Positions 1 to 64,000 of a DNA stretch of 64,000 nt are shown here, one piece after another. The DNA lies in the NCBI GenBank assembly GCA_903909375.1, contig CAIVVM010000053.1, positions 1-64,000 of the forward strand, read 5' to 3'. Numbering within the stretch: position 1 is the stretch's first letter; each line of letters opens with the position of its first letter. Under the pieces are notes generated by a model. It ran no database searches, had not been told where the DNA came from, and worked only from the letters and a program-made list of their open reading frames with translations. Source of the DNA: an uncultured Alphaproteobacteria bacterium (GTDB lineage Bacteria > Pseudomonadota > Alphaproteobacteria > Caulobacterales > Caulobacteraceae). The position numbers and the translations under genes are program-made.

Positions 1-150
1 ACAAACCGCGCAACACGCTCCCGAAGGTCCAGTGAAAACGGTCGAGTCATGCAGGCTGGCCTCCGGCCCAGCCCCCACCTTGAATCACGATCCGCAAACC
101 TCGTGAATCCCGAATCCGTCAGATGCGGTCACGCTCTAGGACCAAGACTT

Positions 151-210
151 CCTTTCCCGCCGCAGGCGGGAGAGGGGGACCGCCGGCCAAAGAGCCGGTG
201 GTGGAGAGGG
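151..210 (+). repeat. Palindromic repeat A1 (left copy)
   Basis: This 60-nt unit reappears inverted at 612-671 with only a few mismatches. It contains a small hairpin (CCCGCC-GCA-GGCGGG) followed by a larger one (ACCGCCGGC-CAAAGA-GCCGGTGGT). The larger stem differs from its partner copy by a compensatory G/C flip. The two copies bracket the DUF559 gene. It is REP-like in size, but I cannot assign it to a named family. Confidence 0.85.
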
Positions 211-221
211 AAAGCGGCTGC

Positions 222-599
222 TCAGGACGACAAACGCGCCATCTGCTCAACCGCCTGCAGGATCAGCCCATCTGCAACCTGACCAAGGTTCCGATAGATC
301 TCGCCAGCGCCAACCCGCGCAACACTGATCCCCTGCCGCCCCAACCAATAGTCACGCGCCGCATCCTTGGCCTGGGCGTCTTCGCCCCAATGGGTCCGCC
401 CGTCGACTTCCACGGCCAGCCTCGCGGCGGGACAGTAGAAATCGACGATGATCGAGCCGATGGGAACCTGGCGTCGAAAGATCGGCTGCCCCTTGCCGCG
501 ACCCTTCAGCCGCGACCACAGCATGACCTCTGGCTCCGTCATCTCTCTCCGGAATCGCCGCGCCCGGGTTGCAATCCGTGTTGATGGCCTTGACGTCAA
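222..599 (-). CDS. DUF559 domain endonuclease-like protein
   Basis: A protein of about 125 residues of the DUF559 family, which has the PD-(D/E)XK/Vsr-type nuclease fold; its cellular role is not established. The family core is visible: RARRFRREMTEPE, then FRRQVPIGSIIVDFYCP, then AVEVDGRTHW, giving the D...ExDG..H acidic/His set expected of the active site. The first ATG falls inside the conserved RARRFRREM block. A TTG at 599 is therefore the likely start, with the GGAGGG supplied by the edge of repeat A2 about 8 nt upstream. The gene lies exactly between inverted copies A1 and A2. The reading frame extends upstream through A2, but that stretch is translated repeat rather than protein. Family is confident; start and function are not. 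Confidence 0.8.
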   Translation of the reverse strand: MTSRPSTRIATRARRFRREMTEPEVMLWSRLKGRGKGQPIFRRQVPIGSIIVDFYCPAARLAVEVDGRTHWGEDAQAKDAARDYWLGRQGISVARVGAGEIYRNLGQVADGLILQAVEQMARLSS

Positions 600-611
600 T
601 GCGTCCGCCCT

Positions 612-671
612 CCCTCTCCACCACCCGCTCTTTGGCGGGCGGTCCCCCTCTCCCGCCTGCGGCGGGAAAGG
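612..671 (-). repeat. Palindromic repeat A2 (right, inverted copy)
   Basis: Inverted copy of the 151-210 unit, same 60-nt length. Its main stem reads CCGCCCGC-CAAAGA-GCGGGTGG. The loop is identical to A1 and the stem pair is swapped (G:C to C:G), which is covariation in favour of a folded RNA or single-stranded DNA form. Its inner edge supplies a purine-rich GGAGGG next to the likely TTG start of the DUF559 gene. Confidence 0.85.
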
Positions 672-821
672 AAATCCGATCCAGGACAAATAGAACAAAA
701 AAGGAACTCGAAGGCAACCTCTGGAACTGCCATTGACTTCCGGCCGCGGATTCGTATTTTCCGCGCCTCCTGAACACCTGCCTGCGGACCGATCCCGTTT
801 GGCCCCGCAAGGACGACTGCC

Positions 822-989
822 ATGGCGAAGCCCGCCTCAATCAAGATCCGCCTGAATTCGACGGCGGACACCGGCTTCTTCTACGTGACGAAGAAGAACG
901 CCCGCACCAAGACCGACAAGATGGTGCTGAAGAAGTACGATCCCGTCGTGCGCAAGCACGTGGAATTCCGCGAAGGCAAGATCAAGTAA
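822..989 (+). CDS. rpmG: 50S ribosomal protein L33
   Basis: A 55-residue protein beginning [13 protein letters not shown] and ending EFREGKIK, the usual length for bacterial L33. It shows the typical [18 protein letters not shown] core. It belongs to the zinc-free type, with no CxxC pairs, and is a structural component of the large ribosomal subunit near the E site. It stands alone, as rpmG often does in alphaproteobacteria, and converges on pleD across a shared hairpin terminator. Its promoter presumably lies in the roughly 150 bp after repeat A2. Confidence 0.96.
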
Positions 990-1020
990 GGCTGAAAAGC
1001 CTCTGATTTCGCTTGAAGAC

Positions 1021-1046
1021 GCCCGACTGATAGGTCGGGCGTTTTG
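1021..1046. terminator. Intrinsic terminator between rpmG and pleD
   Basis: A perfect 7-bp stem GCCCGAC-tgatag-GTCGGGC at 1021-1040 is followed by GTTTTG on the plus strand and preceded by A-rich sequence. It lies between the convergent stops of rpmG and pleD, so it may serve both directions. The rpmG direction is the better supported. Confidence 0.75.
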
Positions 1047-1048
1047 CG

Positions 1049-2413
1049 TTAGGCCGCCCGCGCGATCACCCGGTTCCGGCCTTGGCTCTTGGCGATGTAG
1101 ACCGCCTCGTCGGCGCGCTTCAGCAGGGTGCTGGACTGATCCTCCGGACCCGAGCTGGTGGCCACGCCAATGGAGATCGTCACGGTCAGAGCCTCCTGCC
1201 CGTCCATCACCCGGAAGGGTGAACCGGCCACGTGCAGGCGGATGCGCTCGGCCACCCGGCGCGCGGCCTCAAGGTCAGTGTCGGGCATCACCACCACAAA
1301 TTCCTCACCGCCGTGCCGCACCGGCAGGTCGATCGCCCGGACATTGGACGCCAGCCGCACGGCGAATTCGCGCAGTACCTCGTCGCCCACGTCGTGGCCG
1401 AAACTGTCGTTGACCCGCTTGAAGTGGTCGATATCGATCACCAGCACCGACACCGGCTCACCACCCGCACCCGCGCGCCGCATCAGGGCCTCGAGTTGCC
1501 CCACCATATAGCGGCGGTTGTGCAGGCCGGTGAGCTGGTCGGTGACCGCCAGTTCCAGCGAGTGATCGAGATTGGCCCTCAGATACTCGGTGTAGCGCTT
1601 GCGGCGGATCTGGGTGCGGACCCGGGCAGCCATCTCGCCCGGATCAACGGGGCGGGCCAGGATGTCGTTGACGCCGATCTCGAGCGCCTTCACAGCGCGA
1701 ACCCGTTCATCAAGGTCAACCACGGCCAGGATCGGCAGATTCCGGGTGGCTTCGTCGGAGCGGATCTGGGCGGCGAAGCGCAGGCCATCGAAGACCCGGC
1801 TGGTCGCATTGACGATCACCAGATCCACCGGCCCGCGCGCCGTCAGTAGCGCCTTGGCCGGGTCGGTCTCGATCACCGGGCGATGCTCGACGGACAGGTC
1901 ACTGCAGATGCGTTGGGCGTGACGCTCATTGTCGTCGACAAACAGGATGCGCCCGCCCGAGCCACCGAGACGTGAAGCGGCCCCCGCGATCACGCCCATC
2001 CGGCGTCCGGAGGCTTCACGATCGCGCAGCTCATCGATCACGGCCTTGAGCCGGGTCAGGCTGCGCACCCGGGCGAACAGCATCAGATCGTCGATGGGCT
2101 TGGTCAGAAAGTCGTCAGCCCCGGCTTCGAGGCCCGCGACCCGGTCAGCGCGCCCGTCCAGGGCCGTCACCAGAACGACAGGCACGTGGCGTGTGGTGGG
2201 ATCTTCCTTCAGCCGCCGGCAGACCGCAAAACCATCCATGCCGGGCATCATCACGTCCAGCAGGATGATGTCGGGCAATTCGGACGCGGCGATGGCCAGG
2301 GCGGTGGGACCGTCCGAGGCGGTCAGGACCTCATAGTATTCCGAACTGAGCTTGGCCTCGAGCAACCGGACGTTTGAGTCGATGTCGTCGACGACAAGGA
2401 TCCGTGCGGACAT
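1049..2413 (-). CDS. pleD: Response regulator diguanylate cyclase PleD
   Basis: A 454-residue REC-REC-GGDEF protein that makes c-di-GMP from two GTP. In Caulobacter it drives the swarmer-to-stalked transition at the differentiating pole. REC1 (about 1-120) keeps D9, D10 and the phosphoacceptor D53. REC2 (about 155-275) is the degenerate adaptor domain. The catalytic GGEEF is at 368-372 and the inhibitory c-di-GMP I-site RxxD is R359-A-I-D362, the same positions as in C. crescentus PleD. The start lies 4 bp after the divK stop, so the two are probably one transcript. Numbering and architecture make this an orthologue call rather than a generic GGDEF assignment. Confidence 0.97.
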   Translation of the reverse strand: MSARILVVDDIDSNVRLLEAKLSSEYYEVLTASDGPTALAIAASELPDIILLDVMMPGMDGFAVCRRLKEDPTTRHVPVVLVTALDGRADRVAGLEAGADDFLTKPIDDLMLFARVRSLTRLKAVIDELRDREASGRRMGVIAGAASRLGGSGGRILFVDDNERHAQRICSDLSVEHRPVIETDPAKALLTARGPVDLVIVNATSRVFDGLRFAAQIRSDEATRNLPILAVVDLDERVRAVKALEIGVNDILARPVDPGEMAARVRTQIRRKRYTEYLRANLDHSLELAVTDQLTGLHNRRYMVGQLEALMRRAGAGGEPVSVLVIDIDHFKRVNDSFGHDVGDEVLREFAVRLASNVRAIDLPVRHGGEEFVVVMPDTDLEAARRVAERIRLHVAGSPFRVMDGQEALTVTISIGVATSSGPEDQSSTLLKRADEAVYIAKSQGRNRVIARAA

Positions 2414-2417
2414 GGGC

Positions 2418-2783
2418 TCAGTCCAGCAATCGGCGAATGGTTTCCAGGAAGTGGTTCACCGAGATCGGCTTGGAGATATAGGCCTCGCAACCGCCCTCGC
2501 GGATCCGCTCCTCATCGCCCTTCATGGCGAAGGCGGTCACAGCGACAACCGGAATGTGCGCCAGTTCATCGTCTTCCTTCAGCCACTTGGTGACCTCCAG
2601 ACCCGATATCTCCGGCAGCTGGATATCCATCAGAATCAGGTCGGGTTTGTGCTCACGGGCCAGCGACAACGCCGAGAGTCCCTCGCGGGTCTCAAGGGTT
2701 TCATAGCCCTGGGCCTCGAGCAGATCATGAAAGAGCTTCATGTTCAGCTCGTTATCCTCGACGATGAGGACCTTCTTCGCCAT
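2418..2783 (-). CDS. divK: Single-domain response regulator DivK
   Basis: A 121-residue receiver domain with no output domain. It is nearly identical in character to Caulobacter DivK: it starts [20 protein letters not shown], has phosphoacceptor D53 in [13 protein letters not shown], and ends in the SKPI...FLETIRRLL helix. In Caulobacter DivK~P, controlled by PleC and DivJ, acts through DivL and CckA to lower CtrA activity at the stalked pole. The ATG at 2783 gives the family length; the frame stays open upstream but without DivK sequence. It sits immediately upstream of pleD in the conserved divK-pleD order. Confidence 0.97.
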
Positions 2784-2894
2784 TCGGGACCCGACAGTGT
2801 GCGTAAGGACCGGCCGATGTTCGACCGTCCCCGCGTGTTCTCTGTTCATCCCACGGATGTCCTTAAAGATAGTGAATCCGCCACAGGAGCGCCC

Positions 2895-3551
2895 TTGACC
2901 GATCCGTCACCCACCACCGCACCGCGCCTCGATGCCCTGGGCCTGTCGCCGGATCGGCCCCTCGTGCTGATCGATGTGGACGAGGTGCTGGGCCTGTTCA
3001 TGCAGGGTTTCGGCGACTTCGTGGCGACCCGGGGCCTGGAGATGCGGGTCGACAAGTTCGCGCTGTTCCAGAACATCTACCGGCCCGGCGAGCGCCAGCA
3101 CATCGACGCGATCGAGGGCAAGGCGCTGTTCGACGCGTTCTTCGCGGGCCACTGCGACCAGATGGAACCCGCGCCGGGCGCCATCGACGCGTTGAACCGG
3201 CTGTCAGCTCACGCCGAATTGCTGATTCTCTCCAACGCGCCGGCTCCTGCGGAACGCCTGCGTACGAACTGGCTTCGCAAACATGGCCTGAAACATCCGC
3301 TGATCCTCAACTCCGGACCCAAGGGGCCTATCGCGGCTGGCCTCATCGCCCAGACCCTGCACCCCACGGCCTTTGTGGACGACCTGCTGGGCAACCTCGA
3401 TTCCGTGGCCGACCACGCGCCGGAGACGGCGACCTTCCAGCACGTCGCTGACCTGCGCCTGCGCGGTTTTGCGCCAACCTCGGACCGCCATCAGCGGATC
3501 GACGACTGGGAGGAGTTGGGCGCGGCCATCGAGGCGACGGTCCGGCGGTAG
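2895..3551 (+). CDS. HAD-superfamily hydrolase-like protein
   Basis: A 218-residue cytosolic protein of unknown substrate. HAD motifs are recognisable: LIDVDEV (motif I, DxDxV), LILSNAP (motif II Ser), a GPKGP lysine (motif III region) and FVDDLLGN (motif IV, DD). The best start is TTG at 2895, because AGGAG lies about 5 nt upstream and no ATG fits before the conserved core. It is divergent from divK and is followed 11 bp later by the ROK kinase gene, so it may lead that operon. A phosphatase role is inferred from fold motifs only. Confidence 0.75.
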
Positions 3552-3562
3552 ACCCTCACTCC

Positions 3563-4438
3563 ATGATCCGCATTGGCGTAGACTTCGGGGGCACCAAGAT
3601 CGAGGCGGCGGCTCTGGACGCCGACGGACGGTTTGTGGCCCGCGTGCGGGTTGCGACGCCCCAGGCCTATGACGACCGCCTGGAAGCCACCCGCCATGTC
3701 GTCGCGGAGGCCGAGCGGCAGGCGGGCGTCTCGGTGGCAAGGATCGGCGTCGGCGGGCCGGGATCGCCCTCTCCCGTCACCGGCCTCATGCGCAACTCCA
3801 ACTCGACGGTCCTGAACGACAAGCCGTTCCCGGCAGACCTTGAAAGGGTCCTCGGGCGACCGATCCGCTACGCCAATGACGCCAACTGCCTGGCGCTGTC
3901 CGAGGCCACTGACGGCGCAGCGGCAGGCGCGGGTGTCGTCTTCGGCGTCATCATCGGCACAGGCTGCGGCGCCGGGATCGCCCTCGATGGAAAGCCCGTC
4001 CCCGGGCGCAATCTGATCGCCGGCGAGTGGGGTCACACGCCCCTGCCCTGGCCACGGCCGGACGATACGCCCGGACCCGCCTGCTGGTGCGGCCGGCGCA
4101 ACTGTCTGGAACTCTGGCTCAGCGGCACCGGGTTCGCCCGCGAGGCGGGACAATCCGCAGAAGCCGCTGTCGCAGCCGGAAACAACGATGCCATTGCTCG
4201 CTACATCGACCGACTGGGCCGTAGCCTCGCGGTCATCGTAGATATCCTCGACCCTGACGTGATCGTGCTGGGCGGCGGGATGTCCAACATCGAGCGGCTC
4301 TACGCCGACCTGCCCGCCGCCATCGCCCCGCACGTCTTCTCCGATGTGTTCACGACGCCCGTGGTGAAGGCCCGGCATGGTGACTCATCCGGCGTGCGCG
4401 GCGCGGCCTGGCTCTGGCCGCTGGAGCCCGGGGGATGA
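3563..4438 (+). CDS. ROK-family sugar kinase (fructokinase-like)
   Basis: A 291-residue kinase of the ROK family that phosphorylates a hexose using ATP. Visible features are the N-terminal phosphate-binding DFGGTK (7-12), the catalytic Asp in NDAN (D106), glycine-rich GVIIGTGCGAG (128-138), and the structural zinc site formed by H158, C174, C176 and C181 in GH...CWCGRRNC. The GEWGH context and short form resemble fructokinase Mak or N-acetyl-sugar kinases; glucokinase activity is also possible. Its stop overlaps the polymerase IV start by 4 nt (ATGA), so translation is coupled although the functions look unrelated. Confidence 0.9.
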   Translation: MIRIGVDFGGTKIEAAALDADGRFVARVRVATPQAYDDRLEATRHVVAEAERQAGVSVARIGVGGPGSPSPVTGLMRNSNSTVLNDKPFPADLERVLGRPIRYANDANCLALSEATDGAAAGAGVVFGVIIGTGCGAGIALDGKPVPGRNLIAGEWGHTPLPWPRPDDTPGPACWCGRRNCLELWLSGTGFAREAGQSAEAAVAAGNNDAIARYIDRLGRSLAVIVDILDPDVIVLGGGMSNIERLYADLPAAIAPHVFSDVFTTPVVKARHGDSSGVRGAAWLWPLEPGG

Positions 4439-5706
4439 AGGCCTTCTGCCGCGACTGCTTCTGGACCGGCGAGGAAGCCGTCCGGCGCTGCCCGACCTGC
4501 GCCTCGCCCCGGATCGTCGCCCACCCGGAGCTGGGCGACCTGACCATCGCCCACATGGACTGCGACGCCTTCTACGCCTCGGTGGAAAAGCGCGACCGGC
4601 CCGAACTTCGGGACTTGCCGGTCATCGTGGGCGGCGGCAAGCGCGGGGTGGTGACCACCTGCTGCTACATCGCCCGCATCAAGGGCGTGCGCTCGGCCAT
4701 GCCGATGTTCAAGGCGCTGGCGGCCTGCCCCGAGGCCGTTGTGATCAAGCCCGACTTCACGAAGTACCGCGCCGAAAGCAAACGCATCCTCGGCATGGCC
4801 TCGGAACTCACGCCCCTGATCCAGAACCTGTCGCTGGACGAGGCATGGATGGACCTGTCGGGCACAGCGCGCCTGCATGGCGCGCCGCCTGCGATCACGC
4901 TGGCCCGCCTGCAGGCCCGGATCGAGGCCGAGGTGGGGATTACCGTCTCCATCGGCCTCGCCCCCAACAAGTTCCTGGCGAAGATCGCCTCGGAACTCGA
5001 CAAGCCACGCGGCTTCTCCGTGGTCGGCGCCGAGGCCAAAGGCTTTCTGGCCGGCAAGCCAGTGCGGATCCTGCCCGGCGTGGGCCCCGCGATGGTGGCC
5101 AGCCTGGAGAAGGCCGGCTTCCGCACCGTGGGCGATCTGGCGCGGGCGGATCGCAAGGCGCTGGCCGACCGCTGGGGGGCGCAGGGTCTGCGGCTCTTTG
5201 AGCTGGCCCATGGGCGCGATGCGCGCGCAGTCAATCCGAACGAGGCGCGCAAGGCGATAAGCTGCGAGACCACCTTCAACACCGATCTCAGCCGCATCGA
5301 GGACCTGGAGGACCAATTGTCCCCCCTCTGCGAACGGGTCGCCCGTCAGGCGCGGGCGGCGTCTGTGGCCGGGCGTGTGGTCACCCTCAAGCTGCGCGGC
5401 ACGGACTTCAGGATCGTCACCCGCCGCCGCACGCTGGCCATCCCCACCCAGACCGCCAGAACCCTGTTCCAGGTCGGCCGCGAGCTGCTGGCCGCAGAGG
5501 CCGTCGGCAAGCCCTGGCGCCTGATCGGGATCGGCATCGCCGATCTGGTGGACGGAGACGCCACGCCTGACGACTTCTTCGCCGGCGATGAGCGCAAGGC
5601 GCTGGCCAGCGAACGCTCGCTCGATGTGCTGAGGGCGCGATTCGGCGCGGACGTGGTCACCTCCGCCCGGAACCTCCGGACCAGGGCTTCGCGCGACAAG
5701 GGCTGA
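4435..5706 (+). CDS. dinB: DNA polymerase IV (Y family)
   Basis: A 423-residue translesion polymerase. Catalytic acidic residues are in AHMDCDAFYASVE (D42) and SLDEAWMDL (D135, E136). The helix-hairpin-helix thumb (PVRILPGVGPAMVASLEKAG) and the little-finger domain follow. Ahead of the polymerase core is a zinc-ribbon-like extension of about 35 residues with C5-x2-C8 and C19-x2-C22, known from a subset of alphaproteobacterial DinB proteins but absent from E. coli Pol IV. I see no clear QLxLF-type clamp-binding tail at the C terminus, and no LexA box directly ahead of the operon. Confidence 0.95.
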   Translation: MKAFCRDCFWTGEEAVRRCPTCASPRIVAHPELGDLTIAHMDCDAFYASVEKRDRPELRDLPVIVGGGKRGVVTTCCYIARIKGVRSAMPMFKALAACPEAVVIKPDFTKYRAESKRILGMASELTPLIQNLSLDEAWMDLSGTARLHGAPPAITLARLQARIEAEVGITVSIGLAPNKFLAKIASELDKPRGFSVVGAEAKGFLAGKPVRILPGVGPAMVASLEKAGFRTVGDLARADRKALADRWGAQGLRLFELAHGRDARAVNPNEARKAISCETTFNTDLSRIEDLEDQLSPLCERVARQARAASVAGRVVTLKLRGTDFRIVTRRRTLAIPTQTARTLFQVGRELLAAEAVGKPWRLIGIGIADLVDGDATPDDFFAGDERKALASERSLDVLRARFGADVVTSARNLRTRASRDKG

Positions 5707-5839
5707 CCATACCCGTCGATCAAATTCAGGCGATTGGCGGCAGAAACGTCACAAAGATGATTCAACCCTTCCAAAAGCCGCGATCTTCCATATCTAATTG
5801 AACCCTGAGGCGTACCTCTCGGGGCAGGAGACAGTTCAC

Positions 5840-6169
5840 ATGAGCGAGCGGAAGGAAGGTGACACCGACACCGGCGTTCGCTCGACGGTGATCACCCAGA
5901 CCAAGCCCAAGGTCCAGAAACCCTCGATGTACCGGGTTCTGATCCTGAACGACGATTACACGCCGATGGAGTTCGTCGTGTACGTGCTCGAGCAGTTCTT
6001 CAACAAGTCGCGCGACGATGCGACTCGGATAATGCTCCATGTCCATCAACACGGCGTGGGGGTCTGCGGAATATTCACCTACGAAGTCGCCGAAACAAAA
6101 GTCGCGCAGGTAGTCGATGCGGCTCGCCGTCATCAACACCCCCTTCAGTGCACAATGGAAAAGGACTAG
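5840..6169 (+). CDS. clpS: ATP-dependent Clp protease adaptor ClpS
   Basis: A 109-residue adaptor that delivers N-degron substrates to ClpAP. The core shows [22 protein letters not shown], the N-end-rule recognition loop, then [23 protein letters not shown]. It has an unstructured N terminus of about 35 residues, as usual for ClpS. The ATG at 5840 is chosen because GGCAGGAG sits 9 nt upstream; an earlier in-frame ATG at 5798 lacks such a site. It is followed after 6 nt by clpA, the standard clpS-clpA operon. In Caulobacter ClpS is needed for regulated turnover by ClpAP. Confidence 0.96.
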
Positions 6170-6175
6170 GGGCAT

Positions 6176-8491
6176 TTGCCTTCATTTTCCCGCCAACTCG
6201 AAGAATCCCTCCACCGCGCGGTGGCTTACGCGAACCAGCGAAAGCACGAGTACGCGACGCTGGAGCACCTGCTCCTCAGCCTGATCGACGACGAGGACGC
6301 CACCGGGGTGATGCGCGCCTGCGAGGTCGAGCTTCCGGCGCTCCGCACCACGCTCACCAACTATGTGGACAATGAGCTGAAGTCCCTGATCGTCGACGAC
6401 GGCGAGGACGCCAAGCCCACCGCCGGCTTCCAGCGCGTGATCCAGCGCGCTGTCATCCACGTCCAGTCTTCCGGCCGCGAGGAAGTCACCGGCGCCAATG
6501 TGCTGGTCGCCATCTTCTCGGAGCGCGAGAGCCACGCCGCCTACTTCCTGCAGGAGCAGGACATGACCCGCTACGACGCGGTCAACTACATCGCCCACGG
6601 CATCGCAAAGAAGGCCGGCGCCAGCGAGGCCAAGCCCGTCAAGGGCGCCGAGGAAGAAGAGAGCAAGCCTGCCGCCAAGACCGCCGGCGAAGCGCTGGAA
6701 GCCTACTGCGTCAACCTCAACGAGAAGGCCAAGCAGGGCAAGGTCGACCCGCTGATCGGGCGCATGTCCGAGGTCGAGCGCTGCATCCAGATCCTGTGCC
6801 GCCGCACCAAGAACAACCCGCTGCTGGTGGGCGACCCGGGCGTCGGCAAGACCGCCATCGCCGAAGGCCTGGCGCGCAAGATCATCAACAAGCAGGTCCC
6901 GGAAGTCCTGGCCGGCGCCACCATCTTCTCGCTCGATATGGGCGCGCTGCTGGCCGGTACCCGCTACCGCGGCGACTTCGAGGAGCGCATCAAGCAGGTG
7001 GTCAAGGAACTCGAGAACCACCCCGACGCGGTGCTGTTCATCGACGAGATCCACACCGTCATCGGCGCCGGCGCCACCTCGGGCGGGGCCATGGACGCCT
7101 CAAACCTGCTGAAGCCGGCTCTGGCCTCCGGGTCGCTGCGCTGCATGGGCTCGACCACCTACAAGGAGTTCCGCCAGCACTTCGAAAAGGACCGCGCCCT
7201 GGTGCGCCGCTTCCAGAAGATCGACGTGAACGAGCCCACCATCGAGGACACCATCAAGATCCTCAAGGGCCTGAAGATCTACTACGAGGAGTTCCACAAG
7301 CTCCGCTACACCAACGACGCCATCAAGGCGGCCGTCGAGCTGTCGGCCAAGTACATCAACGACCGCAAACTGCCCGACAAGGCCATCGACATCATCGATG
7401 AGGCCGGCGCCTCGCAGATGCTGGTGCCGGAAGGCAAGCGCAAGAAGATCATCGGCCTGAAGGAGGTCGAGGCCGTCGTCGCCAAGATCGCCCGGATCCC
7501 GCCAAAGTCAGTGTCCAAGTCTGACACCGAGTCTCTCAAGCAGCTGGAAACCGATCTGAAGCGCGCCGTCTATGGCCAGGAAGACGCCATCGACCAGCTG
7601 TCGTCGGCCATGAAGATGGCCCGCGCCGGCCTGCGCGACGCCAACAAGCCCATCGGCAGCTACCTGTTCTCAGGCCCCACCGGCACCGGCAAGACCGAGA
7701 CCGCCCGCCAGCTGGCCTCCACCCTGGGCATCGAGCTCCTGCGCTTCGACATGAGCGAATACATGGAGCGCCACACCGTCAGCCGCCTGATCGGGGCGCC
7801 TCCCGGCTATGTGGGTTTCGACCAGGGCGGCCTGCTCACCGACGCCGTCGACCAGCACCCGCACTCCGTGGTGCTGCTGGACGAGATCGAGAAAGCCCAC
7901 CCGGATGTCTACAATATCCTGCTTCAGGTCATGGATCACGGCCAGCTGACCGATAGCAACGGCAAGAAGATCGACTTCCGCAATGTGGTCCTGATCATGA
8001 CCACCAACGCCGGCGCCTCCGACGCCCAGCGCAACGCCATCGGCTTCGGCCGCGGCAAGCAGGAAGGCGAGGTCGAGGAAGCTCTGAAGCGCGTCTTCAC
8101 CCCGGAGTTCCGCAACCGCCTCGACGCCGTGGTGCCCTTCAAGCCGCTGACGCCGGAGATCATCCGCCAGGTAGTGCACAAGTTTGTCATGCAGCTGGAA
8201 GGCCAGCTCGCCGACCGCCACGTCACCATCGAGACCTCGGAAGACGCCGCCGACTGGCTGGCCAAGAACGGCTTCGACGAGCTCTACGGCGCCCGCCCGC
8301 TGGCCCGCGTCATCCAGGAGCACATCAAGAAGCCCCTGGCCGACGAGATCCTCTTCGGACGTCTGGTCAAGGGCGGCCACGTCAAGGTGGTGCTCCGCGA
8401 CGGCAAGCTCGCCTTCGACGTCGAAGGCGACGAGCGCGAAAAAGGCGCCCCGGTCATCGAAAGCCCCGCCGAACCCGAACTGGCGGACTGA
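6176..8491 (+). CDS. clpA: ATP-dependent Clp protease ATP-binding subunit ClpA
   Basis: A 771-residue AAA+ unfoldase partner of ClpP. Domains in order: Clp N repeats (about 1-145), an acidic/Lys linker, AAA1 with Walker A GDPGVGKT (219-226), AAA2 with GPTGTGKT (about 500-507), and the ClpP-docking IGF loop (NAIGFGRG). The missing middle coiled coil and the ClpS neighbour separate it from ClpB. The start codon is TTG at 6176 (reading [14 protein letters not shown]), only 6 nt after the clpS stop, with AAGGA overlapping the end of clpS. The rare start plus coupling probably sets the ClpA:ClpS ratio. Confidence 0.97.
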
Positions 8492-8501
8492 CCCGACGCA
8501 G

Positions 8502-8555
8502 CCTTCTCCCCTTGTGGGAGAAGGTGGCAGGCGAAGCCTGACGGATGAGGGGTCG
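8502..8555 (+). repeat. Palindromic repeat B1
   Basis: A 54-nt unit with a perfect 9-bp stem CCTTCTCCC-cttgt-GGGAGAAGG (8502-8524), then CAGGC-gaa-GCCTG (8528-8540), then a GATGAGGGGTC tail. Related units occur at 8947-8980, 9026-9080 and 9129-9180. It may also terminate clpA transcription. It is the left bracket of the second DUF559 gene. Confidence 0.85.
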
Positions 8556-8586
8556 AAAACCGGCTCAGAATAGATCACCCTGCGCC

Positions 8587-8937
8587 ATGGCTCGCCCCAC
8601 GACCGTCCCGCAGGCCCGCGCTCTGCGCCGCAACGCGCCGGAAACCGAGCGCTTGCTCTGGAAGTTACTGCGCGATCGAAGGCTGGAAGGATTGAAGTTC
8701 CGGCGACAGGTCCCGCTTGGCCCCTACGTTCTGGATTTTGTCTGCCTGCGATACCGGCTGGTGACCGAGGCGGATGGCCCCTTTCACGAGCCGGCACAGG
8801 ATGCGCTCCGTGACGCCTGGCTGGCGGCAAAGGGCTTTCGCGTCTTGCGCTTCCCGAACACTGACATCCAGCTCAGGGACTGGCAGGTCATCGCGCGCAT
8901 TCTCGAGATCGTCGGAACCCCGCCATCCCAACCATAG
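8587..8937 (+). CDS. DUF559 domain endonuclease-like protein (second copy)
   Basis: A 116-residue DUF559 protein, related to but clearly diverged from the one at 222-599. Shared blocks are RALRRNAPETERLLWKLLRDRR, KFRRQVPLGPYVLDFVC and EADGPFHE, which keeps the D...ExDG..H set expected of the Vsr-like active site; the penultimate block is RVLRFPNTDI. The ATG at 8587 gives the family length. The gene is bracketed by B1 (direct) and B2 (inverted, internally shortened). The product has no signal peptide or membrane segment. Family is sure; the biological role is unknown. Confidence 0.88.
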   Translation: MARPTTVPQARALRRNAPETERLLWKLLRDRRLEGLKFRRQVPLGPYVLDFVCLRYRLVTEADGPFHEPAQDALRDAWLAAKGFRVLRFPNTDIQLRDWQVIARILEIVGTPPSQP

Positions 8938-8946
8938 GCCTGCGTG

Positions 8947-8980
8947 CCCCCTCATCCGTCAGGCTTCGCCCACAAGGGGA
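8947..8980 (-). repeat. Palindromic repeat B2 (inverted, internally deleted)
   Basis: On the minus strand this reads as the B unit but lacks about 12 nt between the CTTGTGG loop and the GCGAAGCCTG hairpin. It begins 9 nt after the DUF559 stop codon and is inverted relative to B1. Confidence 0.8.
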
Positions 8981-9025
8981 CCGTTGCGCTATTCCAGATT
9001 GGTGATGAAAGGCCGCCCGCGCGCT

Positions 9026-9080
9026 CCTTCGCCCCTTGTGGGAGAAGGTGGGCCGCGTAAGCGGCTCGGATGAGGGGTCG
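9026..9080 (+). repeat. Palindromic repeat B3
   Basis: A full-length B unit. The outer hairpin is near-identical to B1, but the inner hairpin is GCCGC-gtaa-GCGGC (9052-9065) in place of CAGGC-gaa-GCCTG. The sequence changed while the palindrome was kept. It pairs with B4 as an inverted pair with no gene between them. Confidence 0.85.
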
Positions 9081-9128
9081 ATAAATCTCTCAAGCAAGTT
9101 CTTGAAATCATTCCGATAGATCGGCGTG

Positions 9129-9180
9129 ACCCCTCATCCGTCAGGCTTCGCCTGCCACCTTCTCCCACAAGGGGCGAAGG
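9129..9180 (-). repeat. Palindromic repeat B4 (inverted)
   Basis: A full-length B unit on the minus strand with the CAGGC-gaa-GCCTG inner hairpin. It is separated from B3 by 48 bp of gene-free sequence. The 8938-9329 interval contains only these repeats and the upstream region of the next gene. Confidence 0.85.
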
Positions 9181-9329
9181 GGGGTCCTGAGCACCGGAGA
9201 GTCTGAGCCTCTCGGTCACGCTGGATCGTGCAAGGGGCAAGCCTCACCACCCCATATACGCGCCCCCGCAAACCGATGTACCCTCCCCGCCAAACAAACG
9301 GCTGTGCGCCGATATTGGGAGACACATCA

Positions 9330-10370
9330 ATGGCTGGCGTTTTCGCACGCTCTCGCGTTCTCATCCTCGCCTGTGCGCTGGCGGCCAGCGCCGGATGGGC
9401 CAGCGCCCAGGACGTGCCGCGCACCGCGTCGGGCCGCGCCGACCTGACCGGCACGTGGACCAGTCGCACCATGACCCCGCTCGAGCGCGCCCCCGGCCAG
9501 AAGCTGGTGCTCACGCGTGAGGAGGCCGACAAGCTCGCCGGGCGCACCGCCGCCTTCTTCGCCGCCGACAGCAAGCAGACCGATCCCAACGCGCCGCCCC
9601 CGCGCGAGTCCAGCGATCCCGGCGGCTACAACGCCTTCTGGGTGGACCCCGGCGACGGCTATTCGGTGGTCAAGGGCGAGATCCGCGCCTCCGGCATCGT
9701 CGAGCCGGCGGATGGGCGCATCCCCTACCGCGACCGGGCGGCCAGCACCGTGCTCCAGCGCCGTATCGGCCAGGAATATGCCAGCGGCCGGGGCGACTAC
9801 ACCGACCCCGAGGACCTGCCCCTGAGAGAGCGCTGCCTCATCGGCTTCGGCAACACCGGCGGCCCCGGCATGCTGGGCTCGCTCTACAACAACACCTACC
9901 AGTTCGTGCAAACCGAGACGCACATGGCGATGCTGATCGAGATGGTCCACGACATGCGCATCGTCCCGATCTTCCCCACGGCAGCTGCGGCCCGCGCCGC
10001 CCACCGCCCGGCAGCCATCACACCCTGGCTGGGCGATTCCGTGGGCTGGTGGGAAGGCGACACCTTCGTGATGGAAACCGCCAACGTCCACCCGGCCCAG
10101 TCGGCGGAAAGCTCCATTCCGCTGACGAAGGACGGCCGGATCGTCGAGCGCTTCACCCGGGTGGGCAAGGGGGAGATCTTCTACCAGTTCGAAGTGACCG
10201 ACCCCGGCCACTACACCCGCCCCTGGAAAGCCGAATACACCCTCACCGCCCCCAAGGGCAGCGTCTACGAATACGCCTGCCACGAGGGCAACTACGCCAT
10301 GGAAGGCATCCTCGGCGGGGCCCGGCTGGCGGAGAAGCAGGCGGCGGGGGGCGCCGCGCCCGGGAAGTGA
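9330..10370 (+). CDS. Exported protein of unknown function
   Basis: A 346-residue protein with a Sec signal peptide (RSRVLILACALAASAGWASAQ, cleavage after about residue 27). The mature part has recognisable conserved-family phrases: RADLTGTW near the N terminus, then ERCL, YNNTYQFVQTETHMAMLIEMVHDMRIVPIF, WLGDSVGWWEGDTFVMETAN and a C-terminal YEYACHEGNYAMEGIL. Such proteins are common as uncharacterised periplasmic proteins in alphaproteobacteria and acidobacteria; I know no assigned activity. The ATG at 9330 is chosen because it starts the signal peptide and follows TTGGGAGA. It stands alone between repeats and the toxin-antitoxin pair. Confidence 0.85.
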   Translation: MAGVFARSRVLILACALAASAGWASAQDVPRTASGRADLTGTWTSRTMTPLERAPGQKLVLTREEADKLAGRTAAFFAADSKQTDPNAPPPRESSDPGGYNAFWVDPGDGYSVVKGEIRASGIVEPADGRIPYRDRAASTVLQRRIGQEYASGRGDYTDPEDLPLRERCLIGFGNTGGPGMLGSLYNNTYQFVQTETHMAMLIEMVHDMRIVPIFPTAAAARAAHRPAAITPWLGDSVGWWEGDTFVMETANVHPAQSAESSIPLTKDGRIVERFTRVGKGEIFYQFEVTDPGHYTRPWKAEYTLTAPKGSVYEYACHEGNYAMEGILGGARLAEKQAAGGAAPGK

Positions 10371-10409
10371 TCGGGAGCTGCCCGGCACAAGCCCCCGCTA
10401 CAACGCCCT

Positions 10410-10436
10410 CCCATCCCGGCGAACGCCGGGACCCAG
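10410..10436 (+). repeat. Single palindromic repeat, family C
   Basis: Reads CATCCCGGC-gaa-CGCCGGGACCCA, a 7-bp stem with a GAA-type loop and an ACCCA tail. It is the same family as the inverted pair at 12819-12963. It lies between the exported-protein gene and the MNT gene. Confidence 0.7.
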
Positions 10437-10519
10437 ATCGTATGGCCGGGCGATGGGCGCCCAATCCCGGAATTCCTTCGCGCTGTCCCGACGGCGCCAG
10501 TTTCTGCTATAAAGCCCCC

Positions 10520-10816
10520 ATGACCCGCGCTGACGTCATTGCCACCCTGCGCGACCGCGCCGATGAATTGCGCGCCAGCGGCGTCGTGCATGTCGCGCTC
10601 TTCGGCTCGGTCGCCCGCGACACGGCCGGGCCGGACAGCGACGTCGATCTCATCGTCGAAACTTCAAAACCGCTCACCTTGTTCACCCTGGGCCCCCTGC
10701 ACGACCAGTTCTCGGCCATCCTTGGGCGCCCGGTGGATATCCTGGCCAAGGCCGGCTTCAACCGGTCTCAACGCCTGAAACGGGGCGCAGCCGCCGATCT
10801 GGTCCATGTCTTCTGA
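10520..10816 (+). CDS. MNT-type nucleotidyltransferase antitoxin
   Basis: A 98-residue minimal nucleotidyltransferase. The signature GS...DSDVDLIVE gives G29-S30 with the metal-binding D41 and D43. In this family the protein neutralises its HEPN partner by AMPylating it near the active site. It overlaps the HEPN gene by 11 nt, the usual bicistronic layout. The ATG at 10520 fits the family N terminus (MTRADVIATLRDRADELRASG). Confidence 0.9.
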   Translation: MTRADVIATLRDRADELRASGVVHVALFGSVARDTAGPDSDVDLIVETSKPLTLFTLGPLHDQFSAILGRPVDILAKAGFNRSQRLKRGAAADLVHVF

Positions 10817-11186
10817 TCGCCGCAAGCCGCTTCCCCCGGAAGCGATCATTGAGCGCGCCCTGCAGCAGATCGCCTTGATCAACCGGTGGACAACAGGGTT
10901 GGACGTAGAGGAATATGTCGCAGATGAACTGCGGCGTTACGCAGTCGAGCGGGCATTCATTGCCTTGGGCGAGGCGGTCAAGGACCTCAGCCGGGTGGTT
11001 GATTTGAATACGCTCGACCCTGAAGGCCCCTGGAAGGAACCAGCAAGGTTCCGGGATTTCCTGGCCCACGACTACGACGACCAGGTCATTCCCGATATCG
11101 TCTGGGCAACCATCTCAGACGGCCTGCCCGATCTTGAGCAGGCTCTGACGCGCGTCGATGGCGTATTGGGGCGTCCGTGTGGATAG
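10806..11186 (+). CDS. HEPN-domain toxin (HepT-like, DUF86)
   Basis: A 126-residue all-helical HEPN protein. The RNase motif Rx4-6H is present as R83-DFLA-H88 within RFRDFLAHDYD; the adjacent Y90 is where MNT partners AMPylate HepT in characterised systems. It starts inside the 3' end of the antitoxin gene (11-nt overlap). Known HepT proteins are RNA-cleaving toxins. Here both motifs are intact, so the pair is probably functional rather than a relic. Confidence 0.9.
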   Translation: MSSDRRKPLPPEAIIERALQQIALINRWTTGLDVEEYVADELRRYAVERAFIALGEAVKDLSRVVDLNTLDPEGPWKEPARFRDFLAHDYDDQVIPDIVWATISDGLPDLEQALTRVDGVLGRPCG

Positions 11187-11219
11187 GTCGTGGGCCGCCA
11201 TGTGGGCCGGACAGCGCCG

Positions 11220-11591
11220 TCATCGCAGCCCTTGAACCAGGACCTGAAATGGCGCGCCAGAGATCAGCAGCAGTCCCAACGCGAGCTCGAAACCGACGGC
11301 CACCCAGTTCTTGCCGGTCCTGGCATCATCCAGAAATATCGAAACCATCCGGCCCAGTCCGGCGCCCGTCCAGGCGGCGCCGACCGCCAGATAGGCGGCC
11401 GGACTGTCCGTGACCACCGGTGCAAGGCCCAACAGGATGAAGGTGATCCCCAAGGTCCCCCGGAACTCACCCCGCGCTTCGGGCGTGGTCGCGGTCAATC
11501 CCGTCAGCGCCGACGCCCGTTGCGGGAAGAACAGACCCAGACAGCCCATGGCGATGGTGATCCCGGCGCCCGCCAGGTTGAGCCAATCCAT
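11220..11591 (-). CDS. DUF4345-like small membrane protein
   Basis: A 123-residue protein with about four hydrophobic segments (starting at residues 5, 45, 68 and 100), resembling the DUF4345 family. No catalytic motif is visible. It is transcribed divergently from an HxlR regulator across a 105-bp gap containing a palindrome, so it is a likely target of that regulator. Physiological role unknown. Confidence 0.75.
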   Translation of the reverse strand: MDWLNLAGAGITIAMGCLGLFFPQRASALTGLTATTPEARGEFRGTLGITFILLGLAPVVTDSPAAYLAVGAAWTGAGLGRMVSIFLDDARTGKNWVAVGFELALGLLLISGAPFQVLVQGLR

Positions 11592-11654
11592 TGCGCACCT
11601 CCTCCATTCACAAGGGATCGGGTGCTACCAAGCCGGTTACGCTCTGGATAGTAC

Positions 11655-11668
11655 GCACCTTTTGGTGC
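11655..11668. promoter_or_regulatory. Candidate HxlR operator palindrome
   Basis: GCACC-tttt-GGTGC, a perfect 5+5 inverted repeat in the divergent intergenic region, 29 bp before the HxlR-family ATG and 64 bp from the DUF4345 start. HxlR proteins bind short inverted repeats in such divergent promoters; assignment to this regulator is inference. Confidence 0.5.
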
Positions 11669-11696
11669 CTGTCGGCCCATGGTACGGGCGGGCCGC

Positions 11697-12032
11697 ATGA
11701 AACCGAACATCCTCGCCCGAAACTGCAGCTCGCGCGCCTACATGACCGTCGTGGCCGGCAAATGGTCGCTGATGACGATCCACGCCCTGGCGGCGGGCCC
11801 GCGTCGCAATGGCGAGCTGATCCGGGCGGTCGAAGGCATCTCGCAGAAGATGCTGACCCAGACGCTGCGCCAACTCGAAGACCTGCACATTGTCGCGCGC
11901 ACAGACCTGCAAACCGTCCCGCCCCACGTCACCTACGAACTGACCCCGCTCGGCCGATCCCTGCGTACTGAAGTCCAGTCCCTGATCCGATGGGTCGAAG
12001 CCCACATGCCGGAACTGGGCGGAAAAGCCTGA
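11697..12032 (+). CDS. HxlR-family transcriptional regulator
   Basis: A 111-residue winged-helix regulator. The HxlR core is clear: CSSRAYMTVVAGKWSLMTIHAL, then RRNGELIRAVEGISQKMLTQTLRQLE (recognition helix) and VPPHVTYELTPLGRSL (wing). The single conserved N-terminal cysteine (C10), used for redox or electrophile sensing in some relatives, is present. The ATG at 11697 gives the usual short N terminus. It probably controls itself and the divergent membrane-protein gene. Confidence 0.92.
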   Translation: MKPNILARNCSSRAYMTVVAGKWSLMTIHALAAGPRRNGELIRAVEGISQKMLTQTLRQLEDLHIVARTDLQTVPPHVTYELTPLGRSLRTEVQSLIRWVEAHMPELGGKA

Positions 12033-12150
12033 GGCCGGCTACTGGGGCGAACGAGGATTGGGTGGCCATGGACCGACCCATGAGCGGACCGGACCCAGCA
12101 GCTCGCGATCCCGGGAATTTCTGCCCTACTCTTGTATATCTCTCGAATAT

Positions 12151-12165
12151 GTTCTATCTTTGTTC
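12151..12165 (+). promoter_or_regulatory. LexA (SOS) box
   Basis: GTTC-TATCTTT-GTTC matches the alphaproteobacterial LexA operator GTTC-N7-GTTC exactly. It ends 2 nt before the ATG at 12168, so it must overlap the transcription start, and the mRNA is probably leaderless. The same 15 bases, at the same spacing, precede the paralogous gene at 33515. Confidence 0.88.
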
Positions 12166-12167
12166 CA

Positions 12168-12797
12168 ATGCCCTCCGCCGACCTCACCACCGAGACCATG
12201 CTCGCCGAGATGGCCGCCGTCGCCCACCGGCTGGGGATGGCGTTCGCGCGGGAGGCTGAGCGGGAGGCGGACTGGAAGCGCAAGGCTGAGTTGTTCGGCC
12301 TGTTCGACCGCTGCTTCTTCGGGGTGCGGGTGGCCATTGCCCTGAAGCTTCGCCTGCGGCAGGCCGCCCGGGCGGCGCCGGTCGGCGTTTCTGTGCTGAA
12401 CGAGGCCCGTGAGGCCGACGATTTCCATCAACGGGGAGACCCGCCCGAGACCGAACGGCCCGATACGGCGGAACCTGTACGCGAGCGCCTGGACGCCGAC
12501 CGCGACCGCGAGGGTGACCGCGCCAGCCTGCCGATGCTGATGAAGACCCTGCGGGGCGTGGCGGCCGACGCCGCCGCCCTGCCCGGCCCAGCGCCGGCCG
12601 AACTTCCGGCGCTCACCGCCCTGCTGGCCCGGGCGACCGGGACCGGGGGACCGGCGACGCGGGCTCCGCCCTTGCGATCACGCCTCTCCGGCGCCGCCGT
12701 CCTGACGATGCCGCCCCCACGGGCCGGACCTGTCGCAAGCGCGTTCGCCATTCAGGCCCTCCGCCCCCGCGCCGCGACCGGGCCGCCGGGACGTTGA
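12168..12797 (+). CDS. Putative SOS-regulated protein of unknown function, paralogue 1
   Basis: A 209-residue protein I do not recognise. It has a helical N-terminal part (about 1-65) containing FDRCFFGVRVAIALKLR, a highly charged middle (ERLDADRDREGD), the phrase SLPMLMKTLRGV (about 118-129), and a Pro/Ala-rich basic tail likely to be disordered. A protein of identical length and order at 33515-34144 shares CFFxVRxxIxLK and SLPxxLKTL. There is no signal peptide or obvious enzyme motif. Control by LexA is inferred from the operator; DNA-damage response, cell-cycle delay or a structural role are all open. Confidence 0.75.
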   Translation: MPSADLTTETMLAEMAAVAHRLGMAFAREAEREADWKRKAELFGLFDRCFFGVRVAIALKLRLRQAARAAPVGVSVLNEAREADDFHQRGDPPETERPDTAEPVRERLDADRDREGDRASLPMLMKTLRGVAADAAALPGPAPAELPALTALLARATGTGGPATRAPPLRSRLSGAAVLTMPPPRAGPVASAFAIQALRPRAATGPPGR

Positions 12798-12818
12798 AGT
12801 GGCGCAAGCAACACCTGT

Positions 12819-12963
12819 GTCATCCCGGTTTCGCCGCAGGCGAAGACCGGGACCCATAGACGCAAACGGCGCACGTGAGTCCACGGCGTCGACCCCGAGC
12901 CCTGTTCTCCAACACCTCAGTTTATGGGTCCCGGTCTTTCGCTGACGCGAAAACCGGGATGAC
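12819..12963. repeat. Inverted pair of palindromic repeats, family C
   Basis: The left arm (12819-12858) and right arm (12923-12963) are inverted copies of about 40 nt sharing TCATCCCGGT...ACCGGGACCCATA, separated by 64 bp without a gene. Each arm has its own inner hairpin, TTCGCC-gca-GGCGAA on the left and TTCGC-tgac-GCGAA on the right, so palindromy is kept despite sequence change. Confidence 0.8.
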
Positions 12964-13011
12964 ACCGCGTGGGTTGCGGCAACTGGGGGATGACGCCCCG
13001 TCGGCATGCCG

Positions 13012-13446
13012 CTACGCGATCCTCGCCGAGATCTCCGCCGCCAGCGCCTTCAGCTCATCCATATCCGCCATCCCCTGCGCATGGCGGCCCAGCGCCACGC
13101 CCTCCCATCGGGGAATGATGTGGAAATGCAGGTGAAACACCGTCTGGCCCGCCGGGGCGCCGTTGAACTGGGTGATCACCAGGCCGTCGGGGTTCAGCGC
13201 CGCGCGCACCGCACGCGCCACCCGCTGGACGCCCAGCATCAGCGGGCCGATCACGTCCGGCGCCTCCTCCAGAAAGTTGCGCGCGGTCGACTGCTTCGGG
13301 ATCACCAGAGTGTGGCCCCGGCCTTGCGGGAACACATCCATGAACGCCAGGACGTGATCGTCCTCATAGACCTTCACCGCCGGCATCTCGCCCCGCAGGA
13401 TCTTCGCGAAGATGTTGCCCGCGTCGTAGCTGCCGTCCAGGCTCAT
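13012..13446 (-). CDS. HIT family protein
   Basis: A 144-residue histidine-triad nucleotide-binding protein. The signature HLHFHIIP follows AGQTVFHL, and the N terminus has the typical FAKILRGEMPAVKVYEDDHVLAFMD. It acts on purine nucleotide phosphoramidates or related AMP conjugates. Start ATG at 13446 overlaps the stop of the upstream FemAB-like gene by 4 nt, which indicates co-translation. The exact substrate cannot be assigned. Confidence 0.93.
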   Translation of the reverse strand: MSLDGSYDAGNIFAKILRGEMPAVKVYEDDHVLAFMDVFPQGRGHTLVIPKQSTARNFLEEAPDVIGPLMLGVQRVARAVRAALNPDGLVITQFNGAPAGQTVFHLHFHIIPRWEGVALGRHAQGMADMDELKALAAEISARIA

Positions 13447-14630
13447 GGTGCGCTCCCTGAATTTGTCGCCGGGTCCGCCTTGAACGGCGAATACTCTTCC
13501 TCCAGCCACTCCATCTCCTGCTCCACCCCGGCGCGTTCCTGCTCCAGGAACCGTTCCACGGGGCCCCGCAGCATCGGGTCGGCGATATAGTGGGCGGAAT
13601 AGACGGGCCGGGGCAGATAGCCGCGGGCGATCTTGTGCTGGCCCTGCGCGCCGGCCTCGACCCGCGGCAGGCCGTGATCGATCGCCCACTCGATGGCCTG
13701 ATAGTAGCAAAGCTCGAAGTGCAGGAACGGCACCTCCTCCACGCAGCCCCAGTGGCGGCCATAGAGGCAGTCGCCGCCAATCAGGTTCAGCGCGCCGGCG
13801 ATCCAGCGCTCCTCACGGCGGGCCAGGACCAGCAGCACCTGGTCGGCCATCCGCTCGCCCAGCATCGAGAAGAAGGCCCGCGTGAGATACGGCCGCCCCC
13901 ACTTGCGCGCGCCGGTGTCCATGTAGAAGCCGAAGAAGGCGTCCCAGTGTTCCTCGGTGATGTCCGCGCCCGTCAGGCAGACGATCTCGGCCTGGGCCTG
14001 CGCGTCGCGGCGTTCGCGGCGGATGGTCTTGCGGCGGCCGGACGACAGCGCGCCCAGGAAGCCCTCGAAGTCGGCGTAACCCCGGTTTTCCCAGTGGTAC
14101 TGCTGCCCCTCGCGCAGGCCCATGCCGTGGACGCCGGCCCAGCGCCACTCGGCCTCGGTCAGGAAATTGATGTTGAGGCCCGAGGCCCCATAGCGCTCGC
14201 ACAGCGTCAGCGCCCCGCCCAGCAACAGCGCCCTCGCCTCGCCCGCGTCCACATCCGGCCGCACCAGCAGCCGTGGCCCCGTGGCCGGCACGAAGGGCGC
14301 CGCCGAAAGCAGCTTGGGGTAATAGCGCCCACCGGCCCGCTCATAGGCGTCGGCCCAGGCGTGGTCGAAGATGTACTCCCCCTGGCTGTGGGACTTGAGA
14401 TAGAGCGGCATGACGGCGGCGATCCGGCCCGCATCGTCCTCGACGCTGATGTGCTGCGGCCCCCAGCCCGTGCGCTCGACCGCGCAGTTCGCCTCTTCCA
14501 GAGCGTTCAGGAAGTCAAAGCGTATGAAAGGGTTGGCGGCATGGTCGGGGTTGCCCGCGCAGGCGTCCCAGGCCTCGCGCCCGATCTCGGCGATGCGTCG
14601 GGAGACCTTGATCTCCGCCTTCAGGCTCAC
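13443..14630 (-). CDS. FemAB-like GNAT-fold protein (PF04339 type)
   Basis: A 395-residue cytosolic protein of the FemAB-like acyltransferase family once called DUF482. Recognisable stretches are the N-terminal HAANPFIRFDFLNALEEA, YWADAYERAG-like aromatic patches (FDHAWADAYERAGGRYYPKL), SSGRRKTIRRERR, and YQAIEWAIDHGLPRVEAGAQGQHKIARGY. The aminoacyl or acyl substrate is unknown; a role in peptidoglycan or lipid modification is often suggested but unproven. It overlaps both neighbours by 4 nt, placing it in a RidA-GDPD-FemAB-HIT operon. Confidence 0.88.
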   Translation of the reverse strand: MSLKAEIKVSRRIAEIGREAWDACAGNPDHAANPFIRFDFLNALEEANCAVERTGWGPQHISVEDDAGRIAAVMPLYLKSHSQGEYIFDHAWADAYERAGGRYYPKLLSAAPFVPATGPRLLVRPDVDAGEARALLLGGALTLCERYGASGLNINFLTEAEWRWAGVHGMGLREGQQYHWENRGYADFEGFLGALSSGRRKTIRRERRDAQAQAEIVCLTGADITEEHWDAFFGFYMDTGARKWGRPYLTRAFFSMLGERMADQVLLVLARREERWIAGALNLIGGDCLYGRHWGCVEEVPFLHFELCYYQAIEWAIDHGLPRVEAGAQGQHKIARGYLPRPVYSAHYIADPMLRGPVERFLEQERAGVEQEMEWLEEEYSPFKADPATNSGSAP

Positions 14631-15373
14631 GCGGCGAAGCCTTCGAAGATCAGGTTGTCACAATGATCCTTCACCGCGTCCCACTGCTCGGGCTTCCGCA
14701 CGGTCCAGGCGACCACCGGCATCCCCTGCGCCCGGAGTTCCTGCGCCCGCGGGTGCGGCAGGACATCGAGGCCGAGCGCCAGGAAGTGCGGCCGGGCCAG
14801 CTCAACCTGCTCCAGCCGCGCATAGGCCTTGCGCTGGCTCTCGGCCATGCTCGCCGGCCGCTCCCACGACCAGCTGTCCAGCCCGCGCAGCACGCCCGGA
14901 TAGTGGTCGGCGTACCAGGCGTGGGAATAGGGATTGAACCCGATGACGCACAGCGGCCCTGCGTGGTCGGCGATGATCTCGTGGACCCGCGTCTCCAGCG
15001 GCCCGACCTCGCCGAAGGCCGTCTTCAGCTCCACATGCACCATGGCCCGGCGGCCGATCAGCGCCAGGGTCTCGAGCAGCGTCGGGATCTTCTCGTCGGA
15101 CCCCGCCAGCCGGATCTCCGCCAGCTCGGTGACCGTGCGGTCCCGGATACGGCCCTCCAGGCCGGTCATCCGCTTCAGCGTGTCGTCATGGAAGACCACC
15201 GCCTCCCCGTCGGACGACAGGTGGACGTCCAGCTCGATGCCGTAGCCGGCGGCGCAGGCGGCCTGGAACGCCCCCAGGGAATTCTCCGGCGGTCCGTCCG
15301 GGCTCCAGAGCCCGCGGTGCGCCACCGGCGGGTGAAACAGCAGGTCCCAGGCGTCGCCGAAGCGGTCCCTCAC
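14627..15373 (-). CDS. Glycerophosphodiester phosphodiesterase family protein
   Basis: A 248-residue TIM-barrel enzyme that hydrolyses glycerophosphodiesters to glycerol 3-phosphate and an alcohol. Signature residues: AHRG (18-21) and PENS near the N terminus, GIELDVHLSSDGEAVVFHDDTLKR (metal and catalytic Glu/Asp/His), then HVELK and a terminal VVAWTVRKPEQW. No signal peptide, so it is cytoplasmic. It overlaps RidA upstream and the FemAB-like gene downstream by 4 nt each. Confidence 0.93.
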   Translation of the reverse strand: MRDRFGDAWDLLFHPPVAHRGLWSPDGPPENSLGAFQAACAAGYGIELDVHLSSDGEAVVFHDDTLKRMTGLEGRIRDRTVTELAEIRLAGSDEKIPTLLETLALIGRRAMVHVELKTAFGEVGPLETRVHEIIADHAGPLCVIGFNPYSHAWYADHYPGVLRGLDSWSWERPASMAESQRKAYARLEQVELARPHFLALGLDVLPHPRAQELRAQGMPVVAWTVRKPEQWDAVKDHCDNLIFEGFAA

Positions 15374-15831
15374 GATAGCGCCACCACCGCATCAACCTCG
15401 ACGGCGAAGTTCATGGGCAGCCGATAGACCCCCACCGCCGAGCGGGCGTGGCGCCCGGCGTCGCCGAACACGTCCACCATCAGATCGGAGCAACCATTCA
15501 CCACCCTGGGTATCTCGAAGAAGTCCGGCCCCGCCTGGACGAACCCCCCCAGCTTCACGACGCGGGCCACCCTGTTCAGGTCTCCGTCGCAGGCCGCGCG
15601 CATCTGGGCGAGCAGGCTGAGCCCGCAGAGCCGGGCGGCGCGGACGGCCGTCTCCAGATCCACATCCTCGCCCACCACCCCGCGAATGCCGCCGGCCGCA
15701 TCCAGCGACACCTGCCCGGAGATGTGCAGCAGCTCCCCGACCCTGACAAAGGGCACATAGTTGGCCACGGGGGCGTTGGGTTTCGGGAGCTCGATCCCGA
15801 GTTCGATGAGGCGGGCTTCTGCGTTTGACAT
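15370..15831 (-). CDS. RidA family protein
   Basis: A 153-residue YjgF/YER057c/UK114-type protein, longer than canonical RidA (about 130). It resembles the subgroup with ELGIELPKPNAPVANYVPFVRVGELLHISGQ. RidA proteins deaminate reactive enamine/imine intermediates. The conserved Arg of RidA may correspond to one of the arginines in DVFGDAGRHARSAVGV, but this subgroup is not always an imine deaminase. The ATG at 15831 is preferred over the GTG two codons upstream. First gene of a four-gene, 4-nt-overlap operon. Confidence 0.88.
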   Translation of the reverse strand: MSNAEARLIELGIELPKPNAPVANYVPFVRVGELLHISGQVSLDAAGGIRGVVGEDVDLETAVRAARLCGLSLLAQMRAACDGDLNRVARVVKLGGFVQAGPDFFEIPRVVNGCSDLMVDVFGDAGRHARSAVGVYRLPMNFAVEVDAVVALS

Positions 15832-15860
15832 GGCCACAGCTCTACCCGGCGCGGCCTCAA

Positions 15861-15896
15861 GAAAAAAGGGCCGACCCTCGCGGATCGACCCCTTAT
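15861..15896 (-). terminator. Intrinsic terminator of the phasin gene
   Basis: On the minus strand a long stem (AAGGG-g-TCGATCC / GGGTCGGCCCTT, one bulge, two wobble pairs, GCGA loop) is followed by TTTTTTC. It lies downstream of the phasin stop and upstream of the RidA start, so it should isolate the two units. Confidence 0.75.
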
Positions 15897-15974
15897 CTGT
15901 ACTCGGTACGCTTACTGACCGGCTTCTGTGGCGCTCACTGCGCCGACACCGGCCTTTCCATTACCCGGAAAGGT

Positions 15975-16409
15975 CTAGCGAACGGCCTGGAACTTCTCGA
16001 CCGTGGCCGTGACGCGCTCGTGGATCGGCTTCACGGATTCCTTCATCGACGCCGAGAAGGTCTCCGACATCTTGCCGAACTCGGACATGTAGGTTTCGAG
16101 GGCCGACTTGGCGAAGGCGTTCTGCAGCTCGACCACTTCCTGAAGGCTCTTCGCGCCCGACAGCGACTTGGCAGCGGACACCTGGGCGTCGAACATGGCC
16201 TTGGAGAAGGCCATCGCCTGCGCGCCCATCGCTTCAGCGCCCTTGGCCGAAGCCGTCGCCGAAGCCACAATGGCTTCCAGGTTCTTCTTGGACTGGGCGT
16301 TCATGTCGTTCATCGCGGCCAGGCTCTTTTCCACGCCATCCTTGAAGGCGACGCTGGAGGCGGCGGTGAACTGGTCGACAGTCTTCTTCGCAGTATCGGC
16401 GGCGGCCAT
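15975..16409 (-). CDS. Phasin family protein
   Basis: A 144-residue amphipathic helical protein typical of phasins, which coat polyhydroxyalkanoate granules. It is rich in Ala, Lys, Glu, Ser and Met, lacks Cys and Trp, and has no signal peptide. Characteristic phasin phrases are AKSLSGAKSLQEVVELQNAFAKSALETY and a preceding FSKAMFDAQVSAA. The ATG at 16409 follows AGGAG. Two PhaR-like palindromes lie upstream, consistent with the usual PhaR control of phasin synthesis. No other PHA gene is present in the window. Confidence 0.93.
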   Translation of the reverse strand: MAAADTAKKTVDQFTAASSVAFKDGVEKSLAAMNDMNAQSKKNLEAIVASATASAKGAEAMGAQAMAFSKAMFDAQVSAAKSLSGAKSLQEVVELQNAFAKSALETYMSEFGKMSETFSASMKESVKPIHERVTATVEKFQAVR

Positions 16410-16485
16410 GGGGCGGGCTCCTGAATGAGAAAGGGGGGACGAACTGTGGGGCGACAGGCCCCGGATCACGTCACCTCGTATTTCA

Positions 16486-16500
16486 TGCTGCACCGCAACA
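16486..16500. promoter_or_regulatory. PhaR-like operator, proximal
   Basis: TGCTGCA-C-CGCAACA, a 7-1-7 imperfect palindrome close to the TGTTGCA/TGCAACA-type site recognised by alphaproteobacterial PhaR. It lies 77 bp before the phasin ATG. The second copy has the same geometry, 27 bp further upstream (centre to centre). Confidence 0.6.
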
Positions 16501-16512
16501 GTCAAACAGGTT

Positions 16513-16527
16513 TTGTGCAGTGCAACA
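16513..16527. promoter_or_regulatory. PhaR-like operator, distal
   Basis: TTGTGCA-G-TGCAACA, a second 7-1-7 palindrome with a full TGCAACA half. Together with 16486-16500 it forms a tandem array in the region divergent between the phasin and carboxypeptidase genes. Confidence 0.62.
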
Positions 16528-16673
16528 TTTCAAGGTAAGCTTGTTTTGCAGGCGCCGCGACAAATCCTCGCGTTCAAACCTTGTTTACCCTCCTGCAAGG
16601 GTACAGCTGTCATGGTAGATGTCTCCCGAGCGGCAAATTCGCCGCCTCAACGTTTTGATTCGACGGACGAAGC

Positions 16674-17981
16674 ATGATCCAGCACGCTCGCCGCCTGTTG
16701 CTTTCCCTCGGTATGGCCTCGGCCATGGCCCTTGGGGCGGCTGTACCCTCCGCTTTGGCCCAGGCGCCTTACTTTCAGCTCGTCCCGCAGAACTCCTCCA
16801 AATACGCGTCAATCGTGGTGGATGCGAAATCCGGCGAGGTACTCTACGCCTCACGCGCCGACAGCCCGCGCTACCCCGCCTCGATCACCAAGGTGATGAC
16901 GCTCTACCTGGCGTTCGAAGCTCTCGCCTCGGGCAAGATCCAGCTGGACGACCCGGTGCTGTTCTCGCCACGCGCCGCAGCCCAGTCTCCCACCAAGCTT
17001 GGTGTCCGCGCCGGAGACTCGATCACCGTTTCAGAGGCCATGCAGGGCATGGTCACGCGATCAGCCAACGACGCGGCCGTGGCGCTCGCAGAGAAACTGG
17101 GCGGCACCGAACAGCGCTTCGCCACGCTCATGACCCTGCGGGCGCAGGAACTGGGCATGGTCAATAGCCATTTCGCAAACGCCTCGGGCCTGCCTGATAG
17201 CCGCCAGATCACCACGGCGCGCGATATCGCAATCCTGTCTCGGGCGGTGATGCGTGATTACCCGCAGTATTATCGCCTCTTCTCGACCAAGGATTTCCAG
17301 TTCCGCGGCCAGAGCATTCGCAACCATAATGGTCTGCTCTATCGCATGGATGGCGTGGACGGCCTGAAGACCGGTTTCATCAATGCGTCGGGTTTCAATC
17401 TCGCCGTCTCGGCGGTGCGGGACAACCGTCGCCTCATCGCCGTTGTCATGGGCGGGCCGACCACCGCCACCCGGGACAAGATCGCCGAAGGTCTCCTGCT
17501 CACCGGATTTGATGTGATGACCCGCCGCGCAAACGGCGAACAGATCACCGTCGCCCAGAATTTCTTTGAACCGCCAGCCCTGGCCGCTGCCCCGACCCCA
17601 TCCATGGCTCAGGGCGACAGCGACGCAGGGATGCGGATTGTGATGGCGTCGAGCACGCCGCCGACGCGAACCTCAAAGATCCAGATCGTCGAGCCCAAGA
17701 CGGTCCCGAAGCTTAACGGCAAGGAAAAGGCGCAGGCTGGTGGTCGCTGGACGGTTCAGGTCGGCACCTTCAAGAACCGCTCGGATGCCCGCGAACAACT
17801 GTCCATCGTCGAAAAGAAATACGGCAAGCATTTTGATGATGCCCGCGCCCTGGCCGAGAAAGATGAAGGCAAGTTCCGCGCACGCTTCGCGGGCATGAGC
17901 GAGGCCGATGCCAAGGACGCTTGCAAGGCCCTCAAGGCCAAGAAACAGCCCTGCCTTGTCATGGCGCCCAGCCGGGGCTGA
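16674..17981 (+). CDS. dacC: D-alanyl-D-alanine carboxypeptidase (PBP5/6-like) with SPOR domain
   Basis: A 435-residue exported serine peptidase that trims the terminal D-Ala from peptidoglycan pentapeptides. It has a signal peptide (cleavage near ALAQ-AP, residue 30) and the penicillin-binding triad S70-I-T-K73, S130-A-N132 and K232-T-G234. In place of the usual PBP5 amphipathic tail it ends in a SPOR domain (about 355-430, GGRWTVQVGTFKNRSDAREQL...) that binds denuded septal glycan, so it is probably recruited to the division site. This fused form is common in Caulobacterales and rhizobia. The symbol is by similarity only. Confidence 0.93.
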   Translation: MIQHARRLLLSLGMASAMALGAAVPSALAQAPYFQLVPQNSSKYASIVVDAKSGEVLYASRADSPRYPASITKVMTLYLAFEALASGKIQLDDPVLFSPRAAAQSPTKLGVRAGDSITVSEAMQGMVTRSANDAAVALAEKLGGTEQRFATLMTLRAQELGMVNSHFANASGLPDSRQITTARDIAILSRAVMRDYPQYYRLFSTKDFQFRGQSIRNHNGLLYRMDGVDGLKTGFINASGFNLAVSAVRDNRRLIAVVMGGPTTATRDKIAEGLLLTGFDVMTRRANGEQITVAQNFFEPPALAAAPTPSMAQGDSDAGMRIVMASSTPPTRTSKIQIVEPKTVPKLNGKEKAQAGGRWTVQVGTFKNRSDAREQLSIVEKKYGKHFDDARALAEKDEGKFRARFAGMSEADAKDACKALKAKKQPCLVMAPSRG

Positions 17982-18008
17982 CCTGCGTGCGGCGGAACGC
18001 CGCTTGCA

Positions 18009-18434
18009 CTACCGTTTCAGCAATCGATCCCGCGCTGCGTTGAGTTGCGCCGCCAGCCCGGCTGTCCCACCCTTGTCCGGATGCACCGCGCGCATCAGGC
18101 GGGTGTAGGCCTCCTGGACATCCTTTCGGCTGGCCGCAGCCTCCACCCCGAGGATCCGGCGGGCCTCGTCAACACTCATGACCTCGGTGCGCGGCGCGAC
18201 GCCCGGCGCCGCCGTTTTCCGGGCTGAAGAGGCCAGGCCCAACCCTGCGACAGCCAACACGATCCCCGCGCCCCAACCGCCGCGAACACTGAAAAACACG
18301 GCGGCGGTAAAGCACGCCACCGCCAGCGCAGCCGTCAGTATCCGCCATTCCCGACGCTTGAGAACAGGTACCTTGCGCTTGCTCGCCCAGAGATAGAGCA
18401 CCAGGGCGGCGCCACCCAGGAGGAGATAGAGCAT
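18009..18434 (-). CDS. Membrane-anchored J-domain protein
   Basis: A 141-residue protein with two or three N-terminal membrane segments (about 2-16, 33-50 and 54-68) and a C-terminal J domain. MSVDEARRILGVEAAASRKDVQEAYTRLMRAVHPDKGGT contains the HPD motif needed to stimulate DnaK. The layout resembles TIM14/Pam18 and bacterial DjlA-like co-chaperones. It lies 4 bp after mipZ in the same operon. Confidence 0.88.
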   Translation of the reverse strand: MLYLLLGGAALVLYLWASKRKVPVLKRREWRILTAALAVACFTAAVFFSVRGGWGAGIVLAVAGLGLASSARKTAAPGVAPRTEVMSVDEARRILGVEAAASRKDVQEAYTRLMRAVHPDKGGTAGLAAQLNAARDRLLKR

Positions 18435-18438
18435 GCGG

Positions 18439-19272
18439 CTATTCCGCCGCGATCCGCTCGCTTTCGTCCAGTCCGTTGAACCCCAGCGCGATCATCAGCG
18501 CGCGAAGTTCCTGCCGCGCGGCCACATGCTGCAGACTCATCGCCACCGGGCGAATGGTCGGCGACAGGTCGGCTACGGTCAGCCCAAACGGGAACAGTTC
18601 ACGATAGATCACCCGGTCACGCAGGCCCGGACCCACCCGAAACCCGACCTTGCGCGACAGCGCCTGGACGCGTTCATCCAGGCGCTTCCGATTGCGCGCT
18701 TCCGTGGGGGCCAGTCGATTGCGCAAGACTACCCAGTCGATCTGCTTGCGTTCAGTGGTCGCGCGCTGTTTCCGGCTGGCCCAGACGGTCTCTGCGTAGA
18801 GGCTGTGCCGTTTGAGATCCAGGGTGCCCGGATCCACCACGCCCAGCATGTCGAAGTCGACGAAGCTGTCATTCATGGGAGTGACGATCAGGTCGGCCCG
18901 CACGTGGGCGGCGCGCATGATAGCGGTGTCGGCGCCAGGCGTGTCGATCAGCACAAAGTCGGCCTCACTCACCACCTCATTGAAGGCGGCTTCGAAGCGG
19001 GCGAGTTGCTCGGCATCCGGAGCCTTGGCCAGGGCGTCGCCGGCGCTGCTGATAGGGTGCTCGATCGGCATGGGCGCAACCGCGCCATTCGTCGCGAGCC
19101 AGGCGGCGCGGTTGGCGAAGAAGTGGCCCATGGTCTGCTGACGCAGGTCCAGGTCCAGCACCGCCACCTTCGCTCCACCGTGCAGCAGGGCTGTCACGAT
19201 GTGGATCGCGAGCGTGGATTTCCCCGCCCCGCCCTTCTCGTTGCCGACCACAATGACGCTGGCCTGGCCCAT
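18439..19272 (-). CDS. mipZ: Division-site positioning ATPase MipZ
   Basis: A 277-residue ParA/MinD-superfamily ATPase. In Caulobacter MipZ forms a bipolar gradient by interacting with ParB and inhibits FtsZ polymerisation away from midcell. The deviant Walker A KGGAGKST is at 13-20, at the same positions as C. crescentus MipZ (K13, G14). Other features are DLDLRQQTMGHFFANR (switch I), DFVLIDTPGADT (Walker B) and the long MipZ-specific insertion with RKRLDERVQALSRKVGFRVGPGL. The ATG at 19272 is supported by GGAG upstream. Adjacent panC and J-domain genes are the usual Caulobacteraceae neighbours as far as I recall. Confidence 0.95.
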   Translation of the reverse strand: MGQASVIVVGNEKGGAGKSTLAIHIVTALLHGGAKVAVLDLDLRQQTMGHFFANRAAWLATNGAVAPMPIEHPISSAGDALAKAPDAEQLARFEAAFNEVVSEADFVLIDTPGADTAIMRAAHVRADLIVTPMNDSFVDFDMLGVVDPGTLDLKRHSLYAETVWASRKQRATTERKQIDWVVLRNRLAPTEARNRKRLDERVQALSRKVGFRVGPGLRDRVIYRELFPFGLTVADLSPTIRPVAMSLQHVAARQELRALMIALGFNGLDESERIAAE

Positions 19273-19412
19273 GGTTGTTCGCTCCTCTGAAGCCGGCATT
19301 CTGACCGACTCGCCTGGTCGCTAAATGACAGCGCCGGATGGGGGGCCGTCAACGCGTTGATCGCACGCCCTGTGGATGGACTTGGCATCGTGGCATCGCC
19401 ATATGCCGCAAC

Positions 19413-20267
19413 ATGGCCGAAACGCTCCTGATTGCCCGTACCGTGGCCGAACTGCGCACCCGTGTCGCCGCCTGGCGCCGCGCCGGCTTGCGCGTGGGAT
19501 TTGTGCCGACCATGGGCGCATTGCACGAGGGCCACCTGTCCCTGGTCAGATTGGCGGGCGTACAGGCTGACCGGGTAGTGGCCAGCATTTTCGTTAATCC
19601 GACCCAATTCGGACCAGGCGAGGACTTCACCACCTACCCACGAGACGAACCCGCGGACGCGGCGATGTTGGCGCAGGCCGGCTGTGATCTGCTCTATGCG
19701 CCGGGCGTGGCCGAAATGTATCCAGAAGGCGCTTCGACAACCGTAACCGTCACGGGGGTGTCAGAGCCTCTGGACGGACTGGCGCGGCCTGGCCACTTCG
19801 CCGGTGTCGCTACCGTCGTCACCAAACTCCTGAACCAGTGCGCGCCCGATCTGGCCGTCTTCGGCGAGAAGGATTTCCAGCAACTGCAGGTGATCCGGAG
19901 GTTGGTTCGGGACCTCGATATCCCTGTAGGGATCGTGGGTGGCCCCATCATCCGCGCCGGGGATGGTCTCGCCCTCTCATCGCGCAACGCCTACCTGACT
20001 GAAGACGAACGCCCTGTTGCGGGGAGCCTCAATCGCGTGCTGGCAGAGAGCCTCCAACGCTTGCGGGCGCGCGCGCCGGTCAAATCAGTCGAAGATTGGG
20101 CGATCGAGGCGCTTCTCTCGGCCGGCTTCCATTCTGTGGACTACGTAGAGGCGCGCACGCCAGAGACGCTTGCTCGGCTGGGGCCCGGTCAGGCCGAGGG
20201 TCCTGTCCGATTGCTCGCCGCCGCGCGCCTCGGCAAAACACGGCTGATCGACAACATGGGCGACTGA
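19413..20267 (+). CDS. panC: Pantothenate synthetase
   Basis: A 284-residue enzyme joining pantoate and beta-alanine with ATP in pantothenate/CoA synthesis. Class signatures: PTMGALHEGHLSLV (HIGH-like), IFVNPTQFGPGEDFTTYPR, GVATVVTKLLNQCAPDLAVFGEKDFQQLQVIRRLV and the KMSKS-like ALSSRNAYL. The ATG at 19413 begins the protein (MAETLLIARTVAEL); upstream frame has no family sequence. Divergent from mipZ. Confidence 0.97.
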   Translation: MAETLLIARTVAELRTRVAAWRRAGLRVGFVPTMGALHEGHLSLVRLAGVQADRVVASIFVNPTQFGPGEDFTTYPRDEPADAAMLAQAGCDLLYAPGVAEMYPEGASTTVTVTGVSEPLDGLARPGHFAGVATVVTKLLNQCAPDLAVFGEKDFQQLQVIRRLVRDLDIPVGIVGGPIIRAGDGLALSSRNAYLTEDERPVAGSLNRVLAESLQRLRARAPVKSVEDWAIEALLSAGFHSVDYVEARTPETLARLGPGQAEGPVRLLAAARLGKTRLIDNMGD

Positions 20268-20309
20268 GGTAGCACGCATCCGAGGGCGGTCGGGACAGCC
20301 GGTCTTACC

Positions 20310-20720
20310 TCACCAGGCGCCGGCATCTCTCAGCTGCCGCGCCAGGTCCGCAGGCACATCGCCGAACGCCTCGGTATCCAGATCAGGCGGCGCATCCTTG
20401 GCCTCGAGATAGCGCCATCCCTGAAAGGCCCGACGCGGTGTTGGAGCAACGCGCACGACCTGATCACTGAGCGTCACTTCGCAGCGGGCAGTGGCACCCT
20501 CTCCCACTGTGTTCACCGCCAGGATGGCCTGTCGACAAAGGATCACACCCTTGAACACCCGGTAGAGCGAACCGCCGTCCAAAAGCTCTCCGGCTCGCTT
20601 GGGCGTCATCCGGGTGGACATCACCCAGGGTTGGCCGACACCTCGATAGGTGGCGTGCCAGGCCAGCATGTCCTCGACGGTAGGGGCCCCGACGGCCAGC
20701 TTGATCATGTGAAGCGCCAT
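20310..20720 (-). CDS. DUF1489 family protein
   Basis: A 136-residue protein of the alphaproteobacterial DUF1489 family. It starts MALHMIKLAVGAPTVEDMLAW and contains STRMTPKRAGELLDGGSLYRVFKGVILCRQ, the conserved family core, ending in APPDLDTEAFGDVPADLARQLRDAGAW. No function is known; it is cytosolic with no catalytic motif I can name. It converges on panC and is divergent from the patatin gene. Confidence 0.9.
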   Translation of the reverse strand: MALHMIKLAVGAPTVEDMLAWHATYRGVGQPWVMSTRMTPKRAGELLDGGSLYRVFKGVILCRQAILAVNTVGEGATARCEVTLSDQVVRVAPTPRRAFQGWRYLEAKDAPPDLDTEAFGDVPADLARQLRDAGAW

Positions 20721-20762
20721 GGCCTTCGCTTACGGCCACGCACCGGGCTTGGAAAGGCTACA

Positions 20763-22607
20763 TTGAGCGTCGCACCAGTCGGGACTAGGCTCTTCGCCGT
20801 GCCGAAGCTCCCTGACATTCCACCTGATTCCGTGCTGGCGCGATTGTTCAAGCACCCGCGAATCCAGGCCGAAACCATCTGGTTCTCGGTGCCGGGCGGC
20901 CAGAAGCTGTTCAGCCACGGCGACGCTTCTGATGAACTGTTCATCGTGCGCACCGGACGACTGGGAGCGTTCCGTCGTGAGGATGGCCAGGAGCCAAGTT
21001 TCCTCGGCATCATCCGGCCCGGCGAACCCGCCGGTGAGATGGCGCTGATCGCCGGGATTCCACACTCCGCCGACGTCTACGCCTTGCGTGATTCAGAAGT
21101 CTTCTCTGTGCCCAAGGCTGTGTTCTTCGAGGCCTGCGACGCCGACGCGGCGGTGATGACTGAACTGGCGCGCCTGATGATTCTTCGCAGCCGCCAGACC
21201 GCCCGGCGCGGCCCGGTGGGCGACCCTTCTGTCTTCGGCTTCGTGGCGGTTGGCCGACCGGGCCCGATCCGCCCGCTTGTCGAGCGGCTGGAGCGGGAAA
21301 TCGCAGCCCTGGGCTACAAGGTGACGACTGTGGGCGTCGAGGCCGTCACTGCCCCTACAGAGTGGTTCTCGGAGGTCGAGCGAGTCCACGACTATGTCCT
21401 TTATGTAGCCGAACGGGATGAGACCACCTGGGCGCCCTTCGTGCCCCGACTGGTGGATCGACTGTTTCAGGTGGCCCGAGGCGATCGCCCGCCGCAGGTT
21501 GAGGGTAGTCTGCCGATGGCAACGACCTTGCGCGAGCAGGGTCTGGTCGACCTGCTACTGATTCAGCCAGTCGAACTCGAGCGTCCCGCCGGTTCAGAAG
21601 CCTGGCTGGACGCCACCGGCGCGTCACGAGTATTCCACCTGAGACGCGGCCATGCGCCGGACTTCGAGCGGATCGCCAGGGTGGTCACTGGCCAGTCGGT
21701 GGGTCTGGTGCTTTCCGGCGGCGGCGCTCGGGCATATGCGCATGTGGGCGCCATCAAGGCGCTCAGGGAGCGAGGCGTGCCCATAGATTTCGTGGGCGGA
21801 TCATCAATGGGCGGTATCGTTGGCGCAGGTCTGGCCATGGGTTGGGACGAGGCCGAGATGGATCGCCGCCTGCGCGAGGCCTTTGTCGAAACCAGCCCGC
21901 TGGATGATATCGCCCTGCCCCTGCTGGCGATGACCCACGGGGTCAAGGTGGGCGACCGCCTGCGCACCCACTTTGGCGAGACGCAGATCGCCGATCTCTG
22001 GCTGCCGTTCTTTTGCCTGTCATCCAACCTCACCACTGGCGCCTATCAACTCCACCGGCGGGGTTCCTTGCGCCATGCGCTTCGCGCCACCATCGCCCTG
22101 CCCGGCGTGATGCCCCCGGCCACCGACGGCCAGAACGTGCTGGTCGATGGTGCTGTCATGAAGAACTTTCCGGCCGACATCATGCGCGCCGCCCAGGCTG
22201 GCCCAATCGTCGGCGTCGACGTGACCACCGCGCGCAGCATCACGGCGGACGACGTGGCGCGTCCCGCATCCGTCTGGCGCTGGATCTGGTCCGGCCAGTG
22301 GAGGATGGGCCCGCCGATCGTGTCGCTCTTGATGCGGGCCGCTACCGTATCGACCGGCCGCGATCTGGCCGCGGCGCGTGAGGCCACCGACGTACTTATT
22401 CAGCCAGATGTATCCGGCATCGAAATCCGCGATTGGGCCGCCTACGACCCCGGCGTCGAGGCGGGTTACGTTGCCACGCTGACCGCCCTCGACAAGGTTA
22501 GCCGCCCCATCCCGGAATTGCGCCGCCGCCAGAGTTTGCGCGAACAGGAGGCGGCCGGCGCCGTCATGACACCCTTCATGGCCTCGACGAGAACCACCGT
22601 TGAATGA
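20763..22607 (+). CDS. Patatin-like phospholipase with cyclic-nucleotide-binding domain
   Basis: A protein of about 614 residues of the neuropathy-target-esterase/RssA class. The N terminus carries a cNMP-binding-type beta roll (SVPGGQKLFSHGDASDELFIVRTGRLGAFRRE...PAGEMALIAG). A linker of about 180 residues follows, then a patatin hydrolase with oxyanion GGGARAYAHVG, nucleophile elbow GSSMG and catalytic Asp in VDGAVMKNFP. It is expected to be a cytosolic serine lipase of phospholipids. I take TTG at 20763 as the start (AAAGG about 7 nt before); a GTG at 20799 is the alternative. Confidence 0.9.
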   Translation: MSVAPVGTRLFAVPKLPDIPPDSVLARLFKHPRIQAETIWFSVPGGQKLFSHGDASDELFIVRTGRLGAFRREDGQEPSFLGIIRPGEPAGEMALIAGIPHSADVYALRDSEVFSVPKAVFFEACDADAAVMTELARLMILRSRQTARRGPVGDPSVFGFVAVGRPGPIRPLVERLEREIAALGYKVTTVGVEAVTAPTEWFSEVERVHDYVLYVAERDETTWAPFVPRLVDRLFQVARGDRPPQVEGSLPMATTLREQGLVDLLLIQPVELERPAGSEAWLDATGASRVFHLRRGHAPDFERIARVVTGQSVGLVLSGGGARAYAHVGAIKALRERGVPIDFVGGSSMGGIVGAGLAMGWDEAEMDRRLREAFVETSPLDDIALPLLAMTHGVKVGDRLRTHFGETQIADLWLPFFCLSSNLTTGAYQLHRRGSLRHALRATIALPGVMPPATDGQNVLVDGAVMKNFPADIMRAAQAGPIVGVDVTTARSITADDVARPASVWRWIWSGQWRMGPPIVSLLMRAATVSTGRDLAAAREATDVLIQPDVSGIEIRDWAAYDPGVEAGYVATLTALDKVSRPIPELRRRQSLREQEAAGAVMTPFMASTRTTVE

Positions 22608-22660
22608 GGCCTTTCCAAACCCGTCGAACGGGTTCCATACTCCGTGCGTGTTCAACCATT

Positions 22661-22672
22661 GAAAGGAGGTGA
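22661..22672 (+). promoter_or_regulatory. Exceptionally strong Shine-Dalgarno
   Basis: GAAAGGAGGTGA is complementary over 12 consecutive bases to the standard 3' end of bacterial 16S rRNA, far more than the 4-6 seen at other genes in this window. It lies 4 nt before the GTG of the micro-ORF. Confidence 0.8.
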
Positions 22673-22676
22673 CTCA

Positions 22677-22745
22677 GTGTCTCATAGCAAAGGCTGCAAA
22701 GCCGCGAACGTGACCTGGACCTCCGCTTGGGGGGTCTGCGCCTAG
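22677..22745 (+). CDS. Micro-ORF, 22 residues, unknown
   Basis: A GTG-initiated ORF whose product begins MSHSKGCK and ends WGVCA, with two Trp and two Cys in 22 residues. Support is the extreme ribosome-binding site directly upstream and a perfect hairpin terminator 47 nt downstream, which together look like a compact transcript of about 165 nt. Codons 15-16 read ACCTCC, which can pair with GGAGGT of the ribosome-binding site, so self-sequestration is possible. It could be a small protein, a leader peptide or a dual-function RNA. I do not recognise a family. Confidence 0.55.
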   Translation: MSHSKGCKAANVTWTSAWGVCA

Positions 22746-22791
22746 CCCCAGGTCGGGCAAGGTCGCGAGCCGCTATGCGGTCAGACTATGG

Positions 22792-22824
22792 AAGGGCCGC
22801 CCCGGCAACGAGGCGGCCCTTTGC
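22792..22824 (+). terminator. Intrinsic terminator after the micro-ORF
   Basis: A perfect 10-bp stem AAGGGCCGCC-ccggcaacga-GGCGGCCCTT ending in a short T run (CTTTG). It defines the 3' end of the proposed small transcript. Confidence 0.75.
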
Positions 22825-23259
22825 TATTGGGGGGGCGGTGTGGAGGACTTCGCAGCGCCTTTGTAGCGGAAAGGTGCTGCTCAGGACGGCCCTGACGACG
22901 CCCTGGACTTCAAGATCCGCGAAAACCATTTTCGCGTTGCGTATCGACAGCGACGAGTTCTTCACCCTTGGTCTGCTCCGCAATTCAGAGGCTCTTTGGT
23001 GCAGTTGAGCGACCGGCTCCGAGAGAGGAGGCGGCCTGAGACGCTGGAATTTACGCCAAGACCACACGTTTTTCCGTTAGAGACGTCGTCACTGTCCTGA
23101 TCCCCCGAACCCACTGGATCATCGCAAGGCCTTGCCCAGACGCAACCATAGCGAGATTTTCTCAATGTTGCGGGGCGCCAACACAATTCACGGCCTGTTT
23201 CTAGCGGGAACGCTTCCCCTACCCTGCGTAACCGCCCTACTCGACACAAGTTCTCCCAA
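22825..23259. other. Intergenic stretch without a recognisable gene
   Basis: About 430 bp between the small-RNA terminator and the thioesterase gene. Open frames here lack ribosome-binding sites and any family resemblance. Base composition is less GC-rich than the flanks, with no repeat of families A, B or C. It presumably carries the promoter of the thioesterase gene at its right end; I see nothing else. Confidence 0.6.
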
Positions 23260-24045
23260 ATGCCGGAACTCATGACCGACCACATCTTCGCCATCGACGG
23301 TGATCGCGCGATCCCCACCGCCTGGGCCGCCGGGCCGTGGAGCCAGGAAATGATGCATGGCGGCGCACCGGCCGGGCTGGTCGTCTGGGCGGCCGAGCGC
23401 GAGCCCAGCCCGGTCCCAATGCGGGTGGCCCGCCTCACCCTTGAAATGATGCGGCCGGTCCCGCTGGTCGATCTGACGATCGAGACCGAGATCCTGCGCC
23501 AGGGCCGCAAGATCCAGCTTTGCCTGGTGCGCTTGAAGGCGGCCGGCGCGATCGTCTGTCAGGGGCAGGTGCTGCGTATCCGCGAGGCCGACCTTGCAGA
23601 CGCCGAACGACTGGTTCCATTGGACGTCCCTCTACCCGACGCCTGCGAACCATCAGCCACGCGCGAGAATTCCACCAACAACTTCGGCGCCGGCTACGAA
23701 ATGCGTCGGGCCTATGGCGGCTTTGGCGAAATCGGCCCGGGCGCGTGGTGGTTCCATCAGAAGCGAGCCATGATCGCCGGCGCGACCTCCAGCCCCGCGA
23801 TGCTGGCGGCCTCGGCGGCGGACTTCGTCAACGGGGTCGGTTCAGCCCTGCCCTTCGATAGGTGGACGTTCCTGAACGCTGACCTGACGGTGAACTTCGC
23901 CCGCGCACCGCGTGGCGAATGGATCCTCAACAAGGCGGAAAGCTGGATCTCGGCGGACGGCACGGGCGTGGCCATGGCCAGGCTGGCCGATTGTGACGGC
24001 TATTTCGGAACCGCCACCCAAAGCCTTGTCATCGAGCCGCGCTGA
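23260..24045 (+). CDS. Thioesterase-superfamily (double hotdog) protein
   Basis: A 261-residue protein of the thioesterase-like superfamily (PF13622 type), predicted to hydrolyse acyl-CoA. Features are WSQEMMHGGAPAGLVVWAAER near the N terminus, ARLTLEMMRPVPLVDLTIETEILRQGRKIQ, and a second hotdog with WTFLNADLTVNFARAPRGEWI. The product has no signal peptide. It converges on the isovaleryl-CoA dehydrogenase gene 3 bp away. A second ATG at 23272 is an equally plausible start. Confidence 0.85.
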   Translation: MPELMTDHIFAIDGDRAIPTAWAAGPWSQEMMHGGAPAGLVVWAAEREPSPVPMRVARLTLEMMRPVPLVDLTIETEILRQGRKIQLCLVRLKAAGAIVCQGQVLRIREADLADAERLVPLDVPLPDACEPSATRENSTNNFGAGYEMRRAYGGFGEIGPGAWWFHQKRAMIAGATSSPAMLAASAADFVNGVGSALPFDRWTFLNADLTVNFARAPRGEWILNKAESWISADGTGVAMARLADCDGYFGTATQSLVIEPR

Positions 24046-24048
24046 CGG

Positions 24049-25215
24049 CTACCCGCCGATCAATTCCCGCCCGATAAGGAAACGGCGGATCTCGTTGGTG
24101 CCTGCGCCGATGTCATACAGCTTGGCGTCGCGCAGCAGGCGCTCCACCGGATAGTCCTTGGTGTAGCCGGCCCCGCCCAGCGCCTGGATCGCCTCCAGCG
24201 ACACTTTCACGGCGTTCTCGCTGGCCATCAGGATCGCCCCCGCCGCATCGAACCGTGTAGTCATGCCCGCGTCGCAGGCCCTGGCTACGGCATAGACGTA
24301 GGCCCGGGCGGAATTCAGGGCCACGTACATATCGGCGATCTTGCCCTGCATCAGCTGGAATGAGCCGATGGCCTGGCCGAACTGCCTGCGTTCGCGCACA
24401 TACGGCAATGTCACATCGAGGCAGGCTTGCATGATCCCCAATGGGCCCGCTGCCAGCACGGCGCGCTCGTAGTCGAGCCCACTCATCAGGACGCCGACAC
24501 CGCCATTCTCCGGGCCCATGATGTTCTCTTCGGGCACCTCGCAGTCCTCAAACACCAACTCACCCGTGTCGGAGCCGCGCATGCCCATCTTGTCGAGCTT
24601 CTGGGAGACGTGGAAACCCTTGAAGCCCTTCTCGATGATGAAGGCGGTGATCCCCTTGGACGAGGCCTCTGGCGCGGTCTTGGCGTAGACAACCAGGGTG
24701 TCAGCGTGGGGCGCGTTGGTGATCCAGAATTTGGTCCCGTTGAGCACATATCGGTCGCCGCGTTTCTCGGCCTTGAGTCGCATGGAGACCACGTCCGATC
24801 CGGCGCCCGCCTCGCTCATCGCAAGGGCGCCAACATGCTCGCCCCTGATCAGCTTGCCGAGATAGCGCTGCTTCTGATCCGGGCTACCCCAGCGACGAAG
24901 CTGGTTTACGCACAGGTTGGAATGCGCGCCATAACTCAGGCCCACTGAAGCCGAGGCGCGTGATACCTCCTCCATCGCCACGACGTGCTCAAGATAGCCC
25001 AGGCCCAGCCCGCCGAACTCCTCTTCCACGGTGATGCCATGCAGGCCCAGCTCGCCCATCTGCGGCCAGAGATCGCGCGGGAACTCATTGTCGGCGTCGA
25101 TCCGGGCAGCGCGCGGCGCGATGCAATCCGCCGCAAAACGTGCGGTTGTTTCCCGGATCGCGTCTGCGGCTTCGCCGAGATTGAATTCGAGGTTTGGGCC
25201 ATGGTTCGGGATCAT
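24049..25215 (-). CDS. ivd: Isovaleryl-CoA dehydrogenase
   Basis: A 388-residue FAD flavoenzyme of leucine catabolism that oxidises isovaleryl-CoA to 3-methylcrotonyl-CoA and passes electrons to ETF. The family-specific catalytic Glu is E250 in [18 protein letters not shown], the position used by isovaleryl-CoA rather than medium-chain dehydrogenases. The FAD/substrate motifs are [14 protein letters not shown] and [34 protein letters not shown]. The usual partners (3-methylcrotonyl-CoA carboxylase) are not in the window. Confidence 0.95.
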
Positions 25216-25256
25216 GGCTCACGGTTACCACGGCTCACGGGACCGCGCGAGATCGG

Positions 25257-26444
25257 CTAGTCCCGTTCCTCCCGGCGTCCCAACCGCTGCAGAAGGCGGA
25301 ATACAGCAATCACCAGGAAGGCAATGCCCGACAGTCCTGCCAGCCAGGCGACGCGCAGAGGCGTCACCAGACCACCCATTGCCGCGCCATCGGCGTAAGC
25401 GCCCCAGAACACGGCAAAGCCGAACAATGAGAGGCCAAGTAACGCGAGCAAGAGATCCCAGACCAGCGATGGCTCCTTGCGACGGGCCGCCGGTCGTGTG
25501 CGCGCGGGAATGAACTCGAAGGGCGCCATCTCGACGTTGATGTTCGAGCTCCCGTCCTCTCGCCGAAATCCCGGAAACGGAGTCTTGGGTATCTCGAGCT
25601 CGGTGTCCGACCGGTCAGGCGCCGGCGTAAGCTTGTCGAGAACCAGCACGGGCTCGTCCAGAAACTCGAACGAGCCGATCGACGGCGCTTCTGCGGTAAA
25701 GGCGCCCGGAGCGGGCAACGTCAGTTCAGGTTCCTCACCCGGGTCGGCAAACAGGGTGGAAAGCCGCGACGTCACGGCCTCGGACGCTGCGGTCAGGGCC
25801 GGCGCCGGCGGCGCTTCAGGCGCTGATGACCCAGGCGTGGTATCAGATCCATCTTCACGGCTGACGACGATCCGTGCGCCCTCGAGTGCTGTGGAAAGCT
25901 CTGTCGGTCTGACGCTGGGGACAAGGCTGAGTGCGTCCAGATCGAGCACCGGGCGGAGCAGCGGGCTGGGTGCGGGCACCCAGCCTTCGCCTGGCGGCGT
26001 GAGGAACAGCGCCTTCTCGGCCGCGCGACGGCGGACCAGGGCGTCGATCACGATCCGCTCGCCCTCGAAATCAGCCTTCCGCCACAGCTCCATGGCGCAG
26101 GCCGCCTGCACTACGTCGCCGGCATTGAGCCGCTTCAGCATCTGGCTGCGCCGGAAGTTATCGACCCCGATGTTGAAGGCGAAACTGCACAGCGCGTCGA
26201 ACTGGTTTTGGCTAAGCGGCGCGAAGACGCCCTCATTGACCACGTGAGCCACAGTGATCAGGTCGTAGAGCAGGAGGGCTTCTGCGTCGGATTGGGACAC
26301 CTCGGCCCCCTCGCGGGCCGTAAGGGTGTGCCCATAGCCGATCATCCAGCGGCCATCGGGCAGCTGGACGGCGGTCTGGCGGTAGCCCTCGAACCGCTTG
26401 AGCAGGTCGATGGCTCCACGAGAGACGCGGTGGCGCGAGAACAT
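25257..26444 (-). CDS. GH24 (phage-type) lysozyme-like membrane protein
   Basis: A 395-residue protein. Residues about 8-145 are a T4-type lysozyme domain (LLKRFEGYRQTAVQLPDGRWMIGYGHTLT...), followed by a Pro/Ala/Glu-rich linker of about 190 residues and two C-terminal membrane helices (about 325-350 and 360-385). It is probably a cell-wall-associated protein of the Caulobacterales type. Catalytic E19 is present. When IGYGH is aligned to the T4 IGIGH, the T26 position is Met and the D20 position is Leu, so activity is doubtful or uses another residue. No N-terminal signal peptide is seen, which makes topology uncertain. ATG at 26444 preferred over TTG at 26462. Confidence 0.85.
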   Translation of the reverse strand: MFSRHRVSRGAIDLLKRFEGYRQTAVQLPDGRWMIGYGHTLTAREGAEVSQSDAEALLLYDLITVAHVVNEGVFAPLSQNQFDALCSFAFNIGVDNFRRSQMLKRLNAGDVVQAACAMELWRKADFEGERIVIDALVRRRAAEKALFLTPPGEGWVPAPSPLLRPVLDLDALSLVPSVRPTELSTALEGARIVVSREDGSDTTPGSSAPEAPPAPALTAASEAVTSRLSTLFADPGEEPELTLPAPGAFTAEAPSIGSFEFLDEPVLVLDKLTPAPDRSDTELEIPKTPFPGFRREDGSSNINVEMAPFEFIPARTRPAARRKEPSLVWDLLLALLGLSLFGFAVFWGAYADGAAMGGLVTPLRVAWLAGLSGIAFLVIAVFRLLQRLGRREERD

Positions 26445-26514
26445 GGCCCCGGATTGTCCCAATTCGGCATAGGCGGCAGGCGCCTGGTGACGTCCGACGC
26501 AAGCTTGACGCCAG

Positions 26515-27948
26515 TTACAGCAGGATCAGGCTCGCGAGCCCCAAAAATGCAAAGAAGCCCGTGAAGTCCGTCACGAAGGTCACAAAAATCGACGACGAGA
26601 CTGCGGGATCGCGGCCGCTCCGTTCCAGCACCAGCGGCACGACAGCGCCCGCCAGTGACGCCATGAACAGATTGATGATCAAGGCCAGGCCAAACACCAC
26701 CGTGAGGCGCAAGTCATGGAACATCAGGAAGATCACGGTCCCGGTGATCGCAGCCAGCGCCGCGCCGTTGATCAGGCCCACAGCCATCTCGCGCAAAACC
26801 GTCCGAACCGAATTGAAGGACGACAGTTCCCGATTGGCCAACGCACGGACAGCCACGGCCAGCGTCTGTGTGCCTGCGTTGCCGCCCAACGAAGCCACGA
26901 TCGGATAGAGGGCGGCCAGCACGACCAGTTTGGCAATCTCGTCCTGGAACGCACCGATCACACTGGCCGCGACCGCGGCAGTCACCATGTTGATCATCAG
27001 CCAGGGTATGCGGGAACGCACTATGCCGACGACCCCGGCATCGCGACCGGCATCGGAAACGCCGGCAAGCGCCAGGATGTCCTCCTCGCCCTCCTCCTGG
27101 ATGACGCCCACGATGTCGTCGACGGTGATCTGACCCACCAGCCGCCCGCCGGCATCCACGACCGGGGCTGAGATCAGGTGATACTTGTCGAAGATATAGG
27201 CGACTTCTTCCTGGTCCAGATCGATGGCGATCTCGTTCACCGGCTCCATGATCTGGGCCAGAGGAACTTGCCGACCGGACCGCAACAGGTGGCTGACCGG
27301 CACGGCGCCGACAGGCTTGTAGGCCGGGTCGACCACATAGATATCGAAGAACAGTTCAGGCAGCTCCTCGCCGCCGCTGCGGAAGTGGTCAATGGCCTGG
27401 CCCACGGTCCAGAACTGAGGCGCGGCCACCACCTCGCGCTGCATCAGACGACCGGCGGTCTCTTCACCATAGGAGAGCGTCGACTCGATGGCCGCACGCT
27501 CCATCTCCGGCATGGCCGCCAGCACCTGGGCGCGTTTGTCATCCTCCAGATCGTCGACCACGTCGGCGGCGTCGTCGGAGTCCATCTCGCCAATGGCCTT
27601 GGCCAGGGTGGCGGACGGCACGTGCTCCAGCACGTCCTCGCGAATCTCGCTGTCCAGCTCCGAGAGGATCTCGGACAAGGTTTCCGGGTCGAGGTGCGGG
27701 ACCAGCTCCTCGCGGGCGTCCGCCGACAGGAAGCCCATCAGGTCGGCAATGTCAGCGGGATGCAACGCGCTCAGCAGTTCGCGAAGACGCTCGGCGTCGC
27801 CTCGGTCCAGCGCGTCAGCGACGTTGGACACAAAATCGGGGTTCAGCGCGTAGTCCTCGTCAAGCGCGAGGTCTTCCAGATCTTCGTCAACTTCGTGGGG
27901 CTGAATGTCGTCCGCCATATCGGCGAGGCTGTCCGTTTCACGGCTCAT
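26515..27948 (-). CDS. mgtE: Magnesium transporter MgtE
   Basis: A 477-residue Mg2+ channel. Domain order is N-terminal superhelical MgtE_N domain (about 35-155, LRELLSALHPADIADLMGFL...), paired CBS domains (about 160-285) that gate the pore by Mg2+ binding, then five C-terminal transmembrane helices with the pore phrase GGNAGTQTLAVAVRAL. Length and order match the family. It is a single-gene unit downstream of tRNA-Leu on the same strand. Confidence 0.96.
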   Translation of the reverse strand: MSRETDSLADMADDIQPHEVDEDLEDLALDEDYALNPDFVSNVADALDRGDAERLRELLSALHPADIADLMGFLSADAREELVPHLDPETLSEILSELDSEIREDVLEHVPSATLAKAIGEMDSDDAADVVDDLEDDKRAQVLAAMPEMERAAIESTLSYGEETAGRLMQREVVAAPQFWTVGQAIDHFRSGGEELPELFFDIYVVDPAYKPVGAVPVSHLLRSGRQVPLAQIMEPVNEIAIDLDQEEVAYIFDKYHLISAPVVDAGGRLVGQITVDDIVGVIQEEGEEDILALAGVSDAGRDAGVVGIVRSRIPWLMINMVTAAVAASVIGAFQDEIAKLVVLAALYPIVASLGGNAGTQTLAVAVRALANRELSSFNSVRTVLREMAVGLINGAALAAITGTVIFLMFHDLRLTVVFGLALIINLFMASLAGAVVPLVLERSGRDPAVSSSIFVTFVTDFTGFFAFLGLASLILL

Positions 27949-28011
27949 TCGGACCTCCCTCAGCTATGTACGGACGACGTTTCTCGATCCCTGTTGACGT
28001 GTCTCAATCAC

Positions 28012-28096
28012 TGGTGCGGTCGAGAAGACTCGAACTTCCACGGGTTGCCCCACAGCGACCTCAACGCTGCGCGTCTACCAATTCCGCCACGACCGC
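28012..28096 (-). tRNA. tRNA-Leu (GAG)
   Basis: An 85-nt cloverleaf with encoded CCA. The acceptor stem GCGGTCG pairs with CGACCGC; the anticodon stem CAGCG/CGCTG holds the loop TTGAGGT, giving anticodon GAG (codons CUC/CUU). A long variable arm (GTGGGGCAACCCGT region) marks a class II tRNA, and the T arm contains GTTCGAGTC. No other tRNA is visible in the window. Confidence 0.95.
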
Positions 28097-28149
28097 TCGT
28101 GGTGAGGCGCGGCAGGTAGCAAACGCAGACCGCTTTGGGAAGAGCGTGC

Positions 28150-28401
28150 TCAGATTGATCCGGCGATGTAATCATAAACATCGGCCTCTCCTGTCACGCA
28201 GATGGAGATGCGTTCGTCGTTTATCTGGATTTCTCCGCGCGCCACCGGGTAATTGTTGGCCAGGATCCAGACCTCATCGTTCACCGTTGCGTCGAGGGGA
28301 ATCACCGCACCCCGGCCCATTCGCAGCAATTGCGCCATCGGCAGCGCGGCGCGTCCCAGCACCACCTGGATCTCGACGTTGACCGACTTGACCTGACTCA
28401 C
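28150..28401 (-). CDS. FliN/SpoA-domain flagellar switch-like protein
   Basis: A single SpoA (surface presentation of antigens) domain: VKSVNVEIQVVLGRAALPMAQLLRMGRGAVIPLDATVNDEVWILANNYPVARGEIQINDERISICV is the FliN/YscQ C-terminal fold almost end to end. I place the start at GTG 28401 (83 residues), because longer frames run into the lipB start region. FliN in the C-ring is usually 100-150 residues and sits in a flagellar operon. This one is an orphan between tRNA-Leu and lipB, so it may be a second FliN-like switch component. Function in motility is inferred from the domain. Confidence 0.82.
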   Translation of the reverse strand: MSQVKSVNVEIQVVLGRAALPMAQLLRMGRGAVIPLDATVNDEVWILANNYPVARGEIQINDERISICVTGEADVYDYIAGSI

Positions 28402-28468
28402 CGAAAAACCCCGAAACACGCCGTTGGGCTTTGCATGACGCCAAGCCGCAGCGCACATTGGCGCTGAC

Positions 28469-29185
28469 ATGCTTGATCGGGCGTTAATCTCTGAAGCTCC
28501 GGCGCAATTTGCGCGTCTGGACGGCGCACCGGCCGGCTGGGCGGTGTCACGCGCGCCCGTTCCCTACCCTGACGCAGTGGCGACCATGGAGGCTCGAGCC
28601 GCCGCTATCGCCGACGGCCGGGCGGGCGAACTGGTCTGGCTGCTGGAGCATCCGCCGCTCTACACAGCCGGCGTCTCGGCGCGACCCGAGGACCTCTTGG
28701 ACGCCTCACGTTTCCCGGTGTTTCAAAGCGGGCGCGGCGGCCAGTACACCTACCACGGGCCGGGCCAGCGGGTGGCTTACGTGATGCTGGACCTCACAAG
28801 CCGCCACCGCGACGTGCGCGCTTTCGTGGCCGCCCTGGAGGCCTGGCTGATCGGCGCCCTGGCGACCCTCAACGTCCGCGCCGATGTCAGACCCGGTCGC
28901 GTGGGCGTCTGGGTGGCCCGGACCGACCCGCTGCGCGAGGACAAGATCGCCGCCATCGGGGTAAAGCTGCGCAAGTGGGTGTCGTTTCACGGCGTTTCGC
29001 TGAACGTCGAACCCGACCTCTCCCATTTCGGCGGCATCGTACCCTGCGGCGTAACCGCCCACGGTGTCACCAGTCTGGCGGATCTCGGCGCGCCGGTGAC
29101 CATGGACGCCGCAGACGCCGCATTGAGGGCGAGCTTCCAGGCCGTATTCGGTCCCGTGACGACGACGCCGCCGCCGCTTTCCTGA
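28469..29185 (+). CDS. lipB: Octanoyl-[ACP]:protein transferase LipB
   Basis: A 238-residue lipoate synthesis enzyme that moves octanoyl from ACP to lipoyl domains. Signatures are [38 protein letters not shown], the catalytic Lys in [16 protein letters not shown] and the acyl-thioester Cys in [16 protein letters not shown]. Its ATG at 28469 lies back to back with the SpoA gene. The frame N-terminal to about residue 25 is weakly conserved, so a slightly later start cannot be excluded. Confidence 0.95.
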
Positions 29186-29500
29186 TGGCGCGCCGACGGC
29201 TGGTCGCCTGGGGTTGTATTTCCAAACGCTGCGGTTCGGCGCCAGTTACGGCCTGTTCAACCGTAAATCCGTCAAGCAAACGCTTGGCCCGCCCTTTTTG
29301 GGGGTTAAGCAAGCGGTCCCCGTAATAGCGACATCGTGGCCGGCAAGATCAGCACTGTGACCGCCGCAGCCGAGGCGCGAACACTCATAGCTGGGCCAGC
29401 TCGGACGCGCGCGGTCTCTGCCTTTAACTAGGCTGAGGCCGGGCCTCCCCGAAACTCCCTGCCTCGGCTGATTTCCGTTGCGTCCACATCTCTGCAATGC
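29186..29500. other. Intergenic stretch upstream of the zinc-type operon
   Basis: About 315 bp between lipB and the Zur-like site. I find no supported ORF, tRNA or repeat of families A-C. It must contain the operon promoter close to its right end. Confidence 0.6.
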
Positions 29501-29502
29501 AA

Positions 29503-29517
29503 TGTTATAACATAACA
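29503..29517. promoter_or_regulatory. Zur-like operator
   Basis: TGTTATAACATAACA, a 7-1-7 palindrome (TGTTATA-A-CATAACA) differing by one base from the core of the proteobacterial Zur consensus TGTTATA-N-TATAACA, and strikingly AT-rich in this GC-rich genome. It is centred about 27 bp before the ATG of the first COG0523 GTPase, so bound Zur-Zn would block transcription of the whole cluster. Confidence 0.8.
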
Positions 29518-29536
29518 ATCATTCAAAGGTCTGACG

Positions 29537-30742
29537 ATGCGCCAGTTGCCGGTGACGGTGCTCTCCGGGTTTCTGGGGGCGGGAAAGACCACGCTCTTGA
29601 ATCACATTCTGCGCAACCGTGAGGGCAAGCGCGTGGCGGTGATTGTGAACGATATGAGCGAAGTGAACATCGACGCCGCTCTGGTCCGGGGTGGTGATGC
29701 CGGTCTGTCGCGGACCGAAGAGCGCCTGGTGGAGATGAGCAATGGCTGCATCTGCTGCACGCTGCGTGATGATCTTCTGGCTGAGGTGCGCCGGCTCGCG
29801 GCCGAAGGACGGTTCGACTACCTGCTGATCGAGTCCACCGGTATCTCCGAGCCAATGCCGGTCGCGGCCACTTTCGATTTCATCGAGGAGTCCGGGGACT
29901 CGCTGCGTGATGTGTCACGGCTCGACACCATGGTGACGGTGGTGGATGCGTTCAATTTTCACCGGGACTACGCCAGTCGAGATTTCCTCGCTGACCGCGG
30001 CGAGAGCCTCGGAGACGGAGATGTCCGTACCGTGGTCAACCTGCTCGTTGACCAGATTGAGTTCGCGGATGTCATCGTCCTGAGCAAGGTTGATCTGGTG
30101 ACATCGCAGGCGCTTCGCGAGGTAGAGGCGATTTGCCGCATGTTGAATCCTGGCGCGCGTATCGTGTCGGCGGAGAATGGGCAGGTGCCGCTCAGCGAGG
30201 TTCTCGATACCGGGCGGTTCGATATGCTGAAGGCGCAGAGTGCCGCAGGCTGGCGGCAGGCCCTTGAATTCGGAAAGACCCCGGAAACCGAAGAGTACGG
30301 TGTCACCAGCTTCATCTACCGCGCCCGCCGGCCGTTTCATCCTGATCGGCTGATGGACGTGTTTAACCGGGAATGGCCGGGTGTCTGGAGATCAAAGGGG
30401 TTCTTCTGGCTCGCCACGCGGATGCACCAGGTCGGGACGTGGAGTCAGTCCGGGGCCGTGGTGACCCACGAGTGGGGTGGCCATTGGTGGGCCGCAATCC
30501 CGCCCGAGCGGCGGCCTCAGGACCTAGAGTCTCGCGCAGCCCTGGCGGCAGTATGGCGTCAGCCCCATGGCGACCGGCGACAGGAACTGGTCCTGATCGG
30601 CAAGGACATGGATCAGCGGGCGCTGACTGCGCTGCTGGACAGCGCGCTGCTGACGCCGACCGAAGTTCAGCGCGGGGTCGCGGGGTGGCGCAGACTGTCC
30701 GATCCGTTCCCGGTTTGGGGCCGTGAGGTCGAGGTCGCGTGA
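29537..30742 (+). CDS. COG0523 (CobW/ZigA-type) metallochaperone GTPase
   Basis: A 401-residue G3E GTPase. Motifs: Walker [10 protein letters not shown] (11-19), the metal-binding CxCC in [13 protein letters not shown], Walker B/ESTG ([10 protein letters not shown]), and a G4 motif SKVD in place of the usual NKxD. The C-terminal CobW_C domain carries [17 protein letters not shown]. Family members load or salvage zinc under starvation; the Zur-like box just upstream supports a zinc role here. First gene of the cluster; its stop overlaps the next start by 4 nt (GTGA). Confidence 0.92.
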
Positions 30743-30894
30743 TATCGCCGGACAGCCTCATCTCTCGTCTTACGCCTGAGGAACTGGGGCAAATCATCGA
30801 TGCCATGAACCGCGACTGCGAGTGCTGCGAGCCTGAGGCTACGACTCAAGCATCGCGCTTCACCTGCGAACCGCTGGTCGACGACACGCCATGA
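30739..30894 (+). CDS. Small Cys-rich protein of unknown function
   Basis: A 51-residue protein starting at GTG 30739 ([20 protein letters not shown]). The motif DCECCEPE (C29, C31, C32) plus a fourth Cys (C44, in RFTCEP) could bind zinc. It overlaps the GTPase stop upstream and the MerC-like start downstream by 4 nt each, so it is almost certainly translated. No signal peptide or membrane segment. I do not recognise the family; a zinc-binding carrier or partner of the COG0523 GTPases is an inference from context. Confidence 0.8.
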
Positions 30895-31310
30895 GTGCAG
30901 CAGATCGCGTGTTGGATGGTTCGGCCATTGGCCTGTCGGGCCTCTGTCTTGCCTATTGCCTGGCATTACCAGTCGCAGCCGCACTGCTGCCGGTGCTTGG
31001 CGCTTGGGCGGAGGCGAAGTGGGTGCATGTCCTCTTTGTCCTGATCGCCGCCCCATTGTCGGGTCTGGCGCTTCTGAGGCCTTCGCCGCACGCCCGACGA
31101 TCCATCCGGGTTCTCGCACTCGCGGCCATCGGTATCACTCTGTTGGCCGCTGGGGCTTTCGTCGCCGGGTCGAAAGCCGTTGAGACTGCGGTGACTGTGG
31201 TCGGGAGCTTATGCCTGGCCAGTGCTCATCTGTGGAATTGGCACCGCCGGGCGTCCACCAGCGGCGGGGCGCGCGTTCCGACCGACGGCAACAACTCGCA
31301 CCCATACTGA
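30891..31310 (+). CDS. MerC-domain membrane protein
   Basis: A 139-residue protein with four hydrophobic helices. The first contains the MerC-type Cys pair as [13 protein letters not shown] (C18 and C22), which in MerC carries Hg2+ across the inner membrane. No other mer gene is nearby, so the substrate here is more likely zinc or another soft divalent metal. Translationally coupled to the small Cys-rich protein (ATGA overlap). Confidence 0.85.
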
Positions 31311-31326
31311 ACTGGAGATATTTGAA

Positions 31327-32295
31327 ATGCCGCCCTCCTCGACGATCCCCGTTACCGTACTTACCGGCTATCTGGGTGCCGGAAAGACTACCCTGCTCAA
31401 TCGCATTCTCACCGAGAACCACGGCAAGCGTTACGCCGTTATCGTCAATGAATTTGGCGAGCTGGGCATCGACAACGACCTTGTGGTGGGTGCCGACGAG
31501 GAAGTGTTTGAGATGAACAACGGCTGCATCTGTTGCACCGTGCGGGGTGATCTGATCCGAATTCTGAATGGACTGATGAAGCGCAAGGGTGGCTTCGATG
31601 GCATCCTGATCGAGACAACTGGCCTCGCTGATCCCGCGCCGGTCGCGCAAACTTTCTTCGTGGACGACGAAGTCCGCCAGCGCACCCGGCTGGACGCCAT
31701 TCTGACCGTCGTGGATGCCGTGCACCTTGAAGCACGCTTGGCCGACAGCCACGAGGCCGCCGAACAGATCGCCTTTGCCGACGTCATCCTGCTGAACAAG
31801 ATCGACCTGGTGTCATCACTCGAAGTCGCCCGCCTTCAGACGTTGATCGCGCGCATGAACCCGACGGCGCGGATTGTGCCAACCCGGAACTGCGACATCG
31901 CGATTGCAGATTTGTTGGATCTGGGTGCGTTTGATCTGGATCGCATTCTCGAAATCGAACCGGGCTTCCTGGGTGAAGACGAGCACCAGCACGATGAGGC
32001 GGTGGTTTCAGTTTCGATGAGTCTGGACAAGCCCTTGGATTCCAACCGGGCGCGGGCTTGGGTTTCGTCAATCGCATCCGACCTTGGTCAGGACATTCTG
32101 CGCTGGAAGGGGATTCTTCATATAGCCGGACAGGACCGCCGCCTGGTGTTCCAGGGGGTGCACATGTTACTGGACGTCGACTTGCAGAGGCCTTGGCGAG
32201 AGGATGAGACGCGGGTGTCGCGGGCTGTCTTCATCGGTCGCGATCTACCTGCTGCGCGGCTCAAGGCAGGTTTTGAAGCCTGCGTCGTCCGGTGA
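31327..32295 (+). CDS. COG0523 (CobW-type) GTPase, second copy
   Basis: A 322-residue G3E GTPase distinct from the one at 29537. Motifs: GYLGAGKTT (Walker A), [12 protein letters not shown] (CxCC metal site), [13 protein letters not shown], canonical NKIDLV (G4), a short His/Asp stretch DEDEHQHDE-like ([11 protein letters not shown]) and a CobW_C domain. GGAG lies 9 nt before the ATG at 31327. The second member suggests division of labour, for example one client-specific chaperone and one general one. It overlaps the permease gene by 4 nt. Confidence 0.93.
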
Positions 32296-33098
32296 GTGAT
32301 CCAGGGATACTGACGGGCCCAGCACTTGGCCTTGTTCTTCTGCTGGGCCTGAGACATGGGCTTGATCCGGACCATATCGCCGTCATTGACAACCTGACAT
32401 TCCGTGCCGCCGAGGAAAGGCCGCGCTGGGCACCCTGGACGGGCACGCTCTTTGCGATCGGTCATAGTTTGTCCGTAGCCGCAGTGTCCATCGGAGTTGC
32501 TATGTTGTTTCCCCGATTTGCCTGGCCGGATTGGGCGAGCACGGTGATTGACTTGGCGGTCATTGGCTTGCTGATTTTGGTCGGTGTCTTGAACTTGCTG
32601 GCCTTGCGCCGCCCGGGTGCCTACACGCCGGTTGGATGGCGGCAGGGCCTGATCCCGCGCGCCCTGCGAGGCAGCTCCCACCCGCTTGCCATAGTCACGA
32701 CCGGGATTGTTTTCGGCCTGGTGTTCGACACAGCCACCCAGGCCGCAGCCTGGGGCCTTGCTGCCTCGTCGACGGCCGGCGTCAGCGGTGCGGCGATCGT
32801 CGCTGTGGTGTTCGCGCTCGGCATGATCCTGACCGATACCGCCGACAGCCGGATCGTTGCGGGCCTGCTCCGTGATCGGGGAGACCCCGACCGCGTGCGA
32901 CGCTATCGGAGGGGGGTCGGCTGGTTGATTGTCGCCATGTCGTTTGGAATGGCCGGCTATGCTCTGGCTGGCCGTCTCGCGTCAGATGCGAGCAAGCTCC
33001 CCGATCAACTGTTCACCGCCCTAGGCGTCGGCATGGCGGTCACTGTAGCAGGCTTGCTCCTGTGGGGACGCCGACAAGGTCATTACCGTGCAATGTGA
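32292..33098 (+). CDS. NiCoT-like divalent metal permease
   Basis: A 268-residue inner-membrane protein with 6-8 hydrophobic segments. The nickel/cobalt transporter signature is clear in [16 protein letters not shown] (the HX4DH motif of helix II), and [13 protein letters not shown] is the second NiCoT signature region. It is shorter than NixA/HoxN (about 330-350). The GTG start overlaps the GTPase stop (GTGA). Its place in a cluster with a Zur-like operator argues for zinc uptake, though nickel or cobalt cannot be excluded. Confidence 0.85.
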
Positions 33099-33497
33099 AC
33101 AGCGAGCATCAATGGGCCCCAAGAGATCGGGTGGTATCCAGGTCACACATTCCGGTCGACTTGCAGTGAACCCGAGTTACAGTGACACTTTACTTAACCC
33201 CTATTGGGAAGCAGATCACATTCTCCGACGCATCGGGCGGGGATATAGCCAAGTGGCATCGTAACAGTGGCGCGGCGCGCACGGGTTGTCATCCCCGGCG
33301 CACCCGATAGCGTTGAGGTGTCGCGCAGAGCGTTACGGCCCTTTCTGCGCCCCTCTGCGTCTTCTGCGGTTCTCTTCCCCAGTTGCCCGGCGTTCCCCGG
33401 CCCCCGCCGTAGAAGCCTCCCCTTTCGTGCGGTTCGTGTGGTTCGTGGACAAATCCTTCCGGCGTCGACGACACGCGGCTTGACAGCATGTCAATCT
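33099..33497. repeat. Intergenic stretch with repeat-like words
   Basis: No gene is supported in these 400 bp. The part from about 33340 to 33452 contains CTCTGCGTCTTCTGCGG and the iterated TTCGTGCGGTTCGTGTGGTT, wording I have seen in intergenic repeats of distantly related bacteria. On the other strand it translates as iterated HEPHEPHE. It has no similarity to families A, B or C. Confidence 0.45.
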
Positions 33498-33512
33498 GTT
33501 CTATCTTTGTTC
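33498..33512 (+). promoter_or_regulatory. LexA (SOS) box
   Basis: GTTC-TATCTTT-GTTC, identical over all 15 bases to the site at 12151-12165 and again ending 2 nt before the ATG. The conserved spacer as well as the half sites suggests duplication of operator and gene together. Confidence 0.88.
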
Positions 33513-33514
33513 TC

Positions 33515-34144
33515 ATGCAGGCCGCCCAGCCCCCTCATGATGCGACCACGCTTCGGATGATCGAGGCGATGACGGCGTCGGCCTTTGAGCTGGGCACGGC
33601 GGCGGTAGAGATTGCCAAAACCGCCGGCGACAACCTCGACCGCTTCCTCGCCTTCAGCGCCGAATTCCGCCACTGCTTCTTCGCCGTGCGGATGGGCATC
33701 CGGCTGAAGGTATTCGGGGTATCGGCTCCGCGTGGCCCGGCCCGGCCCGCTTTGCAACCGCTTGAGCGCGAACGCCTTGAGGCCCCGGATTATGAGGAAC
33801 GCCTGGGCGTCCCCCGCCGCTCTGAGCCCGAACGGGAACGCGACCGCGACGCCGAGCCTGTCAGCCTGCCGCAGTTCCTGAAGACGCTCGGCATCGTGTC
33901 GGCAAGGGCCGAACAGGTCCGCGATCAGTATCCGGCCCACATCCGCGAGACCACGCTTCCGACGCTGAAGGCCCTGCTGGCGCAGGCTGCCCCGAAGCCG
34001 GAACCCGAACCTCGCCGTCCCGGCCCGGCGCTGGCGCTCCTGGCCCGCCCGGCTGCAGCCCCTCCGGCCCGCGCCCAACTACTGAACTCCGCCCGCGCCG
34101 CCCCGGTCATCCCCGGTCGACCGCCCCCGCACCCCTCGGGGTAG
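33515..34144 (+). CDS. Putative SOS-regulated protein of unknown function, paralogue 2
   Basis: A 209-residue protein with the same plan as the one at 12168. The helical N-terminal part contains FRHCFFAVRMGIRLKV, a charged centre follows (ERERDRDAEP), then SLPQFLKTLGIV (about 118-129) and a Pro/Ala/Arg-rich tail. Identity outside the CFFxVR and SLPxxLKTL blocks is low, so the duplication is old or the proteins evolve fast. No signal peptide, membrane segment or enzyme motif. SOS regulation is inferred from the operator; function unknown. Confidence 0.75.
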   Translation: MQAAQPPHDATTLRMIEAMTASAFELGTAAVEIAKTAGDNLDRFLAFSAEFRHCFFAVRMGIRLKVFGVSAPRGPARPALQPLERERLEAPDYEERLGVPRRSEPERERDRDAEPVSLPQFLKTLGIVSARAEQVRDQYPAHIRETTLPTLKALLAQAAPKPEPEPRRPGPALALLARPAAAPPARAQLLNSARAAPVIPGRPPPHPSG

Positions 34145-34181
34145 GTCAGGCCGCTGAAGACCCTTCCCGCTGCGCCCGTCC

Positions 34182-34577
34182 CTACGCCACCGTCAGCACC
34201 TGCGGATTGGCGCCGTACCGGTTTGCCCCTCGCTCGCCCGGCATCACCGCCAGCTCGACGAACGCCCAGACCAGCACCACGAAGAACCCGAAATCCAGAA
34301 AGCCTGCCGGGTGCGGCCACACCGCTACGACGGACACCAGGATCAGCGCTGCCCACCAGCCTGACCGACCCCGGTCATGCAGGCGCTTGGCCAGCACGCA
34401 CGCGCCGCCATAGAAGAACGCCGGATAGGCGATCAGCCCGGTCAGCGTTCTCGCCAGCGGATCCTCTACCAGGGCCTCGAACAGGGCCGCCAGCACCAGC
34501 AGCACGATCGCCGCCGCCACCGAGGGGGTCCGGGTGGCGCGTCCCTGAGCTGATAGGAAGAGCTCGCTGAAGCTCAT
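34182..34577 (-). CDS. DUF805 family membrane protein
   Basis: A 131-residue inner-membrane protein with four helices and the family marks KRLHDRGRSGWW and a C-terminal GERGANRYGANP. DUF805 proteins are widespread and uncharacterised. It lies downstream of pccA on the same strand, 21 bp away, and may be cotranscribed. Confidence 0.93.
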   Translation of the reverse strand: MSFSELFLSAQGRATRTPSVAAAIVLLVLAALFEALVEDPLARTLTGLIAYPAFFYGGACVLAKRLHDRGRSGWWAALILVSVVAVWPHPAGFLDFGFFVVLVWAFVELAVMPGERGANRYGANPQVLTVA

Positions 34578-34598
34578 GACGTGTCCAAAGCTCCAGTA

Positions 34599-36575
34599 TC
34601 AGGCAAACTCAACCAGAACTTCGTCGGCTGCGACGCTGTCACCGGACTTGACGCTGACCACCTTGACCACACCGTCGCGCTCGGCACGCAGGATGTTCTG
34701 CATTTTCATGGCCTCAAGAACCGCGACCACCTCTCCGGTCCTCACGGACTGTCCTTGAGCGACGTCGATCGAGACCACCAGACCCGGCATCGGCGACAGC
34801 ACCATCTTCGAGGTGTCGGCGGCCTTCTTGGGCGGCAGCATCTGGTGCAGCTCAGCGGACCGGGGCGACAGCACCATCACGCGCAGCGTGGTGGCGCGGT
34901 GGCGGATAACGAAACCCTCGGCGGCAGGCTTTACGGCTACCGTGAAGTCGCGCCCATCCAGATTGGCGCGGAACACGGCCTGGCCCGGCCGCCACTGGAT
35001 GTCCTCCAGCCTGAGCTTACGATCCCCGGTCCGGATGGTCAGCCCACCGTCGACGGCGGTCACGCTCATCGTCTGATGCAGGGCGCCGGCGACGACCACC
35101 CACTCGCTCCGTGTCTGGTCCGGCGCTGCCCGGGCCAGCAAGGCCCGTTGCATGGCCAGCGCCACAGCACTCATCAGATCGCGCTGGGCGTCCGTGGGTG
35201 GCAGGCCCTGGAACCCCTCGGGGAACTCGTCCTTGATGTAGTTGGTGCTGAGCTTGCCCGACCGGAAACGGGGCTGGTCCATCACAGCCGCGAGGAACGG
35301 GATGTTCTGGCCCAGGCCCTCGATGTGGAAGTCCTCAAGCGCGCGGCCCATGGCGTCGATGGCTCCATCGCGGGTCGGGGCCCACGTCGACAGCTTCGAG
35401 ATCATCGGGTCGTAGAACATCGAGATTTCGTCGCCCTCGCGAACGCCGGCGTCGTTGCGTACGATCACACCGTCGCCCACATCGCCTTCCTGAGGGGGCG
35501 AGTAGCGAACCAACCGTCCGATCGAGGGCAGGAAGCCGCGATAGGGGTCCTCGGCGTAGATGCGGCTCTCCATGGCCCAGCCGTTGATCTTCAGGTCCTG
35601 CTGCCCGAACGACATTCGCTCGCCGTAGGCCGACCGGATCATCTGCTCCACCAGGTCGACGCCGGTGATCAACTCGGTGACCGGATGCTCCACCTGCAGG
35701 CGGGTGTTCATCTCGAGGAAGAAAAAGCTGCGGTCCTGGCCGGCGACGAACTCTACGGTGCCGGCGCTGTCGTATTGCACCGCCCGGGCCAGAGCCACGG
35801 CCTGATCGCCCATGGCCTTGCGGGTGGCTTCGTCCAGCAACGGGCTGGGAGCCTCCTCGATGACCTTCTGGTTCCGACGCTGGATCGAGCACTCGCGTTC
35901 GAACAAGTGAACCACATTGCCGTGCTTGTCGCCCAGCACCTGAATCTCGATGTGGCGCGGGCTTTCGATGAACTTCTCAATGAAAATACGATCGTCGCCG
36001 AAGCTGGACTTGGCCTCGGACCGCACTGCCGGGAAGCCCTCCTCAACGTCCTTGCGGTTCCAGGCGACCCGGATGCCCTTGCCGCCCCCGCCGGCGGAGG
36101 CTTTCAGCATCACCGGATAGCCGATTTCCTCGGAGATGCGGACGGCGTGCGCCGTGTCATCGATCTCGCCCACATGGCCTGGCACCACCGAGATCCCGGC
36201 TTTCACGGCGAACTTCTTGGACTCAATCTTGTCGCCCATCGCCTCGATGGCATGCGGGTTCGGACCGATAAAGGTGATCCCCTCTGCCGCCAGCCGTCGC
36301 GCGAAGCTCGCGTTCTCCGACAGGAAACCAAAACCCGGGTGGACTGCCTCAGCCCCGGTCTCGCGAACGGCGGCTACGATCTTGTCGGCGACGAGATAGC
36401 TCTCCGACGCAGGCGCCGGGCCAATGAAGACGGTCTCGTCGGCCATTTCGACCGCCATCGAGTCCGCGTCCGCCTCTGAATAAACGACGACGGTCTTGAT
36501 CCCCATCCTGCGGCAGGTCTTGATGATCCGGACAGCGATCTCGCCCCGGTTGGCGATGAGGATTTTCGAGAACAT
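34599..36575 (-). CDS. pccA: Propionyl-CoA carboxylase alpha subunit (biotin carboxylase/BCCP)
   Basis: A 658-residue biotin-dependent enzyme subunit. Domains: biotin carboxylase with ATP-grasp (1-450; GGGGKGIRV, the HIEIQVLGDKHG and EMNTRLQVEHPVTE motifs), a BT linker domain, and a C-terminal biotin carrier with EAMKM, biotinyl Lys at about 624. With PccB it makes methylmalonyl-CoA from propionyl-CoA. Methylcrotonyl-CoA carboxylase alpha is similar, but length and the nearby pccB favour PccA. Confidence 0.95.
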   Translation of the reverse strand: MFSKILIANRGEIAVRIIKTCRRMGIKTVVVYSEADADSMAVEMADETVFIGPAPASESYLVADKIVAAVRETGAEAVHPGFGFLSENASFARRLAAEGITFIGPNPHAIEAMGDKIESKKFAVKAGISVVPGHVGEIDDTAHAVRISEEIGYPVMLKASAGGGGKGIRVAWNRKDVEEGFPAVRSEAKSSFGDDRIFIEKFIESPRHIEIQVLGDKHGNVVHLFERECSIQRRNQKVIEEAPSPLLDEATRKAMGDQAVALARAVQYDSAGTVEFVAGQDRSFFFLEMNTRLQVEHPVTELITGVDLVEQMIRSAYGERMSFGQQDLKINGWAMESRIYAEDPYRGFLPSIGRLVRYSPPQEGDVGDGVIVRNDAGVREGDEISMFYDPMISKLSTWAPTRDGAIDAMGRALEDFHIEGLGQNIPFLAAVMDQPRFRSGKLSTNYIKDEFPEGFQGLPPTDAQRDLMSAVALAMQRALLARAAPDQTRSEWVVVAGALHQTMSVTAVDGGLTIRTGDRKLRLEDIQWRPGQAVFRANLDGRDFTVAVKPAAEGFVIRHRATTLRVMVLSPRSAELHQMLPPKKAADTSKMVLSPMPGLVVSIDVAQGQSVRTGEVVAVLEAMKMQNILRAERDGVVKVVSVKSGDSVAADEVLVEFA

Positions 36576-36700
36576 TCTGCCCCTTACGCAGCTAGTTTCA
36601 CAGCAGCCGTGGCGGCGATGAGCTCAAGAGACATGGCGACAACCATTTGACGTGAACTCCCATCTTCCACGGGGCGTGGCGGAACACTAGATTGGCTGGC

Positions 36701-37189
36701 ATGAGCACACCAGCAATCTCCCCGTCCGGATTTTCTCTCTCTCCGCCTGACGCTGAGGAACGCAAGCGCCTCGAAGCCAGCCTTACGCGTGAGGAAGCCG
36801 AGGTTCTGCTGCATCACGGCACGGAGGCGCCCTTCTGCGGCGGCCTGCTCGATCAGAAGGATACCGGCATCTACTGCTGCCGTCTGTGCGCACTCCCGCT
36901 ATTCCAGCACAAAACCAAGTTTGAGAGCGGCACCGGCTGGCCCTCGTTCTGGGCGCCGATCGATGAGGCGCATGTCACGGCTGTGCGCGACACGTCCTAC
37001 GGCATGGTCCGCATAGAAACGCTCTGCGCCCGCTGCGGCAGCCATCAGGGCCATGTGTTTCCTGATGGCCCGCCGCCTACTCGCCTGCGTTACTGCATCA
37101 ACTCGATCTCGCTGGAGTTTGTGCCCGACGGCGGGACCCTGCGCGATCCGCTTGGGCGCGGAGACAATGCCGGACTGCAGACAGCCTAG
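36701..37189 (+). CDS. msrB: Peptide-methionine (R)-S-oxide reductase
   Basis: A 162-residue enzyme reducing methionine-R-sulfoxide in proteins. Structural zinc Cys pairs are C60/C63 and C109/C112, and the catalytic Cys is C132 in RYCINSISLEF. GTGWPSFW and RCGSHQGHVFPDGPPPTRLR are diagnostic. The N-terminal extension of about 35 residues is common and there is no signal peptide. ATG at 36701 is chosen; an upstream TTG is weaker. Confidence 0.96.
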   Translation: MSTPAISPSGFSLSPPDAEERKRLEASLTREEAEVLLHHGTEAPFCGGLLDQKDTGIYCCRLCALPLFQHKTKFESGTGWPSFWAPIDEAHVTAVRDTSYGMVRIETLCARCGSHQGHVFPDGPPPTRLRYCINSISLEFVPDGGTLRDPLGRGDNAGLQTA

Positions 37190-37197
37190 GCACGAGC

Positions 37198-38034
37198 GTG
37201 GAGGGGCTGCAGCGCACTTCGCTCTGGTCCTCCGGCCTGTGGGCGGTGATCGCCGCCGTGATCATGGTTGTCTGGGTTGCCCGCGAGAATATCGCCGAGG
37301 ACACGGCGACAGATCGAGGCCCGTTCAAGTCGATCATTGACGCTGCATCGGCTGACGAGCGCGCCCTGGTCGAGACCCTGCTGACCGAAAGCTATGGCGT
37401 GCTGCGATCTCCAGCCTTCACCCGCAACCTGCTGTCGCTGGGTGATCGCTATCCGGTGATCTACGCGAGGCCGGACAAGCAGGACGCCACCGTGGCAGAC
37501 CTCGCCCGCGAGATCGCGCTTGAGCCATTCGGATCACGCTACGCCCCGGCCATGGTCCAGATCATCGGACGGCAGGATGGCCCGGACCCCATGCGCTACC
37601 ACGCCAGCGCGGGCGAAGGCGTGGGCTTTGGGCGCTATGCAGAGATGACCTTCGGCCGCCTTCTGCTGGACCAGTTCCGCTCGACCGACCTCGTAGAGCG
37701 ATCCTGCGCCGTAAACGCGACCGCGCATGAGTACGCTCACACCATCACGCTCACCCCCATCGGATTCCGCAACGCCTTCACCGACACGCGGGTGAACCAG
37801 TCGCAGATTCCAGACCGGCAATATCCCGGCACGCCCATCGCAAGCTACCTGATCGGGGCCGTCGCCCAATGCACCTGGCTTCAGGACAAGGGTCGCATCG
37901 ATGCGTCTGACTTCAGCGCCTGCGTGGAGGTCTTCGGCGTCAGCGCGTTCAGCGGCCCTCGCTGCACAGCCTTCGCTCAGGGCCAGGCGGTGACGCCCAG
38001 GCCGAGCCTGCCCCGGATGCCGCCGCCACTCTAA
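37198..38034 (+). CDS. Membrane-anchored HEXXH protein, predicted metallopeptidase
   Basis: A 278-residue protein with one N-terminal membrane helix (about 12-29, GLWAVIAAVIMVVWV) and an otherwise soluble, probably periplasmic body. NATAHEYAHTITL contains HEYAH, a HEXXH zinc-peptidase motif preceded by hydrophobic residues as expected. Three conserved-looking Cys lie in the second half. I do not recognise the family; peptidase activity is inferred from the motif alone. GTG at 37198 follows msrB by 8 bp, so the two may be cotranscribed. The 3' end overlaps the convergent channel gene by 4 bp. Confidence 0.65.
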   Translation: MEGLQRTSLWSSGLWAVIAAVIMVVWVARENIAEDTATDRGPFKSIIDAASADERALVETLLTESYGVLRSPAFTRNLLSLGDRYPVIYARPDKQDATVADLAREIALEPFGSRYAPAMVQIIGRQDGPDPMRYHASAGEGVGFGRYAEMTFGRLLLDQFRSTDLVERSCAVNATAHEYAHTITLTPIGFRNAFTDTRVNQSQIPDRQYPGTPIASYLIGAVAQCTWLQDKGRIDASDFSACVEVFGVSAFSGPRCTAFAQGQAVTPRPSLPRMPPPL

Positions 38035-38546
38035 TCGACGCTATCCCGGCTTTGTAACGGCCTGTCGCGATCCCGCCTTGTCCGCGCGATGGCGCCGCGC
38101 GGGAGCGGGTGATCATGGCCGTCGGAACCCAGCAGGTGATCGAGGACCTTGAACAGGAAAGCGGTCGACCAGCCTATCAGCAGCATCCCGTTCACCGCTT
38201 CAAGCACCCCGACGACCCGCCACCCTTCGGGCAGCAAGGGGCCCGCTTCGCCGACGGTGGAATAGGCATTGGCTGAGAAGTAGAGCGCCTGTTCGACGGT
38301 CGGCAGCAGACCAAGAAGGAGGTATGCGAACGCGTAGATCCAGATCTCTACGCCGTGCAGCACAAACAGGCCCAGCACGATACCCAACGGCACAAGGAGG
38401 CGGTCCAGATGCAGCCATGCGGTGGTGAAGCGCTTCAGGTGTAACCCGACCAGCGACATCAACAGGTCGAGGCCCAGCAGGTGAACGACGACCGTCGTTG
38501 CAACAAGGCCGGTGGAGACCAGGAGTTCATGCGCAAGCGTCGTCAT
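38031..38546 (-). CDS. Ion-channel-like membrane protein with altered selectivity filter
   Basis: A 171-residue protein with about four hydrophobic helices and a pore-loop-like region ALYFSANAYSTVGEAGPLLPEGWRVVGVLEAVNGMLLIGWSTAFLF. This aligns with the two-TM potassium channel pore (TxGYGD), but the filter reads STVGEA, lacking the second Gly-Tyr-Gly. The WSTAFLF ending is typical of a proteobacterial ion-channel family. Selectivity, if it is a channel, is not predictable. ATG at 38546 is preferred. Confidence 0.7.
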   Translation of the reverse strand: MTTLAHELLVSTGLVATTVVVHLLGLDLLMSLVGLHLKRFTTAWLHLDRLLVPLGIVLGLFVLHGVEIWIYAFAYLLLGLLPTVEQALYFSANAYSTVGEAGPLLPEGWRVVGVLEAVNGMLLIGWSTAFLFKVLDHLLGSDGHDHPLPRGAIARTRRDRDRPLQSRDSVD

Positions 38547-38653
38547 CAACCCACAAAGTCCAGGCGCTCGACAGCCTCGAGCTCTGGTCAATCTCGCAGG
38601 TGATGCTCTCGGCCGCTTTGACCTAGAGCATATGCAGGCCGCCCTGACCGCGC

Positions 38654-40186
<1,533 letters not shown>

Positions 40187-40272
40187 GTCGCCGCCCGCCC
40201 TTCACGTAACTGATGCGAAGCCCTAGTCGTGACGGCCCGGCGAGGCAAGATCACGCGGGGTGAGCCGGGGAG

Positions 40273-40596
40273 ATGACCATGCTGATTGTGACGGGTTCGG
40301 TGACGGCCAGGACCGACACCTTCGAAGCCCTGCTGGAGGCGGCGCTGGCCCACGTGGCCCGCTCCCGCACCGAGCCCGGCTGCCTGACCCACGGCGTCCA
40401 CGTGGACTGCGAGGACCCCATGCGACTTTTCTTCTACGAGGAATGGGCGGATCGGGCGGCGCTGGACGCCCACTTCGCCGAGCCGGGGTCGGGGGAATTC
40501 ATGGCCGCGGTAAAGGCGCTGGCGCAAGCGAGCACGCGAGTGCGGATCCTGCCCGTAGAGCCACGGGGTCAGGCCGCCAGCCCCCTGAACCACTGA
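40273..40596 (+). CDS. Antibiotic biosynthesis monooxygenase (ABM) domain protein
   Basis: A 107-residue ferredoxin-like-fold protein of the YgiN/ABM group. The motif line RSRTEPGCLTHGVHVDCEDPMRLFFYEEWADRAALDAHFAEP is characteristic. Such proteins are often quinol monooxygenases or small oxygenases, but the substrate is unknown. The 3' end overlaps the convergent ATP12 gene by 28 bp. Confidence 0.88.
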   Translation: MTMLIVTGSVTARTDTFEALLEAALAHVARSRTEPGCLTHGVHVDCEDPMRLFFYEEWADRAALDAHFAEPGSGEFMAAVKALAQASTRVRILPVEPRGQAASPLNH

Positions 40597-41309
40597 TCCA
40601 CCATGCTGGCCTCCACCCGAAGCCGGGCAACGCGTTCGGCGGCTTCGGCGTCGATGCCCCACTGGTCTTCCTGGAAGGCCTCGTCGACGCGGGAGAGGTC
40701 GAAGGCCTCGTCGCCGTTCAACCAGCCCCGCAATACCGCGATCGACAGCACCGCCGAGCCGTAGAGCGGCACGGCGAAGGCCAGGCCTGCCAGGGCGAAG
40801 TCATCGAGCGAAAGCGCGATCTCGCGGACACGCGTCAGGGTCTGGGGCGGCTGGGGCCGATGGACAATCCCGATGCAACGCTCGAACTGCAGGCCCTCTT
40901 CAGCCTCAGCCCTGGACAGCACGGGCTCCCAGGCCTCGCTTTGCCGCCTGACCAGGGTCGCAGGCGCTTCGGCGAAGTAGCAGACGAGATCAGAGGCTGC
41001 GTAGTCGGCGATCTGGTCGGCGACGCCGTCCCGTGATCCGCCAATGGTTTCGATGGCGGTATTGGCCAGACGAGTAGCGTGCATGGTGGCCATCTCGATG
41101 ACATCGGTCTGGGCGTCCCATTCCGTCGCAATCTGGTCGGCCACAGCGCGGGTGGGCAGGATCAGCGGGGCGGCACGTGGGGTCTTCAGGTTGCGTCCGT
41201 CCAGCCGGATGCCGTGACCGCCGTCGACCTCAACGACCGTCACCGCCTTGTAGAACCGCCGGGGCTTTTCCTGCGGCTCGTGGAAGCCTTTGCGCAAGTC
41301 CAACGTCAT
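40569..41309 (-). CDS. ATP12-family F1-ATPase assembly chaperone
   Basis: A 246-residue ATP12 homologue, the chaperone that binds the alpha subunit of F1-ATPase during assembly; known from mitochondria and alphaproteobacteria. Family marks: RRFYKAVTVVEVDGGHGIRLDGRNLKTPRAAPLILPTRAVADQIATEWDAQ, then DLVCYFAEAPATLVRRQSEAWEPVLSRAE. ATG at 41309. The F1Fo genes are not in the window. Confidence 0.93.
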   Translation of the reverse strand: MTLDLRKGFHEPQEKPRRFYKAVTVVEVDGGHGIRLDGRNLKTPRAAPLILPTRAVADQIATEWDAQTDVIEMATMHATRLANTAIETIGGSRDGVADQIADYAASDLVCYFAEAPATLVRRQSEAWEPVLSRAEAEEGLQFERCIGIVHRPQPPQTLTRVREIALSLDDFALAGLAFAVPLYGSAVLSIAVLRGWLNGDEAFDLSRVDEAFQEDQWGIDAEAAERVARLRVEASMVDQWFRGLAA

Positions 41310-41379
41310 ACTCCCGACGGAATGCCCGCCCAAGGCCGTGGAATGGGGATAAACCGGACTGACTGCAAGGGAGCAAGAG

Positions 41380-42810
41380 ATGGCCCCAAGCCGGAACGAC
41401 CTGAATGCCGCGATCGCTGTGACCCGATTTGGCCTGGGGGCCCGCCAGGGCGAGATCGCGCAGGCTAGCCGCAATCTCCGGGCCTATCTGATGGACCAGA
41501 TCCGCAGCGAGGGCGCGGACCTGCCTCAGGGCGACAGGGAAACCACCGCGCAGAGACTGGTGGAATTTCGCGCCTATCGCCAAGGCATAGAGCAGGCCAA
41601 GGCGACTGCCGCCATGTCCGATACCGCACAGGACCCCGTGAAGGGCGCACAAGACCTGATCCGAGAGAATACCGGGGGCGATTCACTGGCCCGCACGAGA
41701 CTTGCCGTCGCAACGGAGGCTGGATTTCGGGAGCGATGGGCACTGTTCTGGGCCAACCACTTCACGGTCTCGGCGACCAAGGCGCAGGTCGCCACGCTGG
41801 TCGGGCCGTATGAGGCCGAGGCGATCCGTCCGCATGTATTTGGTCGATTCGCTGACTTGCTGACAGCCGCAGAGACTCATCCGGCGATGTTGCTCTACCT
41901 GGATCAGGCCCAGTCAATGGGGCCGAACAGTCCGGCGGCAAGGGCGGCGGCGCGTGGCGCCACGCGCCGGGCCCAGGCCGACATCCCGCCGCCGCGTCGC
42001 GGGACCGGCCTGAACGAGAATCTCGCTCGCGAGATTCTTGAGCTTCACACCGTCGGGATAGATGGCGGGTACTCCCAGGCCGATGTCACCGAGTTCGCCC
42101 GCGCCCTGACCGGCCTCAGCGTGGCAGGCCCACGGGATTTCGATGCCGCTACGCCGGTGGTGTTCCGCGATCTTGCCCATGAACCCGGCGACCGCACCGT
42201 GATGGGCGCTCGCTATTCCCAGCCCGGCAGGGCCCAGGCCGGGGCCATCCTGAGGGATCTGGCCGCCAAGCCACAGACTGCCCGCTTTGTCTGCACGAAG
42301 ATCGCGCGCCATTTCGTCGCCGATGACCCGCCAGCAGCCTTGGTTTCCGCGTTGGCGTCTGTGTGGATAGCTTCGGGCGGCGATCTGGCACGGGTCGCCG
42401 AGGCCCTGGTGGACGCGCCGGACGCGTGGCGACCTGACCTTTCAAAGTTCAAGACGCCCTACGAGTTTGTCGTTTCAAGCTACCGTGCACTGGGGTTGCA
42501 GCCGCGAGGCCCAGGCCAGCTGGCGATCCTGACAACGCTGGGCCAACGTACCTTCGCTGCGCCATCACCCAAGGGCTGGCCGGACGAAGCGGGGCCGTGG
42601 ATCGGCTCGGACGCCCTGGTAAAGCGGATGCAGTTTGCGCAAGCCCTGGCCGTGGCCGCCGGGCCCAATATTCAGGATCCCGATATGCTGGCGCGCGAGA
42701 CCCTGGGCGCCCACCTATCGACAGCTTCGGCAACGGCAATCAGCCGGGCGGAGTCGCGCGCCGAGGCGGTCGCAATCCTCCTGATGACGCCGGAGTTTCA
42801 ACGCCGATGA
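41380..42810 (+). CDS. DUF1800 domain protein
   Basis: A 476-residue protein of the DUF1800 family. Marks include AAIAVTRFGLGAR at the start, RERWALFWANHFTVSATK, GLNENLAREILELHTVGIDGGYSQADVTEFARALTG and a C-terminal TTLGQRTFAAPSPKGWPDEAGPWIGSDALVKRMQFA. Its gene is nearly always followed by a DUF1501 gene, as here (ATGA overlap). Function is unknown; the pair is thought to work at or outside the membrane. AAGGGAG precedes the ATG. Confidence 0.93.
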   Translation: MAPSRNDLNAAIAVTRFGLGARQGEIAQASRNLRAYLMDQIRSEGADLPQGDRETTAQRLVEFRAYRQGIEQAKATAAMSDTAQDPVKGAQDLIRENTGGDSLARTRLAVATEAGFRERWALFWANHFTVSATKAQVATLVGPYEAEAIRPHVFGRFADLLTAAETHPAMLLYLDQAQSMGPNSPAARAAARGATRRAQADIPPPRRGTGLNENLAREILELHTVGIDGGYSQADVTEFARALTGLSVAGPRDFDAATPVVFRDLAHEPGDRTVMGARYSQPGRAQAGAILRDLAAKPQTARFVCTKIARHFVADDPPAALVSALASVWIASGGDLARVAEALVDAPDAWRPDLSKFKTPYEFVVSSYRALGLQPRGPGQLAILTTLGQRTFAAPSPKGWPDEAGPWIGSDALVKRMQFAQALAVAAGPNIQDPDMLARETLGAHLSTASATAISRAESRAEAVAILLMTPEFQRR

Positions 42811-43991
42811 CTGGCCCCATCCTGCTCAACCGACGCGCCCTGACCGCCGGCCTCGCCCTGCCTTTTTTCGCGCGGGTGGCTGAGGCCGCTGCGCCGCGAT
42901 CAAAGAAGTTCGTTGTCATTATCTGTCGCGGGGGCATGGACGGCCTGTCCGTCGCGCCACCGGTTGGCGATCCCGACTATGAAGGCCTTCGGGGCGGTCT
43001 GGCGCTGGGCGAAGGCGCTCTGACACTCGATGGCCATTTTGCGCTCAATCCCGCGCTCACTACCGTCCATGCCCTGGCGCGGGCTGGACAGGCACGGATT
43101 GCACCCGCCGTGGCGTCGCCGGACCGGGCGCGCTCTCACTTTGAGGCGCAGGACGTGCTCGAAACCGGCGCGGCGGACGTCTACGCCACCGCGTCAGGGT
43201 GGTTGAACCGCACGGTGTCGGCTCTGTCGGCTACCCGCAAGATCGAGGCGCTTTCCGTCGGCGCGACGGCGCCGCTGATCCTGCGGGGACCTGCTCCGGC
43301 GGCGTCGTGGTCGCCGGGACGCGGCGTCGACACAACCGCCCGCCTGCCGACCTTGTTGCAGGACCTGTACAGAGACGACCCGCTACTCGGGCCCGCCCTC
43401 GCCCGGGGCCTGCAGACGGAGGATATGGCGCGCACCACCGGCGCCACCCGTACTGCCGACATGCTGCGCCCCGCCGCCGCCCAGGGTCGCGGGATCGCGC
43501 GCGAGATGGGCGTGGCCCTTGCCGGCTTCCTGAATGCCCCCGACGGGCCACAGCTGGCGGCTGTGTCGGTCGATGGGTTCGACACCCATGCCAACCAGAC
43601 CGGCGCGCTGGCCGGGCGGCTGGGAGCTCTGGACGCCCTCATCGAGGGTCTGCACAGCGGCCTCGGCGCCGAGTGGTCGAACACGGTGGTTCTGGCGGTA
43701 ACCGAGTTTGGCCGCACGGCGCGGGCGAACGGCACAGGCGGCACCGACCACGGGACAGCGTCTACGGCCCTGTTGCTCGGCGGAGCGCTCAAGCCGGGTG
43801 GCATTGTCGGAGACTGGCCGACCCTTCGACAACCGGCCCTGTTCGAAAATCGCGATGTCGCGCCGACACTTGATCTCCGCGCGCTGTCAAAAGGATTGCT
43901 TGCCGAGCACATGGGCGTTGACCGCCGCGCGCTCGATACTCTGATTTTCCCCGACAGCGCTTCGACCCGGCCGCTGGTGGGCCTGGTCTAG
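42807..43991 (+). CDS. DUF1501 domain protein
   Basis: A 394-residue protein of the DUF1501 family (sulfatase/alkaline-phosphatase-like fold). The N terminus NRRALTAGLALPFFARVAEAAAPR looks like a twin-arginine-type or Sec signal with a short RR motif. The body has VVIICRGGMDGLSVAPPVGDP, SVDGFDTHANQTGAL and VLAVTEFGRTARANGTGGTDHGTAS, which are the conserved metal-site-like blocks of the family. Substrate unknown. Starts by 4-nt overlap with the DUF1800 gene. Confidence 0.93.
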   Translation: MTGPILLNRRALTAGLALPFFARVAEAAAPRSKKFVVIICRGGMDGLSVAPPVGDPDYEGLRGGLALGEGALTLDGHFALNPALTTVHALARAGQARIAPAVASPDRARSHFEAQDVLETGAADVYATASGWLNRTVSALSATRKIEALSVGATAPLILRGPAPAASWSPGRGVDTTARLPTLLQDLYRDDPLLGPALARGLQTEDMARTTGATRTADMLRPAAAQGRGIAREMGVALAGFLNAPDGPQLAAVSVDGFDTHANQTGALAGRLGALDALIEGLHSGLGAEWSNTVVLAVTEFGRTARANGTGGTDHGTASTALLLGGALKPGGIVGDWPTLRQPALFENRDVAPTLDLRALSKGLLAEHMGVDRRALDTLIFPDSASTRPLVGLV

Positions 43992-44116
43992 GTGTCTGCG
44001 CCGGGGAGGATACTCGCATTGTTCGCTACCGCGAGCCCTGCGATGTCCGCGCGGGATCTGATGACCTTTTTGGGTGCTGATCGAGGCTGCGATTTGTGGT
44101 TGAGGAGAGAGCTCTG

Positions 44117-45136
44117 GTGAAAACGGGTACGGCGGCAGCAATCGCAGTTTGCATCATGGTTTCAGCCTGCGGGGACAGCGCCGCGCAAGCTCCCCCGCCC
44201 GTTTCGGCGGACGAATTGGCGGCCGCTCGGCAAGCGGTTGTCGCCGCGGGCGGTCATGTCTCCACGGGCCGCGCTGCCGCTGGCGTAAACGCTTCCTCGC
44301 CGACAAAATGCAACGCCCCCGGAACCCAGTTCGTTGAAGCCCGTACAGGGACCGTAAAAGACAATGAGGGCCGAGAGTGGAGGGTTCCGGCCGCAGTTCA
44401 TTCCGGCGATAGCGGGACCGACCTGTTTAACGACTGCACAAACAACGGGCTGAACACCAACTACGCCGCTCAACTTGATACGATTGTAATCGATCCGGAT
44501 GGTGTGGAGGTCACAGCTTTCATCCACGGGGATAATTACTTCGAACTCTATGTGAACGGGACCTTCGTCTGTCGCGATCCGATTGCCTTCACCCCCTTCA
44601 ATTCAACGGCATGCCGATTCAGGGTGAAGTATCCCATCACCTATGCGCTCCGCGCCGTCGATTGGGAGGAGCACCTTGGCGTCGGAATGGAATACGGCCG
44701 ATATAATGTCGGGGACGGAGGCATCGTTGCGCATTTCAGCGACGGGACTCTGACCGACGAAAGCTGGAAGGCGGAAACATACTATATCGCACCCCTGGAC
44801 AACACGACGTGCCTGAAATTCAGCGCCCTTGGGGGCCGCGACAGTAGCGCGTGCCCAGTGAAGCCTGCATGCGCCACCAGCGCTCGAGCTGCGACATGCC
44901 AAGCGGTGCACTTTCCCGAACCTGCCGGTTGGGCCGCGCCTGAATTCAACGACGGTGATTGGCCTGCGGCGAGTGTTTACACACGCGCGCAATTCGGACC
45001 AAAGGAAGCCTATACCAGTCTCGAGAGCGAATTTGGCGCGGCCAGGTTCATCTGGTCACGCAACATCAAGATCGATAACCTGGTCCTGCTCCGAAAGACC
45101 GTCGCGACACCCCAGCTACGGTCCGAGCAGCCTTGA
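44117..45136 (+). CDS. Lipoprotein of unknown function
   Basis: A 339-residue predicted lipoprotein: signal sequence MKTGTAAAIAVCIMVSAC with lipobox VSAC (C18). The mature part is Cys-containing and beta-rich, with AFIHGDNYFELYVNGTFVCRDP and WAAPEFNDGDWPAASVYT, wording like carbohydrate-binding or galactose-binding-like domains that often flank hydrolases. The GTG at 44117 has GAGGAG upstream and begins the signal; the earlier GTG at 44096 does not. Local GC content is visibly lower than in neighbouring genes. I cannot name a family. Confidence 0.75.
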   Translation: MKTGTAAAIAVCIMVSACGDSAAQAPPPVSADELAAARQAVVAAGGHVSTGRAAAGVNASSPTKCNAPGTQFVEARTGTVKDNEGREWRVPAAVHSGDSGTDLFNDCTNNGLNTNYAAQLDTIVIDPDGVEVTAFIHGDNYFELYVNGTFVCRDPIAFTPFNSTACRFRVKYPITYALRAVDWEEHLGVGMEYGRYNVGDGGIVAHFSDGTLTDESWKAETYYIAPLDNTTCLKFSALGGRDSSACPVKPACATSARAATCQAVHFPEPAGWAAPEFNDGDWPAASVYTRAQFGPKEAYTSLESEFGAARFIWSRNIKIDNLVLLRKTVATPQLRSEQP

Positions 45137-45200
45137 CGGTCCAACCACGCGCCACCGGATCACGGGCAAACGACCTTCATGATCTCGACATCCAGCCGGC

Positions 45201-46178
45201 TCAGCGACGGGACCCAAAGGGCTCGACACTGGCCTCATGTTCATCGAACCCGAAGCGGTCGAATCCGGCGCGCATCTCCCTGCTGATCGGCGCCTCAAGC
45301 GCCAGCGTGCCCCGTGACGGATGCGGCAGCACCAGACGACGCGCATGAAGCTGAAGCTTCAGCCCATCGGAAAGCGCCTGGGACGCCGGCGTGTTGTACT
45401 TCGGGTCGCCCACGATCGGATGGCCCAGGAACAGCATATGCGCCCGAAGCTGATGGGTGCGTCCGGTGTGGGGCCACAACGCCATCCAGGCCGCGCGCGG
45501 GCCGGCGCGGCCCAGGGTAACGTATTCCGTCTCGGCGGTCTCCGCCCTGGGATCGCTGAGGTCCGCTGGCGCCATCATCTCGCGGTCGCCCATGCCCTGC
45601 TTGGCGAGCGAACGGTCAATCGTACCCTCGCCCGGCTTGGGAAAGCCTGTGACAATCGCCCAGTAGATCTTCTGCGCCCGGCGTTTTGCGAACGCGCCGG
45701 CCAGCTGGGCGGCGGCCTGTGGGCTCTTGCCCATCACCAGGACGCCCGACGTATCGCGGTCCAGTCGGTGCACCAGTCGCGGCCGGTCAAGGCCCTCCCC
45801 CCAGGCTGACAGCAGGCCATCGACATGCCGGGTGGTCTTGGTCCCCCCCTGGACCGCCAACCCGGAGGGCTTGTTGATCGCGAGAACCTCATCATCCTCG
45901 TAAATCACCAATGACCTGATGAAAGCGGCGTCGCGGGGATCGATCTGTCCCTTCTCAAGCGCTGGCGGCGCATCCGGCAGAGGCGGCACTCGGATCTGCG
46001 CCCCGGCGGTCAGCCGGGTATCGGGTTTGGCGCGCGCGCCATCCACGCGGATCTGGCCCGAGCGCGTGAGCTTCTGCAGCTGGATGTGGTTCAGGTGCGG
46101 CCATCGGCGTTTGAACCAGCGGTCGAGGCGCACGCCATCCTCGCCCGCGTCCACGAAGAGGGTGCGGACCTCCCTCAC
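45201..46178 (-). CDS. RluA/RluC-family pseudouridine synthase with S4 domain
   Basis: A protein of about 325 residues. The S4 RNA-binding domain (DGVRLDRWFKRRWPHLNHIQLQKLTRSGQIRVDG) is followed by the catalytic domain with HRLDRDTSG (nucleophilic Asp) and HTGRTHQLRAHMLFLGHPIVGDPKY. It modifies uridines in 23S rRNA, most like RluC. I place the start at GTG 46178, whose GTGA overlaps the crcB stop, rather than ATG 46202 inside crcB. Part of an operon-like string with crcB and a second RluA-type gene. Confidence 0.9.
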   Translation of the reverse strand: MREVRTLFVDAGEDGVRLDRWFKRRWPHLNHIQLQKLTRSGQIRVDGARAKPDTRLTAGAQIRVPPLPDAPPALEKGQIDPRDAAFIRSLVIYEDDEVLAINKPSGLAVQGGTKTTRHVDGLLSAWGEGLDRPRLVHRLDRDTSGVLVMGKSPQAAAQLAGAFAKRRAQKIYWAIVTGFPKPGEGTIDRSLAKQGMGDREMMAPADLSDPRAETAETEYVTLGRAGPRAAWMALWPHTGRTHQLRAHMLFLGHPIVGDPKYNTPASQALSDGLKLQLHARRLVLPHPSRGTLALEAPISREMRAGFDRFGFDEHEASVEPFGSRR

Positions 46179-46558
46179 GCGAACAGCCGCCGGATGAGCC
46201 ACAGTCCAGCGAACAGGGCCGCGACGGACAGAACGACCGAGCCCAGGCTATAGGTTGCCGCCTGCAACCAGGCCCGCCGTTCGATCATGGCGACGACCTC
46301 CAGCGAATAGGCGGAGAAGGTGGTGAAGCCGCCCAGAACGCCGACGCCCAACAACAGCCGAAGCTTCTCCTGATCCGGCCCGCCTCGGATCGCCAGCAGG
46401 CCGGCCAGCGCACCCATCAGGAATCCTCCGAGGACGTTGACCGCCAACGTTCCATAGGGCCAGGCGGCGCCGAACATCCGAAGGGTCTGGAGACCGATCA
46501 GGTACCGCGCCACCGCACCCGCTGCGCCGCCCGCCGCCACCAGGACAAGAGTGTTCAT
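46175..46558 (-). CDS. crcB: Fluoride exporter FluC/CrcB
   Basis: A 127-residue dual-topology fluoride channel subunit with four helices. Motifs are GAVARYLI near the N terminus, PYGTLAVNVLGGFLMG and the diagnostic GGFTTFSAYSLE. No fluoride riboswitch is visible upstream. It lies between two pseudouridine synthase genes on the same strand. Confidence 0.95.
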   Translation of the reverse strand: MNTLVLVAAGGAAGAVARYLIGLQTLRMFGAAWPYGTLAVNVLGGFLMGALAGLLAIRGGPDQEKLRLLLGVGVLGGFTTFSAYSLEVVAMIERRAWLQAATYSLGSVVLSVAALFAGLWLIRRLFA

Positions 46559-46617
46559 CGGAGACCTTATGCGACGCTACGGCGGCCTTTGCCAACGTTG
46601 CGATCAGATGCGGGCGC

Positions 46618-47349
46618 CTACTCGAGCCCGAGCTTGGCGATCAACGCGGCCATATCGGAAGGTGGCATCGCCTCCAGCCGCCGGCTTCCCCCGGCAGGAT
46701 GAGGGAACGACAGCGCGCGGGCGTGCAGCATGAGCCGTGAAACCGCCTCCCCGTCGACGACCAGCGCGCCGCCATAACGGACGTCGCCGGCGATCGGGTG
46801 GCCCAGGGCGGCCAGGTGCACCCGCAACTGGTGCATGCGGCCGGTCTCCGGGTCCAGTTCCATGAGGGCGGCGCCGTTCGCGCTCGCCAGGGTGCGGTAG
46901 CCCGATCGGGCGGTCTCGGCGTCGGGATGATCCGCGGTGCAGACGCGCATGTAAGCCTCCCGGCCTTGCTCATCCCGGCGTAGCGGCAGGTCGATCACGC
47001 CCGTTGCCGGATCAGGTGGGCCGGGGGTCACGATGGCCAGGTAAGTTTTAGAAAACTTTCTCAACATCAATGCCTTGCCGAGAAATCCTGCGGCGGGCTT
47101 GGTCTTTGCGGTGAGGATCACACCGGAGGTGTCACGGTCCAGGCGGTGGATCAGGCGAGGTCGCGCCTTCCCGGGTCTGGCGAAGGCCCACAGCAGTTCG
47201 TCCAGCGTATGGACCTGCCCTCGCCCGCCCTGACTGGACAGGCCCGAGGGTTTGTTCAGGGCCAGGATCTCGGCATCCTCATAGAGCACGAGGCTCTTTA
47301 CGAAGGCGATCTCGTCGCGACTGAGCTGGACCGGTTTTAGGGGTTTCAC
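46618..47349 (-). CDS. RluA-family pseudouridine synthase without S4 domain
   Basis: A protein of about 243 residues carrying only the catalytic domain: IHRLDRDTSGVIL with the nucleophilic Asp, TGRMHQLRVHLAALGHPIAGDVRYGG and a C-terminal LHARALSFPHPAGG. The absence of an S4 domain makes it RluA-like (target could be 23S rRNA or tRNA). The start is uncertain: GTG 47349 gives VKPLKPVQLSRDEIAF, but its ribosome-binding site is poorly spaced. It follows the membrane-protein gene by 8 bp. Confidence 0.88.
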   Translation of the reverse strand: MKPLKPVQLSRDEIAFVKSLVLYEDAEILALNKPSGLSSQGGRGQVHTLDELLWAFARPGKARPRLIHRLDRDTSGVILTAKTKPAAGFLGKALMLRKFSKTYLAIVTPGPPDPATGVIDLPLRRDEQGREAYMRVCTADHPDAETARSGYRTLASANGAALMELDPETGRMHQLRVHLAALGHPIAGDVRYGGALVVDGEAVSRLMLHARALSFPHPAGGSRRLEAMPPSDMAALIAKLGLE

Positions 47350-47357
47350 ACCCTCAC

Positions 47358-47816
47358 TTAGCGGAGGACGCCCGCCTTCGCCATCCGTGCCGAGTACCAG
47401 ATGAAGAACAGGCAGCCGGCGAGTATCACCCCGTTCAGGATCAGCACCTGCTGGCCCATGATCTCCCGCCCATTGCTCAGCAGGTGGGTGTGGACGAGGC
47501 TGCCGACCAATCCGGCCAGGGAGGCCCAGAACACCGGCGCGGCCCAGCGCGAGCGGGTGAACAGCAGCACCGTGCCCACAATGGCGCCCCACACGCCCAA
47601 GGCCCAGCACACTGTCACCCAGGTCGGCATGGCGTGGAAGTAGACGATCTGGGGCTCGGTCATGCCCGACGCCTTGAGATAGGTGTCACCCTGAAGCTTG
47701 CTCATCGTGTAGTCGTAGGCGCCGAATCCGTTCCAGAGCACGCCCAGAATCACCACCAGCCAGAGATGCCAGGGCGTGCGGACCATCGTGGTTTGTTCTG
47801 TGGTACCCGTCATCAT
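47358..47816 (-). CDS. Small membrane protein of unknown function
   Basis: A 152-residue protein with four hydrophobic helices (about 17-36, 65-85, 92-110 and 122-145). HLWLVVILGVLWNGFGAYDYTMSKLQGDTYL is a recurring opening in a family of uncharacterised alphaproteobacterial membrane proteins that are sometimes labelled sugar transporters without evidence. It lacks any transport signature. A second Met (residue 11) is an alternative start. Confidence 0.75.
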   Translation of the reverse strand: MMTGTTEQTTMVRTPWHLWLVVILGVLWNGFGAYDYTMSKLQGDTYLKASGMTEPQIVYFHAMPTWVTVCWALGVWGAIVGTVLLFTRSRWAAPVFWASLAGLVGSLVHTHLLSNGREIMGQQVLILNGVILAGCLFFIWYSARMAKAGVLR

Positions 47817-47888
47817 GCTTCCCCCGAAGTTGACCCAGGGAGAGGCTAGTCCCGATCAGACGATCCGACAATGGCGGCCGCGCCGGGG

Positions 47889-49193
47889 TCAAGTCTTGCG
47901 GTCGGCCCGCATCCCCGCCCAGCGTTCCAGGCGCTCCTTGATCCGGGCCTCCGAGCCCTCGCCTTTCGGCTTGTAAAAGGTGCGGCGCTCCATCCCGTCC
48001 GGGAAATAGTTCTGACCCGAGAACCCCTCCGGCGCATCGTGGTCATAGGCATAGCCCTTGCCGTAACCAAGATCCCGCATCAGCCGGGTCGTGGGATTGC
48101 GGATATGGGCCGGCGGCATGAGCGAGCCGGTTTCCCTGGCGGCCTTCATCGCCGCACCATAGGCCACATAGACCGCGTTGGACTTTGGCGCGCAGGCAAG
48201 ATGGACGACCAGCTGCGCCAGCGCGATCTCGCCCTCAGGAGAACCGAGGAAGTCGTAGGTGTCCTTCGCCGCATTGGCGAGCACCAGCGACATCGGGTCG
48301 GCCTCACCGATGTCCTCTGCCGCCGCACGGATCAGGCGTCGCGCCAGGAACAGCGGATCTTCGCCCCCGGCCAGCATGCGGGCCAGCCAGTAGAGCGCGG
48401 CATCCGGATCAGACCCCCTGATGGATTTGTGGAGCGCCGATATGAGGTTGTAGTGCTCCTCCCGGTCCTTGTCGTAGGCGGGGCTCCGCTTCTGGAGGAC
48501 CTGACCCAGGTCCTTCGTCGACAGCGGCCTGGCCGAACCGATGTTGAACAGGGTCTCGGCCAAGGTCAGCAGATAACGCCCGTCGCCGTCGGCCATCGCC
48601 ACCAGCGCCGCACGGGCGTCGGGTTCCAGCGCGAGTGCGCGACCCTCATGAGCCTCCGCCTTCGCCAGCAGGGTGTGCAGTGCCTCGTAATCCAGCCGCT
48701 TGAGCACATAGACCTGGCATCGCGACAGAAGGGCGCCATTCAGCTCGAACGAGGGGTTCTCCGTGGTGGCGCCCACCAGAGTGACCGTGCCTTCCTCCAC
48801 AAACGGCAGGAAGCCATCCTGCTGCGCGCGGTTGAAGCGATGGATCTCGTCCACGAACAGCAGCGTGGCCTGACCGGCGGCTCGGCGCAACTTTGCGGCC
48901 TCGAAAGCCTTCTTCAGGTCGGCCACACCTGAAAACACTGCCGAGAGCTGCTGAAATTCATAGCCAGCCGCCTTGGCCAGCAGCCGCGCGATCGTGGTCT
49001 TGCCGGTGCCTGGCGGGCCCCACAGGATCATCGACGACAGACGCTTCGCCTGCGCCATACGACCGATTGGCCCGTCCGCGCCGAGCAGATGGTCCTGGCC
49101 CACGACCTCGTCCAGCTGCTGCGGGCGCAGCCGGTCGGCCAGGGGCGAGGGTTGCTGCGGCGTCAGGCCCGCCGCTTCAAAGAGATCGGCCAT
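47889..49193 (-). CDS. rarA: Replication-associated recombination protein A
   Basis: A 434-residue AAA+ ATPase (MgsA/RarA, relative of yeast Mgs1 and human WRNIP1) acting at stalled replication forks. Walker A is GPPGTGKTT in [21 protein letters not shown], Walker [12 protein letters not shown], and the C-terminal tetramerisation region has [32 protein letters not shown] and [30 protein letters not shown]. Full length for the family. Confidence 0.96.
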
Positions 49194-49224
49194 AGTCCCG
49201 GACCTACCACAGATCCCCGAGACA

Positions 49225-50640
49225 TCAGATGCGGAACGTCGCCGTAATCTGTTGACCGTTGCGCTCGATGGTCACCTGCCAGGCGGGGGCTGCTGTACCG
49301 GCCGCCACAGCCAGATCGCGCACCGTTTCGATCTTCCGTCCGTTGACCTGGCGCACGATGTCGCCGGGTCTCAAACCTGCATTCATGGCCAGACCCCGCC
49401 CCAGTTTCGAGACCAGCACCCCCTGCCCGGCGAAGGTATCCAGACCCAGTTCGTCGGCCACTGCCGGGGACAGGTTCACCACGGTCGCGCCGTCAAAGGG
49501 ATTGCGCCCTGCCAGCGTTCGCTCGTCACGGGCCGGGGTGGCCGGGGGTGGCTCTGCGCGGAGCGACAGGGTCTGCTCCTGGCCGCCCGCGCGGTGGACC
49601 ACCAGCAGGAGCGTTTCGCCGGGGCGATGGTTGCGGATCGCAAAACTGAGAGCGCCCGTATCTGCGATCGGCTTGCCATCGGCCTGCAGCACCACATCGC
49701 CCTGCCGCAGACCTGCACGCGCCGCAGGGCCGCCGGGCCATAGATCTGCGATCAGCGCCCCTTGCGGACGGGCCAGCCCCAGGCTGCGGGCGATTTCCGG
49801 CGTTACGCTCTGCGTCCGCGCACCCAGCCAGGGCCGCACCACGCTGCGCCCGCCACCCACAGCGGTCTCGACGGCCCGGCGCACGACAGAGGCCGGGATC
49901 GCAAAGCCCACGCCCGAAGAAGAACCCGACCGCGAAAGGATGAAGCTGTTCACGCCGATCAGGTCGCCGTCCATGTCCACCAGCGCGCCGCCGGAGTTGC
50001 CGGGATTGATGGCGGCGTCGGTCTGGATATAGGCCAGCCCGCCCTCCCCGTTCGGGTCAGTGCTCCGGTCCAGTGCGGAAATGATGCCGTTGGTCACTGT
50101 CTGGCCGACACCGAACGGATCGCCAATGGCCAGCACCAGGTCGCCCACCTGGGCGTCGCCGGAATCGTCCATCGCCAGCACCTCTAGCCGCTCTCCGGCA
50201 GGAATGTCGATCTTCAGGATCGCCAGGTCGGTGCGGGGATCGGCCAGCAGGACGCGCGCCGGAAACTCGCGACGGTCGGACAATGCGACCGTAATCTCTT
50301 GTCCTTCGGCGACGACGTGATTGTTGGTGACGATGACGCCATCGGCCCGGACGATCACCCCGGACCCCAGCGACTGCGCCACCCGCGACTCCGGCACACC
50401 ACGACCGAATAGTTGCCAGAACGGGTCGACCTGCTGGCGCACCATTCGCTTGGCCGAAATGTTCACGACGGCTGGCGCGGCCCGCTTCACGACCGGCGAG
50501 AAGGACGACTTCATCTGCATCGCATCCTGCGGCGGGGCGCGATTGGGCTGGCTGAATGCGGGTTGAGCCGCTGCATATCCGGGCGCGATGACGGCGCTCA
50601 CAAGTGTAAGGGCGGGGATCAGGGCGAGCAGACGTCGCAT
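49225..50640 (-). CDS. Do-family periplasmic serine protease (DegP/DegQ-like)
   Basis: A 471-residue exported protease. It has a Sec signal (about 1-25), the trypsin-like domain with H108, D138 and S216 (NHVV, RTDLAIL, NPGNSGGAL) and two PDZ domains (about 265-365 and 375-470). It degrades or refolds misfolded envelope proteins. Two PDZ domains and the length fit the DegP/DegQ class. DegS is excluded by the second PDZ. The gene lies 31 bp upstream of rarA on the same strand. Confidence 0.94.
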   Translation of the reverse strand: MRRLLALIPALTLVSAVIAPGYAAAQPAFSQPNRAPPQDAMQMKSSFSPVVKRAAPAVVNISAKRMVRQQVDPFWQLFGRGVPESRVAQSLGSGVIVRADGVIVTNNHVVAEGQEITVALSDRREFPARVLLADPRTDLAILKIDIPAGERLEVLAMDDSGDAQVGDLVLAIGDPFGVGQTVTNGIISALDRSTDPNGEGGLAYIQTDAAINPGNSGGALVDMDGDLIGVNSFILSRSGSSSGVGFAIPASVVRRAVETAVGGGRSVVRPWLGARTQSVTPEIARSLGLARPQGALIADLWPGGPAARAGLRQGDVVLQADGKPIADTGALSFAIRNHRPGETLLLVVHRAGGQEQTLSLRAEPPPATPARDERTLAGRNPFDGATVVNLSPAVADELGLDTFAGQGVLVSKLGRGLAMNAGLRPGDIVRQVNGRKIETVRDLAVAAGTAAPAWQVTIERNGQQITATFRI

Positions 50641-50704
50641 CGGGTCTCCGGGGTTTTCAAACCGCGCCCTTGTCTGCCGGTTTTCGGGCGCAATGATGGC
50701 GGCG

Positions 50705-51964
50705 CTATCCCGGGTTTGCCTCAGGCGTCACATTCCGGGCGGTCACCAGCGCAAGCATGAAGGCGAGCACCAGCAGCCCTGCTGACAGGAAGATCGCCAG
50801 GCCAGGCATGTCGAAAGCCTCATGCCGGATTGACCAGGCGAAGACCGTGCCGAACAGCAACGGCCCCAGGATCGAGGCGATACCCATGAGGCTCTGGTTG
50901 GCGCCCTGAAGTTGGCCCTGCTCGTGGGGCGCCACGCTGCGGGTCATCAAGCCCTGGAGGCCGGGCATCAGGAACCCTGTGAAGGCAAAGACCGGCACGG
51001 CCAGCAGGTATATGGTCCCGGTGGGCGCCCAGCCGTACCAGATGAAGCCCATCACGCCCGCCGCGGCTCCGAGGAGCACGGCGTTGCGCTCTCCGATCCG
51101 TCTGACGACGGGCGCGATCAGCAGGCTCTGCACGATCACGCCCGCAATGCCCGTCGCCAGGAACGTGTAGCCCAGGGTCGAGGTTGTCCACCCGTAGCGA
51201 TAGCCCGCATAGAGGACGAAAATTGACGGCAGGACCGTGTGGGAAAACTGGAACAGGAAGCCCACCCCCGCCAGCCCCAGGAGCCCGGGCTTTGACCTGA
51301 GCAGCTTCAGCGACCCCAGGGGGTTGGCCTTGGCCCAGTTGAAGGTGGTGGCACGCCGCTCCGGCGGCAGGCTTTCGGGCAGTACGAAGTAACCGTAGAG
51401 CCAGTTGATGGACGTCAGCGCCGCAGCGGCCAGAAATGGAACCCTCAGATCAATTTCACCCAGCGTCCCACCAATAGCGGGACCGAAGATGAACCCGAAG
51501 GAGAAGGCCGAACTCATCCAGCCGAACGTTTTGGCGCGATCCTCTGGCGCCGTGACATCGGCCAGGTAGGCGTTGGCGGTTGAGAAGCTGGCGGCCGTCA
51601 AGCCGTTCAGGATCCGCCCCAGGAACAACCACCACAGGCCCGGCGCGAAGGCCATGAACAGGAAGTCCACCGCCAGACCGAACAATGAGATCAGCAGTAC
51701 CGGCCGACGCCCCCACCGATCGGACATCAGACCCAGGATCGGCCCGCAGACAAACTGCATCAGCCCCCAGGTGACACCGAACAGCACACCCCACTCGGAA
51801 GCCGCCGCCGTATCCCCGCCCGTGAACTCCTTCACCAGATTGGGCAGGATCGGGATCATGATGCCGAACGAGATGGAGTTCATCAGGGCAAGGGCAAAGA
51901 TGAAGCCGAAGCCCGCCTGGCGACCAGATTTCCGAGCCGTGGAGGCCGATAGATCGTCCGTCAT
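50705..51964 (-). CDS. MFS transporter, TetA-like drug efflux class
   Basis: A 419-residue transporter with 12 predicted helices. Motif A is GLMSDRWGRRPVLLISL in loop 2-3, motif C-like SFGFIFGPAIGGTLGE in helix 5, and MTRSVAPHEQGQLQGANQSLMGIASILGPLLFG is typical of the TetA(A/B/G) subgroup. The substrate could be tetracycline or another compound; in non-pathogens such genes are often housekeeping exporters. No TetR-type regulator is adjacent. Confidence 0.92.
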   Translation of the reverse strand: MTDDLSASTARKSGRQAGFGFIFALALMNSISFGIMIPILPNLVKEFTGGDTAAASEWGVLFGVTWGLMQFVCGPILGLMSDRWGRRPVLLISLFGLAVDFLFMAFAPGLWWLFLGRILNGLTAASFSTANAYLADVTAPEDRAKTFGWMSSAFSFGFIFGPAIGGTLGEIDLRVPFLAAAALTSINWLYGYFVLPESLPPERRATTFNWAKANPLGSLKLLRSKPGLLGLAGVGFLFQFSHTVLPSIFVLYAGYRYGWTTSTLGYTFLATGIAGVIVQSLLIAPVVRRIGERNAVLLGAAAGVMGFIWYGWAPTGTIYLLAVPVFAFTGFLMPGLQGLMTRSVAPHEQGQLQGANQSLMGIASILGPLLFGTVFAWSIRHEAFDMPGLAIFLSAGLLVLAFMLALVTARNVTPEANPG

Positions 51965-52138
51965 GGTGTCTCCCCGCGGCCCTTCTGAAACACATCCCGG
52001 ATGGGCACAACCGTGTCAGTCGATCCGACTGCCCAGCGCCTGGATCTGCGCGGCGTCGGCGTCTGCGACATTGAACCTGACGATGAAGGTTTCGAGTTCG
52101 GCTTCCGGGGTCATAACCCCGGCTTGCCCAGGTTCAGA

Positions 52139-53356
52139 TCAAGGCGCCAGCGCCGGGCCGAGGCGCCGAAGACGGCCCTCGTTGGGCTGCGCCGGCGCGC
52201 CGACCAGCCGGGTCAACAGTGGATAGACATCCACAATCTCGAACCTTCCCAGGGTCACGCCCTGACGAAACGCGGGACCGTTAGCAACGAAGATCGCCGC
52301 CATATCGGGGTCGGACGGGTCGAAACCGTGGGAGCCCTTCTCGGGTTGCGCCGGGCGAAAGTCCCGCGTGCTCAACGTCCATCCGGACTCTGGCAGGCAG
52401 ATGATCGGAGCCACGCGCGGATTCCGGCCATATCTGAACCGGGCCGGCAGATCCCGGCGCGCCCAGCAGGTCGCGTGGGGATGGCGCCCCACCATGGCGC
52501 GGGACACCTCAGCCTCTCGTCCCGCAACCGGCGCAATCGCAACGAACGCCCCGCCGGACAGCACGCGAAAGGCTGAACGGTCGATCAGATCATCGAGATA
52601 GGCACGGCGGTCCGGGGAAACCGCTGTCATGCCGTGATCCGCCACCACGATCACGTTCGCAGCCAGACCCCTGGCTTTGAGGCCTGTCATGACCTGCCCC
52701 AGCGCGGCGTCGACCTCACCCAGAGCAGCGTTGGTCTCAGGCGCGTCCGGCCCGAAGTTGTGGCCAGCCGTATCGACCAGGTCGAAATAGAGCGTGACAA
52801 TTCCTGGTCGCTGATCCGGCGGCAGGTCCAGCCAGGCCAGAACCTGATCCGCACGGGCTGCCGATGGCATCGCCTGATTGAATGGCATCACATGGGATGG
52901 ACGGACGCCCCGGATCTGCGCCTCCGAGCCGGGCCAGAACATAGTGCCGGTTTTGATACCGGCGCGCTCTGCCGTAACCCAGATTGGCTCAGCGCCATCC
53001 CACCAGCGCCCGTCGCGAACCGCTGTGGCATTGCTCATCCGGAAGGTGACCCCCGGCATGGCAGGGTCCTCCATGGTGTTGTCGACCACGCCGTGCCTGT
53101 CAGGATAGAGACCGGTGACCAGGCTGTAGTGGTTGGGGAATGTCTTGACGGGGAATGCCGGGCGCATTGACCCCCGTGCCCCGCCCGCCGCCATGCCGGA
53201 AAGCACCGGCGTTACGCCCCGGTCCAGATAATCAGGCCTGAATCCGTCGATGGAGATCAGCACAATCACCGGTCGCGGCGCCGATGCGATGGGGGCCGTG
53301 GTGGCGCAGGCCGCCAGCAACAGAAACATCCAGCCGAACTGAACAAGGCGAAGCAT
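52139..53356 (-). CDS. Ectonucleotide pyrophosphatase/phosphodiesterase-like lipoprotein
   Basis: A 405-residue alkaline-phosphatase-superfamily enzyme of the NPP class. Metal ligand D37 lies in LISIDGFRPDYL; nucleophile T72 is in VKTFPNHYSLVTGLYP; ADHGM later supplies further metal ligands. The signal ends at LLAAC17, a lipobox, so it is probably an outer-membrane or periplasmic lipoprotein cleaving nucleotide or phosphodiester substrates. About 175 bp separate it from the MFS gene; the gap holds only a 32-codon frame I do not accept. Confidence 0.93.
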   Translation of the reverse strand: MLRLVQFGWMFLLLAACATTAPIASAPRPVIVLISIDGFRPDYLDRGVTPVLSGMAAGGARGSMRPAFPVKTFPNHYSLVTGLYPDRHGVVDNTMEDPAMPGVTFRMSNATAVRDGRWWDGAEPIWVTAERAGIKTGTMFWPGSEAQIRGVRPSHVMPFNQAMPSAARADQVLAWLDLPPDQRPGIVTLYFDLVDTAGHNFGPDAPETNAALGEVDAALGQVMTGLKARGLAANVIVVADHGMTAVSPDRRAYLDDLIDRSAFRVLSGGAFVAIAPVAGREAEVSRAMVGRHPHATCWARRDLPARFRYGRNPRVAPIICLPESGWTLSTRDFRPAQPEKGSHGFDPSDPDMAAIFVANGPAFRQGVTLGRFEIVDVYPLLTRLVGAPAQPNEGRLRRLGPALAP

Positions 53357-53395
53357 GGTTTCAGACTTAGCGGCAATCCGTGACAGGCGTGCAAA

Positions 53396-53424
53396 TCAAA
53401 ACCCCGGAAGCGAGCTTCCGGGGT
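53396..53424 (-). terminator. Terminator of the ribosomal-protein operon
   Basis: On the minus strand a perfect 10-bp stem ACCCCGGAAG-ctcg-CTTCCGGGGT is followed by TTTGATTTG. It lies 28 bp beyond the rplQ stop and closes the rpsC-rplQ string. Confidence 0.85.
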
Positions 53425-53451
53425 CCGTCAGATCAGCGATGGGTCTGAATT

Positions 53452-53871
53452 CTAGGCGTCGCCGCCGAAGCCGGCTTCGGCGGTGGGGCCGCTATCCTTG
53501 CCCTTTTCGGAAGGATCACGGTCGACCAGTTCGATCACGGCCATGGCCGCATTGTCGCCGTGGCGGAAGCCGGCCTTCAGCACCCGAATGTAGCCGCCGT
53601 TGCGCTCCGCGTAGCGCGGACCCAAAACGGCGAACAGCTTGCCCACCTGCTCCACGTCGCGCACCTGGCTGATGGCCTGGCGGCGTGCATGGAGGTCGCC
53701 GCGCTTGCCGAGCGTAATGAGTTTCTCGACGAAGGGGCGAAGTTCCTTGGCTTTCGGCAGGGTGGTGACGATCTGCTCATGCTTGATCAGGCTCGCCGAC
53801 ATGTTCGCGAACATGGCCGTACGGTGGGCGGATGTACGACCCAGCTTGCGGTGGGCTTTACCGTGACGCAT
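53452..53871 (-). CDS. rplQ: 50S ribosomal protein L17
   Basis: A 139-residue large-subunit protein at the peptide exit face. It begins with the invariant [24 protein letters not shown] and contains [25 protein letters not shown] and [20 protein letters not shown]-terminal acidic/Gly-rich tail ([14 protein letters not shown]) extends beyond the E. coli form, as in other alphaproteobacteria. Last gene of the operon, after rpoA. Confidence 0.97.
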
Positions 53872-54054
53872 CTCATAACTCCCGGGCCACCTGGACCCAT
53901 GTGACGCCCCCGTTGTTCCGGAAAACGCCCTGCCTAACCAAGTCCCGGCCTGCTCCTGACCGGGTCAATACGAACCGCCGGGGTCCTCCACCGCTATTGC
54001 GGCTTCAACAGACCCAGACCGCATGATGCGGCCCGGAACCGGCGAGAAAGCATC

Positions 54055-55071
54055 CTACATCTGGTCTTCGAACTTCTTCGCCAGCTCTTCGATATTCTCG
54101 GGCGGCCAGTTGGGCACGTCCATGCCGAGGTGGAGCCCCATCCCGGCGAGAACTTCCTTGATCTCGTTCAATGACTTGCGTCCGAAGTTCGGGGTGCGGA
54201 GCATCTCCGCCTCCGTCTTCTGGATCAGGTCGCCGATGTAGACGATGTTGTCGTTCTTCAGGCAGTTGGCCGAACGGACGGACAGCTCGAGCTCGTCCAC
54301 CTTCTTCAGCAGCGCCGGGTTGAACGGCAATTCCGGCTTGGCCTCGCCTTCGACCTTCTTCTTCGGCTCTTCGAAGGTGATGAATATCTGAAGCTGATCC
54401 TGAAGGATACGCGCAGCGTAGGCCACAGCGTCCACCGGGCTTACCGCGCCGTTGGTTTCCAGATCCATGATCAGCTTGTCATAGTCGAGGCTCTGTCCCT
54501 GCCGGGTCGGCTCAACGCGATAGGCCACACGGCGCACCGGAGAATAGAGTGCATCCACGGCGATCAGACCGATCGGTGCGTCCTCCGGGCGGTTCATCTC
54601 GGCGGGGACGTAGCCCTTGCCGGTCTGGACCGTAAACTCCATGCGGACCTGCGCGCCCTCGTCCAGCGTGCACAGCACGTGGTCGGGGTTGAGGATCTCG
54701 ATATCCGATGGCGCGTCGATCTGGCCGGCCGTCACCGCGCCCGGACCGTTGGCGCGTAGCGTCATCCGCTTCGGGCCCTCAGCGTGCATGCGCAACGCCA
54801 GTTGTTTGATGTTGAGTACGATGTCGACCACATCTTCCCGCACGCCTTCCAGCGAGGAAAATTCGTGGACCACGCCGTCAATCTGCACCGCGGTCACAGC
54901 CGCGCCTTGCAGCGAGGAGAGAAGCACGCGCCGCAGGCTATTGCCCAGGGTCACGCCGAACCCGCGCTCGAGTGGTTCAGCAACCAGACGCGCCTTGCGG
55001 GCAGCGTCAGCGCCGAGCTCGATTTGCGGCTTCTCGGGACGGATAAGCTCGTTCCAGTTTCTTTCGATCAC
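54055..55071 (-). CDS. rpoA: RNA polymerase alpha subunit
   Basis: A 338-residue subunit. The N-terminal domain (about 1-235) dimerises to nucleate polymerase assembly, and the C-terminal domain (about 255-338, [46 protein letters not shown]) binds UP elements and activators; its RSANCLK contains the DNA-contacting Arg. GTG at 55071 (reading [18 protein letters not shown]) gives the standard length; longer frames add no homology. Confidence 0.98.
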
Positions 55072-55144
55072 GTGTGTCCCTCGAGAACGCAGGATCGCCG
55101 GCCGCATTACCGCGAACCGGCGTCAGGGATTGTAGTTCGGACGG

Positions 55145-55534
55145 CTAGACGCGCCGGCGCTTGGGCGGGCGGCAGCCGTTGTGCGGAATGGGGGTCACAT
55201 CCCGGATTGTAGTGATCGTCATGCCCACCGATTGCAGAGCCCGCAGAGCGGATTCACGACCAGAGCCGGGGCCCGAGACGTTGACTTCCAGCGTGCGCAC
55301 ACCGTGCTCGGCGGCCTTACGACCGGCGTCCTCGGCCGCCATCTGGGCGGCATAGGGCGTCGACTTACGCGACCCCTTGAAACCCATCAGGCCGGCGCTG
55401 GACCAGGAGATCGCGTTCCCCTGAGCGTCGGTGATGGTGATCATCGTGTTGTTGAACGAGGCGTTCACATGCGCCACGCCCGAAGTAATGTTCTTTCGCT
55501 CGCGACGTTTGACGCGCGCCGGTTCCTTGGCCAT
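55145..55534 (-). CDS. rpsK: 30S ribosomal protein S11
   Basis: A 129-residue platform protein of the small subunit. [53 protein letters not shown] and the C-terminal [18 protein letters not shown] are the invariant blocks. Placed between rpsM and rpoA as in most proteobacteria. Confidence 0.98.
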
Positions 55535-55549
55535 CGGAGATACGCTCTC

Positions 55550-55918
55550 TTACTTCTTCTTGCCGGCGATCGGCTTGGCGGGGCCCTTGCGGGTGCGGGC
55601 GTTGGTGTGTGTGCGCTGGCCGCGAACCGGCAGGCCCTTACGGTGACGCAGGCCGCGATAGCAGGCCAGGTCCATGAGGCGCTTGATGTTGACCGATGTG
55701 TCGCGACGCAGGTCACCCTCGACCATATAATCACGGTCAATAGTCTCGCGGATTTGCAGGACTTCCTGGTCCGACAGTTGATTGACGCGACGCGCGTCAT
55801 CAATGCCGACCTTGGCGACGATCTCTCGGGCTTTCGCCTGACCGATGCCATGAATGTACTGCAGCGCGATCACAACGCGCTTGTTTGTAGGTATGTTAAC
55901 GCCAGCAATACGAGCCAC
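55550..55918 (-). CDS. rpsM: 30S ribosomal protein S13
   Basis: A 122-residue head protein that contacts tRNA and the large subunit (bridge B1). GTG start at 55918 gives [26 protein letters not shown]; the tail is Lys-rich (PIAGKKK). About 290 bp separate it from adk, more than elsewhere in the operon, so an internal promoter is possible; I see no clear motif there. Confidence 0.98.
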
Positions 55919-56205
55919 GTGGGTAGTTCTCCTGATCACGCAAGAGAAGCGCGAACGGCGCGACGACCCCAGAAGCCCGAAGGCATAGGCCGACACGTCC
56001 CTCGCGCTCTTTCGCGGAAGCGCTCCGTTATAGGGATCGGCGCGTCTCCGTCAATGGCGGAAACAGCCAAATGTGAACGAAATGCATCACCCGCGGACCC
56101 ATGGGGTTCCGTGCGTGTGCAGGGCCTGCCGACGCTGTGCGCCGCAGGTGTCAAAGGAAAGCATGAGTTCAGGTGAATCGCAATCACCGAAGAGAACGGC
56201 CCGAA

Positions 56206-56769
56206 TCAGCTATCCAGCGCGCCATCGATTGCAGCAGCGACGTTGTCGATTGCGCCCATCCCGTCCAACTCAACCAGCTTGCCCTGAGCCTTGTAATACG
56301 GAAGCAGCGGCGCGGTCTGTTGGTTATAGGCGTTCAGCCGCACGACGAAGCTTTCCGGATTGTCGTCGGGACGGCCCGATTCGGCGAAACGGCCGGCGAT
56401 GCGGGCCTTCAATGCGTCGTCATCCACTTTCAGCCGAAGCACCAGGTCGATCTTGCGTCCACGACCGGCCAGCATCCGGTCCAGCGCCTCGGCCTGAGGT
56501 AGCGTACGGGGAAAACCGTCGAAGATCGCGCCACCGGCCGCCTCCGCCTCTGGCAGGCGTTGCTCTATGAGTTCAATCACGATGGCGTCGGAGACCAGTT
56601 CACCGCGCTCCATGATGCCGGACACCCTCTGGCCCAGTTCAGAGCCCGAAGCGATGGCAGCGCGCAGCATGTCGCCGGTAGACAGCTGTACCATGTTGCG
56701 GCTCTCGACCAGACGCTTGGCCTGGGTGCCCTTCCCCGCCGCAGGCGGCCCGAACAGAATCAGGTTCAT
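56206..56769 (-). CDS. adk: Adenylate kinase (short form)
   Basis: A 187-residue enzyme interconverting ATP, ADP and AMP. The P-loop is GPPAAGKGTQAKRL (7-20), the AMP-binding region STGDMLRAAIASGSELGQ, and DGFPRTLPQAEALD follows. The lid is short (GRFAESGRPDDNPESFVVRLNAYNQQ) with no zinc-binding Cys cluster, which accounts for a length below the 214 of E. coli. Located between secY and rpsM. Confidence 0.97.
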   Translation of the reverse strand: MNLILFGPPAAGKGTQAKRLVESRNMVQLSTGDMLRAAIASGSELGQRVSGIMERGELVSDAIVIELIEQRLPEAEAAGGAIFDGFPRTLPQAEALDRMLAGRGRKIDLVLRLKVDDDALKARIAGRFAESGRPDDNPESFVVRLNAYNQQTAPLLPYYKAQGKLVELDGMGAIDNVAAAIDGALDS

Positions 56770-56833
56770 CGGTTAGCTCCCACCGCGACGCTCTTGATGG
56801 CGCCGTCCCGCAACGTCACCCAAGGGCCGGGCT

Positions 56834-58180
56834 TCAGCGGCGCCCGCCCCTCAGCTTCGACTTCTTGATCAGTCCTTCGTACTGGTGCGCCAGCAGATGC
56901 GACTGGATCTGGGCAACGGTGTCCATCGTGACGCTCACCACGATCAGCAGAGACGTACCGCCCATATAGAACTGGATATTCATGAAACCGATCATGGCTT
57001 CGGGCAACAGGCAGACCAGGGTGATGTAGGCCGCGCCGATCACCGTCAGTCGCGTCAGCACGAAATCCAGATACTCCGCCGTGCGCTTGCCGGGACGAAT
57101 GCCAGGCAGGAAGCCGCCGTACTTGCGAAGATTCTCAGCCGTATCATCGGGATTGAACACCACGGAGGTGTAGAAGAAGCAGAAGAAGACGATCAGCGCG
57201 CCGTACAGCACCATGAACAGCGGCTGGCCGTGTTGAAGCTGGCCGACCATCCCCGGCATCCACTGCAGCCATTCCGGCAGATCCGCCGTCGCGGCAAAAC
57301 CCATGACAGTGGCCGGGAGCAAGAGGAGCGACGAGGCGAAAATCGGCGGGATCACACCCGAAGTGTTGATTTTCAGCGGCAGGAACGAGGTATCGCCACC
57401 CACCATCCGGTTTCCCTGCTGGCGCTTTGGATACTGCACCAGCAGACGGCGCTGCGAGCGCTCCATGAAGACGATGGCGATCGTCACAACGACCACCAGC
57501 ACCACGATGAGAAACAGCGCGCCCACATTCATGGCGCCGGTCCGGGTCAGTTCCAGGGACTGGAAAATATACTGCGGCAGAACCGCTACGATGCCGGCGA
57601 AGATGATCAGCGAGATCCCGTTGCCGACACCCCGGCTGGTGATCTGTTCGCCCAGCCACATCAGGAACATAGTGCCGCCGGTGAGCGTCACGACCGTTGC
57701 GACGATGAAGAACAGGCCCGGATTCTCCACCAGGCCCGGGCTCTGTGACAAGCTGACGGCGATGCCGAAGCTCTGCATCACGGCCAGCACCACGGTAAGA
57801 TAGCGGGTGTATTGGTTAAGTGTCTTCCGCCCAGCCTCCCCGCCTTCCTTGCGCAGCTTTTCCCACGGCGGATAGACCGAGCCCATCAGCTGGACGATGA
57901 TCGAGGCCGAGATGTAGGGCATTACGTTCAAGGCGAAGATGGCCATGCGTTCCACGGCGCCGCCGGAGAACATGTTGAACATGCCAAGGATGCCCTTGGC
58001 CTGGCCCGAAAACGCGGCCTGGAAGGCTACCGGGTCAATGCCCGGGATAGGGATGTAGGTGCCAAGGCGATAGACGACCATCGCCATCAGCGTGAACCAG
58101 ATGCGCTTGTGAAGCTCGGTGGCCTTCGCGAAGGACCCGAAATTCATGTTTGCGGCGAGCTGTTCTGCGGCCGAAGCCAT
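56834..58180 (-). CDS. secY: Preprotein translocase subunit SecY
   Basis: A 448-residue channel subunit of the Sec translocon with ten transmembrane helices. Characteristic segments are FSGGAVERMAIFALNVMPYISASIIVQLM, FLMWLGEQITSRGVGNGISLIIFAGIVA, INTSGVIPPIFASSLLLLP and the cytoplasmic loop PDDTAENLRKYGGFLPGIRPGKRTAEYLD that binds SecA and ribosomes. Length is standard. Confidence 0.98.
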   Translation of the reverse strand: MASAAEQLAANMNFGSFAKATELHKRIWFTLMAMVVYRLGTYIPIPGIDPVAFQAAFSGQAKGILGMFNMFSGGAVERMAIFALNVMPYISASIIVQLMGSVYPPWEKLRKEGGEAGRKTLNQYTRYLTVVLAVMQSFGIAVSLSQSPGLVENPGLFFIVATVVTLTGGTMFLMWLGEQITSRGVGNGISLIIFAGIVAVLPQYIFQSLELTRTGAMNVGALFLIVVLVVVVTIAIVFMERSQRRLLVQYPKRQQGNRMVGGDTSFLPLKINTSGVIPPIFASSLLLLPATVMGFAATADLPEWLQWMPGMVGQLQHGQPLFMVLYGALIVFFCFFYTSVVFNPDDTAENLRKYGGFLPGIRPGKRTAEYLDFVLTRLTVIGAAYITLVCLLPEAMIGFMNIQFYMGGTSLLIVVSVTMDTVAQIQSHLLAHQYEGLIKKSKLRGGRR

Positions 58181-58328
58181 TCAGCAATTCCCCTGGCATC
58201 TGGAGCGCCGGGACGGGAAAATGTCCGCCCTCGCCGCTCACAACGCTCCGATCCTGCGGACCGTAAGCCTTCTTGAGACAATCAGATAAGGTGCGTCGGG
58301 CCCGATAGCGAGCCCGACCCCACTTTAC

Positions 58329-58817
58329 CTAGGCAGCGGCCTCTTCGGCAGCTTCCACCTTGGTGGTGGTGAGCGTGCCGCCAGCTTTTTCCACTGCCGC
58401 ACGTGCAGCCGCCGTAGCCGAATAGACCGTCAAGGTGAGCTTCGACGTCAGCTCACCCTTGGCCAGCAGCTTTACGCCGTCTTTGACGCGGCGAATGACA
58501 CCGGCCTTCACCAGGGCGTCAGCGTCGATGGGGGACTTGGCGTCGAGTTTGCCGGCGGCGATCGCCTGCTCGAGACGCCAGAGGTTGACCTCGGCGAAGT
58601 CCAGACGATTGCGATTGGTGAAGCCGCGCTTGGGCATGCGCATGTGCAGCGGCATCTGGCCGCCTTCGAAGCCGTGGATGGACACGCCCGAGCGCGCCTT
58701 CTGGCCCTTCACACCGCGACCGGCAGTCTTGCCCTTGCCCGAACCCGGACCACGGCCGACACGCATACGGTTTTTGGTGGAGCCCTCGCGCGGGGCGAGA
58801 TCGTTGAGTTTTGTCAT
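58329..58817 (-). CDS. rplO: 50S ribosomal protein L15
   Basis: A 162-residue large-subunit assembly protein. The Gly/Arg-rich N-terminal tail ([29 protein letters not shown]) and the [17 protein letters not shown] block are diagnostic. ATG at 58817; the C terminus carries an extra Ala/Glu tail ([10 protein letters not shown]). Confidence 0.97.
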
Positions 58818-58920
58818 GTGCCTCTCCTTGGAGATATGGCGCCGGAAGATTTCCCGACTCGGCTTGATAAAGTTTGGCTCTGAAAGGCCTATGGGCCCCG
58901 CAGGGCCCAGGTCATGGAGG

Positions 58921-59100
58921 CTAGCCCTCCACAACCTCCAGAAGGTGAGCGACCTTGGCCACCATGCCGCGAACCGACGGGGTGTCTTCCAGGGTCGAGA
59001 CGCGACCCACCTTGTTCAGGCCGAGGCCGGCCAGCGTCGCGCGCTGGTCCTTGGTCCGGCGGATCGGGCTGCCGGTCTGACGAACGGTGATCTGGGCCAT
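58921..59100 (-). CDS. rpmD: 50S ribosomal protein L30
   Basis: A 59-residue small ribosomal protein: [34 protein letters not shown] with the typical [20 protein letters not shown] signature. ATG at 59100, 4 bp after the rpsE stop, as expected in the spc order rpsE-rpmD-rplO. Confidence 0.97.
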
Positions 59101-59104
59101 GCTT

Positions 59105-59689
59105 CTAACCTTCCACATCCGCGGCCTGAGCCGCAGCGGCGTCGGCGCGACGACCCAGGACGTCCGAGACCTTCTTGCCGCGCTTCGCCGCAATCTGGCG
59201 AGGCGAGGATTGGGCCTTCAGGGCTTCAAAGGTAGCGCGCACCATGTTGTAGGGGTTGGACGAGCCGACCGACTTGCCGACCACGTCCTGCACTCCCAGG
59301 GTTTCCAGAACCGCGCGCATCGGACCACCGGCGATTACGCCGGTGCCCGGAGGCGCCGAACGGACCATCACCTTGCCAGCGCCCCAACGGCCGTTGCCGT
59401 CGTGATGCAGGGTGCGGCTTTCGCGGAGTGGAACCCGGATCATCGTCTTCTTGGCTTCTTCCGTCGCCTTGCGGATAGCTTCAGGCACTTCCCGCGCCTT
59501 GCCATGTCCGAAACCGACGCGGCCCTTCTGATCGCCCACCACCATCAAGGCGGCGAACGAGAAGCGGCGGCCACCTTTGACGGTCGCGGCGACACGATTG
59601 ATGTGCACCAGTTTCTCGACGATGTCGCTGTCGCGCTCTTCTTCTTGGCGATTGCGACCGCCGCCACGCTGTTCGTCTCTGCGAGCCAT
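59105..59689 (-). CDS. rpsE: 30S ribosomal protein S5
   Basis: A 194-residue decoding-fidelity protein. After an extended Arg/Gly/Glu N terminus come [38 protein letters not shown] (dsRNA-binding domain) and [47 protein letters not shown]. Confidence 0.98.
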
Positions 59690-59699
59690 GATCTTTTCC

Positions 59700-60062
59700 T
59701 TAGAAATTCAGGCCGGCTTCGCGCGCGGCGTCGGCCAGGGCCTTGACCCGGCCATGGTAGAGATAGCCGCCACGATCGAAAACGACGTCCTTCACGCCCT
59801 TTTCCATCGCACGTTGCGCCACGAGAGCGCCGACGCGCGCGGCGGCGTCCTTGTCGGAACCCTTGGCCTTGTCTGCCTTGCCGCCTTCCAGCGACGAGGC
59901 CGCCGCCAGGGTCACACCCTGAACGTCGTCAATAACCTGGGCATAGATGTTCTTCGCCGAACGGAAGATCGACAGACGTGGACGCCCGTTGGCCACCTTC
60001 TTGAGGCGGTTACGAACGCGCGACGCGCGGCGGAGTGTGGAGTCACGAGGAGAGAGCGCCAT
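59700..60062 (-). CDS. rplR: 50S ribosomal protein L18
   Basis: A 120-residue 5S rRNA-binding protein. [43 protein letters not shown] and the terminal [27 protein letters not shown] are the standard blocks. It starts 3 bp after the rplF stop. Confidence 0.98.
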
Positions 60063-60065
60063 GGC

Positions 60066-60599
60066 CTACTTCTTCTTGCCTTCCTTGCGACGCACCGTCT
60101 CGCCTTGATAGCGGACGCCCTTGCCCTTGTAGGGCTCCGGCGGACGGATGCGGCGGATCTGTGCGGCGATCTCGCCAACGACCTGCTTGTCGATGCCCGA
60201 GATCTTGACTTCGGTCTGCTTCGGCACGGCGAACGTAACGCCATTCGGCGCCTGGATGTCTACATCGTGGCTGAAACCCAGCTGCATCGAGAGCGCAGTA
60301 CCCTTCATCGCAGCACGATAGCCGACGCCAACCAGTTCAAGCGTGCGCTCGAACCCTTCGGTGACGCCATGGACCATGTTGGCCACCAGGGTGCGCGAAA
60401 GACCCCACATCGCCTGAGCGCGCGTGGTGTCCTGGCGTTTGGAGAGCGTGAGCTCCCCGCCTTCCTGCTTGACCTCGATTTCTTCGGCCACCGTCCAGGA
60501 AAGCTGCCCCTTGGGGCCCTTCACGGTAACTGTCTGGCCGTCGATGGTCACCGTGACCCCGGCGGGGACGGCGACTGCCTTCTTTCCAATACGCGACAT
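60066..60599 (-). CDS. rplF: 50S ribosomal protein L6
   Basis: A 177-residue protein with two repeated domains near the sarcin-ricin loop. It begins [31 protein letters not shown] and ends in [33 protein letters not shown] at 60599, 1 bp after the rpsH stop. Confidence 0.98.
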
Positions 60600-60600
60600 C

Positions 60601-60996
60601 TTAGTAGACCCGGCAGAGGACTTCGCCGCCCACGTTCGCGTCACGCGCGGCGGTGTCCGACATAACGCCCTTCGGCGTCGACAGGATCGAGATCCCGAGA
60701 CCGTTCTTGACGGGCTTCAGGTCCTTGATCGACGAATAGACGCGGCGGCCGGGCTTGGAGATACGAGCGATTTCCACGATGACAGGCGCGCCATCGAAGT
60801 ACTTCAGCTCGACCTCGAACTCCGGGAACGCACCTGGCTTCTGCACCAGCTGGTAGCCGCGGATGTAGCCTTCATCGGCCAGCACATCGAGGAGGCGCGC
60901 GCGCATCTTCGAGGCCGGTGTGAGGACTTTCGAGCGGCCGCGAGCGGCTGCGTTCTTGATGCGGGCGATGAGATCGCCGATGGGATCGTTGACCAT
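60601..60996 (-). CDS. rpsH: 30S ribosomal protein S8
   Basis: A 131-residue 16S rRNA-binding assembly protein; in enterics S8 also represses spc-operon translation. [31 protein letters not shown] and [33 protein letters not shown] are the signature ends. Confidence 0.98.
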
Positions 60997-61008
60997 CTGG
61001 AACCTCCC

Positions 61009-61314
61009 TTACCAGCTCGACTTGACGAGGCCGGGGATCAGACCCGCGGACCCAAGGTCACGCAGCGAAATCCGGCTCATACGAAGCTTGCGATAATAGC
61101 CGCGCGGGCGGCCGGTGACTTCGCAACGGTTGCGAATCCGCGTCTTTGACGAGTTGCGCGGAAGCTCAGCCAGCTTGAGGCGCGCGTCAAAACGCTCCTC
61201 CAGCGGCAGGTTCTCGTCGTTGGCGATCTTCTTCAAGGCGACACGCTTTGCGGCGTATTGCTTGACCAGACCCTTGACCCGCTCATTGCGGTTGACGGCG
61301 CTTTTCTTGGCCAT
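61009..61314 (-). CDS. rpsN: 30S ribosomal protein S14
   Basis: A 101-residue long-form S14 without the zinc-binding CxxC...CxxC of the short form; only one Cys remains in [43 protein letters not shown] at 61314 gives [21 protein letters not shown]. Like L33 here, the zinc-free type. Confidence 0.97.
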
Positions 61315-61333
61315 GTGCTTTTCCTTCCCGCCG

Positions 61334-61900
61334 CTATTGCTGCTGCTGAACGAACGGGAACTGGAATTCCTTGAGAAGCGCGCGGGCTTCGTCATCGGTC
61401 TTCGCAGTGGTGGTGACGATGATGTCCATGCCCCAGATCTGGTCGATCTGGTCGTAGTTGATCTCCGGGAACACGATGTGCTCCTTCAGACCCATGGCGT
61501 AGTTGCCGCGACCATCAAAGGACGTGGGCTTCAGGCCCCGGAAGTCCTTCACGCGTGGCAATGCGATGGTGATCAGACGGTCGAGGAACTCGTACATCTG
61601 ATCCTTGCGGAGCGTCACCTTGCAGCCCACCGTCATGCCTTCGCGCAGCTTGAAGCCGGCGATGGACGTACGGGCCTTGGTCGCGATCGGCTTCTGCCCG
61701 GCGATCTTCGCCAGGTCGCCCATCGCCGAGTTGATCTTCTTTGAGTCCGCGACGGCCTCGCCTACACCCATGTTGATGACGATCTTGTCCAACTTGGGGA
61801 TCTGCATCTCGTTGGTGTAGCCGAACTGCTCCTTCATCGCCGCGCGGATGCGCTGGCGATACTCGGACTTCAGCCGCGGTTCATAAGCTTGCTCAGCCAT
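61334..61900 (-). CDS. rplE: 50S ribosomal protein L5
   Basis: A 188-residue 5S rRNA-binding protein of the central protuberance. [58 protein letters not shown] and the terminal [27 protein letters not shown] are canonical. It overlaps rplX by 8 nt. Confidence 0.98.
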
Positions 61901-62207
61901 GGATCACCTCGCCGGTCGTCTTGGCGACACGGACCTTCTTGTCGCCGTCCACGCGGAAGCCGACGCGGGTGGCCTTGCCGTTGGAATCGACGATCGCCAC
62001 GTTCGACAGGTGGAGCGACGCTTCCTTGTGCTTGATGCCCCCTTGCGGATCGGCCTGCGACGGGCGGGTATGACGCTGAACCATGTTCAGGCCTTCCACC
62101 ACGACGCGGTTATCCTTGGGCAGAATCTTCAGGACAGCGCCTTGGCGGCCCTTATCCTTGCCCGTGAGGACCACGACACGGTCCCCCTTCTTGATCTTGG
62201 CTGCCAT
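61893..62207 (-). CDS. rplX: 50S ribosomal protein L24
   Basis: A 104-residue assembly initiator. The KOW motif is in [23 protein letters not shown], followed by [37 protein letters not shown]. It shares its first base with the last base of rplN, so translation is coupled. Confidence 0.98.
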
Positions 62208-62575
62208 TACAGCACCTCAGGGGCGAGCGAGATGATCTTCATGTGGTTCTTGGCGCGCAGTTCGCGGGGAACCGGGCCAAAAATCCGCGTGCCGATCGGC
62301 TCGGATTGCTTGTTGACGATCACGGCCGCGTTCTTGTCGAAGCGGATGACCGAGCCATCCTTGCGCTTGATGGCCGAGCTGGTCCGAACGACGATGGCTT
62401 GCAGCACATCACCCTTCTTCACGCGGCCGCGCGGGATCGCCTCCTTTACAGAGACGACGATCTTGTCACCGACGCCGGCATAACGGCGCTTTGCGCCGCC
62501 CAGCACCTTGATGCACATGACCCGGCGGGCGCCAGAATTGTCAGCGACGTCCAGGTTAGTTTGCATCTGGATCAT
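62207..62575 (-). CDS. rplN: 50S ribosomal protein L14
   Basis: A 122-residue protein at the subunit interface. [27 protein letters not shown] and [28 protein letters not shown] are invariant landmarks. Length is exactly that of the family. Confidence 0.98.
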
Positions 62576-62587
62576 AGGGGTCGATCC

Positions 62588-62836
62588 TTACGCTTGGGCC
62601 GCGCCGCCGACAGGCAGCACTTCCCAGGTTTTCGTCTTCGATTTCGGCGCGCATTCAACAATGCGAACCTTCTCTCCGACCTTGCAGGCATTGGCTTCGT
62701 CATGGGCGTGGTACTTCTTCGACCGACGGACGGTCTTCTTCAGCACCGGATGCAGGAAGGTCCGCTCGACCTTCACCACAATCGTCTTGTCGCCCTTATC
62801 GGAGACGACTTCGCCCTCTAGAATTCGTTTCGGCAT
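62588..62836 (-). CDS. rpsQ: 30S ribosomal protein S17
   Basis: An 82-residue OB-fold 16S rRNA-binding protein: [47 protein letters not shown], then [26 protein letters not shown] at 62836. Confidence 0.97.
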
Positions 62837-62849
62837 CTGTCGTCGCTCC

Positions 62850-63044
62850 TCAGGCCTGAGCCTGCTTGCCGCGCAGAACCGTCTTGATGCGCGCGATATC
62901 CTTGCGCACCTGGTCCACACGGTGGGTCTTTTCGATCTGGCCGGTCGCCTTCTGGAAGCGCAGGTTGAACTGCTCCTTCTTCAGGGAAACGAGCTGGTCA
63001 GCCAGTTGATCGGGGGTGAGCCCCCGGACTTCATCAATCTTCAT
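62850..63044 (-). CDS. rpmC: 50S ribosomal protein L29
   Basis: A 64-residue helical hairpin protein at the exit tunnel: [55 protein letters not shown]. The ATG at 63044 is one base inside the rplP stop (TGATG); a GTG one codon earlier is less likely. Confidence 0.97.
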
Positions 63045-63475
63045 CACGCATGCTCCGCGGCGGGGGCGTCGATGCGGGTCACGATGCGGGTGCGCACGGG
63101 AAGCTTGGCCGCGCCGAGGCGCAGGGCTTCACGGGCCACATCATCCGGCACGCCGTCAATTTCGAACATGATCCGGCCAGGGTGAACGCGGGCCGCCCAA
63201 TAGTCGACGGCGCCCTTGCCCTTACCCATCCGGACTTCGGCCGGCTTCCCGGTGACGGGCACGTCCGGATAGATCCGGATCCACACCCGACCCTGACGCT
63301 TCATCTGACGCGTGATCGCGCGGCGAGCCGCTTCGATCTGACGCGCCGTGATGCGCTCGGGCTCCACCGTCTTCAGGCCATAGGACCCGAAGTTCAGCGT
63401 AAAGCCGCCCTTCGCCAGGCCGTGGATACGACCCTTGAACTGCTTGCGGTACTTGGTTTTCTTTGGAGACAGCAT
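63044..63475 (-). CDS. rplP: 50S ribosomal protein L16
   Basis: A 143-residue protein near the A-site t[27 protein letters not shown], the [53 protein letters not shown] block and [11 protein letters not shown] are diagnostic. Confidence 0.98.
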
Positions 63476-63484
63476 CGCAGATCC

Positions 63485-64000
63485 TTAGGCGTTCGCCGGT
63501 TCGCGACGGTCGCGGCGCGGACGGTCAGGACGATCGCCACGTTCACGGCCACCGCCTTCACCAGCCGGACCGCTTTCGCTGGCCAGACGCTTGTCGAGGG
63601 CCATCGGGTCGTGGTCGAGCACCTCGCCCTTGAAGACCCACACCTTCACACCGATGATGCCGTAGGTCGTCTTGGCCTCGGTGATCCCGTAGTCGATGTC
63701 GGCCCGCAGGGTGTGACGCGGCACGCGGCCCTCGTGGTACGATTCCGAACGGGCGATTTCCGCTCCGCCCAGACGACCCGAGACTTCGATGCGCATGCCC
63801 TTGGCGCCCAGACGCATGCCGCTCTGCAGCGAACGCTTCATGGCGCGGCGGAACGCGATACGGCGCTCCAGTTGCTGGGCGATGTTCTCGGCGATCAGTT
63901 GCGCGTCGGTTTCCGGCTTGCGAATCTCGACGATGTTCAGGTGGACCTCGCCTCCGGTGATGGCGACCACGTCCGAGCGCAGCTTCTCGATGTCCGCACC
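63485..64000 (-). CDS. rpsC: 30S ribosomal protein S3 (C-terminal part, cut by window edge)
   Basis: The last 171 or so residues of S3; the N terminus lies beyond the window. The visible part starts in the KH domain ([55 protein letters not shown]) and continues through [45 protein letters not shown]. It ends in a Gly/Arg/Asp-rich tail ([23 protein letters not shown]) longer than in E. coli. An ATG-like Val near 63970 is internal, not the start. Confidence 0.97.

Follow-up and report, generated by a model that had tools for sequence, protein, structure and literature searches.

DUF559 nuclease genes between inverted REPs: a probable mobile unit with the anatomy of RAYT/REPIN systems and a different enzyme

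REPs are common bacterial repeats, and their source in genomes outside those with RAYT genes is open. In RAYT/REPIN systems (RAYT, REP-associated tyrosine transposase; its REPs are tagged GTAG), the gene of the enzyme (a Y1/HUH protein) lies beside inverted REPs, doublets of REPs without the gene form the dispersed unit, and the type of REP is matched to the lineage of the enzyme. Movement of the REPs of other systems by Y1 enzymes is treated in passages of PMC3116915. The CGTC REPs (Di Nocera 2013; PMC3733652) are alphaproteobacterial palindromes that occur as inverted dimers and for which no dedicated transposase was reported; CIR repeats of Caulobacter are mentioned in a passage of PMC10969869. 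DUF559 has been met in other settings. According to parts of PMC12907096, the Caulobacter DUF559 protein VsrA provokes SOS upon loss of the ScmA methylase and is proposed to be a VSP repair enzyme; an excerpt of PMC9403480 assigns a DUF559 gene to the EDxHD homing family, and an excerpt of PMC1829167 describes DUF559 fused to a SPOUT methyltransferase. No description of DUF559 or GIY-YIG nucleases paired with REPs was found in the openly licensed PMC literature, in agreement with the original prediction for the present locus, which knew of none for DUF559.

The locus lies near the beginning of a stretch of 64,000 nucleotides (the window) from an uncultured member of the Caulobacteraceae, the genus of which is Phenylobacterium, as judged by the best named relatives. 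It consists of the following features:

146–217, forward strand: left REP, two adjacent hairpins and then a gene-facing G-rich edge
222–599, reverse strand: stand-alone DUF559 nuclease gene (Pfam match 264–575)
605–676, reverse strand: right REP, an inverted copy 67/72 identical to the left REP

The inverted repeats predicted around this gene are real, and at 72 nt somewhat longer than the 60 nt originally claimed; 146–217 and 605–676 form the single inverted pair at the site, with 67 of 72 positions identical in the aligned arms and an inverted-pair score of 59.5. The second hairpin of the repeat, ACCGCC[G/C]GC-CAAAGA-GC[C/G]GGTGGT, does contain the compensatory G:C/C:G swap with the CAAAGA loop kept, in one pair only. 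The suggestion that the edge of the repeat supplies a ribosome-binding site is plausible: an in-frame TTG at 599, the presumed start of a frame that is open as far as 698, comes a short distance after the edge. A search allowing up to three mismatches found two copies of this exact repeat in its own genome, both of them here, i.e., not the many copies of a REPIN; the repeat belongs to a larger REP architecture as one of its variants. Within positions 1–145 of the window, an insertion-sequence-like end (AGAGCGTGACCGCATCTGACGG...) adjoins the left REP, and the same end, close to the right end of L003, interrupts the right REP of that further cassette of this genome, as if REPs were its targets.

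The gene belongs to DUF559 (PF04480, 3.9e-24, 85.1 bits against a curated cut-off of 20.6), and its only Pfam matches are DUF559 and MTES_1575. The protein fold is close to the homing endonuclease domain and to Vsr, i.e., the Vsr / EDxHD type of PD-(D/E)XK fold, and across 40 aligned DUF559 sequences there are invariant acidic and histidine residues, which we take to be candidate equivalents of the catalytic residues of Vsr. DUF559 is a predicted Vsr-like PD-(D/E)XK nuclease. The gene is under purifying selection, with dN/dS of 0.05–0.23 in five of eight pairs, the other three being not computable. Unlike the genes of I-Bth0305I and Vsr, it is bracketed by its own palindromic repeats, and the cassette at 146–676 has neither an intron nor an adjacent methylase gene.

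The genome of the window (G000) has eight DUF559 genes, seven of which are bracketed by inverted REPs, the exception being L001. The brackets of the seven comprise at least four REP sequence types in one architecture, with a G-rich edge towards the gene. Three REP classes are distinguished among them (L002, L003 and the group L004–L008), and those of L002 and L003 are common to the same protein clades in other species. The second DUF559 cassette of the window is followed directly by a gene-free pair of REPs:

8502–8554, forward strand: left REP of the second cassette, of a different type (...CTGACGGATGAGGGG)
8545–8937, forward strand: second stand-alone DUF559 gene
8947–8979, reverse strand: right REP of the second cassette, shortened, read by eye
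9026–9180, unstranded: REPIN-like gene-free inverted REP pair of the type seen in the second cassette, the two REPs being about 45 nt apart

In L004 (1150–2000), the cassette is flanked by two similar stretches which, by eye, look like the C-terminal parts of a gene for a potassium transporter, suggestive of a duplication at this place.

To score bracketing, the 450 nt to the left of a gene were aligned locally with the reverse-complemented 450 nt to its right, and a score of at least 20 was required. Among DUF559 genes of the genus, this score was reached by the seven of eight in the genome of the window, by 19/25 genes with loci and 46/60 that were fetched (together 93 of 111 listed places, the 18 partial, weak or unfetched ones being omitted), and by 15/20 further places picked by hand from a listing, giving 87/113 in total. 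Named DUF559 loci from several phyla behaved likewise in one scan of genome contigs: 62/80 were bracketed, in an uneven sample made up of the best matches to the DUF559 alignment, a few of which repeat genus loci (L137 has the flanks of L032; L090/L332, L093/L336 and L115/L337 have the same repeats and scores). The bracketed named loci are from Caulobacteraceae, Sphingomonadales, Hyphomicrobiales and Phycisphaerae, with one or a few each from Chloroflexi, Nitrospinota, Clostridia, Dormibacterota, Uhrbacteria and Peregrinibacteria; the three Nitrospira loci and the TA06 locus among the 80 were not bracketed. DUF559 genes without flanking repeats, which the original prediction named as evidence against itself, are exceptions and not the rule: the score missed 26/113 genus genes and 18/80 named loci. 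Fused domains were considered as the cause of missing brackets and rejected, the difference between short frames (64/80 bracketed) and long ones (8/13) being not significant. In a plasmid collection, 4/12 DUF559 loci were bracketed and 8/12 fell below the score. The E. coli DUF559 gene (L230, 1501–1803, in a record filed as plasmid) has no inverted REP pair, and the E. coli collection was therefore left out of the comparison. On plasmids of Synechocystis sp. B12 (L231, L241), DUF559 genes accompanied by C-rich repeats are found next to or inside genes annotated as DUF1156 and BREX PglX.

DUF559 genes are bracketed far more often than the controls. When the tested position was slid along the window and another 395 kb of its genome, 3/1752 placements reached the threshold, one of them being the window's second DUF559 gene; positions away from DUF559 in the 80 named loci did so in 9/3018 cases, including L156 (score 450, which looks like a masked run) and L140. 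Overall, about 0.2% of arbitrary positions are bracketed. None of 30 ParE toxin genes (the supplied loci, other listed places being omitted) was bracketed even at a score of at least 18, and none of seven UvrC-like genes was bracketed. Thus, bracketing is no general property of small or accessory genes.

Despite divergent sequences, the REPs share a common layout, in which a C-rich tract is followed by a loop and a complementary G-rich tract, in many cases by a second hairpin, and lastly by another G-rich tract. The gene-facing edge is G-rich on each side in 88/95 cassettes, and the upstream one is C-rich in 4/95. Of the 95 cassettes, 57 carry one and the same recognised edge class at both ends, 25 have no classified edge at either end, and in 13 the two classes differ or only one edge could be classified. 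A G-tract is recognisable in 93/95 bracketed cassettes and is followed by an in-frame start in 86; in 34 of the 93, the most upstream in-frame start lies 4–12 nt from the G-tract. When hairpin pairs of the right REP were compared with those of the left REP (the structure being taken from the left REP alone), 1628/1919 were unchanged, 66 had changed on both sides yet still paired, against 17, 10 and 6 for slid pairings, and 52 had one-sided changes that still paired. Changes that break the pair, 143 one-sided and 30 two-sided, are counted against the explanation preferred below. A similar count on a two-row consensus, with 87 against an expected 7, was set aside, since its construction introduces a bias.

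The type of REP follows the clade of the DUF559 protein. When the REP edge classes (five classes, 54 labelled rows) were mapped on a tree of 95 DUF559 proteins, 13 changes were required against a mean of 27.5 when shuffled, with 0/200 shuffles as low; many forks of the tree are weakly supported, because the proteins have only about 105 columns, and near-copies inflate the clustering. Bias in base composition was rejected as a source of the REPs, as their classes differ within one genome and follow the protein clade.

REPs also occur in pairs without a gene. Related REP classes have the structure of REPINs, i.e., inverted REPs, a short fixed spacer and many dispersed copies. Among the close class-A pairs listed for G031, G041 and G044, 26/26 are tail-in, as in the cassettes; of pairs picked by hand from four other genomes (G043, G023, G048 and G046), two are tail-in, two tail-out and one has both REPs in the same direction. 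The spacers are 27–28 nt in G031 and G044 and often 54–56 nt in G041 and G043; REPs that enclose a DUF559 gene are 385 and 394 nt apart. In similarity to one another, spacers (0.60–0.65, and in the better orientation up to 0.76) exceed flanks (0.40–0.45). One pair in G041 (L415) aligns at 84–85% with both ends of the L004 cassette, the middle of the gene being missing, and still encodes SLVFEKLATALRMIE; the same genome has a full cassette (L421) with the same left REP over the 52 nt printed. L415 is a DUF559 cassette that lost its gene. At the three DUF559 loci examined in G031, no class-A cassette was found, though G031 has class-A pairs, which counts against the explanation preferred below.

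The numbers of REPs and of genes go together. Class-A REPs, a pattern that does not match the 146–217/605–676 repeat letter for letter, occur in 54/62 genus genomes with a strong DUF559 match and in 11/39 without (Fisher 2e-9, 101 genomes), where the genomes counted as without include seven that have weak matches only (E above 1e-20, G080 at 3.3e-7 being one of them) and 12 unlisted ones assigned by elimination. Abundance of the repeat in genomes lacking DUF559, the other finding that the original prediction had set against itself, is thus seen as an exception and not as the rule. Class-A copy number correlates with how many DUF559 genes a genome has (Spearman 0.73 over the 101 genomes, 0.63 within carriers), in tests that ignore relatedness and with many genomes in hundreds of contigs. 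A second REP type is present in 16/40 genomes; each of these belongs to the 26 that have a stand-alone DUF559 gene, and the type is found in 0/14 of those that have none. Two groups of genomes are counted against the preferred explanation: G087, G019, G052, G098, G004 and G066, with 5–21 class-A copies and no strong DUF559 match, and eight DUF559 carriers without any class-A REP.

Comparison of occupied with empty sites bears on mobility. In Sphingomonas parapaucimobilis, a 451-bp REP-DUF559-REP cassette lies in the junction of pntAA and pntAB, and in G425, of another genus, a 493-bp cassette with a different REP type lies in the same junction. Among 30 loci of the class that were printed, the relatives being other genera or species, G425 alone has a cassette; the gap is 4–57 bp in 19 (4 bp in G245, of the same family), eight have 152–340 bp of other sequence, one of them with another palindromic dimer, and G112 and G344 have unrelated genes in the junction. 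This comparison implies that both REPs arrived together with the gene. In two Sphingomonadaceae genomes (L244, L245), unrelated genes lie between pntAA and pntAB, seemingly an insertion-tolerant spot. Between G004 and G089, which share 95% identity across some 90 kb, one place holds a REP pair in G004 and 10 nt instead in G089; for a CGTC-like dimer, presence and absence in the two genomes are reversed. Downstream of clpA in three closely related genomes (L181, L188, L195), G004 has a REP pair, and G089 and G083 have a lone hairpin; the corresponding region of the window's own genome differs from that of the relatives and gives no clean site comparison. None of 29 other rpmG loci has, by eye, a cassette of the 146–676 type, and L061 has a lone hairpin there, in a comparison limited by the end of the contig on the left side of the cassette. 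MAFFT alignments of L014, L028 and L030 with the genome's own loci did not resolve the borders. No target duplication was found in 95 cassettes with approximate borders, the mean longest shared word being 3.31 against 3.27 when shuffled. The REPs appear to move with the unit, without target duplication, and there is good support, from sequence comparison, for regarding DUF559 and its inverted REPs as very probably one mobile unit.

The likeness to RAYTs proposed in the original prediction holds for anatomy: a gene between inverted REPs, gene-free pairs as a dispersed unit, and a REP type that goes with the clade of the enzyme, here with no target duplication. We take REP-DUF559-REP to work like RAYT/REPIN without being a member of that system: the bracketed enzyme is a PD-(D/E)XK hydrolase and not a Y1/HUH protein, there are several DUF559 cassettes per genome, and the GTAG tag of RAYT REPs is absent from the 146–217 repeat. 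We know of no strand-transfer chemistry in a PD-(D/E)XK hydrolase; a literal RAYT role would therefore need host repair. The gene-free pairs are like MITEs, including CIR of Caulobacter, in being short non-autonomous inverted-repeat units, with L415 arising from internal deletion; in contrast to MITEs and classical insertion sequences, no target duplication was found for the cassettes, and the parent gene is that of a nuclease.

On balance, we lean slightly towards the reading in which the cassette is a nuclease-bearing mobile unit with a nuclease that acts on its own REP and thereby drives its spread. The sole gene of the unit would be the nuclease of Vsr/I-Bth0305I type, and the two inverted REPs would define its ends, a step that has support. 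The nuclease may recognise its own REP when this is folded as a hairpin in single-stranded DNA and cut or nick there, recognition or nicking of the folded hairpin having been proposed in the original prediction; the hairpin-ended DNA, with or without the gene, could then be captured at a break by host repair, with no duplication. Gene-free pairs would be miniature derivatives formed by internal deletion and spreading in trans. As long as a matching DUF559 protein is there, such copies would keep their mobility; after its loss they would decay, and this could account for the genomes that have REPs but lack the gene. The original interpretation as a whole is partly supported.

Three other explanations were weighed. 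In homing, DUF559 would cut alleles without the cassette and host recombination would copy the gene in, with the REPs as homology arms or targets; this is unlikely, since several empty sites lack any DUF559-type REP (pntAA–pntAB in G245, the rpmG loci by eye, and G089) and cassettes occupy many unrelated sites. DUF559 might instead be passive cargo, carried between REPs that serve as ends for another enzyme, i.e., a Y1 transposase or an insertion sequence. The Y1 enzymes described in parts of PMC3116915 offer a precedent, and REPs persist in some genomes without DUF559; however, Y1_Tnp matches were found in only 6/40 genus genomes, the class of REP follows the DUF559 clade, and ParE, another small accessory family, is not carried (0/30), which makes cargo decidedly improbable.

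Least credible, and very improbable, is a host function, in which DUF559 would be a mismatch-repair or regulatory nuclease and the hairpins only terminators, insulators or ribosome-binding elements. REP edges can indeed act as Shine-Dalgarno sequences, and VsrA is proposed as a VSP repair enzyme in the parts of PMC12907096 noted above, but this explanation leaves the matched inverted pairs, the matching of REP to clade, the gene-free pairs and the insertion of whole units unexplained, and ParE genes lack such pairs.

For the mobile unit whose nuclease acts on its own REP, the consequences would be several. A nuclease paired with its own REP in several phyla is a concrete candidate enzyme for orphan repeats, and the recurring package of gene and REPs suggests a source for the short repeats scattered through genomes. 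DUF559, still labelled a domain of unknown function, gains a context and a predicted substrate. Should the nuclease indeed drive spread, mobile DNA would be able to propagate by no more than a hydrolase and host repair.

A wider idea, to which we give a little less than even credence, is that a broad and so far unrecognised class of mobile elements ends in REPs and carries nothing but a hydrolytic nuclease gene. Vsr-like DUF559 would go with C-G-G palindromes in several phyla, and GIY-YIG nucleases, independently, with the CGTC REPs, which had been taken to lack an enzyme. Many short palindromic repeats unrelated to RAYTs would then be miniatures of such elements, propagated by structure-specific cutting followed by host repair, with no strand-transfer enzyme involved. 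The CGTC REPs resemble the DUF559 REPs in being palindromes of alphaproteobacteria in inverted dimers and differ from them in sequence, and the CGTC-like repeats seen here bracket small GIY-YIG genes and not DUF559. The small GIY-YIG nuclease is a candidate enzyme for the CGTC REPs, and the pairing, if true, would make the principle of a nuclease with its REP more general. Small GIY-YIG genes had been included as a control, in a scan of 43 of them and the seven UvrC-like places (other UvrC-like, weak or partial places being omitted), and 12/43 scored at least 20. Ten of the 43 (L202, L204, L206, L207, L209, L213, L272, L273, L275 and L276) have on both sides, with the tail facing the gene, a repeat labelled CGTC-like for its resemblance to the published description (TCATCCCGG...CCGGGACCC).
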